Shown one piece after another: positions 1 to 64,000 of a stretch of DNA of 64,000 nucleotides. The stretch covers positions 1,588,248-1,652,247 of the forward strand of contig NC_020813.1 in NCBI RefSeq assembly GCF_000348725.1, written 5' to 3'. A model generated the notes under the pieces. It saw only the letters and a program-made list of their open reading frames with translations. It had not been told where the DNA came from and made no database searches. A program made the position numbers and the translations under genes. Source of the DNA: Pseudobdellovibrio exovorus JSS (GTDB taxonomy: Bacteria; Bdellovibrionota; Bdellovibrionia; Bdellovibrionales; Bdellovibrionaceae). How positions within the stretch are numbered: position 1 is the stretch's first letter; each line of letters starts with the position of its first letter.

Positions 1-399
1 TTTCATAATAGCAAAGTCACTTCCTAGGCTTTCATTGTCTTGCATCGCTACAATGCTTTCACACTTTGAAACCATGTAAGGTTCTTTGCCTTGGCGAAAT
101 CCCCAAGAGATCGAAACATCTGAACAGTCTTGATTTTCTTTTAATTGCAGATTGGCCCAGAAACAGTGACCAGCCGTTAAGACATAACCATGACCAATAT
201 GAGTAGCTGTACAGCCGATATCAATATAACCAAAAGCATCCACTAAAGCGGCAAATGAACGAGGTACATTGGTCGCCTCGGCATCCACCATCACAAGATC
301 ATTCTTATCGATGATTTTTTCAAATAGATCCGGATTAATTTGAGCAGAAGCCGTTACCGACACTAAGGTGATCAACGCTGTCATTAAGATTGATTTCAT
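1..399 (-). CDS. secreted trypsin-like serine protease (S1 family), 3' end cut by window
   Basis: The first 133 codons are present; the gene continues past the left edge. The product starts with a signal peptide (MKSILMTALITLVSVTASA). It then shows a chymotrypsin-fold core: the catalytic-His motif LTAGHC near residue 80 and a GSDFAI segment near residue 129 that fits the catalytic-Asp motif. The serine would lie outside the window. A strong Shine-Dalgarno (GGAGGGG, 402-408) sits just before the ATG. S1 proteases of this kind are exported and are numerous in predatory Bdellovibrio; a role in prey digestion is inference only. Alternatives are a DegP-like or an inactive homologue. Confidence 0.75.
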   Translation of the reverse strand, partial: MKSILMTALITLVSVTASAQINPDLFEKIIDKNDLVMVDAEATNVPRSFAALVDAFGYIDIGCTATHIGHGYVLTAGHCFWANLQLKENQDCSDVSISWGFRQGKEPYMVSKCESIVAMQDNESLGSDFAIMK

Positions 400-619
400 A
401 TCCCCTCCTGCTTACTGGATCTACGGCAACACAGTCCCAAAGGATCTTTGCCTTGCCGTGTCGACAAGTAGCCCAAATTGGAACCACTTGCAAATAAATT
501 GAAGCAATTGCTGTGTTTTAATGCTGCTTAGAATCACGGCATCATCCGCTCACTTAGAACCCGAATAGGCTCTATCCGGTTAGTGTGCGTTTAGTATGTG
601 GTGGTTAGTTCGTCTGTGG
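400..619. other. intergenic region without recognised gene
   Basis: About 220 bp lie between the divergent-side start of the serine protease gene and the 3' end of the pseudouridine synthase gene. It must hold the promoter of the protease gene, but I could not pick a convincing -35/-10 pair and saw no structured RNA. Confidence 0.4.
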
Positions 620-1297
620 TTAATTTGAGGGATTTAGAAGTATTTTCTCGGGTAAGCCATAACGACTCTGAACCCCTGACAGATTGATCTCGATGGCCGC
701 TAAAGCCACTCCAGCCTCTTCCCGCTTATAAGTAGACCCGTATAAAGAGTCCCCTAAAATCGGGAATCCTCTGCGGCTGAGTTCTAAACGCAACTGGTGG
801 GGTTTACCTGTGATCGGATAAAGATCCCATAATATTTTTTTTGCAGCCTCATCTACAGCATGAACAAGGGCTTCTGTTTCAGCCCACTCTCCGTGTGCAG
901 ATTCAAATGAGCGGCGTTTACCACGTAATATTTTGGTCTTCCATAGGAACTGACTACCAGGTTTTACGATGATCTGACTGCGATCTGTGGTTACGTTTTG
1001 AGGCCAATGATCAAAGTTTTGAAAAGGCGTTTCTGCACGATATTTTTTCCGAATAAGTTTGTTCTGAAACCAATCTTGGGACTCACGATGACTTTCTGAA
1101 GTGAGAGCATACAGAATTAATCCACTCACTTCATAATCCAAGCGATGAACTGGATATACTGGCTGTCCTAAATGCTTTTGTAACTCAAGCCCCAAACAAG
1201 GGCGCGGATCTGCCTTATCACGTGCGGGCACGGATAAAACCTGTGCGGGCTTATTACAGACGACAAAGGAATTATTTTGAAAGACAATCTGGATCAT
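620..1297 (-). CDS. RluA-family RNA pseudouridine synthase
   Basis: This enzyme isomerises uridine to pseudouridine in rRNA or tRNA. The catalytic-Asp motif HRLDYEVSG lies about residue 52, followed by the typical GKPHQLRLELS substrate-binding stretch and the GDSLYG motif. At about 225 residues it is compact and has no S4 domain. ATG at 1297 is preferred over an in-frame TTG at 1315. The start overlaps the end of rlmE by 26 bp, so the two RNA-modification genes probably share a transcript. Which RluA/RluE/TruC-like specificity it has cannot be told from sequence; it is one of three such paralogues in this window. Confidence 0.88.
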   Translation of the reverse strand: MIQIVFQNNSFVVCNKPAQVLSVPARDKADPRPCLGLELQKHLGQPVYPVHRLDYEVSGLILYALTSESHRESQDWFQNKLIRKKYRAETPFQNFDHWPQNVTTDRSQIIVKPGSQFLWKTKILRGKRRSFESAHGEWAETEALVHAVDEAAKKILWDLYPITGKPHQLRLELSRRGFPILGDSLYGSTYKREEAGVALAAIEINLSGVQSRYGLPEKILLNPSN

Positions 1298-1886
1298 GTT
1301 TTTTTCTAACGCCAACTAAGAAAATTTCTTTTGAAATTTTGCGTGTTGAATCTGGCTTTACGGCATGGAACTGCTGGAAGTCTTCTTTGATCTGATTACG
1401 TAAATCAGTAAAATCATCTGAATGAAAAAGTTTACAGATAAAGTGCCCATCTTTTTTCAAAAAGCGTTTCGAGATATTCAACGCCAACTCGCATAGCTCA
1501 AACGAACGAGCTTGATCCGTCATGCGAATGCCCGTTGTGTTTGGCGCCATATCAGAAATGACCAAATCGAACGGAGGTGGAAACCCGTGCTCTTTAAAAA
1601 TTTGTTCTAAATTTAAATCGCGTAAATCAGCCTGAATAAAAACAGCGTTAGAAAGCTTAGCCGTAACAGGTTTTAAATCCACACCTAAAATATGACCTTG
1701 AGGCCCTACTTTTTGGGCACAGTACTGCGACCAAGACCCCGGAGACGCCCCTAAATCCAACACCATCTGTTTTGGTTTTAGTAATTTAAATTTTTGATCG
1801 ATCTCTTCTAGTTTAAAAACAGAGCGTGCTGCAAAGTTCTGCTGCTTAGCTTTTTTAAAGTAGTGATCCCGCGGGTTGTACGTCAT
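1272..1886 (-). CDS. rlmE: 23S rRNA 2'-O-methyltransferase RlmE (FtsJ/RrmJ)
   Basis: RlmE methylates the 2'-OH of a uridine in the A-loop of 23S rRNA using SAM. The product, about 204 residues, has the family layout: a basic N-terminus, the SAM-binding motif LDLGASPGSWSQY, the catalytic-core motif DLVISDMAPN, and K-rich C-terminal strands. E. coli RlmE is 209 residues. ATG at 1886 is favoured because MTYNPRDHYF begins the conserved part; an in-frame TTG at 1904 is also possible. It overlaps the following pseudouridine synthase gene, so both act on RNA and are probably co-transcribed. Confidence 0.9.
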   Translation of the reverse strand: MTYNPRDHYFKKAKQQNFAARSVFKLEEIDQKFKLLKPKQMVLDLGASPGSWSQYCAQKVGPQGHILGVDLKPVTAKLSNAVFIQADLRDLNLEQIFKEHGFPPPFDLVISDMAPNTTGIRMTDQARSFELCELALNISKRFLKKDGHFICKLFHSDDFTDLRNQIKEDFQQFHAVKPDSTRKISKEIFLVGVRKKHDPDCLSK

Positions 1887-2013
1887 AGCCCTCTGTCTTA
1901 GCAAATAGCTTGTTTTATGTCACAGATTGTTTTACCTGTGTTATAATTACACTCACTTCACATGGCTACGCTATTATTTTATTTATAGTGAGTCCACAGA
2001 CACAGGTTGGCTT

Positions 2014-2199
2014 ATGGAATTAATTTGGATCATGCTCGTCTTTTTTCTATTCATCACGATCTTATTCGTGGTTTTAGCTTTTGCATTCCCTGAATGGTTT
2101 GGCATTACAGGAAAAAAAGCTCTTGAGGTGCAAAAACACCAACAAGAAAATCCCGAAGGAGCTCCTGAAAATACAGAACACAAAAAAGATGAGATCTAA
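2014..2199 (+). CDS. small single-pass membrane protein
   Basis: The product has 61 residues: one hydrophobic segment (residues about 3-27, WIMLVFFLFITILFVVLAFAF) followed by a short charged tail rich in Gln, Glu and Lys. I do not recognise a family. ATG at 2014 is chosen because the longer reading from 1927 adds a Tyr-rich stretch that looks non-coding. The stop overlaps the end of the convergent transporter gene by 4 bp. Confidence 0.5.
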   Translation: MELIWIMLVFFLFITILFVVLAFAFPEWFGITGKKALEVQKHQQENPEGAPENTEHKKDEI

Positions 2200-3446
2200 C
2201 TTTTAGGGTTCAATTTTACTTTAAATAAAAAGTAGGAGCCGATCACGATCAAAATTAAAAGACTCAGAATAGTTTGACGTGAATCCTGTGTATAGCGCGC
2301 GAATAAAGCGACCAGCACAGGCCCTAAAACCGATGCAAACTTACCTAACATATTGAAAAAGCCAAAGTACTCACCTGATTTATGCGGTGGAGCTAACTGA
2401 GCAAATAGAGAGCGTGACAACGCTTGCACTCCGCCCTGACTTAAACCAATGATAGTAGCCAATCCGTAGAAATGCCATGCTTCTGTCATTTGTGATGCCG
2501 CGATGATCGTTACAAAATAAATGCCTAAGCAAAATAAAATCAGATACTGACTGCTTACTTTTCGAGAGAGTACTCCAAACAAATAAGAAGATGGAAATCC
2601 CACAAACTGTGTAATTAATAAAGCTTTGATCAAATCAGAGCTTTCAAACCCCAAGGCCATACCAAAATCAACGGCCATCGACATCACTGTGTACACGCCA
2701 TCAATATAGAACCAATAACCCACAACGAAATAAAAAAGATTACGATTCGAGTTTCTAAAAATGTCTAAGAAAGTGCTTTTCAGCTCTTGAAATGTTTCTA
2801 AAGTTAAATCTTTAACGCTTTTTTTACTTAACTGCGTTTCTGGCTCAGGAACGTTTTTCATCAATGGTAAAGTGAAAACAAACCACCAAACACCCACTGT
2901 TAAAAATGAAATCTTAACTGCCTGAGCCCCGTCACTTATTCCGAATAGCTCTGGTTTCAGATACATCACCACATTGACAGCAAATAAAACACCACCGCCC
3001 AAATAACCCAACGAGTAACCTAAAGAGGAAACAAAACCATAGTCTTTTTCGTCACACACAGAGGGCAACATCGCATCGTTAAAGACCACACTGGCTGAGG
3101 CCATAAATAAACCTGTGCCATAAAGAAAAGCCGCTGTGGCCCAACCGCCCACAGGCACGAAATACAGTCCCATCGTGCAAATTACACCCATCAGCATTGT
3201 GGCAAACAAAAGTTTCTTTTTTCCGCGTCGTTTATCAGAGATCACCCCTAATGTGGGTGCTAATATAGCCAACATAAAACCAGAAATGGCCAAAACCCAT
3301 CCTAATCGTTCTGTACTCAGAATAACGCTATCTTCACTGCTCCAGTATTTTTTAAAGAAAATAGGAAAAAAACCTGCCATTACCGTCGTGTAGAAAACAC
3401 TATTGGCCCAGTCGTAAAGCGCCCATGAAAATATTTTTTTATTCAT
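2196..3446 (-). CDS. MFS transporter, UMF1/Atg22-like
   Basis: The product is a 416-residue, 12-helix major facilitator. The N-terminal ALYDWANSVFYTTVMAGFFP is the signature start of the UMF1 (Atg22-like) family. The loop SDKRRGKKK after helix 2 matches the MFS motif A region, and YLGGGVLFAVN lies in helix 5. Substrate unknown; eukaryotic Atg22 exports amino acids from the vacuole. ATG at 3446 puts the conserved start at residue 1. The gene diverges from an Rrf2-type regulator only 45 bp away, which suggests, but does not prove, that the regulator controls it. Confidence 0.85.
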   Translation of the reverse strand: MNKKIFSWALYDWANSVFYTTVMAGFFPIFFKKYWSSEDSVILSTERLGWVLAISGFMLAILAPTLGVISDKRRGKKKLLFATMLMGVICTMGLYFVPVGGWATAAFLYGTGLFMASASVVFNDAMLPSVCDEKDYGFVSSLGYSLGYLGGGVLFAVNVVMYLKPELFGISDGAQAVKISFLTVGVWWFVFTLPLMKNVPEPETQLSKKSVKDLTLETFQELKSTFLDIFRNSNRNLFYFVVGYWFYIDGVYTVMSMAVDFGMALGFESSDLIKALLITQFVGFPSSYLFGVLSRKVSSQYLILFCLGIYFVTIIAASQMTEAWHFYGLATIIGLSQGGVQALSRSLFAQLAPPHKSGEYFGFFNMLGKFASVLGPVLVALFARYTQDSRQTILSLLILIVIGSYFLFKVKLNPKS

Positions 3447-3491
3447 ACAAATATTTTGCATTTTTAACACCTGAATGGCAAAACATTCCGC

Positions 3492-3917
3492 ATGGTCAAT
3501 CAACAATTCGCGACAGCTGTTCATATACTTACCGCTTTAGCTTGCAAAAAAGATCTGATGAACTCAGACAGCCTTGCAAAAAGTGTTAATACAAATCCAG
3601 TGGTTATTCGTCGCCTTTTATCGCAGTTGACCAAAGCAAAGCTAGTGCTCACTGTACGCGGAAAATCTGGTGGTGTTAAGCTCGCGCGTGATTCAGCCTC
3701 TATTAACTTAAAAGATGTCTATGTTGCCCTATCACCTTCTGAATCCATAGCCCCGCGAAATAAGTCTCCGCACAAAGAGTGTGCCGTTAGTTGCGCTATG
3801 TACACGATTATGAGCTCTGTGGCCGATGGAACACAAAAAGCTACCTTGAAGTATCTTGAAACACAAAAATTGTCTGACCTCGCAAGAAAAGTCAGCAAGT
3901 CCCATGCAAACAACTGA
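3492..3917 (+). CDS. Rrf2-family transcriptional regulator
   Basis: The product (141 residues) is a winged-helix DNA-binding protein. The N-terminal domain has the family's hallmarks: an AVHILTALA helix, the recognition segment NTNPVVIRRLLSQL, and the wing GKSGGVKLA. Two cysteines (KECAVSCAM, about residues 97-101) lie where some Rrf2 proteins such as IscR and NsrR bind an Fe-S cluster; the usual third Cys is not evident, so cluster binding is uncertain. It diverges from the MFS gene and overlaps the start of the next gene by 14 bp. Confidence 0.87.
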   Translation: MVNQQFATAVHILTALACKKDLMNSDSLAKSVNTNPVVIRRLLSQLTKAKLVLTVRGKSGGVKLARDSASINLKDVYVALSPSESIAPRNKSPHKECAVSCAMYTIMSSVADGTQKATLKYLETQKLSDLARKVSKSHANN

Positions 3918-4653
3918 TTTATTAGCTTTAGAAGAAGAAAATACGACCCAGCCACAAATCTTATTTGAAGATGAAGATCTGCTTTTACTTTTTAAACCCA
4001 GCACATGGTTCGTCCATCCACCTGAAAATCCACGCTTTAGACGAGGGCTAAAACGCAGAACCTGTGTACAATGGCTCAAGGATGTCCATGGCATCAGAGC
4101 TTTTCCTGCACATCGCCTAGATGCGGCCACAGAGGGTATTCTGATCTTTGGTAAAAACAAAGAGGCCACAGCTCACCTTAACTTGCAGTTTAAGAATCAC
4201 GAAACTCATAAAGTGTATTACTCGGTGGTCAGAGGTTGGTTACGGGAAGAAGATGGCCGAATTGAACTTCCTTTAGAACTCGATTCTACCGGAGAACTTG
4301 TTCCCTGTGAAACCAATTACAGAACTTTAGCTCGCATCGAGCATCCGGTAAAAATCAGTAAAAAGTTCGATACCAGTCGCTACTCTCTTTTAGAAGTGTC
4401 CCCTAAAACAGGAAGATGGCATCAAATTCGTCGTCATATGAATCGTGTGTCTCATCCTATTATCGGAGATCGTGAACATGGGGACTCGCATCACAATCGC
4501 TACTATCGCGATCAGTTAAAAATCAATGGGCTTTGTCTTTGGGCTAAAGAGTTAACTCTAACTCATCCTCGCAGCGGACAAAAGGTGACGTTTCAATCCC
4601 CAACAAGTGAGAAATGGCAAGATATCAGCCGTCTTTTTTCTTATTCTATTTAA
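3904..4653 (+). CDS. RluA-family RNA pseudouridine synthase
   Basis: The product has about 249 residues with the catalytic motif HRLDAATEGILIF around residue 67, the GRWHQIRRHM binding motif and the GDREHGD motif. The arrangement resembles TruC/RluA-like tRNA or rRNA pseudouridine synthases without an S4 domain. ATG at 3904 overlaps the end of the Rrf2 gene by 14 bp, implying translational coupling; ATG at 3856 would create a 62-bp overlap. It converges with rarA with a 4-bp overlap. Confidence 0.87.
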   Translation: MQTTDLLALEEENTTQPQILFEDEDLLLLFKPSTWFVHPPENPRFRRGLKRRTCVQWLKDVHGIRAFPAHRLDAATEGILIFGKNKEATAHLNLQFKNHETHKVYYSVVRGWLREEDGRIELPLELDSTGELVPCETNYRTLARIEHPVKISKKFDTSRYSLLEVSPKTGRWHQIRRHMNRVSHPIIGDREHGDSHHNRYYRDQLKINGLCLWAKELTLTHPRSGQKVTFQSPTSEKWQDISRLFSYSI

Positions 4654-5933
4654 GGCTTTTGTTTAAGCCACTTTATATAATCAATGACGATTTTTTCGTG
4701 GCCCCTAGCTACTGGCTCATAAAAACTTTGCGGTTTAATAGCAGGTGGCCAATAGCTTTGATCTACATAGGCTCTTTCGTAGTCGTGTGGATAAAGATAA
4801 CCACCCGTTTTTCTTTCCGTTGATTTCAAGTGTATTGGTAAATCAGCGTTTCCTGTTTGCTGAACAAAAGCTACCGCCTTATTCCACCCCACATAGGAGC
4901 GGTTCGACTTCGGGCAGCTTGCTAGAAATGTTACGACCTGAGCTAAGTTGATCGCACACTCGGGCATCCCAATAGCTTCCACCGCCTGCATTCCGGCCAT
5001 AGCTAATGGTAAAGCTCGCGGCTCGGCATTCCCCACATCTTCACTGGCTAAGATCACCAGACGGCGCGCGATAAAAACTGGATCCTCACCGCCCTCTAAC
5101 ATGCGAGCCATATAATAAAGAGCCGCATCAGGATCACTACCACGAATAGACTTAATGAAAGCCGAAATCGTGTCATAGTGCTGATCTGAGGCCTTATCAT
5201 AGGCTAGCACTTTACTTCCCACTAACTGCATCAGTGTTTCGGTATTGAGCGGAAACCCTTCAGGGCTGATCTTGTAAAGTTCAATTGCAGATTCTAAGTA
5301 ATTAAAAAACTTGCGTCCATCCCCATCAGCAAGTGAAATCAACTGCTCTAAAGACTCATCGTCTAAAAGAGTTTTGATATCAACATTTTCCGTAGTGGAA
5401 ATTTTCTGTGCAAGCTTGACGAAACTTTCTTTTTCTAATCTTTTAAATTTTAAAACCTGAGCTCGACTTAAGAGAGCTCGATTTAATTCATAACTTGGGT
5501 GTTCAGTTGTGGCGCCAACTAAATACAATTCGCCCCGTTCTAAAAATGGCAACAGAACATCTTGCTGTGACTTATTAAAACGATGGATCTCATCTACAAA
5601 AAGCAGCGTTTTTTCGCTTCTTTCCGCCAGACGTTTTTTTCCTTCTTCGCCTGCAGCTTTAAGATCTTTCACTCCGGCATCAACAGCATTTAAAGACATA
5701 AAGTGAGCCTTAGCTGTTTGTGCCAGAGCTTTAGCAAAACTCGTCTTACCAGTTCCCGGTGGACCTGTGATGATCAAATTCATCAACTGCCCTGCACGTA
5801 GAAGTTTTCCAATAGGTTGCTTTTCATTAAGAATGTGCTCTTGTCCAACGACCTCAGAGATATGCTGTGGTCTTAATCTTTCGGCCAAGGGACGTAACTT
5901 AGGATCAATAGAAGCTTCAAACAAATTACTCAC
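4650..5933 (-). CDS. rarA: replication-associated recombination protein RarA (MgsA)
   Basis: RarA is an AAA+ ATPase of the clamp-loader group that acts at stalled replication forks. Of its 427 residues, the first half holds Walker A GPPGTGKTSFAKAL (about 57-70) and Walker B LLFVDEIHRFNKSQQD. The C-terminal half has the MgsA tetramerisation/insert region (IKSIRGSDPDAALYYMARML). It starts with GTG (5933) and begins MSNLFEASIDPKLRPLAERL, typical of the family. Length matches E. coli RarA (447). Confidence 0.94.
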   Translation of the reverse strand: MSNLFEASIDPKLRPLAERLRPQHISEVVGQEHILNEKQPIGKLLRAGQLMNLIITGPPGTGKTSFAKALAQTAKAHFMSLNAVDAGVKDLKAAGEEGKKRLAERSEKTLLFVDEIHRFNKSQQDVLLPFLERGELYLVGATTEHPSYELNRALLSRAQVLKFKRLEKESFVKLAQKISTTENVDIKTLLDDESLEQLISLADGDGRKFFNYLESAIELYKISPEGFPLNTETLMQLVGSKVLAYDKASDQHYDTISAFIKSIRGSDPDAALYYMARMLEGGEDPVFIARRLVILASEDVGNAEPRALPLAMAGMQAVEAIGMPECAINLAQVVTFLASCPKSNRSYVGWNKAVAFVQQTGNADLPIHLKSTERKTGGYLYPHDYERAYVDQSYWPPAIKPQSFYEPVARGHEKIVIDYIKWLKQKP

Positions 5934-5997
5934 GGGCCCTATTGGGCCTCAGAGCTATTTTGATGTCAAATCTAAAGCATGCTGTAAAGCGTGCTGA

Positions 5998-6366
5998 CTA
6001 AATAACCCACAGCAAGAAAAGGGGTAACAAAGCCGGAGCCGCCTGAACAAAAAATATCTTTTTGCTGACTGTAAAAGCTCCGAAAAGCCCCGCAACCACA
6101 ACACAGGCTAGAAAGAAAAATTTGATTTGATGCGACACTTCGGGCTGTGGGTGAAGCAAACCCCACAATAAACCCGCTGCCAGAAAACCATTATACAACC
6201 CTTGATTTTGCGCCAGAACAGCTGAATCGCGCGCTTTATCTATCTTCTGAGCAAATACTTTAAGCCCAATGGGTTTGGTCCAAAAGAACATTTCCAGCAC
6301 CATAAATCCCACATGCAGAGCCAAAACCACGACGACTAACACGTTAATCAATGTCATTAAATTCAT
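5998..6366 (-). CDS. DUF1304-family membrane protein
   Basis: The product is a 122-residue, four-helix inner-membrane protein. The conserved segment LEMFFWTKP followed by AQNQGLYNGFLAAGL identifies the DUF1304 family (YwcE/YfmB-like small membrane proteins). Its function is unknown. A Shine-Dalgarno AAAGGATC precedes the ATG. It lies 64 bp upstream of rarA on the same strand and may share its transcript. Confidence 0.82.
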   Translation of the reverse strand: MNLMTLINVLVVVVLALHVGFMVLEMFFWTKPIGLKVFAQKIDKARDSAVLAQNQGLYNGFLAAGLLWGLLHPQPEVSHQIKFFFLACVVVAGLFGAFTVSKKIFFVQAAPALLPLFLLWVI

Positions 6367-6524
6367 TATAATGATCCTTTTCTTTGTACTGTCTAATAAC
6401 TAGTGTACAGAGTTTTGACATTCCCGCAATCTTTTCTAGCGCCTACTATCCGAGTTGCGAAAGCACCTCAGACACCATTATATTTCACCCATTCTAATTA
6501 ATAAAACAAAGAGGAGATAACCCA

Positions 6525-7190
6525 ATGAAATATATGTTACTGACTGCTGCTTGTATCCTATCTTTAGGTTTCCAAGCCCACGCCCAAGAAGTCGATACAG
6601 AAACAAACGTGATCGAAGAGTTGAATCCTTTCGATAGCAATATCGAAAACACATTAAGAGAGTTGGATCAACGCTACTACGACGAAACTGGTTTATCTCC
6701 ATTCTTAGAAGGCGGCACAGCACAACTTTATGAAAATGAAACTGTAGATCTTGGGTTATTTGAAAATACAATTTTACAAAAAGCTTGTTACAGAATTGAG
6801 TGTCCGGTATTCGCTCACATCAAGAAGAATGAACAAAAGCTTTATCTTTATGTTAATGGTCAATTACAAGATTCTTGGTTAGTATCAACAGGTTTACCAG
6901 GTCACGAAACTCCAAACTTCGATAAAAACCCAAATGGACGTATCTACGACAAGTATTCTTCTAGCAAATATCCAGGTGGAGACTACATGGGCTTAGGTAA
7001 CATGCCTTACGCTGTGTTCATCCAAGGTGGTTTCGCTATGCATGGAACTCCAGTGGGTAACTACTCAAAATTAGGTCGCAAAGCATCTCATGGCTGCGTT
7101 CGTATGCAATCTGAAAATGGTCGCATCTTCAACCGCCTTGTTAGACAATATGGTGTGACTAACACTTGGATCACTATTACTGATAACTAA
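6525..7190 (+). CDS. secreted L,D-transpeptidase (YkuD domain)
   Basis: L,D-transpeptidases make 3-3 cross-links in peptidoglycan or attach proteins to it. The product has a signal peptide ending near residue 20 (FQAHA|Q), a linker of about 70 residues, and a YkuD domain with His173 (MHGTP) and the active-site motif SHGCVRM with nucleophile Cys191. The Shine-Dalgarno GAGGAG lies 8 nt before the ATG. A strong terminator follows, so the gene is monocistronic. In Bdellovibrio such enzymes can remodel self or prey wall; which applies here is not visible. Confidence 0.92.
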   Translation: MKYMLLTAACILSLGFQAHAQEVDTETNVIEELNPFDSNIENTLRELDQRYYDETGLSPFLEGGTAQLYENETVDLGLFENTILQKACYRIECPVFAHIKKNEQKLYLYVNGQLQDSWLVSTGLPGHETPNFDKNPNGRIYDKYSSSKYPGGDYMGLGNMPYAVFIQGGFAMHGTPVGNYSKLGRKASHGCVRMQSENGRIFNRLVRQYGVTNTWITITDN

Positions 7191-7251
7191 GATAGTACGC
7201 AAATAGACAACTCGCGGCTTCTCTGCTGAGAAAATGCTGAGTTGATAGCTG

Positions 7252-7278
7252 AAAAGGCCCTGAAAGGGGCCTTTTTTT
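7252..7278 (+). terminator. rho-independent terminator after L,D-transpeptidase
   Basis: A GC-rich hairpin (AAGGCCC, loop, GGGCCTT) is followed by a run of seven T, 62 bp after the stop codon. Confidence 0.9.
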
Positions 7279-7315
7279 ATTGCCTCGACCTATCTTCTAT
7301 AGTCAAAATCCCAAT

Positions 7316-9250
7316 ATGAATTTCAGATTGAACTTCTCAGTCAAATTTCGAATAACTTTTTTATCTTTACTGGCTTTTGCTTCTATCGTATTTGCGCATC
7401 AAAATGCAGAAGCTAATTTGAAGAAGCTGCGCTACAGCCCTGATCTATCCCTAGTTACAACCGATATGACCCACTGGCTACAGCGGGCTGGCCTTTCTCA
7501 TCTGCCTATAAAAATCGAATTCTTGCCTAGCTCTCAAAGCCATCGGGTGCGTTTTTCGTGTTCCAAATCTTACCAACTGACGATTTCTGCTTCTGAAGAG
7601 GAAATGATCAGCACGGCCTACTATGGGCTACGTCAACTCGGATTTCTATTTCCTCACCCGCGCTGGCAGATAATACCTACACAAGCAGAGGTTCTAAAAA
7701 AATGTGGCCAGTTATGGACATGGGAACCCTCATTGCGATTAAGAGGCTTTCACTTACACACACAGCACGCGGGAGAATGGACCGATGGTTTCTTTATGGA
7801 TCAATCCCAGATCGCTCAAGATACCATTTGGTGGCTAGCTCGCAATCAACAAAACGTGATTCAACTGCAAACACTGCGACTGCCAGATAAAGAGCTCCAG
7901 CCAAAGCTGAAACCCACCATTGAACTAGCGCACCAACTGGGAATTCACTACGGACTCTCTTTTAGCTTTGCCATGATTCAACAAAAAAATTTCTATCTGA
8001 TTCCCTTCTGGAGAGCCGTTTTAGGTATTGGTGATGAACAGGCCCTGCGCCAGCGCATTCGCGAGCTGATGGCTATCTACGATTTTGATTTTGTTGCTTC
8101 CGAGTTAGGAACGACTGAATTCACTTCGATCAATGAAGAAAATTCTTTAAAATGGATTGAAATTTTAAATGAAGAACTTCAATCCCAAGGACGCAGCTTT
8201 TATGTCAAACTGCATGTTTCGACAAATCAATACTCAGCAAAGTATGGGAACTTTCATTTTTTACCTCGTTTTTCCAGCGCCACTGTGGGTATACAACCCC
8301 ACACTGTATTTTTCTATGGCTTAACGGATCCACAAACACCTATGTATGGGCGATTTGATTTCGCCGATATGCGCAGTCTTATGCTGGAACAAAAAGACAA
8401 ACGCGATATTATGTACTTTCCCGAGACCAGTTATTATATCGGCATGGATATTGATGTTCCATTATTCCTGACTGATTATTTAGTGGCACGCGCCGATGAT
8501 TTGCGTTTTCTGAAAAAAAATGGATTTGATTCACAAGTCAATTTTTCGACAGGCCAAGAATTAGGTTATTGGTTATTCGATTGGACACTAGCTCTTTTAA
8601 CAGATAGTCAACTTCAACAAAACCCTCTTGCAGGACTCAACTTATTGGGTGAGGACACTCAAGTCTGGGAGCCCATACTGAAATGGCAAACCCAGTACCT
8701 GAAAAACTATCAACTGATTCAAGCTCTTAGCTCTGCCAACCTGATGGACGACCTCTATCCATTTTTTGAAAAAACACATGAAAGGAAGTTATTACGCGAA
8801 CTTCGTCATGACCCTCAGGCTTTAGAGTCAGAAATAGGTCTTTTACAAAACGCTTTGAATAGCCACCCAAGTCTTGCTGGCATAAAAAACACTGAATTAA
8901 AGTTACTTCTTGAGGTTACACAGTTGCGCCTGCAACACGCTCTGAAACTGCGCTTGGCTTTACAGGCTTTGCAAAATAAGAAAGCGGATGCTACGACAAT
9001 TTTAGATGAAGCTAAAAAAATTCGCCTAATGGCCCTAGACAAGATGGGTATTATTTCTTCTGATTACAACCGCTATCCAGAATCATTTGTGTTTTCTAAA
9101 AGAAAAAATCCAACGAGCTATCCTTATGGTTATGGCTGGCCAGCGGCCCAACTTCACTTTTGGGAGCGTGAAGAGAATATGATTCGCAAATACCAACTTT
9201 GGAATCCATTTTACATGAATATCTATAATCCATTCCGGCTATTACTTTAA
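7316..9250 (+). CDS. large secreted glycosidase-like (GH20/GH67-type N-domain, TIM-barrel) protein
   Basis: The product has about 644 residues with a signal peptide (hydrophobic core FLSLLAFASIVFA). Residues about 60-125 hold an alpha/beta domain ending AYYGLRQLGFLFPHPRW, the arrangement seen before the catalytic barrel in GH20 and GH67 enzymes. The next part has barrel-like strands (LRLRGFHLHTQH, IYDFDFVASELGTTEF) and the C-terminus is helical. The substrate and catalytic acids cannot be fixed by eye. ATG at 7316 is chosen over an upstream TTG because it starts the signal peptide. Monocistronic; it converges with the SNF2 gene. Confidence 0.6.
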   Translation: MNFRLNFSVKFRITFLSLLAFASIVFAHQNAEANLKKLRYSPDLSLVTTDMTHWLQRAGLSHLPIKIEFLPSSQSHRVRFSCSKSYQLTISASEEEMISTAYYGLRQLGFLFPHPRWQIIPTQAEVLKKCGQLWTWEPSLRLRGFHLHTQHAGEWTDGFFMDQSQIAQDTIWWLARNQQNVIQLQTLRLPDKELQPKLKPTIELAHQLGIHYGLSFSFAMIQQKNFYLIPFWRAVLGIGDEQALRQRIRELMAIYDFDFVASELGTTEFTSINEENSLKWIEILNEELQSQGRSFYVKLHVSTNQYSAKYGNFHFLPRFSSATVGIQPHTVFFYGLTDPQTPMYGRFDFADMRSLMLEQKDKRDIMYFPETSYYIGMDIDVPLFLTDYLVARADDLRFLKKNGFDSQVNFSTGQELGYWLFDWTLALLTDSQLQQNPLAGLNLLGEDTQVWEPILKWQTQYLKNYQLIQALSSANLMDDLYPFFEKTHERKLLRELRHDPQALESEIGLLQNALNSHPSLAGIKNTELKLLLEVTQLRLQHALKLRLALQALQNKKADATTILDEAKKIRLMALDKMGIISSDYNRYPESFVFSKRKNPTSYPYGYGWPAAQLHFWEREENMIRKYQLWNPFYMNIYNPFRLLL

Positions 9251-9277
9251 ACTGTGTCTGAGAGCTTTAAATAGAGC

Positions 9278-12200
9278 CTAAATTCCTAAAAGCATATCGA
9301 ACTCTTCTTTACTTAAAGCGTGGCCCGACTGTGCAATTTCAACATCTTTTACATTTTCAGATAGAAGTGATTGGAACTTCTGCTCTTTTCTGGCCTTAAG
9401 AAGCTCAATTTTTTCCTCTAAAGATTCGTGCATGATGTACTTAAATACCTGCACTGCTTTTTTCTGTCCTAAGCGGTGGGCACGATCTGTCGCTTGATTT
9501 TCTACGGCAGGGTTCCACCACGGCTCAAGATGGAAGACATAGCTGGCTTTTGTTAAATTCAGACCCACACCACCAGTCTTCAGCGTCATCAAAAGAACGC
9601 CGCCTGTGTTTAACTCGTGGAAGTCGGAAAGAACTTTTTGACGTTGTTTACTCGTCACACCGCCATGTAGGACAAACACAGGTATATTGTGCGCCTTTAG
9701 TAACTTAGCTGTATGTTCCAGCGTCTGTAAGAACTGAGTGAAGACCAGTGCACTTTCACCAGCCTCTATAATTTCTTGCAATGACTCAATCAGTGTTTCT
9801 AACTTCGGCGGAACCTTATCGTACTTCACATTCGGTAAAGCAGCAGGGTCAGAGCAGGCCTGACGAAGTCTTAATAAAGCTGTCAGCATTTGAAGTTGTA
9901 CATTTGCTGTCCCCTGCACTTTGCCATCCTGAACAGTGTTTTCCATGGCTTCTTGCACGCGCTGATTATAGGCCAAGGCAATATCGCGATAGATTTCTTT
10001 TTGCTTTTCTTCAAAGGCGATGCTGATCTTCGTTTCTTGCTTTTCTGGAAGTTGATCTAAAATTTCTTTTTTTGTTCTTCTTAAAAGCAAAGGTTTGATT
10101 TTAAGCTTAAGATCTGCAATTTGCTCTTTAGAAACACCTTCACGATTGACGTAGGTTTTTCTAAAGTCTTCTAACCCACCCAAACTTCCCGGAACCAGTA
10201 AATCGACTAACGAGAAAAACTCTCCGTAATGATTTTCCATAGGTGTTCCCGTCAGACAGATTTTAAACTGTGCTGCTAACGAACGGGCCACGCTCGATCT
10301 TTTACTGCTGATGTTTTTAATATTCTGAGCTTCATCGAAAATAAGAACTTTCCACTTAAATTCACTGAAAAATTCTTCGTGCTCCAGTAACAGACCATAC
10401 GTAACCAGTACGACGGACGTTTGGTTTGATTTTAAACGCTCAGAAAATTGGAGCTTTTCACGACTAGAAAAAATCTCTAAAGGAATCTTAGGTGTGAACT
10501 TTTTTACTTCCTGTTCCCAGTTAAAAATCAAAGACGAAGGGACCACAATCATTGAATGTCCTAACTCTTTGTTATCACGCAGTCCCTCTAGGAAACACAG
10601 TGTTTGTAGCGTCTTACCTAATCCCATGTCATCGGCAAGCAGAGCCCCTAAACGCAGTTGATAGAGGTCCTGCAACCACTGTACACCGCGCTTTTGATAT
10701 GGTTTTAAATCAGCATGGACCGAGTCTGAAATTTTAAGTTCGTTAGCCACTGTTCCCAAATTGTCATAGAAATCACAAATTCGCTGCCACTCTTTATCGC
10801 CTTCGATTTTAACACCTGAAGCTCTTAAAGCTAATAACTCTAAAGTCTGGTGGCGCGGCAACTGATAGGCACCCGCTTCGCGGTTTTTCTTCTGAGTTTC
10901 CACTTTACCTTTTTGGAGCTTTTGCCAAAAATTTTCTAGACGACGTAAAGATGGAATTTGTTTTTTCGGCACCAGATACAATTTGCCTTGATACTCAATC
11001 ACTCCGCCCGAACCCAGACTTAAAAGATGATCTGGATTCACTTCTTCACCTAATAAAAAGAACTTTGGATCTAATTCAAACCAATTGAAATTCTTTTGGT
11101 CTGTATCCCCACGAATGGCAAATTCCACACGGAATTCGTCCTCTTCTAACTCTTGCAGTGGCTGTCCCTCATAATAAAGACGACATCCAAAAGGCACCAG
11201 CTCTTGTAAATACTCAAGACTGATATGTAGCATCGAACGCAGTTGCCGTTCACCTGTCGAAAAATAAAAAAGGTCCTGACTGTGACTTAGAGTTTCAACA
11301 TCTGATATTCTAGATAAAAAAGAAGTCCGACTTCTTTTAAAAATCTCGCCACCCGTATTGAGGGCCAATGCCTTTAAGAGCGAGTAAAGTATTCTTCCTT
11401 CGCGCTCAAAAAGTCCGGTCACAATGATTTCGCCGTCATCTGAATAAAAACTCTCGGCAGCAGGTAAAGACCTTAATATGTCTTCTACGAACTTTTCAAA
11501 AAAGACAAGTGTGGAATGCGAACACAGCTCTTCGAGCTTATCGCCATTAAAAATTTCAGCATCACGGCCAGAAGTCAGTAGCCCATGAACTCGTCCATAT
11601 AGGCTTTGAAAAATTCTTTCTTTTTCAACTTTGGAACCATCTGTCAGCTGTCCGTCATAATAATAAGAAAGTGTTTCAAAGAAAACATATTGCAGAATTC
11701 CTAAGTGACGCAAAAGCTTTAGATCCCATTCTCGCTTACGACGAGATCCTGAAGCTAAATCTTTAATATCAGAACTGAAATAGGATGGTAGGCCTTCAGA
11801 TAAAGCCATAATCCATTTTTTAGAACGCTCAGACCAACCTGTGCGCTGACGATACTTTTGCACATTATCTGCACTTTTTGGTCTTAACTGGTGTTGAAAG
11901 AAAAAACTGCCGTTTTCTTGAAGATGAATTTCCGTCGTCATCTGCTCAGCTGTGATTAATGCAGACTCTCCAGATAGTTTTACTGGTATAGGACGCTGGC
12001 GTAGTTCTTTGATAATATTGCGAACGACTCCTTCACCCTCTACATTAAATTGAGGCATGGTTCCCAAATGCAGCTTCATTTCACCCGTATGATTCTGATT
12101 GTCCTGTACCCTACATATCTCTTGTAGTCGCGTGAACTCTAATAGCCACGGGTGAACCAAAACAATAGCTTCTTTAAGGTCTACAGCAAATGATTGAAAA

Positions 12201-13285
12201 AAACTGAGTGGAGATTTTGTTCTGTTTACTAACTGGAATTCAGCTTCTAACTGAATTTTTTCTTGTAAGTCGACTCTCCAGTAAATTTCATCACTCAAAT
12301 CAAAATCAATACTTTTAAGTTTTAGAGCCCAGTCTCTGCGCTCTTTATGTTGAAGATAAACCTCAACGGCTCCGCTGCGCTGAGCGCTGGCTATTTCGGA
12401 TAGTAGGTACTGCATCACCACTTCGACTTCTGACAAAACTTGCGTCACAAAACTATGAGTCGCTTGCTGTAACACAGGCCATTTTTGAAAAACGGCGGGA
12501 ATGCTTTTTAACGTCGGAGGAAGCAATTGCATGGGAACTATACGATGTAACGGATGTCGCAAAATATCTTTGGCACTGACCTGCACACCACCACTGAAAT
12601 TGTATCGAACCATATCGGCAATCCGATTCTGCCGATTGACCTCGTTGAAATAACTTTCAGAAAAAGCTGTTAATTTTTTACCGAAGACTTCCGGCAAATT
12701 CCAAAGTCGTGGCGATAGAAGCTGGCGATCTTTATCTGGCTCTACTAATCTATAGCCATAAAAATTGTCTTTTAAAATGTCAGCTAAAGACTCGCTTGAC
12801 GAAACTAATGGCTCTTCTGAGTAAATGCTGATGGATTGAAAAACCACTGGCTCGGCTGCAAGATTCTGTAACTGCTCTTGTACTTGAGGCTGTAATGTCT
12901 TAGCAAGATCTGCCAAATCTGGATGGGCAATGTCTTTTGGAGGAAGAGTTAACACTTGCCAAAGAAGAACGTAACTCGCCCACTGATGCGAGCAGCTATG
13001 AGCCATTCTTCCGTTTTCTGTGCAGTGAGAGCATGTAAAGCGTAATGTTCCATCTGCATGAGATTCACTGATATTCACTTTGACTAAAGAAACTGGTGGA
13101 GCTTCGGTCCATGACATTTCGATTTCGATGCGTTGGTTCTGAGTGCTGTGGCGATAAGAATCAAAACGTCCACCACTGATCAATTGAAGTCCTTGCTCGT
13201 AACGTTCATTTTCACTGAGTGGTACTCGCTCTCGCGGGTCACGCAATTCAGAAATATTATGTAACGTCATCGGCAATAAAAACAC
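9278..13285 (-). CDS. SWIM zinc finger - SNF2 family DNA/RNA helicase
   Basis: The product is about 1335 residues, one of the longest here. A SWIM-type zinc site lies near residue 85-105 (CSHC...CSHQW). A long middle region is of unknown fold. The SNF2 motor fills the last 450 residues: motif I DDMGLGKTLQT, motif II DEAQ, motif III LTGTPMEN, motif V TGGVGLNL and motif VI DRAHRLGQ. These ATPases translocate on DNA (RapA/HepA-like); the target is unknown. GTG at 13285 is proposed because AAGGAG (13290-13295) lies 4 nt upstream; an in-frame codon at 13315 lacks a site. Confidence 0.9.
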   Translation of the reverse strand: MFLLPMTLHNISELRDPRERVPLSENERYEQGLQLISGGRFDSYRHSTQNQRIEIEMSWTEAPPVSLVKVNISESHADGTLRFTCSHCTENGRMAHSCSHQWASYVLLWQVLTLPPKDIAHPDLADLAKTLQPQVQEQLQNLAAEPVVFQSISIYSEEPLVSSSESLADILKDNFYGYRLVEPDKDRQLLSPRLWNLPEVFGKKLTAFSESYFNEVNRQNRIADMVRYNFSGGVQVSAKDILRHPLHRIVPMQLLPPTLKSIPAVFQKWPVLQQATHSFVTQVLSEVEVVMQYLLSEIASAQRSGAVEVYLQHKERRDWALKLKSIDFDLSDEIYWRVDLQEKIQLEAEFQLVNRTKSPLSFFQSFAVDLKEAIVLVHPWLLEFTRLQEICRVQDNQNHTGEMKLHLGTMPQFNVEGEGVVRNIIKELRQRPIPVKLSGESALITAEQMTTEIHLQENGSFFFQHQLRPKSADNVQKYRQRTGWSERSKKWIMALSEGLPSYFSSDIKDLASGSRRKREWDLKLLRHLGILQYVFFETLSYYYDGQLTDGSKVEKERIFQSLYGRVHGLLTSGRDAEIFNGDKLEELCSHSTLVFFEKFVEDILRSLPAAESFYSDDGEIIVTGLFEREGRILYSLLKALALNTGGEIFKRSRTSFLSRISDVETLSHSQDLFYFSTGERQLRSMLHISLEYLQELVPFGCRLYYEGQPLQELEEDEFRVEFAIRGDTDQKNFNWFELDPKFFLLGEEVNPDHLLSLGSGGVIEYQGKLYLVPKKQIPSLRRLENFWQKLQKGKVETQKKNREAGAYQLPRHQTLELLALRASGVKIEGDKEWQRICDFYDNLGTVANELKISDSVHADLKPYQKRGVQWLQDLYQLRLGALLADDMGLGKTLQTLCFLEGLRDNKELGHSMIVVPSSLIFNWEQEVKKFTPKIPLEIFSSREKLQFSERLKSNQTSVVLVTYGLLLEHEEFFSEFKWKVLIFDEAQNIKNISSKRSSVARSLAAQFKICLTGTPMENHYGEFFSLVDLLVPGSLGGLEDFRKTYVNREGVSKEQIADLKLKIKPLLLRRTKKEILDQLPEKQETKISIAFEEKQKEIYRDIALAYNQRVQEAMENTVQDGKVQGTANVQLQMLTALLRLRQACSDPAALPNVKYDKVPPKLETLIESLQEIIEAGESALVFTQFLQTLEHTAKLLKAHNIPVFVLHGGVTSKQRQKVLSDFHELNTGGVLLMTLKTGGVGLNLTKASYVFHLEPWWNPAVENQATDRAHRLGQKKAVQVFKYIMHESLEEKIELLKARKEQKFQSLLSENVKDVEIAQSGHALSKEEFDMLLGI

Positions 13286-13369
13286 GGTACTCCTTAGCCC
13301 TTCTGTAGCACTCAAAGGCGATCAGGTAGTATGCACGAAATTAGTGAAAATGTCTAACTTAGTGTGAAT

Positions 13370-13627
13370 TTAACGATAACAGACTGTAGAAACTGAGCCA
13401 TCACCGCAGATCAAGGCTCCATCACTGCTGCGGAAGTAGTGAGCGCCAAATGGCGGAGAACACGACAAGGCGCCGCCACGGCCAACACAGCAGCTAGCAA
13501 AGGAGTTAGGAGATGTCTGACAAACATAGTTATTCTTCTGATTTTCATTTGTAGGTAGCGATATATTACAGGAACTGAGCAGAATAGTAGCCAGCAGAAT
13601 AAATATCTTGAGTCCAAATAACTTCAT
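13370..13627 (-). CDS. small cysteine-rich lipoprotein
   Basis: The product has 85 residues: a signal sequence with lipobox LLSSC (Cys near residue 20), then a mature part with paired cysteines (FASCCVGRG, LSCSPP, LICGDG, TVCYR) that may form disulfides. I do not recognise a family. ATG at 13627 is chosen so that the lipobox falls at the usual distance. Confidence 0.6.
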   Translation of the reverse strand: MKLFGLKIFILLATILLSSCNISLPTNENQKNNYVCQTSPNSFASCCVGRGGALSCSPPFGAHYFRSSDGALICGDGSVSTVCYR

Positions 13628-13717
13628 GTTTTTGATCATAACAGATAAAAACTTTAGACACAATTTCAGGTAAAGCTTACAAAAAAAGAGGTCTTGTTCC
13701 TTTTTTAAGCCGCCGTC

Positions 13718-13747
13718 TTGACAGAAAGTGCCGTTTTCTTTTACAAA
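13718..13747 (+). promoter_or_regulatory. sigma70-like promoter for the 13774 gene
   Basis: A perfect -35 box TTGACA (13718-13723) is followed after 17-18 bp by TTACAA/TACAAA (13741-13747), 27 bp before the start codon. Confidence 0.6.
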
Positions 13748-13773
13748 CGACCAACACTTTTAAGGAGAACCCA

Positions 13774-14022
13774 ATGAAAAAATTCGCTTTGATTTTAGCT
13801 ATGACTGTTTCTGCTTTCTCAACTTCTGCTTTAGCTGCTGATTTCGACGATATCCAAGTGAGCATTTTAAGCTGGTGCGATGGTAACCGCGTAATGGCTT
13901 ACACTGAAAGCAAAGATGCTGCTGTCAAATTTGACTGTTCTGCTCGTAGCGAAACTTGCCGTGCTTATCAAATCGTTCGTTTCAACGAAGTGATTCACGT
14001 GGCGACTTGCGTAGCTCAGTAA
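13774..14022 (+). CDS. small secreted protein of unknown function
   Basis: The product has 82 residues with a clean signal peptide cleaved after ALA (residue 21). The mature part of about 60 residues has three to four cysteines (SWCDGN, FDCSAR, ETCRAY, ATCVAQ), likely disulfide-bonded in the periplasm. Shine-Dalgarno AAGGAG lies 6-7 nt before the ATG, with a consensus promoter upstream and a terminator downstream, so it is a stand-alone, probably well expressed gene. No family recognised. Confidence 0.75.
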   Translation: MKKFALILAMTVSAFSTSALAADFDDIQVSILSWCDGNRVMAYTESKDAAVKFDCSARSETCRAYQIVRFNEVIHVATCVAQ

Positions 14023-14062
14023 TTCAGTTCAATAATTCAGCTCGACAATTTATTCAAACTGC

Positions 14063-14093
14063 AAAAACACCGGCCTCAGAGTCGGTGTTTTTA
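14063..14093 (+). terminator. rho-independent terminator
   Basis: The hairpin arms AAAAACACCG and CGGTGTTTTT are separated by a 10-nt loop, 41 bp after the stop of the small secreted protein. Confidence 0.85.
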
Positions 14094-14271
14094 TTTCAGT
14101 CGGATCACTTCGTCTTAAAATGAGACCCTGAACTGAACACAGGCTAACCCCTTTTAAAGACCCTTTTTGTACCATGTTCTGTCTTTTGACATCCTAAAGC
14201 GACTATATGATATCTGTTACTGGAATAAGACCTGCATCTTTATTGATGCTATCCTTTTAAAGAGAGGTTTT

Positions 14272-15477
14272 ATGTTGAAGCGTGCAAAATGGTCTTATCT
14301 TTCTGCGGCCCTTTCGACGACTATTTTTACGATCTCATCGTTAATGGCGTTTCAAGCTCACGCTCAAACCAGCCGTAATCTGAACTTTTCAGAAGCCTGT
14401 TCACAAGGTGATAATATCGAAATTATTGCCGTTGGGGACATCCTTTTGCACGCTCCCCTTCAGATACAAGCTACAACTCATTCTTCTCGTTTTGAAAGTC
14501 TTTGGTCAGGTGTACTTCCCTATATTAAAAAAGCAGACATTGCCTACGCTAACTTAGAAGGTCCTACCGCTCTGGGACTAACAGCGAACGGAAGACAGGT
14601 CGGCGATGTTGGCCACCGCTTCGATAAAAACGTCTACAGTGGTTATCCTCTATTCAACTATCATCCTCTTTTGATCACAGATCTTAAAAAATCAGGATTT
14701 GATATTGTGTCGACCTCTAATAATCACTCGTTAGATCGCGGCTCTTTAGGTGCAGATAAAACTATCGAAGCCTTAAAGGCGAATAACCTTCTTTATGCAG
14801 GAACGCGCACGCGTGAAGAAACACAAAATCCAGATCACCAATGGTACACCATCACACAAAGTAAAGGCCGTAACATCGCATGGGTGGCTTGTACTTTTTC
14901 AACGAATGGAGTTCCAGATCGCCATGGTCAAGTTATGCCCTGCTTTCAAAAACAGGGTGAACTCCTTGGACTTGTAGAAAAGCTGTCTCGCAATCCACAA
15001 ATTCACGCCGTTATCGTGACACCTCATTGGGGTGACGAGTATCAACTACGCCATAACAATCAACAGACACAATTGGGCCGCCAATTGATTGAGTCTGGGG
15101 CTACCGCTGTTCTAGCGACTCATCCACACGTTGTACAACCTTGGGAAAAAGTCACAACGGCGAGTGGACGCGAAGGTCTTATCGTTTACTCTACAGGTAA
15201 CTTCGTCAGCAATCAGGCCGAAGTTCCGCGCAAAACATCCATCATGGTGCAGCTTCATTTAACAGGCGCTCCCCAATCTAAACTGAAAATCCGTGGGGTT
15301 TCTTATTTGCCTTTATTTATGGAGCGCACTCCACTGCGCACGGTACGCCCCGTTTATAATATGTCTGAGGTTCCCGCGGAAGCTCAACAGATTTGGACAA
15401 ATGCATTTGGAGCTAAGAATCGCATCTCGTCTGCCACTGAAAACCAAATTCAAAAGTACTGTGCGAATTCACAATAA
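14272..15477 (+). CDS. secreted CapA-family (PgsA-like) metallophosphatase-fold protein
   Basis: The product has 401 residues with a signal peptide. The CapA domain is recognisable in order: AVGDILLHAP, AYANLEGPTAL, STSNNHSLDRG, VTPHWGDEY, ATHPHVVQPW and VYSTGNFVSNQ. CapA is the membrane-linked part of poly-gamma-glutamate synthesis in Bacillus, but many bacteria carry CapA-like proteins without capBC; no capB or capC is present nearby. AGAGAGG precedes the ATG. A second CapA-like gene lies at 19.6-20.7 kb. Substrate unknown. Confidence 0.87.
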   Translation: MLKRAKWSYLSAALSTTIFTISSLMAFQAHAQTSRNLNFSEACSQGDNIEIIAVGDILLHAPLQIQATTHSSRFESLWSGVLPYIKKADIAYANLEGPTALGLTANGRQVGDVGHRFDKNVYSGYPLFNYHPLLITDLKKSGFDIVSTSNNHSLDRGSLGADKTIEALKANNLLYAGTRTREETQNPDHQWYTITQSKGRNIAWVACTFSTNGVPDRHGQVMPCFQKQGELLGLVEKLSRNPQIHAVIVTPHWGDEYQLRHNNQQTQLGRQLIESGATAVLATHPHVVQPWEKVTTASGREGLIVYSTGNFVSNQAEVPRKTSIMVQLHLTGAPQSKLKIRGVSYLPLFMERTPLRTVRPVYNMSEVPAEAQQIWTNAFGAKNRISSATENQIQKYCANSQ

Positions 15478-15550
15478 AACGTCAATTTTTTTGACAAAAA
15501 ACTAAAAACAAAAAACTCTGAATTTCCAGTACGTGTGCTATGCTAAAGGC

Positions 15551-16426
15551 ATGCAACAAGAGACTTGGAAATTCTTTCCGCAGATTCTTGAGAAAAAAAT
15601 CAACCACTTGTTGGATGAGGCTGAACCGAATCAAGCAAAGGCCTACCAGCTCTATAAAACATGCAAGAACGAAAATCTCTGGAATAACTCTTTCGAAATT
15701 TTCGCTATCCATTTACATGACTTTTTTTCGTTAGCCAAAAGTGAACGTGCCAAAAGTTATTTTGATAATTTTCTAGATCGCCCTATGGAACGTTCAATTT
15801 ATGAAAGCTTTGATCTGACATTTCGTACAGCCACTGTTAATTCACAGTCATTACTTAATGTCGCCAATTGGTCACACGAACAGATGATTCACAACTGCCA
15901 AACAGCGCAAGAAGAAAGCGTAGTGCTCTCTGTCGATATCTTAACAAAGACTCTTCACTATATTACGAATCCCCCACTGCACGAAAAAGATCAGCAGATC
16001 GAATTTGAAGATTTTTGCCAAACATGGAAGAAAACTGTTTTTCTTTTATTTGGTAAAAAATATGACTCAGAACTTGAAACTGTCTTACAACAGATTCGCA
16101 AATTAGCATTTGATCTTAAGCAGGCAGAACAAAAGACTTTGGAGAAAGAAAAGTCTCCGACCTTTATCCCTTCGATCTTTCTTACACAAACAGAAATCGA
16201 TTGGACTACTGCCGTTCGTGAGGCTATTGTGCACCACCTACAAGCCCCAGATTTCCCTCTGTCACGTGGTGCTGAAAAACCTCGCTTAATTGAGCTACAG
16301 AAAGCTGCTGAGCTTTATAATCTTATCCTGCAGACATCGCGCACAGAATTACGCCGACATTTGGATAATGTACGCACGACTATATTGCATAAATGCGATT
16401 GGCTCCTGACTGAAAAAGCCCGTTAG
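15551..16426 (+). CDS. conserved-looking hypothetical protein, mainly helical
   Basis: The product has 291 residues with no signal peptide or membrane segment and is rich in Glu, Gln, Lys and aromatic residues; it looks all-alpha. I recognise no motif. It lies just upstream (36 bp) of an ABC exporter on the same strand, so the two may be co-transcribed and functionally linked. ATG at 15551 is chosen; a GTG at 15533 is an alternative. Confidence 0.65.
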   Translation: MQQETWKFFPQILEKKINHLLDEAEPNQAKAYQLYKTCKNENLWNNSFEIFAIHLHDFFSLAKSERAKSYFDNFLDRPMERSIYESFDLTFRTATVNSQSLLNVANWSHEQMIHNCQTAQEESVVLSVDILTKTLHYITNPPLHEKDQQIEFEDFCQTWKKTVFLLFGKKYDSELETVLQQIRKLAFDLKQAEQKTLEKEKSPTFIPSIFLTQTEIDWTTAVREAIVHHLQAPDFPLSRGAEKPRLIELQKAAELYNLILQTSRTELRRHLDNVRTTILHKCDWLLTEKAR

Positions 16427-16462
16427 TGACAAGCCTCTAAGCTTGAGCTAAAAACTCTGGCT

Positions 16463-18268
16463 ATGGCAACATCTACACCTCAGGGTTCACTTTATTCATT
16501 TCGTCGTCTTTTTTCTTATAGCAAACGTCATCGTCAAGATTTTTATTTGGGTGGTTTATTTTCATTCCTAAATAAAACTTTCGATGTCGCACCCGAGATT
16601 TTAATTGGTATCGCCATCGACATGGTCGCCAATCAAGAAAAATCCTTTCTGGCGCGCTTTGGAATCGAATCCGTTCAGCATCAGTTGATTGTTTTATCTT
16701 TACTAACCTTGGCTATTTGGGCCTTTGAATCCCTATTTGAATACTTGCATCTACTTAAATGGAGAGGCCTTGCTCAATCCATGCAGCACGAATTACGTGT
16801 CGATGCTTACAGCCACTTACAAAAACTCGACATGTCTTATTTTGAAGATCGTAGCACTGGCGGTTTAGTTTCTATTATTAACGATGACATCAATCAACTG
16901 GAACGCTTTCTTAACAGTGGGATGAACAGCTTGATACAGGTCATGACCGCCGTCCTTTTAGTAGGAGCCGTGTTCTTTGCACTAGCTCCTAACATTGCCC
17001 TATTTGCTTTCTTACCTGTACCCGTTATTTTGTGGGGAGCTTTTTACTTTCAGAAACGCGCAGCCCCTCTTTATGCTGAGGTTCGCGAACGCGCTGGTCT
17101 GATTGGAGCACGCCTTGCCAACAATATCAGTGGTATTGCCACTATACGCAGTTTTGCCTCAGAGGCCCGTGAAGAAAAAGCTGTCTCTAAAGACAGTCAG
17201 GACTATCTGACTTCAAATCGCAATGCCATTCAGATTTCTTCCGCTTTTAATCCTTTAATTCGCATGGCTGTACTGGCGGGCTTCCTAGCTACTTTTGTTA
17301 TTGGTGGACTTATGGCTCTTCGCGGAGAACTCAGCGTGGGCTCCTATGGCGTCCTTGTCTTCTTAACACAAAGGCTTCTGTGGCCATTAACAAGCCTTGC
17401 TGAAACTGTGGATCTTTTCGAGCGTGCCATGGCATCTGCCGATCGCGTTCTTAATCTTCTGAGTATTCCTATCGGTATTGAAAAACCACAAAGTCGTACA
17501 GGCTTCCCTCAGAAAACTGACATTCGCTTTGACGATATCTCGTTTGCATATAGCAATGGCCTGCCGATTTTGCATCACGTGCAAATTCAAGTCCCTGCTG
17601 GTAATACCATTGCGATTGTGGGACCAACTGGCTCTGGCAAAAGCACGATAACAAAATTGCTTCTAAGATTCTATCAACCTACAGGCGGAAAAATTCTTAT
17701 TGGTGACCACGACATCACGGCATTAAACACGCAAGAGCTGCGCGAAAATATTGGTCTTGTCAGTCAGGACGTATTTCTATTCCATGGAACTATCTACGAA
17801 AACATAGCTTATGGAAATCCACAGGCGACACGCGAAGAGGTACTTGAGGCCGCTAGGCAGGCTTACGCCGATGAGTTTATTAACAAACTTCCACAAGGGC
17901 TCGATACCCTTATCGGAGAGCGTGGACAGAAACTCTCTGGCGGTCAAAGACAACGTATTTCTATTGCTCGAGTTATTTTGAAGAATCCAAAGATATTGAT
18001 TTTGGATGAGGCCACGTCCGCTGTAGATAATGAAACGGAAGCTGTTATTCAAAAATCCTTAAACAAGATATCGCAGAATCGCACAACGATAATTATTGCC
18101 CATCGTCTGTCAACAGTGACCCACGCGGATAAAATCTATGTTTTATCCGCAGGTAAAATTTCTGAAGAAGGCTCTCACGAGGAACTCCTTCAGAAAAAGA
18201 ATCTCTATGCTCAGCTTTGGAATTTACAACTTCGTCATGAAATAGTTCACGACGAAGTTAAGAGTTAA
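16463..18268 (+). CDS. ABC exporter, MsbA/MDR type (half transporter)
   Basis: The product has 601 residues: an N-terminal six-helix ABC-exporter membrane domain (about 25-315) and a C-terminal nucleotide-binding domain with Walker A GPTGSGKST, Q-loop SQDVFLF, signature LSGGQRQR, Walker B ILILDEATS and H-loop IIAHRLS. It would work as a homodimer exporting lipids, drugs or peptides; the substrate is not deducible. It follows the 15551 gene closely. Confidence 0.93.
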   Translation: MATSTPQGSLYSFRRLFSYSKRHRQDFYLGGLFSFLNKTFDVAPEILIGIAIDMVANQEKSFLARFGIESVQHQLIVLSLLTLAIWAFESLFEYLHLLKWRGLAQSMQHELRVDAYSHLQKLDMSYFEDRSTGGLVSIINDDINQLERFLNSGMNSLIQVMTAVLLVGAVFFALAPNIALFAFLPVPVILWGAFYFQKRAAPLYAEVRERAGLIGARLANNISGIATIRSFASEAREEKAVSKDSQDYLTSNRNAIQISSAFNPLIRMAVLAGFLATFVIGGLMALRGELSVGSYGVLVFLTQRLLWPLTSLAETVDLFERAMASADRVLNLLSIPIGIEKPQSRTGFPQKTDIRFDDISFAYSNGLPILHHVQIQVPAGNTIAIVGPTGSGKSTITKLLLRFYQPTGGKILIGDHDITALNTQELRENIGLVSQDVFLFHGTIYENIAYGNPQATREEVLEAARQAYADEFINKLPQGLDTLIGERGQKLSGGQRQRISIARVILKNPKILILDEATSAVDNETEAVIQKSLNKISQNRTTIIIAHRLSTVTHADKIYVLSAGKISEEGSHEELLQKKNLYAQLWNLQLRHEIVHDEVKS

Positions 18269-18277
18269 AGAATCAAG

Positions 18278-18913
18278 TTAGTGAGTCAAGGCTGGTCGGC
18301 GCTTTTCTGGTAAAATCGTCGACCAGACGACTGAGTCTTTTAAAATTGTAATGTCTTGGCCTTTAAAACGTTCCATTAATCTGAGGGCCAACAGACGATC
18401 TTCTTCATTGCGTACGCGCACTTTTACAATAGAGCCACCTTCACGCAAGTAGAACCCATAACGACGACCTGCTGACGGAGGTGTCCCTATACCGACTAGG
18501 GCGCCACAGGCCGCACCTAATAGCAGACCTACCAACGAAGCCAACACAGTTGAAACAATCCAAGAGGTCATTCCCAGTTCTTCTGGCTGACTGGCACCAA
18601 GGTACAATCCCACAAGTCCCAGCAAAAAGAAGCCAGAGATAGCCCCAATCATCATACCTGTCGTAATACTTGTATTCTGCTGATAGACGAAATCACGTGA
18701 GCCATTTTTATTTGGAGACAAAAGCGAAATATCCTCATCTGCAAAATCATTTTTTCTTAATGAATCAATAGCATTTTCAGCATCGCTACGAGAAATAAAC
18801 ATCGCAAAAACCGATTCAGATTCCGTTTTTGTGAAAGACGACTGTATTTTCGTATCGCCTCTGGTCTCTGTCCTATTCCCTCTTAAGCTGTCTCTTTCAT
18901 TTATAATATCCAT
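18278..18913 (-). CDS. membrane protein with general-stress-protein-17M-like N-domain
   Basis: The product has 211 residues. Residues about 30-75 resemble the small alpha/beta fold of B. subtilis general stress protein 17M and related DUFs (FAMFISRSDAENAIDSLRKNDF...DISLLSP). Two Gly/Ala-rich glycine-zipper helices follow (TTGMMIGAISGFFLLGLVGLYLGA and LASLVGLLLGAACGALVG), then a second small domain. Such proteins are often stress-induced; function unknown. AAGGGG precedes ATG at 18913. It converges with the ABC exporter 9 bp away. Confidence 0.65.
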   Translation of the reverse strand: MDIINERDSLRGNRTETRGDTKIQSSFTKTESESVFAMFISRSDAENAIDSLRKNDFADEDISLLSPNKNGSRDFVYQQNTSITTGMMIGAISGFFLLGLVGLYLGASQPEELGMTSWIVSTVLASLVGLLLGAACGALVGIGTPPSAGRRYGFYLREGGSIVKVRVRNEEDRLLALRLMERFKGQDITILKDSVVWSTILPEKRRPALTH

Positions 18914-19086
18914 GTTCTTACCCCTTTTTTGAGGCACAAAACCTCATGAGTCCACATGAGTATATATTCAGCAAGTGAGGTGCCATCATAGCGACCAAAC
19001 TAATCCCTTTAGCTCTGAAAAATGCGTGGCTAAAACGTGCTTTGAGGCAAAAGTTCTCTTTGCAAAAACAAATGATGACTCTATAG

Positions 19087-19107
19087 TTTATAAGAGAAGC
19101 TTATAAA
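19087..19107. promoter_or_regulatory. 8-bp inverted repeat before the 19127 gene
   Basis: Arms TTTATAAG and CTTATAAA with a 5-nt spacer end 19 bp before the start codon. It could be an operator or a 5'UTR hairpin. Confidence 0.35.
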
Positions 19108-19126
19108 AGAACTAACGGAGAATTCG

Positions 19127-19588
19127 ATGTCAGAGCAAAAAACCAAATGGATTTTATTAAGTCTTTCTGGAGCTCTATTATTTGCTATAGCGGTCTGGTT
19201 AACATCCGCATACGTTATTGATCGCCAAAGCAAAAAGGGCTTACCTGATCCCATCGAAATTAAAAACACAACGGATCGAATCAAGGCCAATGCTGTTCAG
19301 TGGTACACGTTTTCTTTACCTTATGAAGGAACTTTGAGTGTTTCGGTGCAAGTACAAAAAGGAAATGAACTGGATGTATTTTTAATGCGTGAAGATCAGT
19401 TGGCTCACTTCAAAAGTAAAAACAAATTCAATCACTTCCCTCAGTTTGAAAGCAATCAAAGCAAAAACTATCAGCGGCACGGAAATCTTTCCGAAGGCCG
19501 CTACAGCTTAGTGGTGCGCGACCCCAGCTACGGGATCATTTCGTCATCTGCAACGGATTATCAGATCAAAATCAAACTGGAACCCTAG
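19127..19588 (+). CDS. membrane-anchored periplasmic protein with PPC-like beta domain
   Basis: The product has 153 residues. One transmembrane anchor (about 8-28) is followed by a beta-rich domain. Its pattern (VQWYTFSLPYEGTLSVSVQV...LDVFLMRED...GRYSLVVRDPS) resembles bacterial pre-peptidase C-terminal domains, which help secretion or substrate binding in proteases; here the domain stands alone. Shine-Dalgarno ACGGAG precedes the ATG. The function and partner are unknown. Confidence 0.6.
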   Translation: MSEQKTKWILLSLSGALLFAIAVWLTSAYVIDRQSKKGLPDPIEIKNTTDRIKANAVQWYTFSLPYEGTLSVSVQVQKGNELDVFLMREDQLAHFKSKNKFNHFPQFESNQSKNYQRHGNLSEGRYSLVVRDPSYGIISSSATDYQIKIKLEP

Positions 19589-19620
19589 TGTTAAATAACC
19601 ACGTAGGCCTAAAACACTCA

Positions 19621-20685
19621 TCAGCGTACAAAGCCGCCTGTTTCACTAAAGCGTGGGGCAGAACCCGCGAAATCTTTTTGCGATAATTCTTCAATCATCT
19701 TTAAGGCGCGCTTTTGCGGATCTAGTAATGTTCCTTGATCTCGTACCTGAATAAAGGAAAAGACTTGGCCTTTTAAAAAGCGACCATCCGTCGCTACCTG
19801 CACACGTACTAAAGGAGCCAGTGCTGCTATTCCTGATACACTCACTCCGCGAGCCGTTGCAAAGTTTCCTAAACTGTACAACACCACACGCTCACGATAA
19901 ACCTCAATACCACGTGGCACATGGGGACCATGCATGATCAAAACATCGGCTCCGGCATCAATAGCTTGACGAGCAAAACGCACTGAGTTCCCTCTGTTTT
20001 CACCTAAGAAAATTTCATTCTCGTCAGAGACACGTTCAGCGCCACGGCCTTCGGCTCCCACATGGGCTGAAACCATAACAACATCGTAGCGTTTTTTTAA
20101 CTCAGTGATTTCGTTTAAAATCGGTCCAGCATTTAATATACTGCGTGGACCTGTACGATAATCCACCGCGATCAAAGCGACGCGCGCTCCGCGCACATCA
20201 AACTGCGCGACTTCGCCTTGCTTTGATGAATATTGAATTCCGGCTAACTTTAAAACATCCTTTGTTGATTGAAGCCCTGCACTTCCGAAATCATGGGCAT
20301 GGTTATTAGCCAAACTCATCACGTTGAAATCGGCCTCAACCAATCTTTCGACATAATCGACAGGTGTTTTAAAAAGATAGCGATTAGGTCCCGGAGCTTT
20401 TCCATCGGACTGAGGCGGTCCTTCAAAAAAAGTTCCTTCGAAATTTCCAAAGCGAACATCAGATGCTTTAATGTATCGTGCGGCTTGAGCAAAGAACGAA
20501 CGACCTTGATCTGCAGGTAGCCAATTATCAGGATAAGTGGTGCCCATCATAATATCGCCCACTGCTGACAAAGTCAGTGTGCCGGCCTCTGGGGCTGGAA
20601 CTTCATCTGCCCAAGCTGAATTTGCTGATACCATCGTCGTGAAGAAAATAGAAAGCATCACGATTTTTATATTAAAATGTTTCAT
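19621..20685 (-). CDS. secreted CapA-family protein (second copy)
   Basis: The product has 354 residues with a signal peptide cleaved near ANSAWA. CapA motifs run in order: AVGDIMMGTTYP, FGNFEGTF, SLANNHAHDFG, VSAHVGAEG, MHGPHVPRGIEVY and YSLGNFAT. It is clearly related to, but diverged from, the product at 14.3-15.5 kb. There are no poly-glutamate synthesis genes nearby; a role in envelope polymer handling is inference. Confidence 0.87.
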   Translation of the reverse strand: MKHFNIKIVMLSIFFTTMVSANSAWADEVPAPEAGTLTLSAVGDIMMGTTYPDNWLPADQGRSFFAQAARYIKASDVRFGNFEGTFFEGPPQSDGKAPGPNRYLFKTPVDYVERLVEADFNVMSLANNHAHDFGSAGLQSTKDVLKLAGIQYSSKQGEVAQFDVRGARVALIAVDYRTGPRSILNAGPILNEITELKKRYDVVMVSAHVGAEGRGAERVSDENEIFLGENRGNSVRFARQAIDAGADVLIMHGPHVPRGIEVYRERVVLYSLGNFATARGVSVSGIAALAPLVRVQVATDGRFLKGQVFSFIQVRDQGTLLDPQKRALKMIEELSQKDFAGSAPRFSETGGFVR

Positions 20686-20795
20686 ACCGAGACGAATCTA
20701 ACAAAAAAGCCAAAGAATATCTGCTGTAATGATTCTGACAGTTGTCAAAGCTTTAGACAGCTTTAGATCGTGCTCTGAGACTCCGAAAAAATAGA

Positions 20796-21854
20796 ATGGG
20801 ATTCAGTCGGCAATCTACATTGAAAACAACTCAAAGAGCCAGTCAAATAGCCTCTCGAATAAGCTCTATGGAGTCCCTGTTCTTTGGAATCTTATTAACC
20901 ATCATGTTCGCCCTTTTCTTCACTCCTTCCACTTCATGGGCCACGAGTGAAAACTGTGAGCCCTATGACTTACGGGAAAGCAGTGTGGGACCTGATCGCC
21001 CTTTGCCTGTACAAAGGGAACAAGGGGCCTCTGGTTGGTGCTACGCGATGGTCCTTAGTGATTTACTTTCATATAAATTTAAAGCCACCGTGTCTTCGAC
21101 GGATATAGCCCTTCATCACTTGAACTCTCACTTTACAGAGCACTGGAAGCGATATCAAACAGCCTCAGCTCATTCACCCGCACGTGCCTTTCCTCTTGGA
21201 GGCGGACGGCTGACAATGGCCCTGAATGATTTAAAATCCCGCGGCGTCTGTCTTGAGCAAAACTTTGCCTCGCACTTAACAAACCAAGATCCTCCTGCAA
21301 TGACTAAAGCTGAGCGGCAACCAGCCTCAGTTGACACAGATATCACAGCAAAAGGACTCAGCCGTTTTTTCTCGAACGAGCATCAAACCAACTTGCAGTC
21401 TTTGGTGAAGGATGTAAAAGATCCTCAACTCTTTTCAGCTCTACAAAAAATAGCGGCACAGCCGCACTGCAGTCCTCAGTTTCGTCATCAGTTCAGCCAA
21501 ATGAATTTACAATTAGATATCGAAGAGAAAACCTCTTCAATGAGTGCGCTCGATTTTTACAAAAGATTAGATGACTCCGTATCACAATACAAAATGTTGG
21601 CTATTACTTATTCCCCAGAAGTCTTAACATCTGTGGCTCCTGTGAATACAAAAAAAAATGGGACGCATCTTTCTTCTATTGTAGGACGACGTTTCAATAA
21701 AGAGAAAACCCGCTGTGAATATCTTGTTAGAAACTCTGAAGGCTCATGTCAGGACTATGCTCAAGACTATGAATGCCAGAATAATCATGTTTGGATTCCA
21801 CGACAGACTCTACAATCAGCAACAAGTCACTTCATGTATTTCCCAACAAACTAG
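20796..21854 (+). CDS. secreted papain-like (C1) cysteine protease
   Basis: The product has 352 residues. A hydrophobic export segment lies at about 27-48 (cleavage near STSWA); ATG at 20868 would give a more ordinary signal peptide. The papain-type residues appear in order: Gln76 (REQGASGWCYA) with nucleophile Cys82, His291 (GTHLSSIVG) and Asn313 (RNSEGS). Spacing is larger than in papain because of a roughly 100-residue insert. No prodomain is visible. It probably digests proteins outside the cytoplasm. Confidence 0.75.
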   Translation: MGFSRQSTLKTTQRASQIASRISSMESLFFGILLTIMFALFFTPSTSWATSENCEPYDLRESSVGPDRPLPVQREQGASGWCYAMVLSDLLSYKFKATVSSTDIALHHLNSHFTEHWKRYQTASAHSPARAFPLGGGRLTMALNDLKSRGVCLEQNFASHLTNQDPPAMTKAERQPASVDTDITAKGLSRFFSNEHQTNLQSLVKDVKDPQLFSALQKIAAQPHCSPQFRHQFSQMNLQLDIEEKTSSMSALDFYKRLDDSVSQYKMLAITYSPEVLTSVAPVNTKKNGTHLSSIVGRRFNKEKTRCEYLVRNSEGSCQDYAQDYECQNNHVWIPRQTLQSATSHFMYFPTN

Positions 21855-21915
21855 TCAGCAAGCTCAAAGAGTAATATCTGAAGCGAATTAATTACTAATG
21901 CTTCGTCAAAATAAA

Positions 21916-21957
21916 AAAAGCGAATCCTCTTTTAAAGAATTCGCTTTTGATTTTTTA
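21916..21957. terminator. bidirectional hairpin terminator
   Basis: Arms AAAAGCGAAT (21916-21925) and ATTCGCTTTT (21939-21948) with a T-run after them serve the + strand protease gene. The A-run before them gives a T-tract for the convergent minus-strand gene. Confidence 0.8.
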
Positions 21958-21973
21958 AATTTAAGATGGCTGA

Positions 21974-22246
21974 CTAACCTGCTTTTTTCCACTGCCAGTC
22001 TGGATTGTGCCATACTTGATTCGCCCACGTCGTGTGTGTATTAGACACCCACTCTTTTTTACGAAGCTTATTCCAAATAAATGATTCCACCTCTTGAGGT
22101 GTATTCGCTTTAATCGTCAACAGCATATCCCAGTCACCCATTACAGACCACGCTGACGTGACCTCAGGCCATTCTTGCTGCCAATTCCAATTTTCTGGTT
22201 GAGGTGTCTTTTCGTTCCATTTAACCCATACTTGTGCTTGCCACAT
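21974..22246 (-). CDS. stand-alone AsnC/Lrp ligand-binding (RAM) domain protein
   Basis: The product has 90 residues with the Lrp/AsnC effector-domain pattern: an N-terminal strand (QAQVWVKW), helix, then the strand pair WSVMGDWDMLLTIKA and a helix EVESFIWNKL. It has no DNA-binding domain and is unusually rich in Trp. Single-domain RAM proteins may sense amino acids or modulate Lrp-family partners. Shine-Dalgarno AAAGGAG precedes the ATG. Confidence 0.7.
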   Translation of the reverse strand: MWQAQVWVKWNEKTPQPENWNWQQEWPEVTSAWSVMGDWDMLLTIKANTPQEVESFIWNKLRKKEWVSNTHTTWANQVWHNPDWQWKKAG

Positions 22247-22315
22247 AGTGTACTCCTTTTTTGACCACGTCTTTATCGGCAGTACACTTTGAACAAATAA
22301 GGCTAGCTAGACCAC

Positions 22316-23149
22316 TTACTTTGATTGATCGTTATTTTGTGGAGCTTGAGGTGCTTGCTGAGGAACTTGTGGCTTTAACCAATCTTTGATAGCGTCCCAA
22401 TCTACTACACTTTTCGATTCAGCTTCAGGTTCTTGTGCTGCATTTGGATTCGCAGTTGCCGCGGCTTTCTGTTGTTTTATCTTTTCTACCTGCGCCTGCA
22501 TCATCTGCTTAATTTTTTCTGCTTTAGCTTTATCTTCTTGGAATTGAACACACTCTTCAACTCGCAGAAGATCACGTCCCGCACGATGGTCACGAATTAA
22601 CATATCAGTTCTGACTTTGATTTCCAGAAGCTCAGGAATCGCTTCCATAAAACCACCGCGCACCGCCAAACAAAAAGCATTCAGATCAGAAGAGTATCCC
22701 TCTGGCTCTACACGATGACGAATGGCCTCACGAAAGTTCACTTCATCATTCAAATAATAAAACGCACGATAGGCATTTACTGGTCCTTTAACCGCAGTAA
22801 AAACCAACTTATTTCTAACATCAGGAATTTCATTCCATTTTTCCTGCATCTGTTTTTCTAACTCTAAAAGATCTGACGTATTTTGAGTTTTAACATTGTA
22901 GACATGAACCAATTTATCCGCGACGAAATACACACCCGTGTCGAAGTAAAAGAAAACTTCACGGCCTTCTGCTAATGTTTGACGACTATCAGGAATTCCC
23001 AATGTCACCAATGTATCGGCGCGGCTGCTCCCCGGTTCTATTTTACTTTGAATTTCAGATGTCTTAAGCGGTGTGGCGCAACCTAAAAAGCCCGCCACAA
23101 GAAATAAGCAAATCAATGTTCTAACAGAAATACGTTGTTGTCTTTTCAT
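22316..23149 (-). CDS. lipoprotein, SmpA/OmlA-like N-domain with Lys/Gln-rich tail
   Basis: The product has 277 residues. A signal sequence ends in a lipobox (VAGFLGC, Cys about 24). Residues about 34-85 look like the SmpA/BamE-type fold (IEPGSSRADTLVTLGIPDSRQ). The middle is helical, a charged coiled-coil segment follows (KAEKIKQMMQAQVEKIKQQK) and the end is a Pro/Gln-rich tail. It probably sits in the outer membrane facing the periplasm. It is downstream of the histidine kinase gene on the same strand. Confidence 0.65.
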   Translation of the reverse strand: MKRQQRISVRTLICLFLVAGFLGCATPLKTSEIQSKIEPGSSRADTLVTLGIPDSRQTLAEGREVFFYFDTGVYFVADKLVHVYNVKTQNTSDLLELEKQMQEKWNEIPDVRNKLVFTAVKGPVNAYRAFYYLNDEVNFREAIRHRVEPEGYSSDLNAFCLAVRGGFMEAIPELLEIKVRTDMLIRDHRAGRDLLRVEECVQFQEDKAKAEKIKQMMQAQVEKIKQQKAAATANPNAAQEPEAESKSVVDWDAIKDWLKPQVPQQAPQAPQNNDQSK

Positions 23150-23195
23150 TATTCTATCCCCAATATCGTCACGCCATTACAGCCGAATCACCTGT

Positions 23196-25277
23196 CTATT
23201 GCAAGCCGTAAGGCACTACTAAATCAATCCGTGTACCCTGTGTTAAACGTACAATCTGAATAGATCCTTGAATATCGCGCAGACGATATTGCAGATTCTT
23301 TAAGCCATTTCCGGCGGCACCAGCAGACAAAATAGACTCAGGAATTCCACACCCATCATCTTCAACCACGATATTCATTTTATTTTCACCGACCTCAACA
23401 GAAACCTTAAGTTGATTCGCACGCGCATGGCGAATCACATTCGATACGACTTCCCGTAGTGCCGAGCGAATGGCCTTGTGCTGACGATAGCTCAGTTGTG
23501 GATCGAAGCTCTGCGCCGAAGACACGGGCCAATGCAAAGTTATTCCAGCAGATTCAACTCGGCGAGCTGTTTCATGACGAACTTCCGCCAAGAGGTTCTG
23601 CAAAACCACATTCTCTTCCGAAATTCCGCTGACAATACTGCGAATATCTTCTAATGCGGCCTGCAAGTTGGGACGGAGCTTATCATCAGCCAATGTGATC
23701 CCTGTCATCAGGCGCGCACCCACATCATCGTGAAGATCACGAGCCATACGACGTCTTTCTTCAATCACTCCACGATCATAGGCCTCACGATTAGTTTCAG
23801 CCTGCTTCACTAAAATTAAAACCTGAGCCGCCAGTTGGGACGACTCCACATCAAACAAAGCCTTCCCCGCCCAAGGATAAGAAATACGCAAGCAGGGTGT
23901 ATTCGCTACAGATGGGATCAGCAATTGTAAACCATCCTCGACTATTTGTACTTCGTTCACCTCTTCTAACGACGCTTCAATTTTCAAGGGATCAAATAAT
24001 TTCTTAAGTAGACCTTGCCATCTTTCAGATCTACCTGACGATGAAGAGGCTAAGGCCACGTGCATCGCTTCTGCTAAAAGATCTTGAGTTTTCACTTTTT
24101 GACGTCTTCCTACAAACTGCCAAATATAATCACGCAAAGGTAAGTACACCAAAGTCAAAACAAGTAAAGACACACTCAATGCTGGCACACGGCTGACATC
24201 TAATGAACTCACTAAAAAGACATCCAACGCAATTAAGACTAACGCGCCAACAGCATAGAATAAAATGCGGTAAGCCCACTGCCCCACTTCAAAAAGTCTG
24301 TAGCGTCGCAGTCCTGCCGCTAAGCCAATATAGATCACTAAGAAAAATAGAAAAGCGTAGCCTTGCTCAATGGCAACTTCGCTATCAAAAACTAAAGGCA
24401 CTGCATTTAACAAAATAAACGCTCCGGCACCGACAAGCACGGCTAAGCCAAGCCAAATCAGCGCCGCACGGGCCTGTGGCAAACGTGACGTTGCAAAATA
24501 CTGTGCGATGATCGCCAACAAGATTCCCAGCATTTCAATCATCGTGATAAAATTAACAGCATAATTTGCAGGAGTAATACGTGCTATAGCTAGTCCCGTC
24601 CATGCCATAAAGACGACCGCTTGAGTAATTAAAATCGGGCGCCAGAACTTCAAACGAACCGGATAAACAAGGAATAATCCGACTACACAAATACCAAAAA
24701 GTGAGGCTCCAAAACAGTTCATAGCAGCCAGAGTTTTGAAAAGCCCAACAGGTAAAGCGAGCTCACGTGTTGTGTAAAGTGCTGCCGAAAATGTAAAGAG
24801 CAATGTCGAAACGCCACTCAAAGCAAAGAGCGATGTGGCCAGATCCCGCGGACGCAGGGCCCATACCCAAACGGAAATAGCGAAAGCGCCTACTCCTACC
24901 GCGATTTGTATCCAAAAAATGGCCATCAAATCCGACACAGCAAATGGGACTTTTGTTACTGACTGTTCAAACCCATCTTGCTCATAGACAGTCCCTTCTG
25001 ATGACAAAAGTGACTCCAATGCCCCCTGACGCTGATAAAATCGATCTAAGTCAGCATCCACCGCAATTTCCCCCGGCTCTGGTGTCATGTCCAAGGCTTC
25101 GATTTCAAAGGTTTGCCCCTCTGCTGAGCGCAAGACTCCACCGACATCAAAGGCAATCCCCGTACGAGGTTGGGCTAACGCCATCCCAATCACAGCAGCC
25201 GTACAGCTCAACATAAAGACCAACGCCCCTAAAAGACGCACATTCGGAGTATTGAGGCTATTTTTTAATTTATTCAT
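23196..25277 (-). CDS. membrane sensor histidine kinase (NarL-partner, HisKA_3 type)
   Basis: The product has 693 residues. A first transmembrane helix and a periplasmic loop of about 80 residues are followed by seven or eight further helices (about 120-385), a cytosolic linker, then the HisKA_3 dimerisation motif RRRMARDLHDDVG with the phospho-accepting His and a HATPase domain (VVSNVIRHA, DDGCGIP, GNGLKNL). It would autophosphorylate and pass phosphate to the response regulator encoded divergently 56 bp away. The 7TM layout suggests a membrane-associated or small-molecule signal. Confidence 0.9.
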   Translation of the reverse strand: MNKLKNSLNTPNVRLLGALVFMLSCTAAVIGMALAQPRTGIAFDVGGVLRSAEGQTFEIEALDMTPEPGEIAVDADLDRFYQRQGALESLLSSEGTVYEQDGFEQSVTKVPFAVSDLMAIFWIQIAVGVGAFAISVWVWALRPRDLATSLFALSGVSTLLFTFSAALYTTRELALPVGLFKTLAAMNCFGASLFGICVVGLFLVYPVRLKFWRPILITQAVVFMAWTGLAIARITPANYAVNFITMIEMLGILLAIIAQYFATSRLPQARAALIWLGLAVLVGAGAFILLNAVPLVFDSEVAIEQGYAFLFFLVIYIGLAAGLRRYRLFEVGQWAYRILFYAVGALVLIALDVFLVSSLDVSRVPALSVSLLVLTLVYLPLRDYIWQFVGRRQKVKTQDLLAEAMHVALASSSSGRSERWQGLLKKLFDPLKIEASLEEVNEVQIVEDGLQLLIPSVANTPCLRISYPWAGKALFDVESSQLAAQVLILVKQAETNREAYDRGVIEERRRMARDLHDDVGARLMTGITLADDKLRPNLQAALEDIRSIVSGISEENVVLQNLLAEVRHETARRVESAGITLHWPVSSAQSFDPQLSYRQHKAIRSALREVVSNVIRHARANQLKVSVEVGENKMNIVVEDDGCGIPESILSAGAAGNGLKNLQYRLRDIQGSIQIVRLTQGTRIDLVVPYGLQ

Positions 25278-25333
25278 GTTGTTTTTGTCCTTGATCTTTC
25301 GGAGTTAAGTCAATACTTTTTGGTTGAGTTGCT

Positions 25334-26053
25334 ATGTCGATATTACCCACTTCTAACTCTTTTCAGAATATTTGCTTAATCGTCGAGGACCAACCTCAAG
25401 TCTGCAACTTTCTTACTCAGTCAATGACTGAGGCCTTCCCTGAACTTAGAGTTATTGTCCGTTCCAATATCACAGCAGCTATCGAGTGGTTAAAACAACG
25501 TACGCCAGAGATGAAGGCCCAGCAGCCATTACGCCTTGGCCTAATTGACCTTGGATTGCCCGATGGTTCCGGAGTCGAACTGATTCGCTATCTAAAAACG
25601 AATGAGCCCGATACACGCAGTGTGGTCGTCACCATTTATGACGATGACCAACATGTCTTTGAAGCCCTAGCTGCTGGTGCCAGTGGATATATTTTAAAAT
25701 TTGAATCACCGGCTCACTTTGTGGAAATTCTAAAACGCATCCAAAAAGATGAACCGCCGTTGTCCCCATCTATTGCCCGTAAGATGCTGGCCCACTTTAA
25801 CACCATGGCTTTGACTTCCTCTTCGTCATTGGAAATACCTGAAGCCACGGAAACAAAAAAGACTCCGTTAACAGCCCGTGAGCAAGAGACTCTCACTCTG
25901 CTTTCCCGCGGTCTAACTGTGGCCGAAGCGGCTGGCGAGATGAAGCTGAGCCCCCAAACCGTGGCTGGGTACGTGAAGATCATCTACCAAAAACTGCAAG
26001 TCACCAATCGCGCAGAGGCTACCCGCGAAGCCATCCGCTTAGGTCTAGGCTAG
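25334..26053 (+). CDS. NarL/LuxR-type response regulator
   Basis: The product has 239 residues: a receiver domain with acidic pocket (VED) and phospho-acceptor Asp72 (LIDLGLPDGSG), a conserved Lys in YILKFES, and a C-terminal GerE helix-turn-helix (LTAREQETLTLLSRGLTVAE...SPQTVAGYVKIIYQKL). It is the likely partner of the divergent histidine kinase. Ser/Thr- and Glu-rich residues link the two domains. Target genes unknown. Confidence 0.92.
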   Translation: MSILPTSNSFQNICLIVEDQPQVCNFLTQSMTEAFPELRVIVRSNITAAIEWLKQRTPEMKAQQPLRLGLIDLGLPDGSGVELIRYLKTNEPDTRSVVVTIYDDDQHVFEALAAGASGYILKFESPAHFVEILKRIQKDEPPLSPSIARKMLAHFNTMALTSSSSLEIPEATETKKTPLTAREQETLTLLSRGLTVAEAAGEMKLSPQTVAGYVKIIYQKLQVTNRAEATREAIRLGLG

Positions 26054-26149
26054 TTATTTTGTCTCAGCCTCAGACTGTCTGATGCCGAACTCTCTATGGC
26101 ATCGTGGAGTTTCTTGCTTCACTTCCTATTCTGTAAGATCATTTTAATC

Positions 26150-26947
26150 ATGGCGAAAAAATCAAAGCGTATTCGTTGGGTTGTTAAAGCAGGTAGCAAT
26201 ATGGTCTGTAATGGTGGACCTCTTCTTATTAAATCATGGGCTCAACAAGTGGCCCAATTACGACGGGATTACAATATCGAAGTTATATGGGTTTCGTCGG
26301 GAGCTATCGCCTCTGCGAAAAGTCGTATCGCTACAAATAAAATTCCTAAAAAAAATCTGAAGCTCAATGAAAAACAAGCTCTTTCCGCCATCGGACAACC
26401 GCTGGTGATGGACCTTTACAACATGGCTTTACAAGCTGAGTCTTTGCGTGGAGCACAGGTGCTTTTAACCTCTGATGATTTGAATCATCGTGGACGTCGT
26501 CAAAATTTAAAAAACACTCTACAAACTCTTTTAAAGTGGGACATTATTCCTGTTCTTAACGAAAATGATACTGTTGCCACGGAAGAAATCCAATTTGGTG
26601 ATAATGACTCGTTATCCGCACGTGTGGCGATTCACATGAATGCTGATCGCTTAGTTATTCTAACGGATGTGGACGGGCTATTCGATTCAGATCCAACTAA
26701 AAATCCTCAGGCAAGATTGGTCCCATCGCTGGAACGAGTGGCGACGAAGGATCTGACTCAACCCGGCCTTAAGGGAAAGAGTCAACATGGCACAGGTGGA
26801 ATGTACTCGAAGCTATTGGCTTCACGTCTAGCCACGCAAAAAGGTATCGAGAGTTTTCTGGTCAAGGGCGATTTGCCTTCCGTTCTTTTACAATTAGCCA
26901 AAGGAGTCTCGGTTGGAACTCATATCAAAGCTAAAAAAAGTAAATAA
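26150..26947 (+). CDS. proB: glutamate 5-kinase, short form without PUA domain
   Basis: ProB phosphorylates glutamate at the gamma carboxylate, the first step of proline synthesis. The product has 265 residues of amino-acid-kinase fold: VVKAGSNMV, VSSGAIASA, NENDTVAT, FGDNDSLSARVA and LTDVDGLFDSDP. The C-terminal PUA domain of E. coli ProB (367 residues) is absent, as in several other lineages. ATG at 26150 is chosen. Its end overlaps proA by 35 bp. Confidence 0.92.
   Translation: MAKKSKRIRWVVKAGSNMVCNGGPLLIKSWAQQVAQLRRDYNIEVIWVSSGAIASAKSRIATNKIPKKNLKLNEKQALSAIGQPLVMDLYNMALQAESLRGAQVLLTSDDLNHRGRRQNLKNTLQTLLKWDIIPVLNENDTVATEEIQFGDNDSLSARVAIHMNADRLVILTDVDGLFDSDPTKNPQARLVPSLERVATKDLTQPGLKGKSQHGTGGMYSKLLASRLATQKGIESFLVKGDLPSVLLQLAKGVSVGTHIKAKKSK
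26901..26906 (+). promoter_or_regulatory. ribosome binding site defining the TTG start of proA
   Basis: AAGGAG lies inside the end of proB, 6 nt before TTG at 26913. No better in-frame ATG is near, so the TTG start and coupling to proB translation are favoured. Confidence 0.65.
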
Positions 26948-28160
26948 AGCCTCTAGGCAATTAAGACTCAGTACAACGGAACAGCGTAATCAGGTTTTAA
27001 AAATTGCAGCTGAGTTACTAATTGCAGAACAAAAAAGTATCTTGAAAGCCAACGCTCAAGATCTTAAAAATCTTCCTTCCAGTACACCTGCTGCATTTCG
27101 TGATCGCCTGACATTAGACATCACCCGCCTAGGCCACATGGCGGTCAGTCTTTTACAAGTGGCTGAATTACCTGATCCCTTAAATGTCGAGACAGAAAAA
27201 CGACAATTACCAAATGGCCTTCTTCTGCGGAAAGTGCGTTCTCCGTTAGGTGTGGTTTTTATGATTTTCGAATCACGCCCGAATGTAGCTATCGAAGCTT
27301 TTTCCATTGGCTTTAAAGCTGGCAATGCCATGATCTTGCGTGGAGGGAAAGAAAGCCAACACACCACCGCGGCCCTTTACCGCATCTTAAAAGCGGCATT
27401 GAAACAGGCAGATCTTTCTGAAGATACACTTCTGGGTATAACCGATCCCGACCGTAAAATCGTGAACCAACTTTTAAAACAAAAAGAATTGATTGATGTG
27501 GTTGTTCCCCGCGGAGGCGACAAACTGATTGAATTTGTCACTGAGAACTCACTTATTCCTATCATCAAAAATGATCGCGGTATGTGCCATATCTACATTC
27601 ACGAAGATGCCCGTCCTGAAATGGCCACACAGATTTTAGTTAATGCAAAAACCCAAAGGCCTGGAGTTTGCAACTCTATGGAGACTCTTTTAATTCACGA
27701 AAAAATAGCCGCCACACTTTTGCCAAAAGTGTATGAAGCGATGAGCCCCTTTCATGTTCGTTGGTATGCAGCCCCCCGCGCATTTAAAATTCTAAAAAAA
27801 TTCCCAATGGTCAATGTCGCTACCGAGAGCTCATGGAAAACAGAGTATTTAGATTTTGCTATCAACTGTAAAGTCGTCAACTCACTGGAACAGGCGATTG
27901 ATCATATTCAAGAGTTTGGCAGTCGCCACTCAGAATCTATTGTCACCTCAAATGAAGTCACAGCTCGAAAATTTCAACAAGAGGTCGACGCGGCAGCTGT
28001 CTATTGGAATGCCTCAACTCGCTTCACCGATGGCTTTGAATTTGGTTTAGGTGGAGAGCTTGGAATTAGCACACAGAAACTTCATGTGCGTGGCCCTGTA
28101 GGCTTAGCCGCTTTGACCAGTGAACGCTGGCTGATTGATGGCACCGGACAGATTCGCTAG
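26913..28160 (+). CDS. proA: gamma-glutamyl phosphate reductase
   Basis: ProA reduces gamma-glutamyl phosphate to glutamate semialdehyde with NADPH, the second step of proline synthesis. The product has 415 residues of aldehyde-dehydrogenase fold: the segment SPLGVVFMIFESRPNV, the nucleotide-site RGGKES, VPRGGDKLIEFV and the catalytic-Cys region AKTQRPGVCNSMETLL. Length matches E. coli ProA (417). TTG start inside proB, preceded by AAGGAG, suggests 1:1 coupled synthesis. ProC is not in the window. Confidence 0.94.
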   Translation: MELISKLKKVNKASRQLRLSTTEQRNQVLKIAAELLIAEQKSILKANAQDLKNLPSSTPAAFRDRLTLDITRLGHMAVSLLQVAELPDPLNVETEKRQLPNGLLLRKVRSPLGVVFMIFESRPNVAIEAFSIGFKAGNAMILRGGKESQHTTAALYRILKAALKQADLSEDTLLGITDPDRKIVNQLLKQKELIDVVVPRGGDKLIEFVTENSLIPIIKNDRGMCHIYIHEDARPEMATQILVNAKTQRPGVCNSMETLLIHEKIAATLLPKVYEAMSPFHVRWYAAPRAFKILKKFPMVNVATESSWKTEYLDFAINCKVVNSLEQAIDHIQEFGSRHSESIVTSNEVTARKFQQEVDAAAVYWNASTRFTDGFEFGLGGELGISTQKLHVRGPVGLAALTSERWLIDGTGQIR

Positions 28161-28218
28161 CGCGATTCATTCTGATACAAAGTTTCAGTCTTTCGATTTT
28201 TATTCCGATAGACTTTGT

Positions 28219-28659
28219 ATGAAAACATACAATTTTCTAGCGGTGTTTGTTTTGGGTTTATCTCCGTTTCATGTCTTGGCTCAAGAACCTCTTAATCAAC
28301 AGGCTATTGTGGCCGAGGCTCAGCAGTCTTTAGTAGACCCTCAGAAACGCCAAGAAGCTTTAAATACACCGGAAGCCCGTTCCGCCGACCGACAGGTTGA
28401 AATCACAGCCCTTGGGGACAACTCGAAAAAACAAGAGATGTACAGCCTTGCAGCGGCCTTACTGCCATGGCTCGCTCAGCAAGCGGCAGGCGATCCTAAT
28501 AAAATGGCTGAGATCATGCAGAAGTTTCAAAGTGATCCCCAAAGCTTCTTTAACAGCATCCCAGAGGAACAACGCAATAAAATCCGCGCGTTAGCTTCCG
28601 AGATCGAAGCCCAACAAAAATCGAATAAGGCTCCAGTTAAAGCCTCAGCGACTCCATAA
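28219..28659 (+). CDS. secreted hypothetical protein, Gln/Ala-rich
   Basis: The product has about 146 residues with a signal peptide (FLAVFVLGLSPFHVLAQ), then a mature helical region rich in Gln, Ala and Glu (QQAIVAEAQQSL; MAEIMQKFQSDPQSFFNSIP). No recognised family. ATG at 28219 begins the signal peptide. It lies 58 bp after proA and may be read through from it. Confidence 0.6.
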   Translation: MKTYNFLAVFVLGLSPFHVLAQEPLNQQAIVAEAQQSLVDPQKRQEALNTPEARSADRQVEITALGDNSKKQEMYSLAAALLPWLAQQAAGDPNKMAEIMQKFQSDPQSFFNSIPEEQRNKIRALASEIEAQQKSNKAPVKASATP

Positions 28660-28678
28660 AGTGGAAAAAATGCTCAAT

Positions 28679-28704
28679 GAAATGACTCCGTGTAAAGTCA
28701 TTTC
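28679..28704 (+). terminator. hairpin, possible terminator without T-tract
   Basis: A perfect 9-bp stem (GAAATGACT / AGTCATTTC) with 8-nt loop lies 20 bp after the preceding stop. No T-run follows, so the role is uncertain. Confidence 0.4.
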
Positions 28705-28722
28705 ACTCACCCTCTCGCGGAG

Positions 28723-28935
28723 TTAATAGGCCGAATATGTTTGAGGTTTTTTAGTTAAGTCGACGCCGCAATCTGAACAGAAGTGATCCCGATTCTTCCT
28801 GCGTGCAGCATGGCTGTCCTCACAGTCTTTTGAGTCTGTGTGAGCATTAAATTTTTCTCCGCACATAGGGCAAAACTGAATAGAAACCAGTATTCGACTG
28901 TGATTCATGTTTTTACAGTGAAAGGATTTTTTCAT
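28723..28935 (-). CDS. small double zinc-ribbon protein
   Basis: The product has 70 residues with two CxxC pairs (FCPMCGEK and FCSDCGVD) plus extra Cys/His (FHCKNMNH, KDCEDSH), so it should bind one or two zinc ions. The size and pattern suggest an adaptor or nucleic-acid-binding mini-protein; function unknown. AAGAAGG precedes the ATG. Confidence 0.6.
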   Translation of the reverse strand: MKKSFHCKNMNHSRILVSIQFCPMCGEKFNAHTDSKDCEDSHAARRKNRDHFCSDCGVDLTKKPQTYSAY

Positions 28936-29198
28936 TGAAGACCTTCTTTCTTATAGGAGTCTTCGATATGAAAATTCCATTCTGTCATTCTACACTGCCT
29001 GACTCACAATAACTAAGCGAATCACCTTCTTATCTATGTCTGTATAGCCAAAGCAGTCTCCATGTATTTGAGAAAATAACTAGACCTCAATCTCTGAGTC
29101 TGTCCTAATTCAGTACAATAAACGACAAACTCAAGATGGTTTTCAATTCCTCCGAAAACTTAATTGTCTTTCTTAATTATCTTTTGGGGGAATCTTTT

Positions 29199-29843
29199 AT
29201 GAAGATTTTGTTTTTCATTATCTTGGCTTCTTTATCTTTTACATTTTCTACAATTGAAGTCGAAGCTCGCGACAGTGCCTGTGGTAAAAAAAGCTGTCAG
29301 TGCGAGCATGAAAATGATGTCCTCACCACTGACGGAGAACCCGTTGACACAGAATACTCATGTCGTATTGCTCGCTGTGAGCAGCGCCGTGACCAAGCTG
29401 GTAATAAGAAATTCTGCTACTACTGTAAAGTTAAAGTTGGAAATAAAACTATTTATAAAGAATCTATTCCGGCAAGATTAGGAGCCAAAATCGGTTCTGG
29501 AGGCGATAGCTTAGGACTTGCTTCTTCACGTGTTATCAGAGGCTACTTCAGCGATTTCCATGACTCGTTTAAACAGGCTATTTTTGACTCTAGAGTTTCT
29601 GGGTATAAGTTAAAACCAGAAACACAGAACTACTTTCAAGGACTCGCTGATACTAAACGTGAAAATATCCGCAGAGCCACGACACCACAAAACGAAGAAC
29701 AGCGCATTCGCTTTTGCCGTCTTGGAATCATTTCCGATCCCTCTTTATGCGATGACACCTCTGAGGAAAGCTCTGACACAAGCCGTGAACCTACAAATGA
29801 CGACAGCGATGATTCGGAAGGTTTGGATGATGGTGAGGAGTAA
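29199..29843 (+). CDS. secreted cysteine-rich protein with acidic tail
   Basis: The product has 214 residues: a signal peptide to about residue 23, a Cys-rich region (CGKKSCQCEHE, YSCRIARCEQ, KFCYYCKVK), a middle alpha segment, and a strongly acidic Ser/Asp/Glu tail (SDTSREPTNDDSDDSEG). GGGGGA precedes ATG at 29199. The next gene starts 27 bp later, so the two likely form an operon with the HExxH protein. No family recognised. Confidence 0.6.
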   Translation: MKILFFIILASLSFTFSTIEVEARDSACGKKSCQCEHENDVLTTDGEPVDTEYSCRIARCEQRRDQAGNKKFCYYCKVKVGNKTIYKESIPARLGAKIGSGGDSLGLASSRVIRGYFSDFHDSFKQAIFDSRVSGYKLKPETQNYFQGLADTKRENIRRATTPQNEEQRIRFCRLGIISDPSLCDDTSEESSDTSREPTNDDSDDSEGLDDGEE

Positions 29844-29870
29844 AACCTCACATCCCAAATACATCACAAC

Positions 29871-30776
29871 ATGAAAATCAGCAGTTTACTGGCTCAACAT
29901 TCTGAATATACCAAAGAAGTCAGCTGCCTTTCCAATAGCTTAGGGGATGGATACCTCCTTCAACACAATCCCGTCTTTCGCCAGATTCGGCTTAAGACTT
30001 TGGAACTCGGATTCACCTATAGTACCAATGTCAGCTCAGCCTATCAGGCTTTCCCTATGGGACAGCTCGAAGAAATTCTAGTAAAAAAGTCTATCCCCTA
30101 CGTCGATAATGTCACCCCTTTAGAAGAATTAAATGCTCGTACCTCTTCCCAATTGGATTGGGATCATGTGGTTGATAATCTTAGGCCCAACTATGTTTTT
30201 CACGAGTCCTGTCACGCGATAGCAAGGTCTTTAGCTACTCGCCCTATTTCGTCCTCAATCGATGAGGCCAAAATCCAAATTACACAAATGCTGATTGAGG
30301 AATCTTTTGCTAATACCTGTGAATTTTTCGCCATTGCTGAAGCTCACGAGGTAATTCACCGCACTTTCTTAGAAATGAACTCTTACTTCACTGTTTTTGA
30401 AGACCGGACTCATTTGAAAAAAGCGATTCAGAAGCATGGCGCGAGACCACTTTTTCATTTTATGCTACTTTGCTATTTGCATAGTAATTTCTTAAACGAG
30501 CAAATCGGCGAAAATGACTTTAAAAGGTTCTACTCTTTGAGCCATTTAGAACCGGACAAGTCCGACCATAAGGCCTTAAAAGTCCTCAGTGAAAATGCAT
30601 TCGCTTTGAACCCGCGCTTTCGTTACACCACAACCGAAATGTATTTGCACCTCAATGGGATTCACACTACAGTGACGCAAGCACTGGGCTTTGATTATAT
30701 CAAACTGATTGAAACTCATGAGGGCCTGAAGCAGAATCTACAGCAGTTATCGCATCTGATTGGCGACAATTACTAA
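29871..30776 (+). CDS. putative zinc metalloprotease-like protein (HExxH)
   Basis: The product has 301 residues with no signal peptide. A zinc-binding HExxH motif is seen at 111-115 (FHESCHAIA), and an EESFANTCEFFA helix about 28 residues later may give the third, glutamate ligand (Glu143/144) as in gluzincins. I do not recognise the family, and protease activity is unproven. It sits between a secreted Cys-rich protein and an S4-domain protein on the same strand. Confidence 0.5.
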   Translation: MKISSLLAQHSEYTKEVSCLSNSLGDGYLLQHNPVFRQIRLKTLELGFTYSTNVSSAYQAFPMGQLEEILVKKSIPYVDNVTPLEELNARTSSQLDWDHVVDNLRPNYVFHESCHAIARSLATRPISSSIDEAKIQITQMLIEESFANTCEFFAIAEAHEVIHRTFLEMNSYFTVFEDRTHLKKAIQKHGARPLFHFMLLCYLHSNFLNEQIGENDFKRFYSLSHLEPDKSDHKALKVLSENAFALNPRFRYTTTEMYLHLNGIHTTVTQALGFDYIKLIETHEGLKQNLQQLSHLIGDNY

Positions 30777-30797
30777 AAAGAACGTACGGAGAATAAA

Positions 30798-31070
30798 ATG
30801 AAAGACAACATCCCACCACAACCAGCCAATTCATTCCGTATTACACTTGAGCTTTTTCGCGCTGAAAAACGCCTCGATAATGTTTTGTTACTGGCGATCA
30901 AACAACAAAATGAAAACCTAGATCTTCGCGAAATTTCCCGTTCGGCTTACAAAGAGCTATTCAACGAGGGTAAAATCCAAATCAAAGGGCAAAAAGCACG
31001 TCCGTCTTCCGCTGTTGCTAAAGGGATCACTTACGTTGATATTTTAGGTTTTAAACAGAAACGCTCGTAA
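30798..31070 (+). CDS. S4-like RNA-binding domain protein
   Basis: The product has 90 residues, nearly all one S4-type motif: EKRLDNVLLLAI, then ISRSAYKELFNEGKIQIKGQKARPSSAVAKG, the helix-turn-strand pattern of S4 domains in RluB, YbcJ and RqcH-partner proteins. It would bind structured RNA, perhaps the ribosome. Shine-Dalgarno ACGGAG precedes the ATG; 21 bp from the preceding gene. Confidence 0.65.
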   Translation: MKDNIPPQPANSFRITLELFRAEKRLDNVLLLAIKQQNENLDLREISRSAYKELFNEGKIQIKGQKARPSSAVAKGITYVDILGFKQKRS

Positions 31071-31115
31071 GAACGCCTGCTGCTGGCGAACTTTTTTCTT
31101 TCAAATCTGTTGAAA

Positions 31116-31556
31116 CTATTTCGGACAGTTTTTAATCCACTGGCCTGACAGTTTAAATTCCGCAATGGCCGGAAGAACTTGTTTCAAAGTTCCACTGGCT
31201 TCACCTGCAAGGTCATAGCTTTTACGGGTAAAGCTCCCCTGCAATTTTCCACTGGCTGTGAAGTTTTGATTTTCGCAGTTAATCCCTGCATCTAGTTTTT
31301 GATTTTTAACATTCCATTTAGTTAAAGAGCAGCCGTGTTTCTTCAGCTCTTTTTCAATAGACGCCTTCGCATCTTTTGCCTGCACAGCACTGAAACACTC
31401 CTCCGCATCCGAAGATGGCAGAGGGAGCTTATTAACACTCACACTCTCTTTTGTTTTCCAAAGTCCTGCTTCGAAGGATTGGGCGAAAGAAAAAAATGGT
31501 ACTATGAGGAAGATCGTAAAAAATGATAATTGTAATTGGCTCAACAAATTTTTCAT
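31116..31556 (-). CDS. secreted DUF3617-family protein
   Basis: The product has 146 residues with a signal peptide cleaved after SFA (about residue 25). The start of the mature part (FEAGLWKTKESVSV), four conserved cysteines (ECFSA, HGCSL, INCEN, NCPK) and the beta-rich SGKLQGSFTRKSYDLAGEASG pattern match DUF3617, a periplasmic family of unknown function. It converges with the S4 gene. Confidence 0.75.
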   Translation of the reverse strand: MKNLLSQLQLSFFTIFLIVPFFSFAQSFEAGLWKTKESVSVNKLPLPSSDAEECFSAVQAKDAKASIEKELKKHGCSLTKWNVKNQKLDAGINCENQNFTASGKLQGSFTRKSYDLAGEASGTLKQVLPAIAEFKLSGQWIKNCPK

Positions 31557-31627
31557 CTCTTACAGACTAACAGTTTCATTAAAATACTGCTAGTCCCATA
31601 AATCCTCATTCACTAGACTCTGTAGGT

Positions 31628-32083
31628 CTAGACAGCGACAGCCGTGAGTTTCGCTGTCGTCGTCGCCGCCATTTCAATATCAGCAACAAATCCTACAGCC
31701 GCTTGAAAATCACGTTCATTTGCATGTAAATTTACATTGATTTCGACTTTACTTGATCCAAAAAATACTTGCGCTCGTTTTGTACGGTGCCATGTATATA
31801 AAAACACTCCACCTAGAATTAATAAGAATGCCATCACAGCAGCGCTATCCTTACCACCCATCATTAAAGAGAATATTGCGAGCACTATCGCCGCAAATCC
31901 AGCGATTAACATCCATGTGTATGAAACCTTACCAACAGTGGCCCCTTGAAATTGGTGCAGAGGAAAACCACGATACTCTGATAAACCTCCGACCTCGATA
32001 TGTCTCCAGACTCTTTTGTTAGTCAAAACACAATCTTTCCAAGTTCTAATAATTTCTTCACCTTCAAATAGTTCTTTTTTCAT
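31628..32083 (-). CDS. membrane protein with PH-like flanking region
   Basis: The product has 151 residues. An N-terminal ~45-residue part resembles the first strands of bacterial PH domains (LFEGEEIIRTWKDCVLTNKRVW). Two transmembrane helices follow (about 60-100), then a short beta-like segment. Function unknown. AAAAGGGG precedes ATG at 32083. Confidence 0.6.
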   Translation of the reverse strand: MKKELFEGEEIIRTWKDCVLTNKRVWRHIEVGGLSEYRGFPLHQFQGATVGKVSYTWMLIAGFAAIVLAIFSLMMGGKDSAAVMAFLLILGGVFLYTWHRTKRAQVFFGSSKVEINVNLHANERDFQAAVGFVADIEMAATTTAKLTAVAV

Positions 32084-32194
32084 TTTATCCCCTTTTAAGT
32101 AAGTCCTGAATATATAAACAATAAATAGTGTTGACAACATTTCACTTATACGAGATCTGTTTCTTTTAATAAAAACAAAGGCTAGAAAACACCA

Positions 32195-32407
32195 ATGAAC
32201 GTATTATTAATTCTGAGTTTCTCTCTGTTTTTTAGTTTCACGGCGCAGACCTCTTACGCCTTTACACAGAACTCCAATAGCTCTACCCGAGCGACCGCAC
32301 AGTACTGTTGTAAAGTATGTGACAAGGGCAAAGCCTGCGGGAATAGCTGTATTGCTCGCTCGAAGCGCTGTCACAAACCTGCGGGTTGTGCTTGTCAGAA
32401 AAGATAA
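32195..32407 (+). CDS. small secreted cysteine-rich protein
   Basis: The product has 70 residues: a signal peptide to about residue 22, then a compact domain with eight cysteines (YCCKVCDKGKACGNSCI, RCHKPAGCACQ). The CxxC-x(5)-C-x3-C-x7-C pattern is shared by a family of short exported proteins found in many Gram-negatives; function unknown, with metal binding or a disulfide-rich fold likely. Confidence 0.7.
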   Translation: MNVLLILSFSLFFSFTAQTSYAFTQNSNSSTRATAQYCCKVCDKGKACGNSCIARSKRCHKPAGCACQKR

Positions 32408-32560
32408 TTTAAATTTATTTCTATATCTCAAAAGAGTGTCCCAAAGTTCCACTTTCTTTCATTAGAATCATTCCTGTGCTATTCTTGCCTCTGGAATACA
32501 TATTGCTTCTTTACATAAAGACTAAAGAATTAAAGACTCAAAGGACTTATGAGGTAATTT

Positions 32561-32914
32561 ATGTCTGCAAAAATAAATCTGATTTTTTTCGCTCTGCTCA
32601 CTGTGTTTTTGAGTGCATGTAGCACAGTAGAGTTTGTTCGCAAAGATACCGCTCCGACTCGTCAAGGTGTTGTTCGCTACTACCCTACCGATGATGCCGA
32701 ACGAGAAGCCAAATATCGCGCCGATCTTAATAAAAAAGCTACAGAGTTCTGTGGTGGAGACTTCAAAATCACACGGGAATATCAAGCACTCGAAGAAGGT
32801 CGTTCATCCACAGGCATTAGTACCGGTTTCGGTGTGGGCGCTGGTGCTATATTTGTCGGTGGTTCTAATCGCGGTAGCACGATGTACAACTATGTCGAAT
32901 TCAGCTGTCTGTAG
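32561..32914 (+). CDS. small lipoprotein with glycine-rich segment
   Basis: The product has 117 residues with lipobox FLSAC (Cys about 20). The mature part has a short acidic region, a single Cys pair (EFCGGD, EFSCL) and a glycine-rich hydrophobic stretch near the end (TGISTGFGVGAGAIFVGG). GAGG precedes the ATG. No family recognised; outer-membrane location is inferred from the lipobox. Confidence 0.65.
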   Translation: MSAKINLIFFALLTVFLSACSTVEFVRKDTAPTRQGVVRYYPTDDAEREAKYRADLNKKATEFCGGDFKITREYQALEEGRSSTGISTGFGVGAGAIFVGGSNRGSTMYNYVEFSCL

Positions 32915-32934
32915 GTAAAGCCAAAGTAAAGTTT

Positions 32935-33399
32935 ATGCATAAAAAAGTTTTAATGGTCTGTTTAGGTAACATCTGTCGTTCGCCATCTGCCGAGGCTATC
33001 TTGCGCCATCAGGCGCAGGAACTAGGATTAGATATCGAGGTGGACTCTGCAGGAACCGCTGGCTATCATACCGGAGAGCGCTCGGACCCTCGTTCTATCC
33101 ATCATGCTGAAAAGCGTGGTTATCAAATGACCCACCTTGCAAGGCAAATCACGCAAGCAGACTTTAAAAAATTTGACCATATCTTAGTAATGGACCAATC
33201 CAATTTCACCAATGTATCCAAAATAGCTCCGAAAGAGCTGGCCCATAAAGTTGAACTGATCAGTCATTATGACCCTAAAAAAGAAATCACCCATATCCCC
33301 GATCCTTACTACGAAGGCCCCGAGGAGTTTGAAAAGGTTTTAGATTATTTAGAGGTCTGTGTGGCGGGGTTTTTGAAGCAGGCCCTACCGAAAGAATAA
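32935..33399 (+). CDS. low-molecular-weight protein tyrosine phosphatase
   Basis: The product has 154 residues. The P-loop VCLGNICRS gives the family C(X)5R motif with nucleophile Cys9 and Arg15. The acid Asp is in IPDPYYEG near the C-terminus. These enzymes dephosphorylate tyrosine-kinase substrates, often in exopolysaccharide control, or act as arsenate reductases; the DPYY form favours the phosphatase. The gene starts 20 bp after the lipoprotein gene. Confidence 0.92.
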   Translation: MHKKVLMVCLGNICRSPSAEAILRHQAQELGLDIEVDSAGTAGYHTGERSDPRSIHHAEKRGYQMTHLARQITQADFKKFDHILVMDQSNFTNVSKIAPKELAHKVELISHYDPKKEITHIPDPYYEGPEEFEKVLDYLEVCVAGFLKQALPKE

Positions 33400-33458
33400 T
33401 CTGCCTACTAATCACTATTTAGCTGGCGTAGCTAAATTAATGTGTTAATCCTACGCCC

Positions 33459-33632
33459 ATGAAAAAGAAAGCTAACAAACCCAATCTTCTGGTTGAACTC
33501 ACCAATCGCAAAATGGAAGCCCAAAAAGCCGGTGGAAATTCTGAGACTTTTGGTAAATTCAAGCCGAGCAAGCCACGGAATCTGAATAATTCCAATGTTG
33601 GTCCGTCTTGGGGTGGACGAAAAGGGAACTAG
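33459..33632 (+). CDS. short basic hypothetical protein
   Basis: This 57-residue reading frame begins MKKKANKPNLLVELTNRKM and ends GPSWGGRKGN. It is rich in Lys, Asn and Gly with no membrane segment. The codon content and clear start and stop in an otherwise gene-free gap support it, but there is no strong Shine-Dalgarno. It could bind nucleic acid; function unknown. Confidence 0.5.
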   Translation: MKKKANKPNLLVELTNRKMEAQKAGGNSETFGKFKPSKPRNLNNSNVGPSWGGRKGN

Positions 33633-33641
33633 TTTTTAGTT

Positions 33642-33677
33642 CTCAAAAAAAAAGAGGCTAAATTAGTTAGCCTCTTT
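33642..33677 (-). terminator. strong terminator of the 33700 gene
   Basis: An 11-bp perfect stem (33651-33661 with 33667-33677) and 5-nt loop is followed, on the minus strand, by a run of nine T. It lies 23 bp after the stop of the minus-strand gene. Confidence 0.9.
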
Positions 33678-33699
33678 CAATCAGAATATTCTATTCAAA

Positions 33700-34116
33700 C
33701 TATTGAATCAGATCAGCACTTAAAATTAAACCGCGAGCTTTGATTGTATCGCCATAGCAGTTTTCAGCTTGGTTTGCTTTCGAGTGGTATTCACCGTCGA
33801 AAACAAACTTTTTACTTCCTTCGAACATCAACCAGTGACATTGAATGTCCTTGTTAAACATCACTTCTGTCATTCCCACTTCATTAGCGCCTACCGGATA
33901 GTACAATAGGTATTCATTTTTAGAACTGTTTGTGTAGTAAGCTCCCATAGGTTGGCCCATGCTTTCTACAACTTGTTTTGGTGTTTTCCCTTTTTGTTGG
34001 GCAGCAGTTCGCGCAAACGTATTACCATCCGAGTAACCTTTGTATTTTGCACTGGCGCAACCAACTGCTACTGATAAAACACTCGCTGCTAAAGTTAATT
34101 TGATTAAAGCTTTCAA
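33700..34116 (-). CDS. putative lipoprotein
   Basis: The product has 138 residues. The signal sequence ends in LSVAVGC (lipobox, Cys about 20). The mature part contains a SmpA/OmlA-like stretch (GKTPKQVVESMGQPMGAYY) and a strand-rich remainder with two cysteines. AAAGGAG precedes the ATG and a strong terminator follows, so it is monocistronic. It was probably exported to the outer membrane; function unknown. Confidence 0.7.
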   Translation of the reverse strand: MKALIKLTLAASVLSVAVGCASAKYKGYSDGNTFARTAAQQKGKTPKQVVESMGQPMGAYYTNSSKNEYLLYYPVGANEVGMTEVMFNKDIQCHWLMFEGSKKFVFDGEYHSKANQAENCYGDTIKARGLILSADLIQ

Positions 34117-34257
34117 GACATTCTCCTTTGTTATTGCACTTGAATATCCCCATACTAAACATTGCTTTTTGTTTGTGAAATGGTTTTTTATTTAGAGCTT
34201 TTTAGCTGGGACGTAAGTCGGGAGATGCTTGGTTTTGACTCAGAAGTAATGCTGGAT

Positions 34258-34983
34258 TTACTTGAAATACCGATTCGTCGCCATCATGCGGATGTTACTT
34301 GTTGTGTTCACCGATGGAGAGTGCAGCACTCTTAAATCCATTACAAAAACATCCCCTGCACGGCCGGACATCTCGACAATCTGGATCGGAATCCCTTCTA
34401 CAACCTGCGGTTTTAAATACTTCTCGGGCATTAAGGCAAAATCAGATCTTTTCTTAAGAATACCGTGGGCGTTATCTTCATAGGATACGTAATGCAATCT
34501 ATGGGAGCCAGCCAAAGCCAGTGTGGCCCCGCCCCGAGGCAGCACATCGTCTATCAAAACAAATGCCTGCAGGCCGGGAATCTGATCCCTCTTCGGAACA
34601 GCCAGATCCAGATGCCAATTCAGATTTTCTACAGACCAATCTGTTTTATGAGAAAACGACAACAGAATTTGCGCGCTTGGCTGTGAAGGTTTTAGTTTTG
34701 ACCCGGCCAATTCTTCCATAGTGGTCAGTAGCTCTTTAGAAAACAATTCGTCTACTTCTTTTCTGGGGCCCACCATCTGACTCAGTCGATTTGTCTGCTG
34801 AAACAGCGGAAGGCTTTGAAGTTTCGATGAAAGTACTTTCCCGCCTGCAATTAGATTCAATCTCTTTAGTTCAGATAGAATAGAATCACGTGCAGCCTTT
34901 ACAGACTTGTTCGACAGAAATCCTCGCAATGCCAGAATACCGTTGTCAGAGAATGATTTAGGATCTGATAGGTTGATAGTCAT
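34258..34983 (-). CDS. PhyH-family Fe(II)/2-oxoglutarate dioxygenase
   Basis: The product has 241 residues. The iron-binding H-x-D is in NWHLDLAVP and the distal His in LRVLHSPSVN, with a following Arg (NIRMMATNRYF) suited to 2-oxoglutarate. The N-terminal FSDNGILALRGFLS is typical of phytanoyl-CoA dioxygenase relatives. It would hydroxylate a small molecule or lipid, substrate unknown. Its ATG overlaps the stop of the methyltransferase gene in an ATGA, so the two are coupled. Confidence 0.82.
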   Translation of the reverse strand: MTINLSDPKSFSDNGILALRGFLSNKSVKAARDSILSELKRLNLIAGGKVLSSKLQSLPLFQQTNRLSQMVGPRKEVDELFSKELLTTMEELAGSKLKPSQPSAQILLSFSHKTDWSVENLNWHLDLAVPKRDQIPGLQAFVLIDDVLPRGGATLALAGSHRLHYVSYEDNAHGILKKRSDFALMPEKYLKPQVVEGIPIQIVEMSGRAGDVFVMDLRVLHSPSVNTTSNIRMMATNRYFK

Positions 34984-35621
34984 TTTACACTTTTCAGAAT
35001 AAAAATAATAGAAGTCGGAAGCCCTTCCCCTCTGGGTTCGATCAACTGGCAAAGCCTCAAATCAGATTTTTCAAATTCACTGATCCATGAACTTAACGTT
35101 CTACCATACCACGGCATGACATCTTTAAAATCCACAGACATTGTTTTAAAATCTTCAATAAACCAACCGTCTTGATACGTTGGCAACTTAAAGCACGGAT
35201 GGATCGTCTGAATAATAATTTTCCCTTCAGGCAAAAGAAATTCACTGACACTTTTTAAGGTGGAACTTATATCTTCATCTAAAAGCGAAAAGTTAAATAC
35301 AACGCCTTCGACTAAAGCATTCGGACGCCAGTTCTTACTTTTTAAATCATCGTATGAAACTGCTTCGAATAAATGCCCTGAACGTTCCTGAGCTTTTTTA
35401 ATAAGCCCTTCTGAACCGTCAATCCCCGTGTATTGGATGTCTTCAGGTAAAGACCTTGCTAACCAACCTTCACCACACCCCACATCAAGAACTGACTTTA
35501 ATTTATTGTCGCTGATGGCTTGGATAATGGCAGGATTTGTGATCTTACGGCTATCGATACCCATAGAATCAATAACCTGAACCCACTGCTCGACATTTTC
35601 GTTCCAGAAGTTGTTTTTCAT
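34980..35621 (-). CDS. class I SAM-dependent methyltransferase
   Basis: The product has 213 residues with Rossmann motif I (VLDVGCGEGWLARSL), motif II (YTGIDGS) and a later FNFSLLDE segment. The C-terminus (GLPTSIIFILK) is typical of small-molecule or UbiE/ubiquinone-like methyltransferases; the substrate is unknown. It is first in a two-gene unit with the PhyH dioxygenase. Confidence 0.85.
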   Translation of the reverse strand: MKNNFWNENVEQWVQVIDSMGIDSRKITNPAIIQAISDNKLKSVLDVGCGEGWLARSLPEDIQYTGIDGSEGLIKKAQERSGHLFEAVSYDDLKSKNWRPNALVEGVVFNFSLLDEDISSTLKSVSEFLLPEGKIIIQTIHPCFKLPTYQDGWFIEDFKTMSVDFKDVMPWYGRTLSSWISEFEKSDLRLCQLIEPRGEGLPTSIIFILKSVK

Positions 35622-35744
35622 ATATTAAGGTTAGTTCGATTTTTAACTTGGTGACAATGAAAAACAGACGATTTCAAGTCGCAATTGCCGCGACTTCAGG
35701 TCTACACGTTGATTAATTCAGACGATCTGTTTAAAATTCAACAA

Positions 35745-36293
35745 ATGAAATTATACCAAGCGCTTCTGCTAAGTCTTTTTTCTATATCATTGATCTCTTG
35801 TAAAAAGAAAGAAAGTCCCATGGAATACACACCCGTCCTATTTAAAAATCTTCCATTCGGAAGTTTGTCAAAAAGTGACTGTTCGCCTTTGGTTACTCAC
35901 GAGGACTCTAAAGCCTTTCTTATTCGTACTCCAGAGCAAATCAATCTTTCAGGTAACGAAAAACTTATTTTGCCGATTTGTGGTTATTATAATTTAGATA
36001 CGGTTTCAGTTCTTGAACAAAAAACATTTATTCACTTTAGAAAAACCCAAGTGAAAGAGGCTTTTCAGACACTTGAAGTGGTTCCCGAACGTGAACACGA
36101 AATTGAGGCACCAAGCCGCAACAAGCCTGTTGATTTAACTCTTTACAAAGGCCAGATGTCGACACTTTACTTTTATTTTGATCTTCAAAATTACTTACCG
36201 AACGACTTGCTGGATGGTGAATATGAAGTGTATGTTACCTGTGGAGAAAATGTTTCGAATACTTCTGTGGTTCAAGTCATCAGGACTAATTGA
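35745..36293 (+). CDS. putative lipoprotein
   Basis: The product has 182 residues. A short signal sequence ends in SLISC (Cys about 19) followed by a charged linker and a beta-rich mature domain (YNLDTVSVLEQKTFIHF; YKGQMSTLYFYFDLQ). ATG at 35745 gives a normal lipoprotein signal. It borders the AT-rich accessory island. No family recognised. Confidence 0.62.
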   Translation: MKLYQALLLSLFSISLISCKKKESPMEYTPVLFKNLPFGSLSKSDCSPLVTHEDSKAFLIRTPEQINLSGNEKLILPICGYYNLDTVSVLEQKTFIHFRKTQVKEAFQTLEVVPEREHEIEAPSRNKPVDLTLYKGQMSTLYFYFDLQNYLPNDLLDGEYEVYVTCGENVSNTSVVQVIRTN

Positions 36294-36394
36294 GACTTCT
36301 ACAAGAGTAACCATTACCAACATGGCTACTCTTTCTGTTTAATTAAACTCGCATATGAACTAAGCCGGGCGCGCAACACACTTTACAGATATGG

Positions 36395-36860
36395 TCAATA
36401 CACAGCGAAACGATCTTTCTTATACTTACCGTCTACGTATTTCTTGAATATTTCGTCCGAAGAGTCACCATCTATAGCTATAGAAATGTTCTCTAATATT
36501 CCTCGAATAATCAGTGCAGAGGGTCTATCGCGAATCCTGAACATAAACTTTGCAATGCCGCATGTGAATCTAATAAGCAATTCTCATAAATTTTATATAG
36601 AGTGTATTCTTTTTCAGTAAACTCAACTAGAAAGGCCGCAAAGCTCTTTCTAAGAGCTCGTGTAGCATGAAAAACTATGTCCAATACTGATCAAGCATAA
36701 ATTTAAACTCAGCATGATCGCAGCTTATGTTAGCGCTAATTATTTTTTTAATATTTTGTTTCAACTCATCTACACTTCTTAGGCTTTCACCATCCCAAAA
36801 CCGCGAGTTTAAAGTATCGATAACTTCTTTTGAGTACCTATTTTTAGTATCCATGATCAA
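36395..36860 (-). pseudogene. broken hypothetical gene with two apparent frameshifts
   Basis: Three minus-strand segments in three different frames read as one helical protein. Residues from 36854 run MDTKNRYSKEVIDTLNSRFW to a stop near 36675. The next frame is open from about 36690 (VFHATRALRKSFAAFLVEF) to a stop near 36520. The third frame is open from about 36535 (SALIIRGILENISIAIDG) to 36395. Each breaks off where the next continues, which suggests a decayed gene, or indels in the sequence. The original function is unknown. Confidence 0.42.
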
Positions 36861-36885
36861 CTAAATATTTTCTTTTAAAAATCCT

Positions 36886-37206
36886 TTACCGACGTACTTT
36901 TTTTAACGCACGAAGATAAATGATACGTTTTCTTAATGCAGTTTCGTTGCTCACTGTTTCACTAGGCACCGCGCCACCTTTTTCAATACCATATTGTTCA
37001 AATTGCTCTTTAACAGATTCATTGAAAATATTTTTATCGCAATCTGTACTCTCAATCTCTTCCGCAATAAGCATATCTATATTCTGCTCAAGCCAATTTG
37101 CCTGCAATAACTCACTCACTCTAGCCATATTTTTTTCTTCTCTTAAATCCTCTATTGAATTTTCTAAAAGTGAAATATACCTATCAATATCAATTAAAAC
37201 TATCAT
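36886..37206 (-). CDS. small acidic helical hypothetical protein
   Basis: The product has 106 residues, strongly charged and helical (RYISLLENSIEDLREEKNMA; LRKRIIYLRALKKVRR). It lies 60 bp downstream of the membrane protein gene on the same strand in the AT-rich island. No family recognised; a coiled-coil partner role is only a guess. Confidence 0.45.
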   Translation of the reverse strand: MIVLIDIDRYISLLENSIEDLREEKNMARVSELLQANWLEQNIDMLIAEEIESTDCDKNIFNESVKEQFEQYGIEKGGAVPSETVSNETALRKRIIYLRALKKVRR

Positions 37207-37266
37207 CCTTAATCCTTGCTAAAAAGCAGTTTAAATTGGTCCAAACATGTATTCGTAGCCAGTCCT

Positions 37267-37875
37267 TCACAGAGCAGGAATGTGCAAATTATTCTTATGT
37301 GCTACACTTTCCAAATATTGATATATCAATTCATATTCCTTTTTACTTTGGAGCTGTGCAAATCTAGACTCTAATTGTTTCACTTCTACCTCTTCCATGT
37401 ATGGAATACATGCTGTTAGCGCTTGTCGATACTTGGCAATCAAATTATTTGTCCTAATTTTTTGTGTAAATTGAAAAATTAAAAACGCAGACATAATGTA
37501 CATTATAAGTATCGATCGTTCAGCCGAAGCTTTTCGCGATTCTATACTGCCATTAAAGTTTGCTTTGCTATTTTTGTGAAATACTTTAAAAATCTTTATT
37601 TGCATTACAAAAATAACTGCCAACAACACACCTATAACTAAATTATAAAAACTAAGAAGTATCTCTTCACGAAACCCTTTCGCGGCATTTTTATAGATTT
37701 CGTCAATAACAGTTGAATTAAACACACTGATAATCCACAAAATCGCATCTCCTGCGACTGTAACAAATGCACGCCCATAATAATCCCAAATAGCATTTGT
37801 AATTAATCCAACAACAACTACACCTAATAATTTAAAAAACCAGTTATTCAAGTATTTTTCAAAAAAAAGACGCAT
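37267..37875 (-). CDS. island membrane protein, possible retron accessory component
   Basis: The product has 202 residues with three to four predicted membrane helices: about 9-31 (NWFFKLLGVVVVGLITNAIW), 44-56 (weak), 76-98 (LLSFYNLVIGVLLAVIFVMQ) and 127-145. A cytosolic helical tail of about 55 residues follows (EVKQLESRFAQLQSKKEYEL). GGGGGAG precedes ATG at 37875. It is 173 bp downstream of the retron RT gene on the same strand. Membrane effectors accompany some retrons (for example the two-helix protein of Retron-Eco6/Ec48), but a link here is only inferred. Confidence 0.6.
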   Translation of the reverse strand: MRLFFEKYLNNWFFKLLGVVVVGLITNAIWDYYGRAFVTVAGDAILWIISVFNSTVIDEIYKNAAKGFREEILLSFYNLVIGVLLAVIFVMQIKIFKVFHKNSKANFNGSIESRKASAERSILIMYIMSAFLIFQFTQKIRTNNLIAKYRQALTACIPYMEEVEVKQLESRFAQLQSKKEYELIYQYLESVAHKNNLHIPAL

Positions 37876-38048
37876 AACTACTCCCCCCTTTAGCCGCCAC
37901 AAATGTTTAAACTAATTGTTATTTTGCTTTATCTCTTAAATCAAGTTAAAGTAAAAGCCCTGATATTAAGATAGAAAAAAATTCAGATGTTAGTATACAA
38001 GAGTTATTTAAGATTAACCTGCCTGACAACTCTATACTTTAATAATTT

Positions 38049-39863
38049 TTACTCTTGCGATGTCTTTGTAGATAATATCGTTTGGTAATCTTTTATAATT
38101 TCATCGACCTTATCAAATATTTCTGAAAATTTAGAGAAATCAATTTTTTTACAACGCTTTTTCACTAACATTGACAAAACTGCTTTGCCGAAATGATTGA
38201 CCGCATCTTTTTCATCCAAGTCACCTGATTTAAATGTTTTCCCTTTAAATTTCATATTTAAAGTTTTATCAGTAAAATAGTCTTCAATAACCGTCTCAAC
38301 CGCATCGGTAGGATTTTTTGGAATTTCTAAAATGTACAAATTATGAAAAATATGAAATACTCCATTTGTCATACTTCTTTTTTTCTTGGCTGCCTTCTTA
38401 ACTTCTAACCCAGCACTGTCATTATCTACGACTATAATAACGGGATGAAGCGGAACGCCATTAAACTTACACTCCTTTTTCATACGATTGTATGAAGAAA
38501 TTAGATACTTCATACCCCCCGTACCATCGACTAACTTCATCATTTCCCCATCAAGATTATTTCCTGCAAAAAATCTTACATTCAATTTTCCACTGCTAAC
38601 CATGCCCGAATACTTAGTTTCTAGTGCCAAAAGAGCGCATTTCAGGTAAACAGGGTCTGTCTTCCCCTCACAATAAATAAGCGGCATTTGAGGCGCAAAG
38701 AAATTTTTATAGAACAAGAAGCGACCATAGATATTCTTAATACCATCTAGAGACACTTGATGGCTGTTATCAGCATACTGTGTCGACCTGTCCAGGTTGG
38801 AATCACTCTTATATTTCCCATTGTGTCTACTGTGTCTATATCCTCCCTGATCTGCATAAATATTTTTAAATTTCTTTATTTGGTAAATATAGTTAAGTCG
38901 TCCCTCAAGTTGTTGCATACTTAAATTTTTATTGCGATTGGTTTTTAAGTAGCAGCTTCCAGTCGTAAAAATATTTAAACACATAGAGCGCGTATCTCTA
39001 TAGTATTCTGCTGGTACATTCACATGACAGTTAACAACAAGACCCGTAACCATTTGACGAGATGTTCGATAATGCATTCTGACCTTAGACTTTTTAATTT
39101 TAAATCCACTTTTCTCAATAACTTCTGTTAAAGCATCTCCTATCACCCATTGATCTTGCTCCAAAATTGCAATCTCTGTTGGGAATTTAGGACCATTAAA
39201 TGAAAAGGTCAAATCATCTGCATAACGAGTATAAAAGCAACCTCTTCTATTAGCTAACCTCAGTAAGTGCCTATCAAGAAGACGCCCTATAAGATTAGAC
39301 ATTACAGGTGAACAAGGGCTTCCCTGTGGAAGCTTGTCCATATGGCAAATAATATTCGCTATATGGGTTGCTACAACGGGATCTAATTTAAATTGTTTAT
39401 CTTTAATGAAAAATCCGCGAACTCTTCCAAAGTTAATAGATCCAAAAAAATCTTCTAAATCTAAATTAAGTACATATTTTTTTTTAAGATGTTGTTCTGC
39501 ATTTGTTGCGATTGATAAATTTTGCTTGAATGCATGAGAAACACTTTTATTAGAATATGCTCGAGTTGCTCTTTCTTTTTTTGGATTTTGTAACTTCTTT
39601 TTATGTTTTAGCTGATAATTTGGCTCTAAAATTGATGACAAAATAGAGGCAAGCCTTTTCTGTACTACCTTTAGTGATTCATCTGGACTTGATATAATCC
39701 TAAAACCGCCACCTTTTTTTGGTATTTCGAAGGTTCTATATAAACTTTTCCTAGATATTTTGTATAAAAGAATATTTAGGTTGCTCTCGTTTGTTCCAAG
39801 TAACTTTGCAAGATCTTGAAGGGATTTTGCTTGCTGTAATTCTTTTAAATAATTAACCATCAT
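38049..39863 (-). CDS. retron reverse transcriptase with C-terminal TOPRIM domain (Retron-Eco2/Ec67-like)
   Basis: The product has 604 residues counted from ATG 39863. The RT core shows all retron signatures in order: region X NAEQH (121-125, the NAxxH motif), catalytic Asp in LNLDLEDFF (about 135), QGSP (180-183), active site YADD (214-217) and region Y VTG (272-274). From about 390 a TOPRIM domain follows, with Glu399 (YCEGKTD) and the DxD Asp480/Asp482 (VVDNDSAG), as in the RT-TOPRIM protein of Retron-Eco2. The RT would copy the adjacent msd RNA into msDNA; the TOPRIM part is the likely nuclease effector of an anti-phage toxin-type response. An in-frame ATG at 39899 lies inside the msd and is less likely to be the start. 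Confidence 0.93.
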   Translation of the reverse strand: MMVNYLKELQQAKSLQDLAKLLGTNESNLNILLYKISRKSLYRTFEIPKKGGGFRIISSPDESLKVVQKRLASILSSILEPNYQLKHKKKLQNPKKERATRAYSNKSVSHAFKQNLSIATNAEQHLKKKYVLNLDLEDFFGSINFGRVRGFFIKDKQFKLDPVVATHIANIICHMDKLPQGSPCSPVMSNLIGRLLDRHLLRLANRRGCFYTRYADDLTFSFNGPKFPTEIAILEQDQWVIGDALTEVIEKSGFKIKKSKVRMHYRTSRQMVTGLVVNCHVNVPAEYYRDTRSMCLNIFTTGSCYLKTNRNKNLSMQQLEGRLNYIYQIKKFKNIYADQGGYRHSRHNGKYKSDSNLDRSTQYADNSHQVSLDGIKNIYGRFLFYKNFFAPQMPLIYCEGKTDPVYLKCALLALETKYSGMVSSGKLNVRFFAGNNLDGEMMKLVDGTGGMKYLISSYNRMKKECKFNGVPLHPVIIVVDNDSAGLEVKKAAKKKRSMTNGVFHIFHNLYILEIPKNPTDAVETVIEDYFTDKTLNMKFKGKTFKSGDLDEKDAVNHFGKAVLSMLVKKRCKKIDFSKFSEIFDKVDEIIKDYQTILSTKTSQE

Positions 39864-39871
39864 AAAAAATA

Positions 39872-39885
39872 TTGGTCTATGGGTA
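39872..39885 (-). repeat. retron a2 repeat arm
   Basis: TACCCATAGACCAA on the minus strand is a perfect 14-nt complement of the a1 arm; it closes the 3' end of the retron RNA. Confidence 0.85.
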
Positions 39886-40001
39886 CTCTTTACCAACATA
39901 CACTAAAGCCAAGCGAAAGAGACTATACGGTTAGACACTCGTAGAGTAAATAAGACACTTGATGACAATTCATCAAATGCTGCGATCCGCAGCACAAAGT
40001 C

Positions 40002-40015
40002 TACCCATAGACCAA
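40002..40015 (-). repeat. retron a1 repeat arm
   Basis: TTGGTCTATGGGTA on the minus strand is the 5' arm, 116 bp from a2. The next base is a G, where the branch point of known retrons lies. Confidence 0.85.
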
Positions 40016-40019
40016 ACTA

Positions 40020-40048
40020 ATTTTAAAAAATAAAAACAAAATAAACAA
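40020..40048 (-). promoter_or_regulatory. sigma70-like promoter of the retron RNA
   Basis: On the minus strand, -35 TTGTTT (40048-40043) and -10 TAAAAT (40025-40020) are separated by exactly 17 bp. Transcription would start about 40014-40013, at the first bases of a1. The T-rich spacer suits the AT-rich island. Confidence 0.65.
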
Positions 40049-40434
40049 ATACTAATTTCGACTCCAGACCTCAGTCTCGCAATCTAATACATAGAGAAAA
40101 GCTATGTAAAAAATATCTCAAAAATGTTCGTGAAAGCTCACTAATATTTAAACCTTCTCACTTTCAAGATATTCTAATTAGAATCATTTTGTACGAAATA
40201 ACTCAATTGGATATCCCATACAAAAGAAGCTGTCTCATCATTATTCGTATTATTTTTAATTTTCCGGATTAAATACAATGTAAATGCTTTTGTTGTATCG
40301 ATCCTAGTCTTAGTACAACCTACACCGAAATGGTGCCAATTTCTTCCGTTTGCATCTCGCACCATCTAAGGAACACTTTGAATGCCAGCAAGATTAAAAA
40401 ACTCCATTTTCTTCATCTTAGATCAAGGCTTAAA
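40049..40434. other. AT-rich stretch without a convincing gene
   Basis: A 63-residue minus-strand frame (40174-40365, MVRDANGRNWHHFGVGCTKT...) and short plus-strand frames exist but none has a ribosome site, family motif or clear codon bias. It is probably decayed island DNA between the retron and the recombinase-like fragment. Confidence 0.4.
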
Positions 40435-40533
40435 AATTATGGACTCGCCAAACAAGCTTCTACGCTGTTTAAACCCATGAATGCAGAAGAAAAGCGTGAA
40501 TTAGTGAATTTGGTACTATCGAACCCGAAGTGA
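40435..40533 (+). pseudogene. C-terminal fragment resembling a site-specific serine recombinase
   Basis: About 33 codons read YGLAKQASTLFKPMNAEEKRELVNLVLSNPK, then stop. The pattern of a helix ending in EEKRELV.LVLSN is typical of the extreme C-terminus of large serine recombinases. No catalytic domain is present upstream, so this would be a remnant. The match rests on one short segment only. Confidence 0.4.
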
Positions 40534-40597
40534 AGAGAACCTATCTAACGTGAAGTGAAGAGAACCTATCTATCTAACGTGAAGTGAAGAGAACCTA
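40527..40597. repeat. three imperfect tandem repeats next to tRNA-Asp
   Basis: The unit GAAGTGAAGAGAACCTATCT is repeated at 40527, 40552 and 40581. Copy 1 is 25 bp, copy 2 is 29 bp with a duplicated ATCT, and copy 3 is cut after 17 bp. It begins inside the recombinase-like fragment and ends 20 bp before the tRNA 3' end. Confidence 0.85.
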
Positions 40598-40617
40598 ATG
40601 TTACTGATTTAGAAAAA

Positions 40618-40694
40618 TGGCGGAGTGAACGGGACTCGAACCCGCGGCCTTCCGCGTGACAGGCGGACGTTATAACCAACTTAACTACCACTCC
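40618..40694 (-). tRNA. tRNA-Asp (anticodon GTC)
   Basis: The 77-nt gene, read on the minus strand, starts GGAGTGG, has the anticodon loop CCTGTCACG with anticodon GTC, a T-arm GCGGGTTCGAACCCGT and an acceptor 3' strand TCACTCC with encoded GCCA. The acceptor pairs over 7 bp with one G-U. The 3' end faces the accessory island, as at many tRNA integration sites. Confidence 0.96.
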
Positions 40695-40862
40695 GTAGTC
40701 GTGTCTGACGTTTGTGAAGAATAAAACTAAAGCTAAGCCCTCTAAAATTCAACTACTAATTTTTAAATGCCTATATTTGATGCAAGAAATGAGCTGACCC
40801 AAGCCTTCAAGCTTGGTAGCCTAGGTCCCATCACTCTTATAACCATCAAAAACGAGGTTTTT

Positions 40863-41171
40863 ATGAAATCTATTCTTATGGCAGCAGCCCTATTGTTTTC
40901 TGTTTCTGCACTAGCTGAAACCGCTGAGTTCACTGTTGAAGGTGTCCACTGCGCTGGCTGCAGTAAACTGATCACTAAAAAAGTGTGTGATGATCCAAGT
41001 GTTAAAGCTTTTGCTGAATCTTGCGAAGTGAAATTAGTCGATACAAAAAAACAAATCGGTGCTATTCACATTGTCTCTAAAGCAGATAGCAAAGTGGATT
41101 TAGACACTGTAAAAAAACAACTGAAAGCTGCAGGCGAAGATTACAAAATCACAGCCGAGACAGTGAAGTAA
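40863..41171 (+). CDS. secreted HMA-like (heavy-metal-associated) domain protein
   Basis: The product has 102 residues: a signal peptide cleaved after SALA (about residue 18), then one HMA-type domain (FTVEGVHCAGCSKLITKKVC) whose CxxC pair would bind Cu(I) or another soft metal. Two further cysteines could make a disulfide. A periplasmic metal chaperone or sensor is likely. GAGG precedes ATG at 40863; orn follows 6 bp after the stop, so they may be co-transcribed. Confidence 0.75.
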   Translation: MKSILMAAALLFSVSALAETAEFTVEGVHCAGCSKLITKKVCDDPSVKAFAESCEVKLVDTKKQIGAIHIVSKADSKVDLDTVKKQLKAAGEDYKITAETVK

Positions 41172-41177
41172 TTTTTC

Positions 41178-41738
41178 ATGGCATACGAAAAAGTAGAAAA
41201 TCTTTTCTGGCTCGATATGGAAATGACCGGCCTTGATGTGAACAAAGAGGTCGTCATCGAAGTGGCGTGTATTATCACCGATATGAACTTCCGCGAGCTC
41301 GCTTGTTTTGAAACCGTTGTGAAGCAGCCACAAAGCTACCTCGACAACATGGATGCATGGAACAAAGAGCACCACGGAAAATCAGGCCTTGCGGCCAAAG
41401 TGCCTAATGGCATGCAACCGGACATGGTCGAAGCTAAATTAATCGACCTCATTGATAAACACTTCCCATACTCAAAATCAGATCTTAAGAAGCGTCCGAT
41501 TTTAGCTGGTAATTCTATCATGCAAGATCGTCTGTTTATTGATAAATACTTTAAAGATCTATCTGCCCGCCTGCACTACCGCATGGTGGATGTCAGCTCT
41601 TTCAAAGTTGTCCTGACGAATAAATTTGAAATTGAATACAAAAAAAGAAATTCCCACCGCGCTTTAGACGATATTCGCGAAAGTATCGGTGAGTTGAAGT
41701 TTTATCTAGATCACATCAATAAGCCCAACAACAAGTAA
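41178..41738 (+). CDS. orn: oligoribonuclease
   Basis: Orn degrades 2-5 nt RNAs, including pGpG from cyclic-di-GMP turnover. The product has 186 residues of DEDDh exonuclease: DMEMTGLD (first Asp and Glu), LAGNSIMQDR, and HRALDDIRESI with the catalytic His and last Asp. Length matches E. coli Orn (181). It lies 6 bp behind the HMA-domain gene. Confidence 0.95.
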   Translation: MAYEKVENLFWLDMEMTGLDVNKEVVIEVACIITDMNFRELACFETVVKQPQSYLDNMDAWNKEHHGKSGLAAKVPNGMQPDMVEAKLIDLIDKHFPYSKSDLKKRPILAGNSIMQDRLFIDKYFKDLSARLHYRMVDVSSFKVVLTNKFEIEYKKRNSHRALDDIRESIGELKFYLDHINKPNNK

Positions 41739-41765
41739 GCTTGAACCGACATGGAGTTTCAATAT

Positions 41766-41792
41766 AGAAGTCGTTTCAAATAACCGACTTCT
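41766..41792. terminator. hairpin between convergent orn and the 41795 gene
   Basis: An 8-bp perfect stem (AGAAGTCG / CGACTTCT) with 11-nt loop follows orn. It lacks a T-tract on the plus strand and lies directly after the stop of the minus-strand gene. Confidence 0.45.
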
Positions 41793-41794
41793 GA

Positions 41795-42004
41795 CTACTT
41801 CAACTGAGGGTGCTTCTTAAGGCACTCTTCTTTGATCAGTCGAAGCTGCTCGTTTGTGTCGGCATCTTGAGTTGATTGCGCATTTTTAATCTTACGGCAA
41901 TTCTCTTCTGTTAAAAGCGAAGTGTCTGTAAGAACTGTCGCCGACAGAGACCCACTGAAAAGTAACCCGCCTAGTAATATGGAAGCATACATCATCTTTT
42001 TCAT
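41795..42004 (-). CDS. small secreted hypothetical protein
   Basis: The product has 69 residues: a signal peptide cleaved near LSA (about residue 22), then a short charged domain with two Cys (ENCRKIKNAQ, EECLKKHP) that could form one disulfide. No family recognised. Confidence 0.55.
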   Translation of the reverse strand: MKKMMYASILLGGLLFSGSLSATVLTDTSLLTEENCRKIKNAQSTQDADTNEQLRLIKEECLKKHPQLK

Positions 42005-42093
42005 ATCTTACTTATCGACGGACCTCGTGTCAGATTTGAGTTTTTCTCAATTTGATCCACTAAGACACCCTATAACGATACCCATATAAGGCA

Positions 42094-42136
42094 AAAGCCA
42101 CTGGCCAGAGGACTGAGTCATCTGACAAGTGGCTTT
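42094..42136 (-). terminator. hairpin, probable ahcY terminator
   Basis: Arms AAAGCCACT and AGTGGCTTT with a 25-nt interior, 24 bp after the stop of ahcY, end in TTTT on the minus strand. Confidence 0.55.
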
Positions 42137-42159
42137 AAATGTGATCTGAGAATCAAAAA

Positions 42160-43602
42160 CTAGTAGCGGTAGTGTTCAGGCTTAAATGGGCCTTCTGAGC
42201 TAATGCTCAAGTACTTCGCCTGTTTACCAGAAAGTTTTGTCAACTTCACACCCAACTGAGCCAAGTGCAAGAATGCCACTTTTTCGTCTAAGTGTTTCGG
42301 CAAACGTGTGATCGCCACTTCTTTGTAAGCTTTGCGATTCGTGTAAAGTTCAATTTGTGCCATCACTTGATTCGTGAATGAGTTACTCATCACAAATGAT
42401 GGATGCCCTGTCGCACAACCAAGATTCACTAAACGACCCTTAGCCAACACGATGATCTGACGTCCATTTTTCAATGTATGAATGTCCACTTGCGGTTTAA
42501 CTTCACGGACTTTTGAATTTTTATTCAACCATGCCATGTCGATTTCGATATCGAAGTGACCGATGTTACAAACAATCGCATTATCTTTCATTTTCATGAA
42601 ATGCTTTTCTGTGATGATATCGCAGCATCCAGTTGTCGTGACGAAGATATCTGCACGTGGAGCCGCATCTTCCATAGTTGTCACTTCATAACCTTCCATA
42701 GCCGCTTGTAACGCACAGATAGGATCAACTTCTGTGATCAATACGCGAGCGCCAAGGCCACGCATTGAGTGAGCCGAACCCTTGCCTACATCGCCGTAAC
42801 CAGCAACAACCACTGTTTTACCAGCCACCATAACGTCTGTTGCACGCTTAATACCGTCAGCTAAAGACTCACGGCAACCGTAAAGGTTGTCGAATTTAGA
42901 TTTTGTTACTGAATCATTTACGTTGATTGCAGGGATTTTTAATTTTTTGTTTCTTAACATCACTTCAAGGTTATGAACACCTGTTGTTGTCTCTTCAGAA
43001 AGACCAATGATGTTTTTTAATTCTTTTGCAAAGCGCGGTTCGTGCATCATGTTCGTCAAGTCGCCGCCGTCATCTAAAATCAAGTTGTAACCCTGCGCAC
43101 CCCAACCTGTGATCGTTTGCTCGATACACCAGTTGAATTCCTGCTCAGTTAAACCTTTCCATGCAAATACCGGAATACCAGCAGCCGCCATAGCTACAGC
43201 CGCATGATCTTGCGTTGAAAAGATATTGCATGATGACCAACGAACTTCAGCTCCTAAATGAGTTAAGGTCTCGATCAATACCGCTGTTTGAATCGTCATG
43301 TGCAAGCAACCTGCGATACGCGCGCCTTTAAGCGGCTGAGATTTGCCGTACTCTTTACGAAGAGCCATCAAGCCTGGCATTTCTTTTTCTGCAATTTTAA
43401 TCTCTTCACGGCCCCAACGAGCCAGCTCAGCAAAACGTTGCGGATCGTTCATCGCCTCTTTACAAACAGCATAATCTAAAGTTGTTGTTTTAGCTGCGGC
43501 TTTAGCCGTACTTTTTCCAGCACTTTTAGCAGCCTTTGCCTTATTTAAAACGGCGATGTTTTTTTTCATTTTGCTTCCTGTTCCCTGAAGGTTTGTACGC
43601 AT
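42160..43602 (-). CDS. ahcY: S-adenosylhomocysteine hydrolase with basic N-terminal extension
   Basis: AhcY splits S-adenosylhomocysteine to adenosine and homocysteine, recycling the methyl cycle. The product has up to 480 residues with conserved segments [43 protein letters not shown]-binding [15 protein letters not shown] and the C-terminal HYRY end. The first ~45 residues are unusual: Lys/Ala-rich ([18 protein letters not shown]). Starts at 43602 and at ATG 43569 both have a Shine-Dalgarno (AAAGGA and GGAAG); the shorter one still keeps the KA-rich part. Map follows upstream, 37 bp away. Confidence 0.95.
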
Positions 43603-43639
43603 GTTAGTTCCTTTGTTTAAATCACTTTTTAAATTTCAA

Positions 43640-44398
43640 TTAATCTAAAGTTAAAATTTCATATCCCGTATCTGTCAGCAATATCGTGTGTTCAAATTGC
43701 GCCGACAGCTTACGATCTACTGTTTTGTAGTACTTGATTGAAGAACCATGAATATCAAACTCTTCAAAATCATCGGTGCCCTGATTCACCATGGGCTCAA
43801 CCGTAAAACAAGTCCACGGTCTGAGTTTTTCACCTTTACCTTTTTTTCCAAATGCGGGTACAAAAGGGTCTGTGTGAAACACACGTCCAATACCATGACC
43901 GCCAATTTCTTTGATGGTGGTGTATCCTTTACGAGTTACGAATTTATTAGTTTCAAAGCCAATATCGCCCGTCCACCCGTTCGGTGTAATCGTTTCAATA
44001 CCGATCATCATCGCCTGATGGGCCACCTCAACAAGATCGGCCGCCGCATCGGACACCTGACCCACCATAAAGGTTTTAGAGGTATCACCGAAGAAGCCGT
44101 CTTTTTTAACAGTGACATCGATATTCACAATGTCGCCCTCTTTCAACACATAGTCGTTAGGAAGGCCGTGGCAGATAATTTCGTTCGGAGATATACAAGT
44201 CGACATCGGATAGCCGTGGTAGCCAATACAAGCCGATACAGCCCCTAAAGAAAGGGTATGGTCATCAGCAATCTTATCTAGTTCAAGAGTTGTAATTCCG
44301 GGTTTGACGAACTTTCCGGTGTGGCTGAGCACTTTTGCGGCCAATTTACAAACGGCCTTCATTTTTACGATTTCTTCAGCAGACAACGGTTTTTGCAT
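43640..44398 (-). CDS. map: methionine aminopeptidase type I
   Basis: Map removes the initiator Met from nascent proteins. The product has about 252 residues. Metal ligands are visible in order: IDVTVKKDGFFGDTS (two Asp), GGHGIGRVFH (His), FTVEPMV (Glu) and FEHTILL (Glu), with CHGLPNDY for the substrate His. ATG at 44398 is chosen. The gene lies upstream of ahcY on the same strand. Confidence 0.95.
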   Translation of the reverse strand: MQKPLSAEEIVKMKAVCKLAAKVLSHTGKFVKPGITTLELDKIADDHTLSLGAVSACIGYHGYPMSTCISPNEIICHGLPNDYVLKEGDIVNIDVTVKKDGFFGDTSKTFMVGQVSDAAADLVEVAHQAMMIGIETITPNGWTGDIGFETNKFVTRKGYTTIKEIGGHGIGRVFHTDPFVPAFGKKGKGEKLRPWTCFTVEPMVNQGTDDFEEFDIHGSSIKYYKTVDRKLSAQFEHTILLTDTGYEILTLD

Positions 44399-44413
44399 GA
44401 GGGCATCATAAAC

Positions 44414-44450
44414 GAAAAAACCCCTGAGCGCCAGTGGCAATCAGGGGTTT
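44414..44450 (-). terminator. terminator of the SWIB-domain gene
   Basis: Arms AAACCCCTGA and TCAGGGGTTT with a T-run on the minus strand lie 36 bp after the stop of the SWIB gene and just before map, so the two are separate units. Confidence 0.85.
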
Positions 44451-44485
44451 GTACCAGTTATATTCTGGATTAAATCAGTTCAAAA

Positions 44486-44872
44486 CTATTTTAAGTGTTT
44501 AGAAACCAATTTAGTCATTTCGAACATAGAAACTGTGTTTTTACCGAAGATTGGTTTTAATTTATCATCAGCGTTGATGTTTCTGCGGTTTTTAGAATCT
44601 TGTAAACCGTTCTTTTTGATGTAAGCCCACAATTTTTTAACAACTTCAGTACGAGGAAGTGCTGAAGCGCCAACGATAGCAGCTAAAGTTGTAGAAGGAG
44701 TCAAAGCCTTCATGAATGCTGCATTTGGTTTTCTTTTAGAAGCTGCTTTTTTTGGAGCTGCTTTTTTAGCTGCTTTTTTTGGAGCCGCTTTTTTAGCTAC
44801 TTTTTTTGGAGCTGCTTTTTTAGCTGCTTTTTTTGGAGCCGCTTTTTTAGCTGCTTTCTTTGCTTTTGCCAT
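44486..44872 (-). CDS. SWIB-domain DNA-associated protein with Lys/Ala-repeat tail
   Basis: The product has 128 residues. The first ~48 residues are near-perfect repeats of AAPKKAAKK, like eukaryotic histone H1 tails and bacterial HctB/AlgP-type proteins. The rest is a SWIB/MDM2 domain (LAAIVGASALPRTEVVKKLW...IFGKNTVSMFEMTKLV). SWIB fused to a basic tail is known from Chlamydia and some delta-like predators and suggests chromatin compaction. The repeats are also seen at DNA level, so the copy number could vary by slippage. Confidence 0.85.
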   Translation of the reverse strand: MAKAKKAAKKAAPKKAAKKAAPKKVAKKAAPKKAAKKAAPKKAASKRKPNAAFMKALTPSTTLAAIVGASALPRTEVVKKLWAYIKKNGLQDSKNRRNINADDKLKPIFGKNTVSMFEMTKLVSKHLK

Positions 44873-45197
44873 TGTGTTCCTCCGTAGGGTGTGTGGCTTT
44901 TTATTGTTTATAATCCTTTAGTCTTAAGACTAAAATCTTAAATTTGAATGAAATCAGTCTAAGATGAGTTTTTTCAGTTTGTCCAATAGAAAAAATCAAA
45001 AACTTCTCTTTTTTGTATTTTTAAAGGACTCTCCCCTCTGAAAAATACGAGTTTTACTGTTTTTTCAGAGGGAAACCCCCTCTTCGCGCCGACTCTCAAC
45101 ACCTAACCTCCCCTGAAAACTCCCTTATAATCCCTATAGATAAAGGGTTTCCGCCACTCAGGACTCTACTTTTTTGAAAGCTTTCCGATAAGAAAGT
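44873..45197. promoter_or_regulatory. divergent intergenic region with a 12-bp inverted repeat
   Basis: The region separates the SWIB gene from the J-domain gene. At 45034-45045 and 45061-45072 lie CCCTCTGAAAAA and TTTTTCAGAGGG, perfect arms with a 15-nt loop and no T-tract after them. A -10-like TATAAT at 45126-45131 probably belongs to the J-domain gene. I see no further gene. Confidence 0.55.
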
Positions 45198-45674
45198 ATG
45201 TCAACTTCCACGTCGTTCGCCGACATTCTTAGTTCGATGACTCAGGATCAAAACGACACGTCTGTTGATTTTACCTCGGGATGGGAAAGCCACCATGATC
45301 CCTATGGCTTAGCTCAGTTATTGGGACAGATTTCCATACAACGCCCTTCTGCTCATTACACAACAATGGGACGAGCGCAAAAAGCCTACCCCCGCCCTTC
45401 GCTTCGCCCACAGGCTCCCAAATCGCCAGAGTTCACGCCAGAATACAATCGTAGCGACCGCCAAGCCCATAACCTAACACCAGAACAGCTTCAAGCTTAC
45501 AGCGCGCTTAAAGCCTATGCCCCGTCTTTGAATGACAATTTTGATTTGCACGAATTAAAGTCAGCTTATCGCCGTTCGGTTTTATCAACCCATCCTGATC
45601 GCGGTGGTAATAGCGAAAGTTTTCACCTTGTTAAAAAAAGCTATCAAATTCTATCCTCCTTAGTTACAAAATAG
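45198..45674 (+). CDS. J-domain protein (DnaJ-like)
   Basis: The product has 158 residues. The N-terminal ~105 residues are low-complexity, rich in Gln, Ser and Pro. A C-terminal J domain (LHELKSAYRRSVLSTHPDRGG) carries the HPD motif that stimulates DnaK's ATPase. Placing the J domain at the end is unusual. It precedes the radical SAM gene by 2 bp on the same strand, so the two are coupled. Confidence 0.85.
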   Translation: MSTSTSFADILSSMTQDQNDTSVDFTSGWESHHDPYGLAQLLGQISIQRPSAHYTTMGRAQKAYPRPSLRPQAPKSPEFTPEYNRSDRQAHNLTPEQLQAYSALKAYAPSLNDNFDLHELKSAYRRSVLSTHPDRGGNSESFHLVKKSYQILSSLVTK

Positions 45675-45676
45675 AC

Positions 45677-47281
45677 GTGAACGCAACCCACGATATTCTT
45701 CTGTGCACTTTGAACTCTACCTACCAGCACTCTTCTTTTGGGCTGAGGTATCTCTATGCCAATTTAGACGAGCTTCAAAGCCAAGCCTGTATCCTAGAGT
45801 CCACAATCAAGGAAACCCCTCGTAACTTTGTCGAAAAACTTCTGCAACATCGCCCACGCATTGTTGGCTTCAGCGTCTATATATGGAATACCCTCGAGAC
45901 TCTGGAATGCATTATGATCCTGAAAAAAGTAGCCCCTGAAGTCGTTATTGTCTTAGGTGGCCCAGAAATTTCTTACGAGACCGAAACACAGCCGCACACA
46001 CAATGGGCAGATTTCATCATTAAAAATGAAGCGGACTTCCTTTTCCGTGATCTTTGCCGTGATATTTTAATTCACGAACAACGACCTGAACAAAAAATCA
46101 TCGAAGCGAAGCTTCCAGATATCAAACAAATCAAATTACCCTATGACCTCTATACGGATGACGATATCCGAAACCGCGTTATCTATGTGGAAGCCTCGCG
46201 GGGCTGTCCTTATAAGTGCGAATACTGCCTTTCGTCTTTAGACAAGTCCGTGCGCAGTTTCGATTTAGACCTATTCCTTGCCGAGATGAAAAAGCTCTTA
46301 GATCGTGGCGCCCGCACATTTAAGTTTGTCGACCGCACGTTCAATCTTTCCCCAACAACATCGACACGCATCCTTCAATTCTTTTTAGAGCATATTGAGC
46401 TGGGTCTTTTCCTACATTTCGAATTAGTGCCGGACCGCTTACCTAAGGAAATTCGCGAGCTGATCTGTCAGTTCCCCGCGGGAAGTCTACAATTTGAAAT
46501 TGGTATTCAAACATTGAATCCTCTAGTGGCTCAGAATATTTCACGCAAAAACGACATGGTGAAAGTGGCCGAAAACTTCACCTACATCAAAGAGCATACT
46601 CACGTTCATACCCATGCCGACTTGATCGTTGGTCTTCCGGGGGAAACGCTGCAGAGCTTTGCGGAAGGATTTGACCGCTTAGCCTCATTTGGGCCGGATG
46701 AAATTCAAGTGGGTATTTTAAAACGACTTAAAGGCACGCCTATAGCCCGTCACGAAAAAAGTTTTAAAATGCTTTACTCAGAAGCTCCACCTTTTCAGAT
46801 TCTTTCAACAGACACTATGGACTTTATGACATTGCAAAAGATGAATCGCTTTGCAAAGTATTGGGACCTCTACGTCAACAGTGGCGAATTCAAACACTTC
46901 TCGGAATGGCTGCGCACCAATGAACAACTCGGCGCCTCTTACTTCTGGAAGTTCGATCAGCTCAGTGAGTATCTGTCTAAAACATACAGTGAAACCCATA
47001 GCATCTCTTTGATGAACCTCGCTGAAAAAGCCTATTTGTTTTTAATAGAAAATGGTGTCGAGTCTTCTATCGCCGCCGAGATCATCGAACAGGATTATTG
47101 CTACGGCAGCAAACGCCGTGACCTTCCACCATTTTTAAAAAAGCTACAGGGTTTAAGTAACACCTCCTCACGAGCCCTCCCCAACGCAAGCTCTGCCAGT
47201 AGCTCAATAAGCAGCTCAACAGGTAACCCAACAACCCAAAATGCCGGACGCAATAGCCGACAACTCAAACACCTGAACTAA
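45677..47281 (+). CDS. B12-binding domain radical SAM protein
   Basis: The product has 534 residues with a GTG start. Residues about 1-145 form a cobalamin-binding fold (LGGPEISYETE in the right place). The radical SAM motif is CPYKCEYC (CxxxCxxC) and is followed by the barrel. A C-terminal DUF4080-like part and a Ser/Asn-rich tail (SSSISSSTGNPTTQ) end the protein. Such enzymes methylate or rearrange unactivated carbons; the substrate is unknown. Confidence 0.88.
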   Translation: MNATHDILLCTLNSTYQHSSFGLRYLYANLDELQSQACILESTIKETPRNFVEKLLQHRPRIVGFSVYIWNTLETLECIMILKKVAPEVVIVLGGPEISYETETQPHTQWADFIIKNEADFLFRDLCRDILIHEQRPEQKIIEAKLPDIKQIKLPYDLYTDDDIRNRVIYVEASRGCPYKCEYCLSSLDKSVRSFDLDLFLAEMKKLLDRGARTFKFVDRTFNLSPTTSTRILQFFLEHIELGLFLHFELVPDRLPKEIRELICQFPAGSLQFEIGIQTLNPLVAQNISRKNDMVKVAENFTYIKEHTHVHTHADLIVGLPGETLQSFAEGFDRLASFGPDEIQVGILKRLKGTPIARHEKSFKMLYSEAPPFQILSTDTMDFMTLQKMNRFAKYWDLYVNSGEFKHFSEWLRTNEQLGASYFWKFDQLSEYLSKTYSETHSISLMNLAEKAYLFLIENGVESSIAAEIIEQDYCYGSKRRDLPPFLKKLQGLSNTSSRALPNASSASSSISSSTGNPTTQNAGRNSRQLKHLN

Positions 47282-47410
47282 GCCTTTTACTCAGCTGAGT
47301 TCCACTTAGCTATGTTTTGACTCTTTAACTTTTTTTCGCTTTTTTATTTGCGGCCTCAGAATTGCTTTTCCCCATCCCTTGTACTGACACTAATTTAAAT
47401 GGGGATTCAG

Positions 47411-48712
47411 ATGGGACGTTTTTTCTTTTTTACACGAATGCTTATGACTTTAACAGTCACACTTATGGCTTCACTGGCACTAGCCCAAACCTTAGGGCCT
47501 AGCACGACCGAAGTTAAATACAGCTATCGCACCAGTTTTCAAGTCCCCACCGATAACGATTTACAAGACGCCGAAGAGCTTGCCTCTTTCCATGCCTCAC
47601 ACATCTTTGGGATTTTTGCCTCAAAGACCATGATTACAAATCTAATTGGCAGCAATTCCGTTATTGGTGGCATTGGAGCCCCTCGCAGTCAGATGCGCAT
47701 TCGAATTTTGTCAGAATCTACAGACGGACGAATGACCACAATTACCTATTCGAATACGGGAAAAATGATTTTACACAAATCCGCAGCCCGCCGTTTGCTA
47801 GCTCAGGGCAGTTTGACCCTGCCTCTGCCGGCTAATCCCTATGAAATCTATGACAAACGCTGTACGGACAAACACTATGATAGCATCTCAGACTACTGGT
47901 ATTTCTATGATCCTTATCGCCGTGGCTGTGATTATCTCAGTCGCGCTCCTAAAGCCAACCCTGTTGAAGTTCGTCTAAGTGAAATCAACTACAAAAAACT
48001 CGACACGACTCCTCGCTTACCACAACTGCGTGGAAACAATGGCAACGGAGACTTATTTTCTATCTTCATCATCAGTGGTTACTATGAAGATGGCAGCGAT
48101 AAAAGTGATCTTGGCTATGAAAATTTCGACGACATCAGACGCAGTTTTGAAGAGCGTGGCTTCAGCGTAAGAAGCCGCCGTAGTGCCACCAATAAACCTA
48201 TCAATTTATATCGTAAGACTATCGAGATCACAAAGCCCAATGGCACCAAGAAATCCCTTGAGGTCGAAGTGCAGCACCTTTTAGTCGACACGGGTATCGA
48301 AGCCCGCTCGAAGACGTTTGCGAAGTTTTTCAAAGAGGCTGTCGAAACAGCGGATGTGATTATCTATGGTGGACATTCAGGCCTAGGTGCCAACCTTGAT
48401 ATCCCATCATTAGAAGAAAAGGCAGGAAAGTTCACTTTTAATCCTGCGAAGAAACAAATCTTCTTTTTTGATTCCTGCTCTAGTTACTCTTACTACCTTG
48501 AGCACTTTGCCGCTGAAAAAACAAAAGCCAAGATCGATGTGGTTTCGTACGGACTCTCTAGCTATTTTGAAACCGGAACCGCTGTCTTATTTGTCTTTTT
48601 AGATTATCTGTTTATGCCTGAGGATACCGATGTCGAATGGATGACTATTTTGAAGGATATGGAAAAACCACTTGAAGGCGACAGCTACTTACTGAACGTC
48701 GGCGGGATTTAG
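47411..48712 (+). CDS. secreted caspase-like (clan CD) protein
   Basis: The product has 433 residues counted from ATG 47411 with a signal peptide to about residue 25. The C-terminal half has a caspase-hemoglobinase-like order: IIYGGHSGLG with His322, then IFFFDSCSSYSYY with Cys356, each after a hydrophobic strand, matching the H-G and (D/A)-C dyad of clan CD peptidases. The N-terminal ~200 residues are of unknown fold. GGGGA lies 6 nt before the ATG. Proteolytic activity is inferred; an inactive homologue is possible. Confidence 0.6.
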   Translation: MGRFFFFTRMLMTLTVTLMASLALAQTLGPSTTEVKYSYRTSFQVPTDNDLQDAEELASFHASHIFGIFASKTMITNLIGSNSVIGGIGAPRSQMRIRILSESTDGRMTTITYSNTGKMILHKSAARRLLAQGSLTLPLPANPYEIYDKRCTDKHYDSISDYWYFYDPYRRGCDYLSRAPKANPVEVRLSEINYKKLDTTPRLPQLRGNNGNGDLFSIFIISGYYEDGSDKSDLGYENFDDIRRSFEERGFSVRSRRSATNKPINLYRKTIEITKPNGTKKSLEVEVQHLLVDTGIEARSKTFAKFFKEAVETADVIIYGGHSGLGANLDIPSLEEKAGKFTFNPAKKQIFFFDSCSSYSYYLEHFAAEKTKAKIDVVSYGLSSYFETGTAVLFVFLDYLFMPEDTDVEWMTILKDMEKPLEGDSYLLNVGGI

Positions 48713-48734
48713 CGTCTTAGCTAACTTTGGATAC

Positions 48735-48753
48735 TCCGGCGCTAAGCGCCGGA
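48735..48753. terminator. GC-rich hairpin between convergent genes
   Basis: TCCGGCGC and GCGCCGGA pair over 8 bp around a TAA loop between the 47411 gene and ettA. It has no T-run but is a plausible shared transcription barrier. Confidence 0.5.
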
Positions 48754-48778
48754 TACCTGATTCTGAAGGAAATAAAAA

Positions 48779-50455
48779 TTATTGCTCGATCATGCGGAAA
48801 CGCACACGCTTTGGAGCCGCATCTTCGCCCATACGTTTTTTACGATCTTCTTCATACTCACTGAAGTTTCCTGGATAGAAGTAAACTTTAGAGTCACCTT
48901 CAAATGCCATGATATGAGTACAAATACGATCTAGGAACCAACGATCATGGGAAATCACAACAGCAGAACCACCGAACTCAAGTAGTGCCTCTTCTAGCGC
49001 ACGCATGGTGTTCACATCAAGGTCATTCGTCGGCTCATCTAGTAGCAATAAGTTCGCGCCTTGCTTTAAGATTTTAGCTAAGTTCACACGGTTGCGCTCA
49101 CCACCTGACAAAGCTCCCACTTTTTTCTGTTGGTCTGAACCCGAGAAGTTGAACCAGCTCACGTACTGACGGGCATTGATCTCGCGACCACCCAACTGAA
49201 TCACGTCTTGGCCACCCGACAACTCTTCAAAGATAGATTTGTTCGGATCCAATGTTTCACGAGTTTGATCAACGTAGGCAATCTTAACTGTATCACCCAC
49301 TTTGAAAGTACCACCATCTGGCTGTTCTTTACCCGTGATCATTTTGAATAATGTCGACTTACCCACACCATTCGGTCCGATAACGCCGACAATGGCTCCA
49401 CGTGGAATCGTGAAGTCCACACCATCTAATAACAATTTCTTACCGAAACCTTTTGTAACACCTTGTGCTTCCACTACGATATCACCCAAACGAGGTCCCG
49501 GCGGAATGTAGATAGAAAGCTCTTGCATTTTTTCTGCAGAAGGTTCTTTTAATAGATTTTCGTAAGCTGAAATACGCGCCTTAGATTTTGATTGGCGACC
49601 TTTAGCCCCTTGACGAATCCACTCTAACTCGCGCTCTAGTGTTTTCGCTTTACGAGACTGCTCTTTCGACTCTTGATTCAAACGTTTATCTTTTTGCTCT
49701 AACCACGAACTGTAGTTCCCTTTCCAAGGAATACCTTCACCGCGGTCTAACTCTAGAATCCAACCAGCTACGTTATCTAAAAAGTAACGATCATGCGTTA
49801 CGGCGATAACTGTCCCTGGGAATTTGGCTAAGTATTGCTCTAGCCATGCAACTGATTCCGCATCCAAGTGATTCGTCGGCTCATCCAGCAATAGGATGTC
49901 AGGATTGCTCATAATCAAGCGAGCTAAGGCCACACGGCGCTTTTCCCCACCTGATAAGTGAGTCACTTGTTCGTCTCCGTCTGGACAACGTAAAGCATCG
50001 ATCACAAGTTCAATCTTCTGATCAACTTCCCAACCGCCCATGGCTTCGATTTTTTCTTGCAGCTCACCTTGTTTTTCGATCAGCTTATTCATTTCATCTG
50101 GATCTAAATCAGGATCAGAGAATTTATCATTGATCGCATTGTAATCTTTCATCAGCTTTGGCAATTCGCCCATCTGAGAAAAAATATTTTCACGAACTGT
50201 CAGCGTTTCATCTAATTGTGGCTCTTGTTCAAGGTAGCCCACTTTCATTTTCTTCGCAGGAAAAGCTTCACCTAAAAACTCTTGATCCACACCCGCCATA
50301 ATTCTAAGCAATGAAGATTTACCAGAACCATTCAGACCTAGAACGCCGATTTTAGCTCCGTAGAAATATGACAAATAAATATCCTTCAACACGTAGCGAT
50401 TCGGAGGGTAAACTTTAGAAACACCTTTCATGGTGTAGATAATATCTTGTGACAT
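48779..50455 (-). CDS. ettA: energy-dependent translational throttle protein EttA (ABC-F)
   Basis: EttA binds the ribosomal E site and gates translation according to ATP/ADP level. The product has 558 residues with two ABC domains: Walker A GLNGSGKSSLL and GPNGVGKSTLF, signatures LSGGEKRRVALARL and LSGGERNRVNLAKIL, Walker B LLLDEPTNHLD and LLLDEPTNDLD, and a charged arm/linker between them. The YTMKGVSKVYPP start matches the family. Shine-Dalgarno GAGG. Confidence 0.95.
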   Translation of the reverse strand: MSQDIIYTMKGVSKVYPPNRYVLKDIYLSYFYGAKIGVLGLNGSGKSSLLRIMAGVDQEFLGEAFPAKKMKVGYLEQEPQLDETLTVRENIFSQMGELPKLMKDYNAINDKFSDPDLDPDEMNKLIEKQGELQEKIEAMGGWEVDQKIELVIDALRCPDGDEQVTHLSGGEKRRVALARLIMSNPDILLLDEPTNHLDAESVAWLEQYLAKFPGTVIAVTHDRYFLDNVAGWILELDRGEGIPWKGNYSSWLEQKDKRLNQESKEQSRKAKTLERELEWIRQGAKGRQSKSKARISAYENLLKEPSAEKMQELSIYIPPGPRLGDIVVEAQGVTKGFGKKLLLDGVDFTIPRGAIVGVIGPNGVGKSTLFKMITGKEQPDGGTFKVGDTVKIAYVDQTRETLDPNKSIFEELSGGQDVIQLGGREINARQYVSWFNFSGSDQQKKVGALSGGERNRVNLAKILKQGANLLLLDEPTNDLDVNTMRALEEALLEFGGSAVVISHDRWFLDRICTHIMAFEGDSKVYFYPGNFSEYEEDRKKRMGEDAAPKRVRFRMIEQ

Positions 50456-50513
50456 ATAAACCTCAATTTATGGTTGAATACTTAAAAAACCCACAGTAGC
50501 ATCACGGGCGTTA

Positions 50514-50771
50514 ATGAGCAACTCGTCTGACCAACTTGATTTAAACACCGCCTTAAACGGCTCTCTGGATAGCAATTCCACTGCACCCCAGCCTACGCAC
50601 AAGTCAAACCAGATGGGACGCTGGTCGTTTATTCAACAGGAACTCGAAAATGCTATTCATAATTGGGATGTTCTAGAAAGCAATTCACCGAAATTGAGCC
50701 CCGACGAAGAGCAGATGGTTAAGATTAAGGGCCTTATAGGTCAGCTTAAATCAAAATTAGAGCAATTTTAA
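50514..50771 (+). CDS. small hypothetical protein
   Basis: The product has 85 residues: an Asn/Ser/Asp-rich N-terminus and a C-terminal helical part (WSFIQQELENAIHNWDVLE; EEQMVKIKGLIGQLKSKLEQ). No family recognised. Its stop codon abuts the left end of the insertion sequence at 50771. Confidence 0.55.
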   Translation: MSNSSDQLDLNTALNGSLDSNSTAPQPTHKSNQMGRWSFIQQELENAIHNWDVLESNSPKLSPDEEQMVKIKGLIGQLKSKLEQF

Positions 50772-50794
50772 ACTGGTCCCTTATCTTGTTGATA
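50771..50794. repeat. left terminal inverted repeat of the IS
   Basis: It pairs with 51728-51751 at 21 of 24 positions. Confidence 0.88.
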
Positions 50795-50812
50795 GCCTAC
50801 CTAGAAATATCA

Positions 50813-51682
50813 CTATGGTGGCGTTAATACCCGATTGTGATAATCAATATAGATCTCTAACTGATCCCGCAATCGATCTAATCTCTTAGTTGTACACCAT
50901 GTCTTACGCACTAACCGTCCAAGCCCATCCCGAATCATCGCGGCACTGTGATTCAAAGAAAATAGTGGATCCCATCCTCCAGCTTTCAACTCTCCTTGCC
51001 CGACAACACATCCCTTCCTACCTTTAAACTGCTCATGTGTTGAGTTAGGAAAATACTTTCTGAGTACATCGGCATAAAGCGGATATTCATCTGATTTAAA
51101 GTGTGCTTTTTCATCTATAATGCTTTGAGTTCTTCTAAAAAGTTTCTCCCATCCACGGCGACGATGATCTTCTCGTTTCCCGTACTTTTTGCGAGAGATT
51201 TCAGCAAGTCTTCCGTTGGCAGCAATGGAAGATACCTCAAAATCCAATATCTTTCGCGAGCCCTCTTCTACCAGAAGACTAATCGCTACAGGTTTACATT
51301 TGGTGTGTTCAAACGTGATCATATCGTCAAATTGAAGTTTTAAAGTCTTTTGCCTTCGATATTTTTCTAAGTAGTTTATACGCGACAGATGATGCTTAAG
51401 CCCCAGAAAGATTACTTTTCTGGCAACAGTCTTGCGATTAATTTTTAGAAAAATAGAAATTCGCCTCTGCGAGACTTTGCCCAGTAAATATTTTTGAATA
51501 AGAGGGTTAAGCCTTCTTTTCTTTTGAGCAAAACACAAATTACCTGTTGCTGCTGAGAAAGTCTTCTTACAGATGGGGCATTTCCAACGTTGTATATATT
51601 TGCTATCCGACTTGCGGAAAAAAGAACCGGTTTTTACAGGGGGCTGGCTACAGGAACAGGGTTTAATAATTTTTATTCTCAT
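50813..51682 (-). CDS. IS1-like transposase with N-terminal zinc ribbon
   Basis: The product has 289 residues. A zinc ribbon (PCSCSQPP...WKCPICKKTF) leads a helix-turn-helix stretch (KVSQRRISIFLKINRKTVARKV), then a DDE-type core with LQFDDMITFEH and HFKSDEYPLY, ending SLNHSAAMIRDGLGRLVRKTWCTTKRL. The frame is intact. Residues upstream of ATG 51682 lie in the terminal repeat and are not likely coding. IS1/IS1595 kinship is the best reading; exact family uncertain. Confidence 0.82.
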   Translation of the reverse strand: MRIKIIKPCSCSQPPVKTGSFFRKSDSKYIQRWKCPICKKTFSAATGNLCFAQKKRRLNPLIQKYLLGKVSQRRISIFLKINRKTVARKVIFLGLKHHLSRINYLEKYRRQKTLKLQFDDMITFEHTKCKPVAISLLVEEGSRKILDFEVSSIAANGRLAEISRKKYGKREDHRRRGWEKLFRRTQSIIDEKAHFKSDEYPLYADVLRKYFPNSTHEQFKGRKGCVVGQGELKAGGWDPLFSLNHSAAMIRDGLGRLVRKTWCTTKRLDRLRDQLEIYIDYHNRVLTPP

Positions 51683-51727
51683 ACAGAAGCTGAGAGCAAA
51701 TATTAAACCGAATGAGAAACTAACCGA

Positions 51728-51751
51728 TATCAACAACTTAAAGGACCAGTT
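51728..51751. repeat. right terminal inverted repeat of the IS
   Basis: It pairs with 50771-50794 at 21 of 24 positions. The last base is part of the bolA stop codon. Confidence 0.88.
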
Positions 51752-52032
51752 CAAACCTCTTCAGGGGAACGGGCTTTGATTTCCAACGCATGCAGCCCCG
51801 AAGCAAATTCAGGCTTTAACAAATCCATCACCATACGCTGACGATCAATGCGTGAAACTCCTTTAAAGAGATCACTGACAATTTGAAGTTTGTAGTGGGT
51901 GTCACCTGTAAAACCAGCACCACCTAAATGTTGCGTGTGCCCAGCGTGTTTATGACTGTCATTTACTAATTTGATATCTACAGGCTTTAATTCCACCAAA
52001 GCCTGTAGAATTCTTTCATCTCGCGTCGACAT
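51751..52032 (-). CDS. bolA: BolA-family protein, 3' end abutting the IS
   Basis: The product has 93 residues with the BolA fold: LVNDSHKHAGHTQHLGGAGFTGDTHYKLQIVSDLF and the helix RIDRQRMVMDLL. BolA proteins bind glutaredoxins and help Fe-S cluster and stress functions. The stop codon's last base is shared with the IS right end, so the true ending may have been altered by insertion. The start overlaps the acidic gene upstream by one base (TAATG). Confidence 0.88.
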   Translation of the reverse strand: MSTRDERILQALVELKPVDIKLVNDSHKHAGHTQHLGGAGFTGDTHYKLQIVSDLFKGVSRIDRQRMVMDLLKPEFASGLHALEIKARSPEEV

Positions 52033-52580
52033 TACTTGATCTTGCTTTTGATATTTTCAACTTGGGATTTAACTTGTGACTTAGCGATTTCTAGGCCCAT
52101 TTTAGCCATAGTGAAAACGCCTTTTTCTTCTAATTTCTTTTCAACATCTTTGGCTTTTAATAGGGCCTGAGACGCCACAATACCTGCCATCGGATGTGTA
52201 ATTCCCACGTCAGTGAAGTCACCTTCATTCTTCCAGTCAGTCGCTACTTTTTCAGCCACTTCAAAAGCTTTTGGCACCTTCGCACGCAAAACCTCACTGT
52301 AAGGAAAATCAATGGTCACTTTGGCTTTTTCAGAATCCTCTGATGAATTGTCAGATGAGCTATCAGAGGAATTATCATGAGAGTTGTCATTTTGAGTTTC
52401 ACTGGATTCTTCATCCGAAGACGCGTCCAACGTTGATTCCACTTCAGTTACAGTTTCATCTGCAGATTCAGTAGTTGCTTGAGCCTCTGCTTCCGTCGCA
52501 GCTATTTTTGCCGCATCAGCCACCTCGGCTGTTTCTTCCGTTTTATTTCCACCTGCATTTACGTCATTTTCTTGAATCAT
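52032..52580 (-). CDS. acidic Ser/Thr/Glu-rich N-terminus with basic helical tail protein
   Basis: The product has 182 residues. Residues about 8-90 are acidic and low-complexity, rich in Ser, Asp, Glu and Thr with SSDNSSEDSEK-like runs. The C-terminal ~90 residues are helical and mixed charge (ASQALLKAKDVEKKLEEKGV). No family recognised. AGAGG lies before ATG at 52580. It is translationally coupled to bolA. Confidence 0.6.
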   Translation of the reverse strand: MIQENDVNAGGNKTEETAEVADAAKIAATEAEAQATTESADETVTEVESTLDASSDEESSETQNDNSHDNSSDSSSDNSSEDSEKAKVTIDFPYSEVLRAKVPKAFEVAEKVATDWKNEGDFTDVGITHPMAGIVASQALLKAKDVEKKLEEKGVFTMAKMGLEIAKSQVKSQVENIKSKIK

Positions 52581-52607
52581 ATAAACCTCTATGGCAAATA
52601 TTCTACC

Positions 52608-53258
52608 ATGATTCAAATATTAGAGGAAAATGAATTTTTCATCGTACTAAACAAGCCCGCAGGATATAGTGTCCACAATCAGAATCCGTCTGTGGCCGAT
52701 TTTTTGAAAAAATCCAATAAACCTCTACACTTCGTGAATCGCCTCGACCAAGAAACATCGGGTTTACTTCTGGTAGCCCTCAAACCAGAACTTCACACCG
52801 AGCTTGTAGAATCTATGCAAAGTGGAAAAAAGTTTTACAGAGCCCTCTTGCGCGGTGAATGGAAGCAGCCCACTCAGCAGACTGAGACTGAACAGACAGA
52901 GTGGACATGGCCCTTAACGGATAAAGCCGAAGGCCGCCAGAATCCCCAAGGAGCGGCCAGTGAGCGAAAGGCCTGCGCGACACGGGTACAAAGGGTTCGC
53001 TCATCTCGCTATTTCACTGAAATTGAAGTTGAACTCTTAACAGGACGTCAGCATCAGATTCGTAAACACGCAGCCCTAGCTAAACAGCCTATTGTAGGGG
53101 ATTCCCGTTACAACGACAAAAAGTACAACGACAATATTTCTTCACGCTACGGGGAATCTCGCATGCACTTGCATGCCGAGAAATTAGAATTCGTTTTTAG
53201 GACAAAAAACTACAAATTGAGTTCGCCCTACAACTTAGATCGCTACTTTCACACTTAA
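52608..53258 (+). CDS. RluA-family RNA pseudouridine synthase
   Basis: The product has 216 residues. The catalytic motif is NRLDQETSG (residues about 45-53), with the usual His replaced by Asn. RQHQIRKHAALA and GDSRYND follow, so it is a real synthase of the RluA-type without S4. ATG at 52608 starts the conserved MIQILEENEFF. Target uridine unknown; this is the third such protein in the window. Confidence 0.88.
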   Translation: MIQILEENEFFIVLNKPAGYSVHNQNPSVADFLKKSNKPLHFVNRLDQETSGLLLVALKPELHTELVESMQSGKKFYRALLRGEWKQPTQQTETEQTEWTWPLTDKAEGRQNPQGAASERKACATRVQRVRSSRYFTEIEVELLTGRQHQIRKHAALAKQPIVGDSRYNDKKYNDNISSRYGESRMHLHAEKLEFVFRTKNYKLSSPYNLDRYFHT

Positions 53259-53293
53259 TTTAAAAGATTAATTTAAAATTTAAAAACTAAAAA

Positions 53294-55300
53294 TCACTTT
53301 GGTTTTTCGCTGAGTTTTTTTAAAAAATCGCTGACCATGGCTTCGCGGGTTTCACCACTGATAGGACGTGAACCATGTTCATAAAACTCATACAACTCTT
53401 TAGAACAATCCGATAAAAATCGTGAAGCGAAAACAGGCTTGATCTGTCCCATTTTTTTTCTTTGGCGACAATAAGTTAAAGTTAATTTCTTCTGCGCCCG
53501 AGTAATACCAACATAAAACAATCGACGTTCTTCATCGATATCCCCACCCAATCGCTTGTGCGGCAGTAAATCTTCTTCTACGCCGACGAGGATAACCGCA
53601 GGAAATTCTAGTCCCTTCGACGCATGCATGGTCATCAATTGAACTTGATTCTTTTCAGTATCTTCATTCGGATCATCACGTAATAACATGGCATCAATAA
53701 AATCCTTGAGTGTGCCGACGCTCGATTCCCGTTTGTTGACAAATGATTCAATGATACGCCCGACAATTTCGATCACCTGCCAGCGCTTTTCGAATACATG
53801 CCCTTCCGCAGAAGTCTGTGCCAGATGATCCCGATACCCAGACTCACGCACTAAAATTTGAAAGCGCTCAGAAATCGTTTTACCGATAGCTTCGTCATCT
53901 AAAAGTCGCTGCGGGAAAGTCCACAGCCATTTCAATAAATTATCAATGGCTTCGCCTGTCTTTTCAGGAACTTCAGCTTCTTTCCAACGCTTACAGGCCT
54001 CTTGAAAATCTATATTATTTTTGTCCGCAAACTCAGTCAGTTTATCTAAAGTGGTCTCGCCGATTCCACGCGGAGGCGTATTAATAATACGTCTTAAACT
54101 GACCTCATCCGGCCAAATAGACTGTTTGAGGTAGGCCAACCAATCTTTGGCCTCTTTGCGGTCAAAGATGGATGTACCACCTGAAATGGCATAGGGAATT
54201 TGTGCCCGTCTTAACGCCGACTCAATAAAGGCCCCTTGAGTATTAGAACGATATAAAATAGCGATATCACCAAATTGGTAGTTCAATCCTCTGAAGTGAG
54301 TGATCTCGCGCACAACAAAGTCAGATTCCTCGTCTTCATTTTCTAAAACAAACACTTCAGGTTTATCTTTTGAACCATCTAACTTAGTTGATCTTAAAAT
54401 TTTTCCGTGGCGTTTCGCATTTTTCGAAATCACTTCGTTGCCTAGATCTAAAATACCCGAGACCGAACGGTAATTTCTTTCTAACTTAACAACTTCGCAA
54501 TTTTCATAGCTGTGGGGAAAGTTCAGGATATTATTGATTTCAGCTCCGCGCCAACCATAGATAGATTGATCATCATCGCCGACCACTGTCAGGTTTTTAT
54601 GACCTGATGAAATGGCATTAATCAAATTCAATTGTTCTAAATTTGTATCTTGAAACTCATCCACCATAATCTGCGAGAAATGATTTTGCAGTCCATCTAG
54701 AACTTCAGGGTGATTTTTGAATAGGCGTAAGGGTTCTAAAAGCAGTCCTTCGAAATCAGTTACACCCAAAGTTTTTAATCTTTTTTCGTATTTCGGAGCC
54801 AAGACTTCAGCTAACTCGTGGTACTCTTCCAAATAACCTGGAGGCAGTTTTTTACCTGCACGGATAAGATTAATTAAGTTAGCCAGTTTATCCGCATCGA
54901 ATTTTTCTTTAGTGGTACGAATGTCTTTTACTAGCTCTTTAATAATGGCAGCCGTATCCGACTGATCCAGAACTCCGAAGTTGGCAGAAAGTCCCACACG
55001 TTTGTAGTTTTTCCGGAGGAGCTGTAACCCGAATGAATGAAAAGTCCCTGCCCAAAGACCTTTAGCTTTAGCGCCAATTTTTAATTGCACACGATGCTTC
55101 AGTTCACGTGCGGCTTTATTGGTAAAAGTAAGAACACAGATTTTCGATGCGGGTGCGATCCCTTCCGCAATAAGGCGTCCCGTTCTGGATACAAGCACAG
55201 TCGTTTTGCCCGAGCCTGCACCCGCCAAAATCAAAAGCGGCCCATAGTTATGAGCTACAGCCGCACACTGTTCAGGATTTAAACCCTCGTACCAATCCAT
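53294..55300 (-). CDS. UvrD/Rep/PcrA superfamily I DNA helicase
   Basis: The product has 668 residues with motifs: Walker A GAGSGKTTVLVSR, Ia FTNKAARELKHR, II VDEFQDTN, III GDDDQSIYGWRGA, IV YRSN, V MTMHASKGLEFPAV and VI YVGITRAQKKLTLTY. It unwinds DNA 3'-5' in repair or replication restart. It is closest to Rep/PcrA in length and in the beginning LNPEQCAAV. Confidence 0.93.
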   Translation of the reverse strand: MDWYEGLNPEQCAAVAHNYGPLLILAGAGSGKTTVLVSRTGRLIAEGIAPASKICVLTFTNKAARELKHRVQLKIGAKAKGLWAGTFHSFGLQLLRKNYKRVGLSANFGVLDQSDTAAIIKELVKDIRTTKEKFDADKLANLINLIRAGKKLPPGYLEEYHELAEVLAPKYEKRLKTLGVTDFEGLLLEPLRLFKNHPEVLDGLQNHFSQIMVDEFQDTNLEQLNLINAISSGHKNLTVVGDDDQSIYGWRGAEINNILNFPHSYENCEVVKLERNYRSVSGILDLGNEVISKNAKRHGKILRSTKLDGSKDKPEVFVLENEDEESDFVVREITHFRGLNYQFGDIAILYRSNTQGAFIESALRRAQIPYAISGGTSIFDRKEAKDWLAYLKQSIWPDEVSLRRIINTPPRGIGETTLDKLTEFADKNNIDFQEACKRWKEAEVPEKTGEAIDNLLKWLWTFPQRLLDDEAIGKTISERFQILVRESGYRDHLAQTSAEGHVFEKRWQVIEIVGRIIESFVNKRESSVGTLKDFIDAMLLRDDPNEDTEKNQVQLMTMHASKGLEFPAVILVGVEEDLLPHKRLGGDIDEERRLFYVGITRAQKKLTLTYCRQRKKMGQIKPVFASRFLSDCSKELYEFYEHGSRPISGETREAMVSDFLKKLSEKPK

Positions 55301-55334
55301 CGATTTTTAAACTTTCCCGCTCTGACGATGAAAC

Positions 55335-55757
55335 TTATTGTTTATTGTGGATCAGCGTTTTGACTTCATCTTGGAACATAACATCGACGCGATCAGATTG
55401 AACATTTTTAACAAATCCTGCGCCAAACTTTGGATGATCAATTTTTTGGTCGATTGAATATTTAGTGCGAATACTAAATGCTAATCCCTGCTCAGAGCCA
55501 CGATTCATCATTAATTGATTGTACTCATCTGCATGTGTATTACGGCGAGCTGCTGGACGACCTGTAGTGCTTGTTTTCTTACGAACTACGCCTGGTTTTG
55601 GTAAAGTGTACGTTTTTTTGCTATGGCATACTTCGCACTCAATCTTAGCTGATGTTGAAGAAGTATGTGTTAAAACGCGATGGTAGCGATCAGCATCACA
55701 TTTTTTACAAAGTGTGAAAAATGATTTTGCTACTGCTGGTAATGTCAATTCTGCCAT
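55335..55757 (-). CDS. zinc-ribbon protein with CarD-like C-terminus
   Basis: The product has 140 residues: two CxxC pairs (CKKCDADRYHRV, CEVCHSKKTY) form a zinc ribbon, a Lys/Arg/Thr-rich linker follows, and a C-terminal ~40-residue domain YSIDQKIDHPKFGAGFV with VDVMFQDEVKTLIH recalls the beginning of CarD/TRCF-type RNA polymerase-interacting domains. A transcription-linked role is plausible but not proven. It is 34 bp from the uvrD-like gene and 12 bp from the 55770 gene. Confidence 0.65.
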   Translation of the reverse strand: MAELTLPAVAKSFFTLCKKCDADRYHRVLTHTSSTSAKIECEVCHSKKTYTLPKPGVVRKKTSTTGRPAARRNTHADEYNQLMMNRGSEQGLAFSIRTKYSIDQKIDHPKFGAGFVKNVQSDRVDVMFQDEVKTLIHNKQ

Positions 55758-55769
55758 AAACTATCCTTG

Positions 55770-56654
55770 TTAAGAGTTGTCCTGTTTGATTTTGTAAATT
55801 GTTAATTTTTCTTTTAAATTCTTTTGGGCTATTTCAAGGGCGCTCAAATAAAATGGCCCCTCTTTATTTTGAATACGATTTTGTAATTCAATCATGGACT
55901 CTTCACTAGTCGGATCGATCACTAAATTTGTCGGACCATACTTTTCAAGAAAGGCCAGATCATTTTCACGAGTATAGAATTTTTCCCAGCAATCCGTATT
56001 CACTTCGCAGCGATAAGTCATTGTTTTCGCGTGTGTATGTAACGGAGCATAGGAGCCAATCACTTCCATATGACCATAGTGGGAATGCAACTTCAGCGCA
56101 GGACTTCCCCATTGAGTCATACCTGAACACTGCTCTACATTCGCATACCAAAGACCAAAGGCTTTCGATAAGAAACCTAAACCATAATACTGCTCTTCTT
56201 TTGGAAGCATTGAGTTTACAGCGCATAAGTCGTAAGCAACCCACTCGCCTTTACGCATAGTCGGGATAATAATAAATAATGATAAAGGGCACCACTCATG
56301 CTCATCCGAGTAATTCAGTAGCTCTAATATTTTACGAGGTAATTTACTGGTTCTTCCTGCGAAACCCGCAATGAAGCCCGGCATAGCCGCACAGTCATAG
56401 AAAGTCCATCTTGGAATAGAGAGTGACTGATGCCCAAAAGATTTCCATTCAATCTGATAGATCGCTTCAGCAAAAGGTAATTCTTTTAAGTCCAATGGGT
56501 TTTTATAAATCGGTTCAAACTGAAACCAGTCCAACTTATGACGTGTTCCCGGCTGTTCAATTTGATTCTCAGGTCTGACAAAAACATACGGGCGGATATC
56601 GCCCGTATGCATCCATTCTGATTTCAATAAAAGAGGATTAATCGACGCTAACAT
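55770..56654 (-). CDS. hypothetical protein coupled to fumC
   Basis: The product has 294 residues with no signal peptide or membrane helix. It is rich in Trp, His and aromatic residues (WTFYDCAAMPGFIAGFAGR; LKLHSHYGHMEVIGSYAPLHTH) and looks enzyme-like, perhaps metal-binding, but I recognise no family. Its ATG overlaps the fumC stop by one base (TAATG), so the two are translationally coupled. Confidence 0.7.
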   Translation of the reverse strand: MLASINPLLLKSEWMHTGDIRPYVFVRPENQIEQPGTRHKLDWFQFEPIYKNPLDLKELPFAEAIYQIEWKSFGHQSLSIPRWTFYDCAAMPGFIAGFAGRTSKLPRKILELLNYSDEHEWCPLSLFIIIPTMRKGEWVAYDLCAVNSMLPKEEQYYGLGFLSKAFGLWYANVEQCSGMTQWGSPALKLHSHYGHMEVIGSYAPLHTHAKTMTYRCEVNTDCWEKFYTRENDLAFLEKYGPTNLVIDPTSEESMIELQNRIQNKEGPFYLSALEIAQKNLKEKLTIYKIKQDNS

Positions 56655-58048
56655 TAACCCAAAGGTCCGATCATTGTCTCTGGGCGAACCACTTGATCAA
56701 ATTTTTCAGCGGTCATAAGTCCCAGATTCACAGCCTCTTCTTTTAAGGTCGTTCCATTTTTATGAGCTGTCTTCGCAATTTTGGCTGCGTTGTCATATCC
56801 AATATGTGGATTCAGCGCCGTCACCAGCATCAACGAATTATCCAAGTGCTTTTTAATTTGTTGTGTATTCGCTGTGATTCCTGTCACGCAGTGATCCGTA
56901 AAACTTTCACAAGCATCAGCAATTAAGCGGATTGAATTTAAGCAGTTAAATACAATCACTGGTTTAAAAACATTTAATTCAAAGTGTCCAGTCGCCCCGC
57001 CCACATTCACAGCCACATCATTTCCTAGAACTTGCGCGCACACCATTGTCATCGCTTCACTTTGTGTCGGATTCACTTTACCTGGCATGATAGAAGATCC
57101 AGGTTCATTTTCTGGCAAATTCAGTTCTGCAAAACCACAACGAGGTCCACTTCCCAAAAGACGGATGTCGTTGGCAATTTTCATCAATGAAACCGCGATG
57201 GTCTTCAAAGCACCATGCACTTCAACTAAAGCATCGTGTGAAGCCAAAGCTTCAAACTTATTAGGAGCTGTCACAAATGGAATTTTAGTTTCAGCTGCAA
57301 TCGCCGCCGCTGCTTTCACTGCGAAGTCTTTATGAGTGTTCAAACCCGTTCCCACAGCTGTTCCACCCAAAGCTAGTTCATGCAAATGCGGTAAAGTGTT
57401 TTTAATTCTTTGGATAGAATTTTTCATCTGAGTCGCATAACCTGAAAACTCTTGTCCTAACGTCAATGGTGTTGCATCCATCAGATGTGTACGACCAATT
57501 TTAACAATCGGTTTAAACTCTTGCGCTTTTGCATCCAGAGCTTTGTAAAGTTTTTCCAACATAGGCAATAGACGATTATGGACTCGCTCTGCCACCGCGA
57601 TATGCATCGCTGTTGGGAAGGTGTCATTCGAGCTTTGGCCTTTATTCACATCATCATTCGGATGAATTTCTTTATTTGGCAAAGTTAAGTTCTGCATCGT
57701 CATGGCACGATTCGCAATAACTTCATTTGAGTTCATGTTACTTTGTGTGCCTGAACCCGTTTGCCAAACCACTAATGGAAAGTGCTGATCCAATTGACCC
57801 GCAATCACCTCATCAGCTGCCTTAATAATAAATTCAGCTTTTTTCTTATCTAACAAACCGAGTTCAGCATTCGTCAAAGCCGCACATTTTTTTAAAACAC
57901 CTAAAGCGCGAATCATTTCGCGTGGAAAGCGGTCTCCACCAATACGAAAATTTTCAGTAGATCTTTGTGTTTGAGCTCCCCACAGTGCCTGCGCAGGAAC
58001 TTTAACTTCACCCATCGTGTCTTTTTCAACTCTGAATTCTTGTGACAT
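56654..58048 (-). CDS. fumC: class II fumarate hydratase
   Basis: FumC hydrates fumarate to malate in the citric acid cycle. The product has 464 residues. Signature [11 protein letters not shown], the [10 protein letters not shown] and [11 protein letters not shown] motifs, and [17 protein letters not shown] identify the family. Length equals E. coli FumC (467). AAAGG precedes the ATG. It heads the unit with the 55770 and zinc-ribbon genes. Confidence 0.95.
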
Positions 58049-58074
58049 AAAAAAACCTTTCGTTCACATGACGT

Positions 58075-58881
58075 TTACTGACGTACTAAATTTTTTATAC
58101 TTTTATCGCCCCGAACGACCTGGCCCACACTGGCCTGATCTGTTGGATAAATGACAAGTTCAGAGATGTTAACATGAGGAGGCTGACTCAAACACCACAA
58201 AATTGTATTCGCCACGTCCTGAGCGCTAAGCGGCATCATTCCCTCGTAAACACCCTTTGCTTTTTGCTGATTTCCTAAGCGAACAACCGAAAACTCTGTC
58301 TGTACCATACCCGGCTCGATATTCGTCACACGCACTCCGGTCCCTTTTAAATCCATTCTTAGAGCATCGCTAATAGCACGAACCGCAAACTTCGTCGCAC
58401 AGTAAACAACACCGCCTTCATAGACAAGACGTCCAGCTACAGAGCCCAAATTCACTATGTGTCCCTTTTGCGCTATAACCTCGGGCAATAAGGCGCGAGT
58501 CATATAAAGCAGTCCCTTTACATTCGTATCCACCATACTATCAAAGTCATCTGGATTTGAATTCTGTAAAAGCTCTACTCCTTTAGCTAAGCCCGCATTG
58601 TTCACTAAAGTTTTTACTTTAAGTTTTTTCTTTTTTAACTCTTTGGATAACTTTTCGATTTGGATTCGGTTTTGAATGTCCAACTTAAATATGTGCACAT
58701 CTGGAGCACCAGCCTGAAGACACTTTTTCTTTAGAGCCTTTAATCGATCTAGACGACGCGCAGTCAGGATAAGCCCCTGCTTTTGTGCAGCCAAGGTCAA
58801 TGCTACGGACTCTCCAATACCTGCAGATGCCCCTGTGATGACCACGTAGGGATTTATATCTTTATTTTGCTTTTTTTTCAT
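58075..58881 (-). CDS. short-chain dehydrogenase/reductase
   Basis: The product has 268 residues with NAD(P)-binding TGASAGIG, VNNAGLAKGVE, catalytic Ser in LGSVAGR and Tyr/Lys in VYCATK. The order is classical SDR. It is like the YdfG group that oxidises 3-hydroxy acids and serine. ATG at 58881 is chosen because residue 1 gives MKKKQNKD. It diverges from the EVE gene. Confidence 0.88.
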   Translation of the reverse strand: MKKKQNKDINPYVVITGASAGIGESVALTLAAQKQGLILTARRLDRLKALKKKCLQAGAPDVHIFKLDIQNRIQIEKLSKELKKKKLKVKTLVNNAGLAKGVELLQNSNPDDFDSMVDTNVKGLLYMTRALLPEVIAQKGHIVNLGSVAGRLVYEGGVVYCATKFAVRAISDALRMDLKGTGVRVTNIEPGMVQTEFSVVRLGNQQKAKGVYEGMMPLSAQDVANTILWCLSQPPHVNISELVIYPTDQASVGQVVRGDKSIKNLVRQ

Positions 58882-58940
58882 ATTATACAGTCTAAGCAAG
58901 GCCTCCTTGAGGTTCAAGTTTATCTTGAAGAAAGTATTCT

Positions 58941-59447
58941 ATGGGCGCAAATACAGAGAATAAAAAAACAACTCTTAATTCATCATCACAATATTGGCTT
59001 ATGAAAAGCGAACCCGATGTTTTTTCTATCCAAGACCTAAAGAAAAATAAAACAACACTCTGGGAAGGCGTTCGCAACTACCAAGCGCGTAACTTTATGA
59101 CAAAAGAAATGCAGGTCGGTGACTTAGTGCTCTTTTATCACTCGAATGCCACTCCTCCAGGAGTTGCCGGCCTCGCCACTGTTAGCAAAGCGGCCATTCC
59201 CGACCCTACTCAGTTTGATAAAAAGTCAGAATACTTCGATCCCAAAGCCACAAAAGAAAAGCCTATTTGGTTTTGCGTGGAAGTGAAATTTGTCAGCGAG
59301 TTCCCTCACTTTGTATCCCTAGAAGAAATCCGCAAAGATGCTAAATTGTCCGAGATGATGGTCATCCAAAAAGGGTCACGCCTTTCTATTCAGCCCGTTA
59401 AAGCTAAGGATTTTCAGCATCTCCAAAAACTTGGACAGCAAAGCTAG
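58941..59447 (+). CDS. EVE-domain protein (Thyn1-like)
   Basis: The product has 168 residues with the EVE fold: YWLMKSEPDVFSI, LWEGVRNYQARNF, GDLVLFYHSNATPPGVAGLA and the end QPVKAKDFQHLQ. EVE domains bind modified bases in DNA or RNA in an aromatic cage. The start is the ATG at 58941. It is directly followed by a dus gene (TTG start right after the stop), giving an RNA-modification context. Confidence 0.88.
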   Translation: MGANTENKKTTLNSSSQYWLMKSEPDVFSIQDLKKNKTTLWEGVRNYQARNFMTKEMQVGDLVLFYHSNATPPGVAGLATVSKAAIPDPTQFDKKSEYFDPKATKEKPIWFCVEVKFVSEFPHFVSLEEIRKDAKLSEMMVIQKGSRLSIQPVKAKDFQHLQKLGQQS

Positions 59448-60407
59448 TTGAGTGTGAGTACCTTTTCAGTTCCTAAACTTTTTCTAGCTCCTATGGAAGG
59501 CGTCACAGACTGGGCGATGCGCGATCTGCTGACACAGTTGGGAGGCATTGATCAGTGTGTGACCGAATTCCTACGCGTCACAGATCATCTACATTCGGAC
59601 GAAGTCTTTTATAAAAACTGTCCCGAACTTTTAACAGGCTCACGCACCCGCAGCGGCACCCCCGTCTTCATTCAACTTTTAGGTGGAAAAGTCGATCCCT
59701 TAGTAGCCAATGCTGTACGCGCTGTAGAGCTAGGAGCCCTTGGTGTTGATCTCAACTTCGGATGCCCCGCCAAAACAGTCAATCGCCACGATGGTGGAGC
59801 CGCCCTCTTGCAATATACAGATCGCATTTACAATATCGTCAGTGCTGTTCGCAAAGCGGTGCCTCTTACAACTCCCGTCACCGCCAAGATACGCCTCGGC
59901 TTTGATAATCCCAATGCTTGTCTTGAAAATGCGAAAGCCGTTGAGGCAGCCGGAGCCGACTGGCTCACCGTACACTGTCGTACCAAAACTGATGGTTATA
60001 AACCTCCAGCCTATTGGGAATGGATCGCCAAAATCAAAGAGGTATCGAATATCCGCTTAGTCACCAACGGAGAAATCTGGAGTGTGCAAGATTTCAAAAA
60101 GTGCCATGCGCAAGCACAAACAGAGGACTACATGATTGGCCGCGCCGCTTTACGCGATCCTTTTTTATTTAAAAAAATTAAAGACTCTTTAAACGAAACT
60201 CCCTCTACCTACGACGACATCAAGGTGCTTTTGCCCCGTTTCTTTGAATCCAGCTCGAACTATGTCAGCGCTCCATTTGCTGTGGCGCGCACCAAAGGAT
60301 GGCTGAAGCAATTGGCCCATACAGCCCCTGAATTCAATATCCTGTTTGATGAGCTCAAAGTGATCACCAAGCCAATAGAGTTTGAGCAGCGAATCAGCTC
60401 TTTATAG
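59448..60407 (+). CDS. tRNA-dihydrouridine synthase
   Basis: Dus enzymes reduce uridines in the D-loop using FMN and NADPH. The product has 319 residues: LAPMEGVTDWAMRDLL, LNFGCPAKTVNRHDGGAALL, HCRTKTDGYKPPAYWEWI and IGRAALRDPFLF. The FMN-barrel and the catalytic Cys (GCPA) are clear. It starts at TTG 59448 (next GTG 59454). Which of DusA/B/C it matches is not settled; another dus lies at 60.9 kb. Confidence 0.92.
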   Translation: MSVSTFSVPKLFLAPMEGVTDWAMRDLLTQLGGIDQCVTEFLRVTDHLHSDEVFYKNCPELLTGSRTRSGTPVFIQLLGGKVDPLVANAVRAVELGALGVDLNFGCPAKTVNRHDGGAALLQYTDRIYNIVSAVRKAVPLTTPVTAKIRLGFDNPNACLENAKAVEAAGADWLTVHCRTKTDGYKPPAYWEWIAKIKEVSNIRLVTNGEIWSVQDFKKCHAQAQTEDYMIGRAALRDPFLFKKIKDSLNETPSTYDDIKVLLPRFFESSSNYVSAPFAVARTKGWLKQLAHTAPEFNILFDELKVITKPIEFEQRISSL

Positions 60408-60459
60408 AAAAAATCTATTGCTCTAGACCCAATCGAAGATTTCAGTTATATTAAAGTCT

Positions 60460-60723
60460 ATGAAACAAACAGCTAAAATCAAAATGATTAAAAAAAATCC
60501 GTGTCCCTATTGCGATCGCGCGATGAACTTCTTTAATGGTAGAGGCTTAGAGGTTGAAATCGTCGATCTTACAAACAACCTTGATGAACTTCAAACGTGG
60601 AAAGAAAAAACAGGCTGGCAAACAGTGCCGATGATTTTTATCAACGATCAGTTGATCGGTGGTTATAGCGATCTTAAAGCTTTGGAAGAAGAAGGAAAGT
60701 TAGACGCTCTTCTGAATTCGTAA
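60460..60723 (+). CDS. grx: glutaredoxin
   Basis: The product has 87 residues of thioredoxin fold with active site NPCPYCDRA (dithiol CPYC), cis-Pro segment TVPMIFINDQLIGGYSDL and Gly motif. It reduces disulfides with glutathione. BolA proteins bind CGFS glutaredoxins, and this one is CPYC, so a BolA link is not implied. Confidence 0.92.
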   Translation: MKQTAKIKMIKKNPCPYCDRAMNFFNGRGLEVEIVDLTNNLDELQTWKEKTGWQTVPMIFINDQLIGGYSDLKALEEEGKLDALLNS

Positions 60724-60757
60724 TAAGAACAAACTGAGTTTGAGTTCAAAAAATCAA

Positions 60758-60785
60758 AAGCAGAGCGCTGGCTCTGCTTTTTTTA
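60758..60785 (+). terminator. rho-independent terminator after glutaredoxin
   Basis: The stem AAGCAGAGC / GCTCTGCTT with a short loop is followed by T-rich sequence. Confidence 0.88.
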
Positions 60786-60788
60786 TTC

Positions 60789-60911
60789 TTATTTTTGTTC
60801 GTGGTTAATTTGAGGACGATTGTCATAGGCGTGCTGCATCCAAATCCCCATACCGATACTGGTCAAAACGACGGCTACGATAAAACCCGCAATAAATTTT
60901 TTCCCGTTCAT
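60789..60911 (-). CDS. short single-pass membrane protein (40 residues)
   Basis: The frame reads MNGKKFIAGFIVAVVLTSIG... and ends in HEQK. One hydrophobic helix (about 6-25) with a short polar tail. AAGGGG lies 7 nt before ATG 60911, which supports it despite the length. Function unknown. Confidence 0.5.
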   Translation of the reverse strand: MNGKKFIAGFIVAVVLTSIGMGIWMQHAYDNRPQINHEQK

Positions 60912-60933
60912 CACAAACCCCTTTATTGAAACA

Positions 60934-61992
60934 CTATTGACGCAATTCCGTTCTAGCACACATCGCCTGCGGACGACTAAAGAAATCCGTCACCGCAACT
61001 CTTAGATCCACTAAGGCTTTACAACCACTGGCTTTTGCCATCAACGAATGCCCAAATTCCAACCACACATGTGTTGTCTTAATATAAAACTGAATTTTAC
61101 GTAGTGTAATAGACTCTGAAGCTCCCGCTTCCGCCATAAAAGCCTCTTCGCAGTAATCAATCAGGCGTAAAAGACAGCGGCCATACTCAGCCCCTTCTTC
61201 ATCAGGAGTCTGTGGTGGTTTCAAAGACTCAAATCCAATCGGAGCCTCAAATCCAAGCTCAGCTCCCACTTGCCACATCATCCACGGACGAGCTGCTAAA
61301 GCTCGCCCTGCCATAACTTTATCGGCTTTGGTTTCATTTAACATGCGAAAAACATCTTCTGCCACTTGGATATCTCCATTGCCAATCACGGGAACTGTCA
61401 GATGCTTTTTAAGTTCACCTATCTGTGTCCAATCAGAAGACCCACGGCGTTTTTGCTCTGCTGTACGAGGATGCAAAGTCACCCAATCCGCACCAGCATC
61501 GACTAAGGTTTTTACAAATTGAATCAGCTCCGGAACCGTCTTCTGGCTTCCCACAGCCCGTAACTTCACCGAGATGGGAACAGTCGAATGTTTTTTGGTG
61601 TACTCAACTACGCGGGCCGCATACAAAACATCACCCATTAGCGAAACACCATAGTTATGTTTTAATGCTTTCTGAACAGGGCACCCCATATTGATATCAA
61701 TACCCGCAGCTCCCCATTCCGAGGTCAGCCGCTTCACTGATTCAGAGATAGGAAGCTCTTCATTTCCTAAAATTTGTGGTACCAAGAAACTTTCTTCGGC
61801 CCGTCTTAGTGTTTCGGGTGTGGTTTTCAAGTTCTCTTTGGGGACTCGTCTTGAATTCAACATCTCTGTTGGCCAATGGGTCGTCGCATTCCGAGGCATA
61901 TAATCCTGAATAAGACGTCTTAAGCCCACATGGGTTAGCCCCACCATCGGCGCCAGACAAAGCGGAAAATTCAAATCTGTCACATTTCGCAT
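60934..61992 (-). CDS. tRNA-dihydrouridine synthase family protein
   Basis: The product has 352 residues: LAPMVGLTHVGLRRL, INMGCPVQKALKHNYGVSLM (catalytic Cys), VTLHPRTAEQKRRGSSDW and VMAGRALAARPWMMW. FMN-barrel as in other Dus. The Thr/Trp-rich N-terminus and C-terminal helices differ from the 59448 enzyme, so it probably modifies another position. Confidence 0.88.
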   Translation of the reverse strand: MRNVTDLNFPLCLAPMVGLTHVGLRRLIQDYMPRNATTHWPTEMLNSRRVPKENLKTTPETLRRAEESFLVPQILGNEELPISESVKRLTSEWGAAGIDINMGCPVQKALKHNYGVSLMGDVLYAARVVEYTKKHSTVPISVKLRAVGSQKTVPELIQFVKTLVDAGADWVTLHPRTAEQKRRGSSDWTQIGELKKHLTVPVIGNGDIQVAEDVFRMLNETKADKVMAGRALAARPWMMWQVGAELGFEAPIGFESLKPPQTPDEEGAEYGRCLLRLIDYCEEAFMAEAGASESITLRKIQFYIKTTHVWLEFGHSLMAKASGCKALVDLRVAVTDFFSRPQAMCARTELRQ

Positions 61993-62044
61993 ACTGAAGC
62001 TTTTTACACTTTATTTCTGTGAAAAAAAAGTATTGAATCTGAAT

Positions 62045-63166
62045 ATGTCTATACATCGCAAAACAATCGGTATTTTAGGCGGCGGACAATTAGCTCGCAT
62101 GCTGGTTTTAAAGGCTCACCAAATGGGGCTGCACACAATCGTTTTAGCTGAAAAAGCCACAGACCCCGCCGTTAAAGTCTGCACTCGCTGGGTTAAAGGA
62201 AAGTTGGACTCAACCAAAGATGTGCGTCTTATGGCTCGCCTGACCGATGTTCTGACATTTGAAAGCGATTTAATTCCAGCTGCCTTTTTAAAAAAGTCTC
62301 TACACGATTACCGCTCTGTTAAAATTTTCCCAAGTCTTTCGTGTTTAGCTCATTTTCAAGATCGCCTTCTTCAAAAAGAATGGCTCCACGATTATGGATT
62401 GCCCACAGTTGAACATATTAAAATCCACTCACGCGATGAAATTGACCTTGCCTTTGAAGCCTTTCAACATAGAGTCGTTTTTAAGAAACGCACTGGCAGC
62501 TACGATGGAAATCAAACATTTACAGTTCGCAATATGCCAGAGCTCAAAGCTTTTCGTAAAACGATCAAAGGTGACGAGATTAATTACATCATCGAACCTG
62601 TGGTTAATTTCAAATCTGAAAAGGCTTTGATCTTTGCCCGTAGTCTAACAGGCGAGATCGTTCATCTGCCGATGATTCAATCCGTACAAAATAACAATCA
62701 ATGTGATTATGTAGTCGGCCCAGCCTCACACCCTGCCGAAAAGAAACTGCGCGATGGCATAGCCCACTTTTTAAATGATATTAATTACGTAGGTGTTATT
62801 ACTTTTGAACTCTTTGATTTAGGATCAGAGCTAGTGATCAATGAAATCGTTCCGCGGGTTCATAACACAGGCCACTTTTCACAGGACGCCTTAAGTGTGG
62901 ATCAATTTGAATTGCACCTGCGCTGTATCCTTGGCATGCCATTACCAGAAGTGAAGTCTCGCTTCCCTGCTTTTGTGATGGTCAATCTACTGGGGAAATC
63001 AGCTCGTGTTCCCTTAATCAAAAAATTCCCAACGGGTTCTTTACATTGGTATGATAAACCCACGAGCCGTGCTCGCCGAAAAATGGGCCATGTTAACTAT
63101 GTGGGGCGCAGTAAGAATGAACTCTTGAAGACAGCGCTTAGTGAACGACGCGCGATCTTAATTTAA
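62045..63166 (+). CDS. purK: N5-carboxyaminoimidazole ribonucleotide synthase (PurK-like)
   Basis: PurK uses ATP and bicarbonate to carboxylate aminoimidazole ribonucleotide in purine synthesis. The product has 373 residues with ATP-grasp fold: GILGGGQLARMLV, FKKRTGSYDGNQTF, VEPVVNFKSE-like segment and EIVPRVHNTGHFS. ATG at 62045 begins MSIHRKTIG. purE is not adjacent. Confidence 0.92.
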   Translation: MSIHRKTIGILGGGQLARMLVLKAHQMGLHTIVLAEKATDPAVKVCTRWVKGKLDSTKDVRLMARLTDVLTFESDLIPAAFLKKSLHDYRSVKIFPSLSCLAHFQDRLLQKEWLHDYGLPTVEHIKIHSRDEIDLAFEAFQHRVVFKKRTGSYDGNQTFTVRNMPELKAFRKTIKGDEINYIIEPVVNFKSEKALIFARSLTGEIVHLPMIQSVQNNNQCDYVVGPASHPAEKKLRDGIAHFLNDINYVGVITFELFDLGSELVINEIVPRVHNTGHFSQDALSVDQFELHLRCILGMPLPEVKSRFPAFVMVNLLGKSARVPLIKKFPTGSLHWYDKPTSRARRKMGHVNYVGRSKNELLKTALSERRAILI

Positions 63167-63177
63167 AAATTAAAGTT

Positions 63178-63705
63178 CTAATTTTTTTGTTGAGCTGTTG
63201 AAGCTGATGGAGCAACAGCTAACACGCGACGAGCCACTTCAAAGAAAATCATTGATGACATCAAATCACCAATAAGCTGATTACGATAAAATGGAAGCCC
63301 CATAACATAACAATCTTTCAATCCTTGCAGTGTCAGAGGATATAAAGTCCCAGAATACCAAACCGCGAAATTCGTGATTAAATAAAATAAAGCACTGCCT
63401 AAAAGAGCACAGCCAAAAACTTTGTAGCGAGCCGAATCAACCTTAAGCAAAAAGCCTAAAGCGACCACTAAGAAATATGAAAAATACACCGCAGGCATTT
63501 GCGCATGGAAGCCAATAACCGCATCACTGACCAACAAAACCATCAACATTAAAACTACAGAGATTTTTTTATCCGCAAAGTAGGCACCTGCTAATAAGAA
63601 AGCCCCTCCCAGCACCGTAAAGTTCCAATAGTGTGAAACCCAACGGGATAGAATGGCCATTAGAAACAAGGTAGCAAATACAATAATTGACGTTTTATTT
63701 TTCAT
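63178..63705 (-). CDS. DUF6580-like integral membrane protein
   Basis: The product has 175 residues with five to six helices. The patterns NFTVLGGAFLLAGAYF, SDAVIGFHAQMPAVYFSYF and TLQGLKDCYVMGLPFYRNQLIGDL fit small DUF6580 proteins related to ECF transporter S components; substrate unknown. It lies 23 bp downstream of acs. Confidence 0.72.
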   Translation of the reverse strand: MKNKTSIIVFATLFLMAILSRWVSHYWNFTVLGGAFLLAGAYFADKKISVVLMLMVLLVSDAVIGFHAQMPAVYFSYFLVVALGFLLKVDSARYKVFGCALLGSALFYLITNFAVWYSGTLYPLTLQGLKDCYVMGLPFYRNQLIGDLMSSMIFFEVARRVLAVAPSASTAQQKN

Positions 63706-63728
63706 AATTTTGTCCTAACTGGCACATC

Positions 63729-64000
63729 CTACTTGTTTGAGCGATTTTCGACAAGATCTTTAACCACCGAAGGATCAGCTAATGTACTGGTGTCCCCTAA
63801 GCTCTCGATTTGATTTTCAGCAATTTTACGCAGAATACGTCGCATAATTTTACCTGATCGCGTTTTAGGTAGTCCCGGAGCCCATTGAATAATATCCGGA
63901 GTCGCAATAGGACCAATCACATGACGTACATGCTGACGAAGCTCTGCCTTTAGCTCTTCTGTTGGAGTCACTCCATTCTTCAGAGTGATATAGGCGTAAA
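63729..64000 (-). CDS. acs: acetyl-CoA synthetase, C-terminal part (gene cut by window)
   Basis: About 90 codons of the C-terminus are present; the frame is open to the right edge (reading [10 protein letters not shown] at the border). [18 protein letters not shown] holds the conserved lysine that is acetylated in AMP-forming acetyl-CoA synthetases. The enzyme activates acetate through acetyl-AMP. The 5' part lies outside. Confidence 0.9.

Follow-up and report, generated by a model that had tools for sequence, protein, structure and literature searches.

The locus and the question it raises

In the genome of Pseudobdellovibrio exovorus JSS, a perfect inverted repeat enclosing two hairpins lies directly in front of a reverse transcriptase (RT) gene, raising the question whether the locus encodes a retron and, if so, of which type and how well preserved. 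All coordinates below refer to the window, the whole 64-kb stretch of DNA that was analysed; the locus lies on its minus strand, and the RNA is read from high to low positions. The analysis showed that the locus is a real, complete retron of the Ec67/Eco2 type (type I-C), a divergent member of a well-known family. A sequence-only reading had proposed that the RT gene is preceded by the msr-msd RNA of a retron, complete with a1/a2 arms and branch G, and this proposal is now strongly backed by family models, a blind covariance-model match and covariation. What identifies the type is the Toprim half of the protein, unremarked in that reading. The first observation was thus confirmed in part, and its interpretation is likewise supported in part, as detailed below for the msd. 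Very probably, the parts work together as one complete type I-C retron, with an RNA running from 40015 to 39872, an msd of ~80 nt copied from G40001, and an msDNA that restrains RT-Toprim until a phage releases the RNase.

The RT gene encodes an RT-Toprim fusion of the Ec67/Eco2 type

The gene at 38049..39863 (minus strand) is an uninterrupted frame of 604 amino acids encoding an RT-Toprim fusion, and its start codon lies 8 nt past a2. The protein matches the NCBIfam model NF038237 ('retron_Ec67_fus') with 655.8 bits, against a curated cut-off of 450, along the entire profile (1-572 of 572), and the PADLOC model RT-Toprim_I-C with 653.7 bits (E 5.6e-197). Its best sequence matches in the PDB are retron Ec67 protein chains (E 5.6e-102). 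With an AlphaFold2 model (mean pLDDT 81.9), the top five PDB matches found by Foldseek are all retron Eco2, aligned over the whole length (E 7e-45 to 9e-43). Pfam detected the RT part alone, leaving the Toprim half unseen.

The C-terminal Toprim RNase part begins at approximately residue 386 (38049..38708, minus strand). Its active site (E, DxD, second E, K) is present as E399, D403, D480, D482, E527 and K560; the residues E399, D403, D480, E527 and K560 are found in 128 of 128 relatives, and the position of D482 is D in 124. The Toprim catalytic residues are identical to those of Eco2. In the RT part we noticed the motifs N121-A122-xx-H125 (NAxxH), Y214-D217 (YADD) and V272-G274 (VTG), together with the fingers aromatic F45 (F46 in Eco2). 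YADD and VTG are kept in all 128 RTs, with D216, D217 and T273 invariant, and F45 is F in 126. The residue at the position of Eco2 S513, V525 in the window, is variable across the family.

The closest known system is retron Eco2 (Ec67; type I-C; PDB 9i2f, 9lm3, 9s1f), in which an RT-Toprim fusion is likewise the sole protein. Identity between the two proteins is only about 35-37%, and the window protein has an extra insert around residues 82-106. Retron Eco1 (Ec86, type II-A) has an RT of the same fold, but its effector is a separate NDT without Toprim and its msr has more than one stem-loop; the window RT fits type I-C far better (E 6e-197, vs 3e-57 for RT_II-A). An Eco1-like type II retron was rejected, as no NDT effector gene was found beside the RT with PADLOC, Pfam and NCBIfam and PADLOC ranks I-C first.

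The a1/a2 stem, the branch G and one stem-loop are conserved in the family

The a1 arm (40002..40015, minus strand) and the a2 arm (39872..39885, minus strand) are, as had been claimed, perfectly complementary over 14 bp; on the minus strand they read TTGGTCTATGGGTA (40015-40002) and TACCCATAGACCAA (39885-39872). No other perfect inverted repeat of 14 bp whose arms are 80-160 nt apart exists in the window, and the mean number in first-order Markov sequences of equal size is 0.04. Both hairpins noted earlier, at 39959-39976 and 39978-39994, are present with 7 perfect pairs each. The minimum-free-energy check also came out in favour of a structured RNA: a 152-nt stretch around the repeat and hairpins folds at -53.1 kcal/mol, compared with -34.5 +/- 3.6 for 200 shuffles (z -5.2).

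Scanning genome contigs and viral contigs with the single protein revealed no close relative, but a scan with an RT-Toprim protein alignment succeeded, yielding 437 relatives in reference genomes, 80 of which were kept, and 68 in viral contigs. Nearly all of 127 loci carry directly upstream an inverted repeat that ends in A and has GA as the next two bases, the arms being 95-127 nt apart; in nearly all relatives examined a2 lies 2-56 nt before the RT-Toprim gene. Searches of Rfam, at gathering as well as relaxed thresholds, gave no match for the window RNA. From 78 homologous RNAs, the window excluded, we built a covariance model that recovered the window RNA blindly (61.7 bits, E 2.1e-13) as the single match in the 2.66-Mb host genome (2,657,893 bases, one contig; E 0.001).

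In an alignment of 100 loci, standard pairs fill 98.4% of pair cells; the share is lower in shuffled versions (79.6%) and in slid ones (28-42%), and 469 pair cells are altered on both sides, compared with 124 in shuffles. Compensatory changes occur in 11 of 11 modelled pairs of the a1/a2 stem and in 6 of 7 of hairpin 1; hairpin 2, by contrast, has no conserved pairs, so that covariation upholds the repeat and only one of the two hairpins first described. Hairpin 1 (39978..39994, minus strand; TGCTGCG-GAT-CGCAGCA, 39994-39978) occupies the position of the msr stem-loop (RSL) of Eco2 and consists of 7 bp plus a G-U pair closed by a GAU triloop. The first base past a1 is indeed G, and this nucleotide (40001, minus strand), equivalent to rG15 of Eco2, is the predicted branch guanosine, the site of 2'-5' priming; 99 of 100 loci have G in the aligned column.

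In Eco2 the branch is rG15, the stem-loop spans G20-U42 with an AAU loop at 30-32, and a second AAU at 49-51 precedes the msd, which starts at G52 and is 67 nt long (PMC12405507). When the branch G is taken as G15, this numbering recurs in several relatives, L103 among them, and gives an msd of 67-68 nt in L103, L106 and L099, matching the published Eco2 length. Eco2 and the window share the a1/a2 stem, a G directly past a1, a single conserved msr stem-loop with a triloop, the stop motif AAU/G and GAG/U before a2. Across the 100 loci, these are the conserved parts of Ec67-type RNAs, namely the a1/a2 stem, one stem-loop, AAU/G and GAG/U, the msd fold being unconserved.

A private hairpin spans the predicted msr/msd border

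Hairpin 2 (39959..39976, minus strand; TTGATGA-ATTG-TCATCAA, 39976-39959) is a perfect 7-bp hairpin that is private to the window. As a conserved msr stem it was rejected, since each of its pairs is kept in just 1-57% of the 100 sequences. The equivalent of Eco2 G52 aligns to 39966, within the loop of hairpin 2, so the point where reverse transcription is predicted to stop falls inside the hairpin. For the same reason the msd template is probably about 80 nt long, judging from the alignment, and the 70 nt first given for it did not hold. The predicted template (39887..39966, minus strand; family range 58-90 nt) is placed by homology between the conserved AAU/G, the stop in Eco2, and the conserved GAG/U before a2. 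Apart from its longer predicted msd (~80 vs 67 nt), the window differs from Eco2 in this hairpin over the border.

The earlier proposal that reverse transcription stops past hairpin 2, giving an msDNA of ~70-72 nt from an otherwise identical retron with two true msr stem-loops, would be in keeping with the extra msr stem of Eco1 and with the 7 perfect pairs of hairpin 2, whose fold is more stable than that of shuffled versions of its stretch (z -2.2). The nearest relative, an RT-Toprim retron in Colwellia sp. ALOHA_DT_126 (L016), also has a 6-bp hairpin across the same border, with 5 pairs over it in its fold. On the other side, the conserved UGA...AAU/G motif, the stop in Eco2, aligns within the hairpin 2 loop, the pairs are unconserved, and merely 24 of 100 relatives form at least 4 pairs over the border, so we consider two true stem-loops unlikely. 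Still more doubtful is the idea that the border hairpin of this lineage replaces the usual single-stranded stop region, so that reverse transcription in this type I-C retron follows another stop rule, ending at the stem or past it, and that this rule was adjusted in concert with the loss of the H281 contact. That hairpin 2 acts between msr and msd to terminate or attenuate transcription is hardly credible: a terminator scan does mark 39980-39955, with its T-rich tail, but finds 2 terminator-like sites where 1.3 are expected in shuffles, the stem of hairpin 2 has just 3 GC pairs, and the retron family requires read-through to the msd and the RT gene.

The divergence of the locus raises the further question whether RNA and gene are merely still readable in a decaying retron that has lost reverse transcription or defence. 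The score of 61.7 bits is the second lowest among 100 family members. In Eco2, H281 stacks on the msr loop; the window has L296 at this position, the sole L among 128 RTs. In a maximum-likelihood tree of the 128 RTs, the window pairs with Colwellia L016 (SH-aLRT 98) and its branch is long (1.11); the top identity is 44%. These three points would fit decay, but the reading frame is intact, every catalytic residue is retained, and neither the 14-bp a1/a2 stem nor the RSL contains a mismatch, which makes decay of this extent very improbable. Near GAG, the GC consensus before UAAGAG is changed to GG in the window; such altered bases and the L at the H281 position may reflect lineage tuning or mild decay. 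Along with the low RNA score and the lack of a strong promoter, they are the points that speak against the main reading.

Colwellia L016 and the window share 43-44% identity: the RNA layout is the same and the inner length is 114 nt, vs 116 nt in the window, while the msd sequence differs and the border hairpin has another sequence and register. The window retron is a distant member of the family on which the stop of reverse transcription in type I-C retrons can be tested, and its main points of note are the predator host and the private hairpin over the border of msr and msd.

The msd fold is of ordinary strength

An 8-bp msd stem flush with a2 had also been described. In the sequence it exists just as CTT(A)TTTAC/GTAAAGAG, needing a bulged A and one G-U pair, and it is missing from the minimum-energy folds of both RNA and DNA. 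The 3' tail of the msd finds its best pairing at another site, which 30 of 100 shuffles equal or exceed. A basal msd stem formed with the a2-proximal tail was rejected, as just 2 of 100 loci reach the 5% level of shuffles. The weak pairing of the apical msd, contrasted earlier with classical msd hairpins, is real but ordinary for the family (DNA fold z -0.49, median -0.58), and we rejected an unusually weak fold as a special feature of the window.

Proposed mechanism

Reverse transcription in Eco2 begins at the branch G, and the msDNA keeps RT-Toprim as an inactive trimer; its Toprim domain is an RNase, and the phage nuclease DenB is implicated as trigger (PMC12405507). In the window, the RNA, its two conserved helices, the position of the branch G and an RT-Toprim that is intact and retains the catalytic residues are all in place. 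By analogy with Eco2, msDNA synthesis, a trimer, RNase activity, a trigger and defence are probable here. The minus-strand RNA, from a1 (40015) to a2 (39872), would fold via the a1/a2 stem, and the RT domain would prime on the 2'-OH of G40001 and copy ~80 nt of msd. Reverse transcription would halt near 39966, leaving a branched RNA-DNA hybrid (msDNA) that would keep RT-Toprim in an inactive assembly, as the trimer does in Eco2. An infecting phage that cuts or removes the msDNA would free the Toprim domain, and the freed domain would degrade RNA, so that the infection ends but the cell is sacrificed.

Genomic setting and host

P. exovorus JSS is an obligate epibiotic predator that feeds on its prey from outside. 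The retron lies in an AT-rich segment (35500-40600; G+C 0.31-0.38 over 35.5-40.5 kb, vs 0.42 for the window) bordered by a tRNA-Asp gene (40618..40694, minus strand). Six congeners retain the tRNA-Asp and the neighbouring orn gene, and similarity ends at the 3' end of the tRNA, beyond which the content differs in every congener compared, marking a variable insertion site. The AT-rich content and the end of similarity at this point suggest that the retron segment was acquired at tRNA-Asp. No integrase was seen at the segment, and the 3' end of tRNA-Asp (at least 12 nt) is not repeated elsewhere in the window, so that no attachment-site pair was found. The RT-Toprim protein is absent from 13 other genomes of the genus. 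Of 369 genomes from the phylum scanned with the RNA model under strict filters, none gave a further case, and the window thus adds a divergent complete type I-C retron as the sole detection. Among the papers searched, none connects retrons to P. exovorus. The locus suggests that epibiotic predators such as this one carry acquired phage defence.

Around the retron we noted several further elements. Three 28-nt direct repeats, CTATCTAACGTGAAGTGAAGAGAACCTA, spaced by 25 and 29, lie at 40516-40597, immediately past the tRNA-Asp 3' end and before the retron. No strong promoter was found for the latter. Downstream of the RT gene are two small ORFs on the minus strand (37902-37267 and 37206-36886), one with predicted membrane-like stretches; neither has a family match in PADLOC, Pfam or NCBIfam, and 65 genomes from the host's family yielded no match to the larger (37267-37902). 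In one congener (G008), an unrelated protein of 389 amino acids (L182:5868-7037) occupies this tRNA-Asp site.

In another family of the phylum (genome G142, L007:1340-3201), we observed a divergent RT with a fused C-terminal part that resembles Toprim (EGYTD...DRD). This protein scores 306 bits, under the NF038237 cut-off of 450, and its locus went undetected by the RNA covariance model. An imperfect 15-bp inverted repeat (1340-1354 / 1466-1480) is present there with a GCGCG-TTT-CGCGT hairpin, and L007 may represent a separate sub-branch of RT-Toprim retrons.
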